Below are positions 1 through 9,427 of a stretch of 9,427 bases of DNA, one piece after another. Each line of letters starts with the position of its first letter. The stretch's first letter is position 1. Under the pieces are notes generated by a model. The model saw only the letters and a list, made by a program, of their open reading frames with translations. It had not been told where the DNA came from and made no database searches. The DNA comes from Thioalkalivibrio nitratireducens (GTDB lineage Bacteria; Pseudomonadota; Gammaproteobacteria; Ectothiorhodospirales; Ectothiorhodospiraceae), in NCBI GenBank assembly GCA_011390385.1, contig JAABSN010000127.1:1-9427 (forward strand). The letters run 5' to 3'. The translations under genes were made by a program, and so were the position numbers.

Positions 1-1
1 A

Positions 2-145
2 CGCATCAGGATCGAAGATCGAGACGGAACGTTGCGCTTGAACATCGCAATCGTGACGGAGTGCCCATTCACTTTCGCGCTCTCCCCCGCACGCCAAGTG
101 ATGGTGCACGAAAATACGGTTGACAACGAGGTTGGAATCAATTGA
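2..145 (+). CDS. 3' end of an unidentified protein (partial)
   Basis: This frame is open from the window edge and encodes 47 residues before a TGA at 143-145. The last base of that stop is the first base of the methyltransferase ATG (TGATG), the usual arrangement of translationally coupled genes. G and C are more frequent at third codon positions here than in the competing open frame 1 (1-123). The tail alternates short hydrophobic stretches with charged residues (LRLNIAIVTECPF, then MVHENTVDNEVGIN) and could be a small beta-rich domain, but I do not recognise the family. The start lies outside the window. That this is a real gene rests on the stop/start overlap and base composition only. Confidence 0.45.
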   Translation, partial: RIRIEDRDGTLRLNIAIVTECPFTFALSPARQVMVHENTVDNEVGIN

Positions 146-963
146 TGGCACGGAAAAAAGCAGCAAAACTGGCAATGGCCGACGGTGCCGATCGCCACGT
201 ACTGTACGAAGCCAGCGTCCAGGATACGGAAAGCGAACTGGAGTTCGTTCGCGAGACCTTCGAGGAAGTGACCGGGCGACCGTTGAAATCCATCCGCGAG
301 GATTTCTGCGGTACCGGCAATACCGCCTGCGCCTGGGTGGCTTCAGCCAAGGACCACACCGCAGTGGGCGTGGATCTTGACGGCGAAGTGCTTTCGTGGG
401 GTCGAAAGCATCACGTCGACCGGCTGAAGCCCTCGGCGCGTGAGCGCGTGCAGCTGGTGCAGGGCGATGTGCTGGACACGGCCTGCGCCCCGGTCGATGC
501 CGTGCTCGCGATGAACTTCAGTTACTACCTGTTTACGACGCGCGAACGCTTGCGTCGGTACTTCCAGGCTGCGCGTGCGGCGCTCGCGCCCGGCGGCCTG
601 TTGTTTCTCGATGCGTTCGGCGGCTATGAGGCTCATCAGGAGCTTGAAGAGCGCACCGAGTACGACGACTTCACCTACGTGTGGGACCAGGCATCCCTGA
701 ACCCGATCAACCAGCACATGACCTGCAGGATCCACTTCGAATTTCCGGATGGCTCATCCATGCAGAATGCGTTCGAATATCACTGGCGCCTGTGGTTGTT
801 GCCGGAAATTCAGGAACTGCTTCGCGAGGCCGGGTTTGGCAGCGTGACGGTGTACTGGGAAGGGACGGACGAGGAAACCGGAGAAGGTGACGGCATCTAC
901 ACGCCAAGCGAAACGGGGGATGCCGATGCCGGCTGGATCTGCTACATCGTGGCCGGAAAGTAG
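145..963 (+). CDS. class I SAM-dependent methyltransferase
   Basis: This 272-residue protein is predicted to be a soluble cytoplasmic methyltransferase with a Rossmann fold. The glycine-rich SAM-binding motif I appears as EDFCGTGNTA (about residues 52-61). The acidic end of the next strand is VGVDLD (about 74-79), followed by a QGDV segment and a post-motif strand reading GGLLFLDAFGG. The DFCGTG form of motif I with an early LYEASVQ segment is typical of an uncharacterised proteobacterial methyltransferase group. The acceptor substrate cannot be read from sequence. I chose ATG 145 over the in-frame TTG at 142 because ATG is the stronger start and forms a TGATG overlap with the upstream frame. 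The gene converges on a minus-strand gene, with 57 bases between the two stops and no convincing terminator hairpin. Confidence 0.88.
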   Translation: MARKKAAKLAMADGADRHVLYEASVQDTESELEFVRETFEEVTGRPLKSIREDFCGTGNTACAWVASAKDHTAVGVDLDGEVLSWGRKHHVDRLKPSARERVQLVQGDVLDTACAPVDAVLAMNFSYYLFTTRERLRRYFQAARAALAPGGLLFLDAFGGYEAHQELEERTEYDDFTYVWDQASLNPINQHMTCRIHFEFPDGSSMQNAFEYHWRLWLLPEIQELLREAGFGSVTVYWEGTDEETGEGDGIYTPSETGDADAGWICYIVAGK

Positions 964-1020
964 ACTGGCCGGTCCGCGCCAGCAAGCACTGTCGGAACGG
1001 TCATCACCGGTAAAAGTGAT

Positions 1021-1836
1021 TCAGAGCTGGAAAAGCCCGGAGAGCAGCGCTTCCAGTCCTTCGAACTGACCGGGATCCGCAGGTACGAATCGTTCGATAT
1101 CCAGTTCGAACAGTACCCCGTGATATTCGGCATCTTCATGAAGTTCAACCAGGGCATCGATCAGTTGTTGCGCGGTCTCTTCCGACACCTCGGGTGACGC
1201 GTTGAGTGAAAGTCCCGGAAAGGCGTCCGACGTGGCCACTGCATACAGGTTCGGGTACCGATCGACGAGGTTGTCGGGCGCGATGGCACCGTCGGCCTCG
1301 GCCGAGAACACCATTTCGACCGCGTCGAGCCAGGACGTGGCCGATGACTGGATGATGGGTTGCTGCAGAGGATTCGGGAACCAGTCGGCCAGCACCAGGT
1401 ATCCGAGGCTGGGTGAGGGCAGGCTGGCTATGCGTCGACCCACGAATGCCGAGAGCGGATCGTCGGCCCGTGCACCGCTGGTCAGAAGCGAGAAGGTCCG
1501 CTGAGCATTCGTCGTGACCAGCGGGCGAAAGCCCTGATTCTCCATTCGCCAGGCTACCATGTGGCCGTGTTCGAGAATCAGCTGGGGTGCTTCGCCGCGA
1601 CGCGCATTGAGCCAGTAGCGATGGAAGTTCCGATCGACATCCAGTTCGATCTGCAGCGGGGTCTTGGTTCGGAGATAGTCGACCAGCGGCTGGTAAACGA
1701 GCCGCGCCTGGTCGGGCGGGTAGTCCGGATGCACCAGCAACGTGAGCGGCATGCCCGGCTGGGCAGGCAAGGACGAGGATGCCAGCGCGCAAAAGAGCAT
1801 CATTACGAAAACGAAAGGTCGCAGTCCAGGAATCAT
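1021..1836 (-). CDS. PhnD-like periplasmic solute-binding protein (orphan)
   Basis: This 271-residue protein resembles the phosphate/phosphite/phosphonate ABC-transporter substrate-binding family (PhnD-like, PF12974). It starts with a likely Sec signal peptide: MIPGLRPF, then a hydrophobic core FVFVMMLFCALASS, with probable cleavage near SLPA-QPG, so the mature protein should be periplasmic. The mature part opens with a strand (LTLLVHPDYPP) followed by a helix carrying YQPLVDYLRTKT, the usual start of this fold. Later come FVGRRIASLPSPSLGYLVLADWF and a DAVEMVFSAEADGAIAP segment, which match the family's hinge and ligand region. The open frame extends upstream to 2001, but ATG 1836 is preferred because it begins the signal peptide and has GGAG about 7 bases upstream. 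No permease or ATPase gene is adjacent, so it may act with a distant transporter or as a sensor. The ligand is unknown. Confidence 0.8.
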   Translation of the reverse strand: MIPGLRPFVFVMMLFCALASSSLPAQPGMPLTLLVHPDYPPDQARLVYQPLVDYLRTKTPLQIELDVDRNFHRYWLNARRGEAPQLILEHGHMVAWRMENQGFRPLVTTNAQRTFSLLTSGARADDPLSAFVGRRIASLPSPSLGYLVLADWFPNPLQQPIIQSSATSWLDAVEMVFSAEADGAIAPDNLVDRYPNLYAVATSDAFPGLSLNASPEVSEETAQQLIDALVELHEDAEYHGVLFELDIERFVPADPGQFEGLEALLSGLFQL

Positions 1837-1898
1837 CCGTCGGCTCCGTGCCTTGTCCACTCCGCCCCTTGCTGAACTGCAGATTGAACCCTCGGGCG

Positions 1899-1929
1899 AT
1901 GCTAGCACAGCGATGAATCGAGCTCTGAA
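1899..1929 (-). promoter_or_regulatory. possible promoter of the PhnD-like gene
   Basis: Read on the minus strand, TAGCAT (1904-1899) follows a TG-plus-one extended -10 signal, and TTCAGA (1929-1924) stands 19 bases upstream as a weak -35. It lies in the 161-base gap between the ygfZ stop and the PhnD-like start, leaving a leader of roughly 55 bases. Each hexamer matches the sigma-70 consensus at only four of six positions and the spacer is long, so this is tentative. Readthrough from ygfZ is the alternative. Confidence 0.22.
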
Positions 1930-1997
1930 TCGGGTCAGCGCTTCTTTGCTGGCCCTACCGATTGGACTCGTCAGTGCGCGGCGGGGTGCGCTGATCA

Positions 1998-2795
1998 TCA
2001 CGGTTTCGAGCCCGTGTCGAATGGAAAGAGCTTTCCGGTTCGGCCGGCCACCCGGATTTCGCCGGAAGCCGGCAGATTCGCGGGGACCACGGCCAGACCC
2101 GTCATCGGGTCGCCTTCGGCGCAGAACAGGACGACGCCCTCCTGGTCCTCGGACTGTATCGGGTCACCCGGTCGCGGCAAGTCGAGCGGGCCGTGAACGT
2201 TGAATCGGCTCAGTCTCCGGGTCACTCGACCGCGGTAGTGCACTCGCGCGACCACCTCCTGGCCCGGGAAACACCCCTTGCGATAGCTCAGCCCGCCGAT
2301 CCGCTCCAGCCCGAGCATCTGCGGGAGAAACTGACCGGCCGTTTGCGGCAGTAGCCAGGGCATCCCGGACGCAATATCCGCGGCACGCCAAGCGCTGTCC
2401 AGCGGATCGGTCTCCGCTTCGGGGGCCGGGCGCAGCGCACGCGCCGGGTCATAACCCAGATGGAAAGCATCGGGCGCATCGGGGGCGCACGACTGCACCG
2501 CGACCGGCAAGCCGGGCGCGACCTTTCGTCCGATACAGAACAGCTTGAGTTTCCCGAGCACCGGGTCGCTCATCGCATCCGGCAGGATCAGACCGGCCCG
2601 CTCGGCGGCGCGAAAGACCAGAAAGACGGCCTCCGCCCGGCCCTTGGGGTCGCACAATGCAGCGGGCTGCAGGGTTGCTTCGTGCATTGCGTCGACATCG
2701 GTGGTGACCAGCGCCTGAAGCAGTGCACCGGCGTCCGGCCCGGTGATTTCGATGAATTTCAGGGCAAATTGATTTATGTCAGCAGCATGTGACAT
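1998..2795 (-). CDS. ygfZ: folate-binding protein YgfZ (Fe-S protein maintenance)
   Basis: This 265-residue protein belongs to the YgfZ/GcvT-like family. Its hallmark is KGCFPGQE (residues 173-180), the K-G-C-[FYW]-x-G-Q-E signature with the conserved Cys at 175, followed by VVARVHYRGR. The N-terminal part has the expected TTDVDA and CDPKGRAEAVFLVFR segments. E. coli YgfZ binds folate and supports assembly or repair of certain iron-sulfur enzymes; mitochondrial IBA57 is its relative. The start is ATG 2795 (MSHAADINQF), giving a protein somewhat shorter than E. coli YgfZ (about 326 residues). The open frame runs upstream to 2957, but that extension would cross the sdhAF4 gene and does not look like this family. 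An AAGG lies about 11 bases before the start. The gene is divergent from the complex II operon, whose SdhB subunit carries three Fe-S clusters. Confidence 0.95.
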   Translation of the reverse strand: MSHAADINQFALKFIEITGPDAGALLQALVTTDVDAMHEATLQPAALCDPKGRAEAVFLVFRAAERAGLILPDAMSDPVLGKLKLFCIGRKVAPGLPVAVQSCAPDAPDAFHLGYDPARALRPAPEAETDPLDSAWRAADIASGMPWLLPQTAGQFLPQMLGLERIGGLSYRKGCFPGQEVVARVHYRGRVTRRLSRFNVHGPLDLPRPGDPIQSEDQEGVVLFCAEGDPMTGLAVVPANLPASGEIRVAGRTGKLFPFDTGSKP

Positions 2796-2819
2796 CGATC
2801 GAGGTGCCTTGGCTAGAAT
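2789..2819 (+). promoter_or_regulatory. candidate sigma-70 promoter of the sdh operon
   Basis: TAGAAT at 2814-2819 is a five-of-six match to the -10 consensus. GTGACA at 2789-2794 matches TTGACA at five of six, with a 19-base spacer, slightly long. Transcription would begin near 2826-2827, at or next to the sdhAF4 ATG. The spacer contains the perfect 8-base palindrome TCGATCGA (2795-2802), which could be a regulator site or chance. The -35 overlaps the ygfZ start codon on the other strand. Confidence 0.5.
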
Positions 2820-2843
2820 ACGGGCCATGAATGGTACAGAAAA
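2815..2843 (-). promoter_or_regulatory. possible divergent promoter of ygfZ sharing the same -10 bases
   Basis: The minus strand reads TATTCT at 2820-2815, a good -10 that is almost the reverse complement of the sdh -10. A weak -35 (TTTTCT, 2843-2838) sits 17 bases upstream. Transcription would start near 2808, giving ygfZ a leader of about a dozen bases. If real, the two opposite promoters overlap and polymerase could occupy only one at a time. Confidence 0.3.
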
Positions 2844-3018
2844 AGCTGCGGTAGCAAACGCACCGCTGAACGATTCGTGCGAGTCTGCCGATTCGGATGA
2901 ACGAGAGAATCGGCACCCGTCCCAACCGGTTCCGGAGCGAGAAATTGGTGGTCGCAAGGGGCCCGACCCCGTTCGCTACGGTGATTGGGAGAAGAACGGT
3001 CGCTGTATCGATTTTTAG
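2827..3018 (+). CDS. sdhAF4: succinate dehydrogenase assembly factor 4 family protein (DUF1674)
   Basis: This 63-residue protein ends in the signature of the SDHAF4/Sdh8 family (PF07896): GGRKGPDPVRYGDWEKNGRC followed by IDF (residues 41-63). In mitochondria SDHAF4 binds flavinylated SDHA, shields it from producing reactive oxygen species and promotes its joining to SDHB. The same role is inferred here. The first 38 residues are polar, rich in Ser, Asp, Glu and Pro, and probably disordered, which is normal for the family. ATG 2827 is the start that leaves a family-sized protein. A longer in-frame start at 2776 would overlap the ygfZ start. There is no Shine-Dalgarno sequence, and the TAGAAT -10 ends only 7 bases before the ATG, suggesting a leaderless message. 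It leads the operon, 70 bases before sdhC. Confidence 0.9.
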   Translation: MNGTEKAAVANAPLNDSCESADSDERENRHPSQPVPEREIGGRKGPDPVRYGDWEKNGRCIDF

Positions 3019-3088
3019 TCTTGCAGTTTGAACAGGTGGGCCCCGGAATCCTGGCCTGCACGCGTCAAAGCCAATCGGAAAAGCCATC

Positions 3089-3460
3089 ATGAGTGAAAGA
3101 CCGCTTTCGCCGCATCTACAGATCTATCGCCCGCAGTGGACCTCGGTGCTGTCGATCATGCATCGACTGACTGGAATAGCGCTGTCGCTGGGCACCGTTC
3201 TGATCGTGATCTGGGCCCAGTCGCTCGCGGCCGGGGCTTCTCAGTACGAATCGATGCGGGCGTTCATGGGCCATCCGGTCATGACGCTTCTCCTGGTCGC
3301 GTGGACTCTTGCCTTGTTCTACCACCTCTGCAACGGTGTTCGTCACCTGCTTTGGGACACGGGCATGCTTTTCGACCTGAACGCGGCCAGAAACAGCGGC
3401 ATCGTCGTCGTGATTTCAGCGCTGCTATTGACCGCGATCGTCTGGGGAGGGCTGCTATGA
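3089..3460 (+). CDS. sdhC: succinate dehydrogenase cytochrome b556 subunit SdhC
   Basis: SdhC is a membrane anchor of complex II that helps hold heme b and the ubiquinone site in the inner membrane. The 123-residue protein opens with [20 protein letters not shown], the standard SdhC N-terminus. SIMHR at 22-26 aligns with the E. coli quinone-site residues Ser27 and Arg31. [16 protein letters not shown] (77-92) contains the heme-ligand His, which I assign to His79 (E. coli His84). Three transmembrane helices are visible at about 27-48, 63-87 and 104-122. The ATG has a GGAAAA run 6-10 bases upstream. The stop overlaps the sdhD start (ATGA), so the two anchors are translationally coupled. Confidence 0.97.
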
Positions 3461-3840
3461 AGCTGCTGAGAAACCCGCTGGCCGCTGCGCGCAATCATGG
3501 TGCGGCCGGCAGCGGCGTCGAACACTGGTGGGCGCAGCGCTTCAGCGCCATTCTGTTGATTCCCCTGATTGCCTGGCTCGTCTGGTCGCTGAGCGTGCTG
3601 TCCGGTTCGGGCTACGCCGAAGCGCGCGCGTGGCTTTCGGCACCCTGGAATGCCGGCATGGCCGTTTTGGTGATTTCGGCGATCTTCTACCATGCGAGGC
3701 TTGGACTCCAGGTGGTGATCGAGGACTACGTCCATCATCGTCCCGCCGAGATCGGTCTGCAGGTTCTCGTCGCCTTTGCGGCGCTGGTCGGCGCCGTGGT
3801 CTCGGTCGTCTCTGTGCTGATCGTGGCGCTCTCGCCCTGA
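3457..3840 (+). CDS. sdhD: succinate dehydrogenase membrane anchor SdhD
   Basis: SdhD pairs with SdhC to form the heme b and quinone-binding membrane domain. The 127-residue protein has [16 protein letters not shown] (22-37) at its first helix and [18 protein letters not shown] (77-94). Asp90-Tyr91 correspond to Asp82-Tyr83 of E. coli, where the Tyr contacts ubiquinone, and His79 corresponds to E. coli His71. Three transmembrane helices are apparent at about 30-49, 66-88 and 99-124. The start is ATG 3457, which overlaps the sdhC stop. The same frame is open far upstream inside sdhC, so an automatic caller could choose too early a start. A 44-base gap separates it from sdhA. Confidence 0.95.
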
Positions 3841-3884
3841 TCCCAGCGGGCCGGGCACGGCGCGCATCGAATTCCGGAAATCGA

Positions 3885-5675
3885 ATGTCTGATAGTTACT
3901 CCATCGAGAAACACGAGTACGACGTCGTCGTGGTAGGGGCCGGCGGGGCGGGCCTGCGCGCCACGATGGGCATGGCCGCGACCGGTCTGCGCACGGCCTG
4001 CGTGACCAAGGTCTTTCCGACGCGTTCGCACACCGTGGCAGCGCAGGGCGGAATGAGTGCGGCGCTGGGAAACATGGGCGAGGACGATTGGCGCTGGCAC
4101 ATGTACGACACGATCAAGGGCTCGGACTGGCTCGGAGACCAGGATGCCATCGAGTACATGTGTCGCGAGGCGATCCCGTCGGTCATCGAACTGGAGCATT
4201 TCGGCGTGCCGTTTTCGCGCACCGAGGCCGGAAAGATCTACCAGCGGCCGTTCGGCGGCATGACGACGCACTTCGGCGAGGGGACCGCCCAGCGCACTTG
4301 CGCGGCGGCTGACCGGACCGGACATGCCATTCTGCATACCCTGTATCAGCAGTCGCTCAAGCATGACGCGCAGTTTTTCATCGAATACTTCGCGATCGAC
4401 CTGGTGATGGATGAAGATGGCAGTTGCCGAGGCGTCCTTGCCTGGGACCTGGCGACCGGAACGCTGCACCTGTTTCGTGCCCACGCCGTGATTCTTGCCA
4501 CGGGTGGGTACGGTCGGGCCTACCAGTCGGCGACCTCGGCGCATACCTGCACCGGCGACGGCAACGGCATGGTGCTGCGCGCCGGGCTGCCACTTCAGGA
4601 CATGGAGTTCGTCCAGTTCCACCCGACGGGCGTGTTCGGGGCCGGCTGCCTGATCACCGAAGGCGTGCGCGGGGAAGGCGGTTACCTGACCAACTCCGAG
4701 GGCGAGCGGTTCATGGAACGCTATGCGCCCAATGCCAAGGACCTGGCTTCGCGCGACGTGGTCTCGCGCTCGATGACCATCGAGATTCGCGAAGGTCGCG
4801 GCGTCGGTCCCGACCGGGACCACATCCATCTGAATCTTCAGCACCTCGGCCCGGATGTGATCCACAAGCGCCTCCCCGGGATTGCGGAAACCGCCCGGAT
4901 TTTCGCCGGCGTGGACGTCACTCGGGAGCCGATTCCGGTGCTGCCGACGGTGCACTACAACATGGGCGGAATTCCGACCAATTATCACGGCGAGGTGGTG
5001 ACGCTGAAGGATGGCGATCCCGACGCCGTGGTGCCCGGGCTGTATGCGATCGGCGAAGCCGCCTGCGTGTCGGTGCACGGCGCGAATCGACTCGGCTCGA
5101 ATTCCCTGCTGGACCTGATCGTTTTCGGTCGGGCGGTGGCGAAGCGGCTCGGAGCCACGCTGCAGCCGAACCAGTCACATCCGACGCTTCCCGGTGACGC
5201 AGTGGATCGGCTCGTCGATGGATTTGATCGCATCCGGCATGCCGACGGGGAACAGCCGACCGCCGTCATTCGCGACCGCATGCAGCGGACCATGCAGAAT
5301 CACGCGGCCGTATTCCGCACCGACGAGACTCTGGCCGAAGGCAAACAAAGCATCGGCGAGATTCATGCGCTGTTCGAGAATGTCAGGGTCTCCGATCGTT
5401 CGATGATCTGGAACACCGATCTCGTCGAGACGCTGGAGCTGCGCAATCTGCTCGGTAACGCGGTGACGACGATGGTGTCGGCCGAGAACCGCAAGGAAAG
5501 CCGAGGCGCGCATGCTCATGAAGACCATCCGGATCGGAACGACGACGAGTGGATGAAGCATTCGCTGATCTGGATGGACGAAGCCGGAGACACCGAGATC
5601 GAGTACCGGCCCGTGCACATGTACACCCTGTCGGACGACGTCGAAGTGGTGCCGCCAAAAAAGCGCACCTACTGA
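3885..5675 (+). CDS. sdhA: succinate dehydrogenase flavoprotein subunit SdhA
   Basis: SdhA oxidises succinate to fumarate with covalently bound FAD and passes electrons to SdhB. The 596-residue length is normal. The N-terminal dinucleotide fold is [13 protein letters not shown] (14-26). The covalent flavin His is His49 in [11 protein letters not shown]. Active-site residues fall in the expected places: His246 in QFHPTG, Arg290 in SRDVVSR and His357 in [23 protein letters not shown] gives the C-terminal part of the FAD site. The C-terminus has the [16 protein letters not shown] segment and ends in KKRTY. ATG 3885 gives [20 protein letters not shown] with GGAAA just upstream. The open frame continues upstream through sdhD, but those codons are an out-of-frame reading of that gene. 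Confidence 0.99.
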
Positions 5676-5711
5676 GTTTTCAGCAACGCAGTTCATTTCT
5701 GGGATTTCCTT

Positions 5712-6497
5712 ATGGCCGAATTCAGACTGCCGAAGAATTCACGGATCAAGCCGGGCAGGCACCATCCTGCGCCGGCCGGTTCGGGCAACGTTCGGACATT
5801 TCGCATTTACCGCTATGACCCGGATTCAGGCGAGAACCCGCGCACCGATACCTACGAGGTCGATCTGGACCAGTGCGGTCCAATGGTTCTCGATGCCCTG
5901 ATCAAGATCAAGAACGAGATCGACCCGACGCTGACCTTCCGGCGATCCTGCCGCGAAGGCATCTGTGGTTCCTGCGCCTTCAACATCGACGGCACGAATA
6001 CGCTGGCCTGCACCAAGGGCATCGACGAGATCAAGGGTGACGTCAAGATCTATCCGCTGCCCCACCTGCCGGTCATCAAGGACCTGGTGCCCGACCTGAC
6101 GCATTTTTATGCGCAATACGCCTCGATCCAGCCATGGATCCGCACGCAGAGTCCCGCTCCGCCCGACAAGGAGCGCTTGCAATCGCCCGCAGAACGCGAG
6201 CAACTGGACGGGCTGTACGAATGCATCCTTTGCGCCTGCTGTTCGACCTCTTGTCCCAGCTACTGGTGGAACGGAGATCGATACCTCGGTCCGGCCATCC
6301 TGTTGCAGGCCTATCGATGGCTTGCCGATTCCCGCGACGAGGCCACCGGGGAACGTCTCGACGATCTCGAGGACCCGTTCAAGCTGTATCGCTGTCACAC
6401 CATCATGAACTGCGCCAAGACCTGCCCGAAGGGTCTGAATCCCGCCAAGGCCATTGCGGAGATCAAGAAAATGATGCTGGCACGCCGCGGCGTCTGA
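5712..6497 (+). CDS. sdhB: succinate dehydrogenase iron-sulfur subunit SdhB
   Basis: SdhB carries electrons from FAD in SdhA to the quinone site through three Fe-S clusters. All eleven expected cysteines are present in the 261-residue protein. Cys80, 85, 88 and 100 ([11 protein letters not shown] and LACTKG) hold the [2Fe-2S] cluster. Cys171, 174, 177 and 238 hold [4Fe-4S], and Cys181, 228 and 234 hold [3Fe-4S]; these lie in [17 protein letters not shown] and [17 protein letters not shown]. The first 28 residues extend a little beyond the E. coli protein and are basic and proline-rich. ATG 5712 follows a GGGA about 8 bases upstream, and the gap after sdhA is 36 bases. Expression is expected with sdhCDA. 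Confidence 0.99.
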
Positions 6498-6513
6498 GAC
6501 ACCGGGGCCAACG

Positions 6514-6750
6514 GTGTCGGACGCGGAGCTTGCTCGCCTGCGCTGGCGGTGTCGCCGCGGCATGACGGAACTGGACCGTCTCTTGACCGGCTGGCTGGAC
6601 GCCAACGGTTCGTCGGCCGACCCCGATCGAAGAGCCGCATTTGCCCGTCTGCTGGAGGTGGAGGACGATCGTCTGTGGGCCTGGATGACCGGTCGGGCGC
6701 GGCCCGAGGACGAGCGCTTGCGTCGATTGGTCGATGAACTGCTCTGCTGA
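6514..6750 (+). CDS. sdhE: FAD assembly factor SdhE
   Basis: SdhE (YgfY/CptB, SDHAF2 homologue, PF03937) promotes covalent attachment of FAD to SdhA. The 78-residue protein contains the conserved RRGMTELD segment (14-21), in which Gly16 and Glu19 have the same numbering as in E. coli SdhE, where this motif is needed for flavinylation. The second conserved block is FARLLEVEDDRLWAWMTGRARP (43-64). The start is GTG 6514, with a GGGG run about 6 bases upstream and only 16 bases after the sdhB stop. No ATG gives a family-length protein. The end is shorter than in E. coli, lacking about ten residues after the last helix. It overlaps ygfX by 17 bases. Confidence 0.95.
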   Translation: MSDAELARLRWRCRRGMTELDRLLTGWLDANGSSADPDRRAAFARLLEVEDDRLWAWMTGRARPEDERLRRLVDELLC

Positions 6751-7111
6751 AATCCTGACGGCTCCCGGACGATTGCGAGTGCTGCTGATTTCGCTGATGA
6801 CGCTCGCCGCGCTTCTTGCGCTGGGTCTCAGCGGCCTGCCGGTCCTGATCAAGGCGGTCGCTGCCGCGGCAGTCATCGGGTTCTCGTATCGCAGTTTGCG
6901 ACGGCGCTCGTCGTACCGTATTTGGCTGCATGAGACCGAACCCGATCGGCTCGACGGTGTGTCGGGGGAGTTGACGCTCGAAGCTGCGAGCGCCTGGTAC
7001 GTTGTTCTGATGTTCAGGACGCCGGATCGGTTTCAGCGAATACTGCTCTTCGCCGATGAGTTCCGAGGTGACGGATTTCGACGGATTTGCTCGCAGCTCC
7101 GGAATCGTTGA
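6734..7111 (+). CDS. ygfX: YgfX family membrane protein (CptA-like)
   Basis: The 125-residue protein matches the YgfX/CptA family (PF07254), usually encoded directly after sdhE. It has a short N-terminal tail and two closely spaced hydrophobic helices at about 15-35 and 37-55. A basic turn SLRRRSSYRIWL follows, then a small soluble domain with GELTLEAASAWYVVL. The family-typical ending LLFADEFRGDGFRRICSQLRNR is clear. E. coli YgfX was described as a membrane toxin affecting cytoskeletal proteins, with YgfY as antitoxin. SdhE's flavinylation role makes that label doubtful, and YgfX function is not settled. ATG 6734 lies inside the sdhE 3' end, so translation is probably coupled. It is the last gene of the sdh operon as I read it. 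Confidence 0.85.
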   Translation: MNCSAEILTAPGRLRVLLISLMTLAALLALGLSGLPVLIKAVAAAAVIGFSYRSLRRRSSYRIWLHETEPDRLDGVSGELTLEAASAWYVVLMFRTPDRFQRILLFADEFRGDGFRRICSQLRNR

Positions 7112-7155
7112 GCCGCGGACAACGAGAAGGCGTCCGTCGCGCACGAGCGACCAGA

Positions 7156-7184
7156 CTGGAGCCGCCCGAACCTCGGGTTAGAAT
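7156..7184 (+). promoter_or_regulatory. candidate promoter of the acyltransferase-rhomboid pair
   Basis: TAGAAT at 7179-7184 is a five-of-six -10 match, ending 6 bases before ATG 7191. The -35 region is weak: CTGGAG at 7156-7161 with a 17-base spacer. The site lies in the 79-base gap after ygfX. Transcription would start at about the A of the ATG, giving a leaderless mRNA. Confidence 0.4.
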
Positions 7185-7190
7185 CCTTTG

Positions 7191-7997
7191 ATGAATTCTC
7201 GTGTCGGATCCGGCGCTTCCGATGGCGCCCCGGAAAACGTCTCGCCGGGCGGGTCAGTGCTCTATCCGCTCTGGCAGTGGCTGGTTCTGATTCCGGCCTC
7301 TGCTGCGGCAACCGTGGTCGGGTGGTTCTTTACGGTCATCATCAGCCTGGCCGGCCGTCCCGATGTGGCCAATACGCAAGTGGCCGCGCGTTGGGCGCGG
7401 TTCATTGCATTTCTGACGCCGATGAAGGTCGAGGTGCGTGGCCACGAACACGTTCAGCCCGGCCAGACCTATGTGGTCGTCGCCAACCATCTCAGCCAGT
7501 TCGACATCCCGCTGATCTACGGCTACTCCGGCATGGATCTGCGCTGGGTGATCAAGGCTGAACTCGGCCGCATTCCGTTCGTCGCGCAGGGATGTCGCGC
7601 CATTGGGCACATCTTCATCGATCGGGGCGATCCGGAGCAGTCGCGACAGGCCATCAACGAGGCCGTCTCCCGGCTCTCCCCAGGGACCAGCGTCCTGTTT
7701 TTCGCCGAGGGAACGCGCAGCCGCGACGGAGAGCTGAAACCCTTCCGCAAGGGCGCGTTCCGGGTCGCCGCCGATCGTGCACTGCCGGTGCTTCCGATCA
7801 CGGTGCAGGGGACCTGGCAGATGCTTCAGCCCGGTTCGATGCGCATTCGACCGGGTCGCGCACGCCTGACGATTCACCCGCCGATCGAACCCCCGTCGGG
7901 TATTCAAAAGGATCGAGCGAGCCTGCTTGCCGAGAGGACTTGGAATGTGATCGCGGAATCGCTGAAAGCGGATGGTTCGCAGGGACGGCTCGGCTGA
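7191..7997 (+). CDS. 1-acylglycerol-3-phosphate O-acyltransferase family protein (PlsC-like)
   Basis: This 268-residue protein is a glycerolipid acyltransferase of the PlsC family (PF01553), expected to move an acyl chain onto lysophosphatidic acid or a related lysolipid at the inner membrane. The catalytic H-x4-D motif is NHLSQFD (99-105). Motif II is KAELGRIPF (122-130), motif III is EGTRSRDG (173-180) and motif IV is LPI (201-203). A hydrophobic segment at about 29-54 anchors it in the membrane, preceded by a polar tail of about 20 residues. ATG 7191 is preferred over the TTG at 7188, which would fall in the promoter discriminator; neither has a good Shine-Dalgarno. The stop overlaps the rhomboid ATG (TGATG). 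The precise acceptor is uncertain, since genomes often carry several PlsC paralogues. Confidence 0.93.
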   Translation: MNSRVGSGASDGAPENVSPGGSVLYPLWQWLVLIPASAAATVVGWFFTVIISLAGRPDVANTQVAARWARFIAFLTPMKVEVRGHEHVQPGQTYVVVANHLSQFDIPLIYGYSGMDLRWVIKAELGRIPFVAQGCRAIGHIFIDRGDPEQSRQAINEAVSRLSPGTSVLFFAEGTRSRDGELKPFRKGAFRVAADRALPVLPITVQGTWQMLQPGSMRIRPGRARLTIHPPIEPPSGIQKDRASLLAERTWNVIAESLKADGSQGRLG

Positions 7998-8683
7998 TGC
8001 TTCTCGATCATCCTGACCCGGAATACAGCAGTTCGCCACGCGCGCGCGCCAATTTCGTTCTTGCCGTCAAGCTCAGTTCCGGATTGCTGGTGCTGATCTG
8101 GTTGATCTTTGCAGTCGATCAGCTCAGCGGTGCGCAGTGGATCCGATTCGGGCTGGTCCCCCGAGAAATCGGCGGCCTGATCGGCCTGATCACAACGCCG
8201 CTGCTTCACTACAACGTGTCGCACCTGACCTCCAATACGCTTCCATTGCTGATCGGGGCGACGCTGGTGCTGTATCTGTATCCCCACTCGGCGGTGCGCG
8301 CGCTGCCGGCCATCTGGCTGGGCTCGGCTCTTCTGGCCTGGTGTTTCGCACGACCCAGCGTGCATATCGGGGCGAGCGGTCTGGTCTACGGGTTGCTGGC
8401 TTTCGTCCTGGTCTCGGGACTGATTCGACGGGAAATCCGTGCCATCGGTGCGGCGGGGGTGGTCTGGTTCCTCTATGGTTCCCTGCTGTACGGAATTCTG
8501 CCTTCCGGGCCCGGAACCAGCTGGGAACTGCATGCGTTCGGCTTCCTGATCGGGGGCGTGTCGGCATGGCGACTGCGCCAACTGGATCGGCCGCCGCTCA
8601 AGCGCTACGACTGGGAAGACGAGGAACCGGAAGCCGAGGATGAGGTCCCGCCCTGGCGAGAGCAGCCGGAGCGATGGCACTAG
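7997..8683 (+). CDS. rhomboid family intramembrane serine protease
   Basis: Rhomboids cut transmembrane substrates within the lipid bilayer using a Ser-His dyad. In this 228-residue protein the catalytic Ser is Ser127 in HIGASGLVYG (GxSG motif) and the catalytic His is His179 in ELHAFGFLIGG. The loop/TM2 signature HYNVSHLTSN (71-80) is intact, so the enzyme should be active. About six membrane helices can be traced between residues 22 and 193, the six-helix bacterial form. After them comes an acidic, proline-rich cytoplasmic tail (about 197-228) of the pattern DWEDEEPEAEDE. The ATG overlaps the acyltransferase stop. The final His codon is followed by a TAG lying within the left arm of a large inverted repeat. 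Substrate unknown. Confidence 0.93.
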   Translation: MLLDHPDPEYSSSPRARANFVLAVKLSSGLLVLIWLIFAVDQLSGAQWIRFGLVPREIGGLIGLITTPLLHYNVSHLTSNTLPLLIGATLVLYLYPHSAVRALPAIWLGSALLAWCFARPSVHIGASGLVYGLLAFVLVSGLIRREIRAIGAAGVVWFLYGSLLYGILPSGPGTSWELHAFGFLIGGVSAWRLRQLDRPPLKRYDWEDEEPEAEDEVPPWREQPERWH

Positions 8684-8866
8684 CCCGCATTATTCATGAA
8701 GCCGACTGCTGCGACACCCCCAGACCCTGCATCCGCGGCGTTTGGCTTGGTTGCGAATCCTCGACGTACTGTCAAGTACGCCTGTGGTTCGCGCGGTCGC
8801 CAAACACCCCGGCTACAGGGCCTGGCGTCGTCTCGCGACGTCGGTTCATGAATAATCCGGGCTAGT
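8679..8866. repeat. long symmetric imperfect palindrome, ERIC/MITE-like element
   Basis: The terminal 22 bases (8679-8700 and 8845-8866) are inverted copies with one mismatch, opposite positions 8688 and 8857. The midpoint of these arms coincides exactly with the midpoint of a central hairpin (8765-8780). Pairing every base with its mirror position, without any gap, gives by hand count 63 Watson-Crick pairs of 94 plus 5 G-T pairs. Paired blocks include 8740-8746 with 8799-8805, 8753-8757 with 8788-8792, and 8725-8729 with 8816-8820. CTAG occurs at both ends (8680-8683, 8862-8865) and may be a target duplication, though CTAG is self-complementary. It fills most of the 227-base gap between rhomboid and gspF and contains no transposase gene. 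Likely a non-autonomous mobile or dispersed repeat; copy number cannot be judged from one window. Confidence 0.85.
8765..8780. other. central hairpin of the palindromic element
   Basis: CGTACT (8765-8770) and AGTACG (8775-8780) form a perfect 6-base-pair stem closed by the tetraloop GTCA. This is the apex of the larger palindrome. Confidence 0.75.
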
Positions 8867-8910
8867 CGCGCCGGTCCTCGACGGGCGCGAAGCTTGCTGA
8901 AGGAACACGC

Positions 8911-9427
8911 ATGGCGGCATATGGATACCGGGCGCTGGACGCGGGACGTGAGGTCCGAGGAGTCGTGCAGGCCGATTCGGCGCGACACGCGCGTGCGCAG
9001 CTGCGCGAGCGCGGTTTGCTGCCGCTGGACGTGGCCGCCGAGAGGCGCGCGGTGGGAAGTACGGGCTTTGGCTGGGCCCGGGAACGGGCGCTGATTCTCC
9101 GACAGATGGCGGCGCTGCTGGGCGCGGGGCTGCCGCTGGACGAGGTGCTGGCACTCAGCGCCAGCCAGGTCGGCCGTGCCCGGGTCGAGCGTTCGCTCGC
9201 GACGGTCCGGGCCGGCGTGATCGAGGGTCAGTCTCTCTCGGTGGCAATGGATGCAGCTCCTGGCCTGTTTCCGGCGCTGATTCGGCGGTCGGTCGCGGCG
9301 GCCGAGCAATCGGGCGCGCTGGAGGCCGTGATCGAGCGATTGGCCACGCATGCCGAGCGCCAGCTCGCAACCATGCGAAACGTCGTGGTCGCGCTGGTCT
9401 ATCCGTTATTACTGGTCCTGATCTCGC
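8911..9427 (+). CDS. gspF: type II secretion system inner membrane protein GspF (partial, 5' part)
   Basis: GspF is the polytopic inner-membrane platform protein of the type II secretion system and works with the ATPase GspE. The visible 172 residues begin MAAYGYRALDAGREVRGVV, then ADSARHARAQLRERGLLPLDV (21-41), the classic GspF N-terminus. The first T2SSF domain (PF00482) follows, with LRQMAALLGAGLPLDEVLALSA (63-84) and the conserved AAEQSGALEAVIERLA (129-144). The first membrane helix begins at about residue 157 and is cut by the window edge. ATG 8911 has a good AAGGA (8900-8904) six bases upstream. PilC of type IV pili is related, but this N-terminus fits GspF better. No gspE precedes it; the nearest upstream gene is the rhomboid, beyond the palindrome. 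Confidence 0.92.
   Translation, partial: MAAYGYRALDAGREVRGVVQADSARHARAQLRERGLLPLDVAAERRAVGSTGFGWARERALILRQMAALLGAGLPLDEVLALSASQVGRARVERSLATVRAGVIEGQSLSVAMDAAPGLFPALIRRSVAAAEQSGALEAVIERLATHAERQLATMRNVVVALVYPLLLVLIS

What the first reader, a model, noticed from the sequence alone, without database searches (positions are those of the whole stretch)
8679..8866. Gap-free, mirror-symmetric imperfect palindrome of about 188 bp between rhomboid and gspF
The terminal inverted repeats (21 of 22 matching), the 6-bp apical stem and several internal paired blocks all share one exact centre (between 8772 and 8773). No insertion or deletion breaks register over 94 bases per arm. Point differences without indels suggest selection on a folded DNA or RNA form, or a young transposition-competent unit. 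The architecture resembles ERIC/IRU elements and MITEs, but the sequence is not one I can name.
Basis: seen in the sequence. Interest (0 to 1): 0.75.

Follow-up and report, generated by a model that had tools for sequence, protein, structure and literature searches.

The report
Widespread hairpin-shaped mobile DNA repeat
The palindrome is one copy of a small, non-coding, hairpin-shaped mobile repeat found in many copies in distantly related environmental bacteria, often sitting exactly on the stop codon of a gene; we found no published name for it and no enzyme that moves it.

Summary
Confirmed and identified. The feature is a 178-bp element (8684-8861) between two copies of CTAG (8680-8683, 8862-8865), with 17-bp terminal inverted repeats (TIR, CCCGSATTATTCATGAA) and self-pairing along its length. 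It is not unique: G041 holds a 90% identical full-length copy, G010 at least 40 matching places, and 17 of 61 genomes (G010 and 60 relatives) have matches. The TIR also marks elements in Nitrospirota, Planctomycetota, Myxococcota, Acidobacteriota and other phyla (capped), with 317 ends in one single-contig chromosome. The flanking four bases are typically YTAR, directly repeated: 15 direct against 1 inverted where the two can be told apart (69 of those 85 neither). A MITE moved by a DDE-type transposase with 4-bp duplication is the best reading. Arms differ between subfamilies but keep pairing (33 of 34 chosen elements fold with z below -3, flanks 3 of 61), and a central hairpin recurs across phyla. 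Of 68 intact insertions, 32 lie on an ORF's stop codon, as here. No ERIC-like match in E. coli, no Rfam match, no link to RAYT/TIRYT transposases. The mobilising enzyme was not found.

The parts
8680..8683 (.). Left copy of the 4-bp target duplication, CTAG; 8681-8683 is the TAG stop codon of the rhomboid gene
   Evidence: Read directly. In 145 paired elements 74 have identical flanks, 53 of them CTAG/CTAG
8684..8861 (+). The palindromic element, 178 bp; the strand is set by the central motif CCTCGACGTACTG..AGTACGCCTG
   Evidence: full-length relatives in G041 (90%) and G010 (mostly 81-84%)
8684..8700 (+). Left terminal inverted repeat CCCGCATTATTCATGAA
8845..8861 (-). Right terminal inverted repeat (reverse complement CCCGGATTATTCATGAA)
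8706..8715 (+). Left subterminal block CTGCTGCGAC, recurring in other subfamilies as CTRCTGCRAC
   Evidence: Seen by eye in elements printed
8832..8840 (+). Right subterminal block CTCGCGACG
   Evidence: Seven of nine bases invariant and one nearly so in alignment A1; also in Nitrospira and Lysobacterales elements
8759..8784 (+). Apical module CCTCGA-CGTACT-GTCA-AGTACG-CCTG: central hairpin with conserved unpaired flanks
   Evidence: Found (with mismatches) in 68 of 166 distinct elements at relative position 0.49 (sd 0.02); 3 of 3320 shuffled sequences
8862..8865 (.). Right copy of the target duplication, CTAG
7997..8683 (+). Rhomboid protease gene upstream (start approximate); its stop codon lies in the left CTAG
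   Evidence: PF01694, 50.4 bits; ORF end 8683
8911..9427 (+). gspF-like gene (type II secretion protein F), cut by the window end
   Evidence: PF00482, 76.1 bits

Best explanation
It is a non-autonomous transposon (MITE) of a large family with no name that we could find. Shown: 17-bp inverted ends, a directly repeated YTAR on both sides, no convincing gene inside, many dispersed copies of 93-100% identity in one genome, and an insertion here that five syntenic relatives lack. Inferred: a DDE-type transposase supplied in trans cuts at the TIRs and inserts the element at YTAR with a 4-base stagger. Because YTAR is Y plus TAR, an insertion there often falls on a TAG or TAA stop codon and copies it, so the gene keeps its stop. 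That harmless target, together with selection against insertions inside genes, would explain the position at 3' ends. Shown: the whole element folds as one long hairpin, the arms change between subfamilies and keep pairing, and a central hairpin is shared between phyla. Inferred: the folded form is useful to the element (transposase or host-protein recognition, or an mRNA 3' hairpin that is tolerated or mildly useful to the host).
For: TIRs, mostly with YTAR just outside, in 119 loci of a capped genome-contig scan. Flanks of 145 paired elements: 74 identical as direct repeats; among 85 with a tetranucleotide that is not its own reverse complement, 15 direct, 1 inverted, 69 neither. Copy numbers: 120 exact 12-mer sites in a Sedimenticola MAG, reversed-pattern control 0 in all 14 records; 40 places scored there (of 101 candidates), all 93-100% identical; 317 ends in G015, control 0. 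Window relatives: G041 90%, G010 mostly 81-84%, 17 of 61 genomes. Folding: 33 of 34 chosen elements z below -3 against 3 of 61 flanks; with the ends removed 27 of 33, window -3.5. Stop codons: 64 of 266 element flanks are the stop of an ORF of at least 100 aa, against 456 of 8651 other YTAR sites (21 of 266 expected for the same tetranucleotides); per element 32 of 68. Lineage specificity: 0 of 5 syntenic rhomboid-gspF loci show it.
Against: No autonomous partner was found. Of 13 exact ends that have no partner and at least 1.2 kb of inward sequence, 11 lead into an ORF of 200 aa or more; 8 of these match ordinary non-transposase families and 3 match none. None of the fetched IS1380, IS701, IS4/IS5 or Y1 loci shows the TIR on both sides of the gene within the stretch held, about 1.5 kb each way and in places cut by a contig end. 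In 71 of 145 paired elements the two flanks are not identical; the 145 include some small or doubtful pairs. No true empty site was seen: the five syntenic relatives have another gene or another spacer there. The palindrome is stronger than a plain MITE needs.
Confidence: 0.78

Rival explanations
1. A REP/BIME-like or TIRYT-linked palindrome, moved as single-stranded DNA by a Y1 (HUH) tyrosine transposase of the RAYT/TIRYT kind.
For: Whole-element hairpins in high copy; Y1_Tnp (PF01797) is present in 13 of 13 genomes carrying the TIR, against 5 of 14 controls. PMC3733652 (passages, and section 16 in full) describes TIRYT genes flanked by long TIRs, some of which form repeat families.
Against: In 61 genomes Y1 genes show no link: 8 of 17 with the element, 28 of 44 without (one search scored at most 13 candidates per genome, so some absences may be misses). 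Of 33 Y1 loci only 3 hold any element, each on one side of the gene; in one of these, L141, the contig starts 57 bases before the gene, so its other side cannot be seen. The Y1 genes in G010 and G004 have their own TIRs, starting GGGGTCA; the G010 one fits the GGGGWSAS motif of TIRYT in PMC3733652, the G004 one all but its last base. Direct 4-bp duplications are not expected of Y1 transposition (recalled).
Confidence: 0.1
2. A structured RNA or mRNA 3' hairpin kept by selection for gene regulation, for example an RNase III site or stabiliser after rhomboid.
For: Strong fold, recurring apical hairpin, paired changes, stop-codon position, retention after a nuoL-like gene in three genomes with matching flanks.
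Against: The five syntenic relatives lack it. The apical motif shows no clear orientation towards the adjoining gene: of 43 elements, 9 have a gene ending at the left flank only, 4 at the right only, 1 at both, 29 at neither. No intrinsic terminator or promoter, no Rfam match. Most paired changes are in the TIR.
Confidence: 0.1
3. An old insertion of an IS5-group element reduced to its ends, with no family of its own.
For: IS5 duplicates YTAR (PMC10359306, passages read).
Against: IS4/IS5-type DDE_Tnp_1 was found in 5 of 8 genomes, with none in G010, G005 or G041, which carry many elements; the interior is conserved among copies and palindromic.
Confidence: 0.08

Closest known systems
Bacterial MITEs in general (reviewed in PMC10969869; passages read)
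   Same: Size, TIRs, short direct repeats, no gene, mostly intergenic, transcripts that fold
   Different: Same 17-bp TIR in many phyla; pairing along the whole length; recurring apical hairpin; GC-rich arms, where the review calls MITEs typically AT-rich
Chunjie MITE of Geobacter uraniireducens (known only from review passages and the reference title; the paper itself was not held)
   Same: Small (full-length copy 235 bp), many copies, reported in an operon
   Different: Sequence, ends and duplication could not be compared here
QMITE2 of Coxiella burnetii (PMC5896051, passages read)
   Same: 150-190 bp, hairpin, mainly in 3' untranslated regions; one insert described next to a stop codon
   Different: 7-11 nt direct repeats of variable sequence; contains a GTAG REP
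ERIC/IRU
   Same: Intergenic imperfect palindrome
   Different: No match in any of 20,395 E. coli records
REP/BIME and TIRYT families (PMC3733652, passages and section 16)
   Same: Dispersed palindromes with a conserved tetranucleotide next to the hairpin
   Different: Tetranucleotide is a direct duplication on both sides, not a GTAG tag at one end; no link to Y1 genes found
IS5 and IS711 (target YTAR; PMC10359306 and PMC2266754, passages read)
   Same: Same target consensus; IS5 has YTAR as its duplication
   Different: IS711 duplicates TA only; no IS with this TIR was found

Membership tests
MITE | Terminal inverted repeats | tested here: met
   16 of 17 positions in the window element; up to 3 mismatches per end in 145 paired elements
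MITE | Target-site duplication | tested here: met
   4 bp, mostly YTAR; 15 direct against 1 inverted where distinguishable, 69 of those 85 neither
MITE | Dispersed, similar copies in one genome | tested here: met
   40 scored places at 93-100% in G004, 40 distinct places in G010 (some cut by contig ends); not testable in the window's own genome
MITE | No transposase of its own; related autonomous element with the same ends | tested here: inconclusive
   No convincing gene inside; no partner found
ERIC/IRU | Sequence similarity to ERIC copies in E. coli | tested here: not met
   No match at E up to 1 in 20,395 records
REP/BIME with RAYT or TIRYT | Y1 transposase gene flanked by the repeat | tested here: not met
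   0 of 33 Y1 loci show it on both sides in the stretch held, 3 show an element on one side; two Y1 genes have other TIRs; no co-occurrence
IS5 group | 4-bp YTAR duplication | tested here: met
   against PMC10359306
IS5 group | IS5-type transposase between the same TIRs | tested here: not met
   limited to 8 genomes
Known RNA family (Rfam 15) | Covariance model match | tested here: not met
   0 matches up to E 1 in 8400-9000
Intrinsic terminator | GC-rich hairpin followed by a T run | tested here: not met
   0 found in 8500-9100

The most novel reading that the evidence does not exclude
The folded single strand itself is the working form: a hairpin transposon superfamily shared by many phyla whose recurring apical hairpin and matched ends are read by an unknown transposase, so that transposition passes through an extruded cruciform or single strand yet leaves a 4-bp YTAR duplication, and whose taste for stop codons turns it into a portable 3'-UTR hairpin.
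Probability: 0.2. Interest if true: 0.85.

Novelty: new variant of a known kind. Interest (0 to 1): 0.62.

Why it matters
The bacterial palindromic repeats that I know of are mostly tied to one group of hosts (recalled). Here one end sequence, one target and, in many copies, one central hairpin recur from Nitrospirota to Gammaproteobacteria, at up to hundreds of ends per genome, without a known mover. This makes an open question testable: why do some small transposons stay palindromic along their whole length, and does that fold serve the element or the host? The stop-codon target also offers a simple account of how a bacterial repeat can fill operons without breaking genes.

Tried and rejected
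Whole-element blastn in plasmids and phages gave only short chance hits. The first viral scan used a wrong gap range and says nothing. IS1380 was suspected from memory of its ends; the IS1380-type loci fetched show no TIR pair around the gene. IS701 type was found in 2 of 13 genomes only. Y1/RAYT/TIRYT looked promising at 13 of 13 and was dropped. A 2.06-kb TIR pair in G003 (L217) holds no transposase that I could recognise by eye among its ORFs and looks like two separate ends; a 1.6-kb pair in G009 (L126) is two separate elements. Persicobacter plasmids carry a variant end but no linked transposase was seen. L287, the closest copy (90%), is not at the rhomboid-gspF locus: no flank similarity by blastn. 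A search for an exact empty site failed: relatives have a DUF2520-type ORF or a different spacer there. Paper searches with the TIR strings gave seven papers, unrelated by title and start of abstract.

Full report
What is there. The window has a gap-free imperfect palindrome centred between 8772 and 8773: 63 of 94 positions per arm complementary, 21 of the outer 22, next best centre in the window 44 of 94. It folds at -101.3 kcal/mol, z -9.2, and as minus-strand DNA at z -9.7. The element itself is 8684-8861. It lies between two CTAG copies, and the left one holds the TAG stop of the rhomboid gene; gspF starts at 8911. One minus-strand frame is open across it, without a Pfam match.

It has relatives. 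A 21-base pattern of CTAG plus TIR hit one IMG/VR contig, L001, with a 236-bp element of unrelated interior that folds end to end and also sits on a stop codon. Nearly all titles are of MAGs, so single labels may be wrong, and a few single ends may be chance; the list includes the named strain Dokdonella immobilis CGMCC 1.7659 and two records titled as chromosomes (CP070706, CP070843).

Copy number. Exact ATTATTCATGAA counts in 14 records ranged from 2 to 120, with 0 for the reversed pattern in every record. With up to two mismatches of the 17-mer, 83 to 183 ends were found in four genomes, control 0, and 317 ends of a variant (CCCGGATRTTTCATGAA) in G015, control 0. In the Sedimenticola MAG 40 places were scored, of 101 candidates, all 93-100% identical, which suggests recent spread.

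The window's own subfamily. Its genome is not held. G041 has a copy 90% identical over 186 bases. One search covered 10 genomes: 7 have a match, 3 (G001, G018, G021) none; G010 has 40 distinct places among those scored, the full-length ones mostly 81-84% identical, many of the rest cut by contig ends. In G010 and 60 relatives, 17 of 61 genomes have matches, two of them (G069, G084) only at the ends. An alignment of the window with 40 relatives is mostly free of gaps, apart from an insert of 24 bases in two copies and two partial ones. In several relatives the ends read differently (for example CCCGCCTTATTCACC with GGTGAATAAGGCGGG), both ends having changed together.

Duplication. In 145 paired elements, 74 have identical four-base flanks: 53 CTAG, 7 CTAA, 6 TTAA, 5 TTAG and 3 others. 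CTAG and TTAA read the same inverted, so only the rest can tell direct from inverted: of 85 such pairs, 15 are direct, 1 inverted, 69 neither. Many copies come from the same genomes, so these are not independent events, and a few pairs are small or doubtful. The direct repeats favour a 4-bp YTAR duplication over a TA duplication or an inverted tag.

Structure. I picked 34 elements, a few pairs of them from the same genome: 33 have z below -3 (median -9.8) against 3 of 61 flanks. With 19 bases cut from each end, 27 of 33 (one short element left out) stay below -3, median -6.2; the window scores -3.5, so in the window much of the excess comes from the ends. On 27 of the 41 aligned sequences (14 left out: two partial copies, L307, two with the insert and nine near-identical G010 copies) RNAalifold gave 45 pairs, 19 with changes on both sides against a shuffled mean of 10.6; 13 of the 19 are in the TIR helix and 6 of the other 28 pairs show such changes. 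Relatedness can inflate this test. The apical motif, with mismatches allowed, occurs in 68 of 166 distinct elements, centred at 0.49 of the length (sd 0.02), and in 3 of 3320 shuffled sequences; 98 of 166 lack it.

Stop codons. YTAR contains TAG or TAA. Of 266 element flanks 64 are the stop of an ORF of 100 aa or more, against 456 of 8651 other YTAR sites in the same loci (overlapping loci not merged for the control); 21 of 266 would be expected for the same tetranucleotides. Per element, 32 of 68 with YTAR on both sides and flanks of at least 420 bases. Target choice and later selection cannot be told apart here.

Locus history. In five relatives rhomboid and gspF are close neighbours; the printed intervals do not show the element. 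Four have an ORF between the two genes, of the DUF2520 type in the one tested (L350) and alike in sequence in the others, which the window and L348 lack. So the insertion is lineage-specific. Elsewhere a copy lies just after a nuoL-like gene in three genomes with matching flanks (PF00361 for L292; the name nuoL is mine).

Mover. No transposase was found between matching ends. Exact ends in L001-L120: 133; of those without a partner within about 700 bases, 33 were too near a contig end to tell and 13 had 1.2 kb or more inward, 11 with an ORF of 200 aa or more: 8 match non-transposase families and 3 match none. Transposase families in genomes carrying the TIR: IS701 type 2 of 13, IS1380 type 6 of 13 (4 over cut-off), Y1 13 of 13, IS4/IS5 type 5 of 8. 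One IS1380-type fragment in G005 (L134) lies about 50 bases outside an element end, not between ends. Y1 does not track the element in relatives, and two Y1 genes have their own ends.

Print. Paper searches listed no description of this TIR or family that I could recognise; the library lacks most subscription journals, and ISfinder was not available. Read: passages of PMC10969869, PMC2266754, PMC10359306 and PMC5896051; passages and section 16 of PMC3733652; a term search of PMC3942029 found nothing. Other papers were seen as listings only.

Verdict. A real, widespread, hairpin-shaped MITE family with YTAR duplications; the mover and the role of the fold remain open.

Noticed in passing
L056:2043-2076, L188:1501-1526, L231:203-228: 26-bp solo forms in which the two TIRs overlap on the self-palindromic TTCATGAA (imperfect in L056); they look like deletions of the whole interior between the two ends.
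   Followed up: partly
L284, L286, L074: A G010 subfamily carries an extra insert of about 24 bp with the small palindrome CCGGATCAAGTCCGG in the right arm.
   Followed up: no
L288:1476-1661, L292:1475-1660, L296:1475-1660: Copies at what looks like one shared site, after a nuoL-like gene, in three genomes; the core is kept while the outer ends have become CTCACCATGTACATG-like.
   Followed up: partly
L150:986-1913, L151:911-1915: Y1 transposase genes, perhaps of the TIRYT type, bracketed by their own inverted repeats beginning GGGGTCA.
   Followed up: partly
L134:1501-1851: A short IS1380-type transposase fragment (PF13701) in G005 lies about 50 bases outside an element end that faces away from it.
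   Followed up: no
window 8684-8910 against L345, L346, L349, L350: A DUF2520-type gene lies between rhomboid and gspF in relatives but is missing in the window.
   Followed up: partly
window 6734-7111: ORF after the sdh genes with a sub-threshold match to the CptA-like membrane toxin family PF07254 (22.6 bits, cut-off 27.3).
   Followed up: no
L185:2997-3018, L186:2999-3222: Plasmids of Persicobacter sp. JZB09 carry a variant end (TAGCCCGGATTATTCATG), in L186 with an imperfect partner (seen by eye) about 220 bp away.
   Followed up: partly
L001:801-1044: The one hit in viral contigs is a 244-bp palindrome (target copies included) on a contig whose other ORFs look in part phage-like by eye; it may be a provirus edge.
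   Followed up: no
L267, L273, L286 (left flanks): Three G010 copies share the left flank AGTATTTCCGGCGGGG(G)TACACTAG; right flanks differ between L267 and L273, so another repeat family may adjoin them.
   Followed up: no
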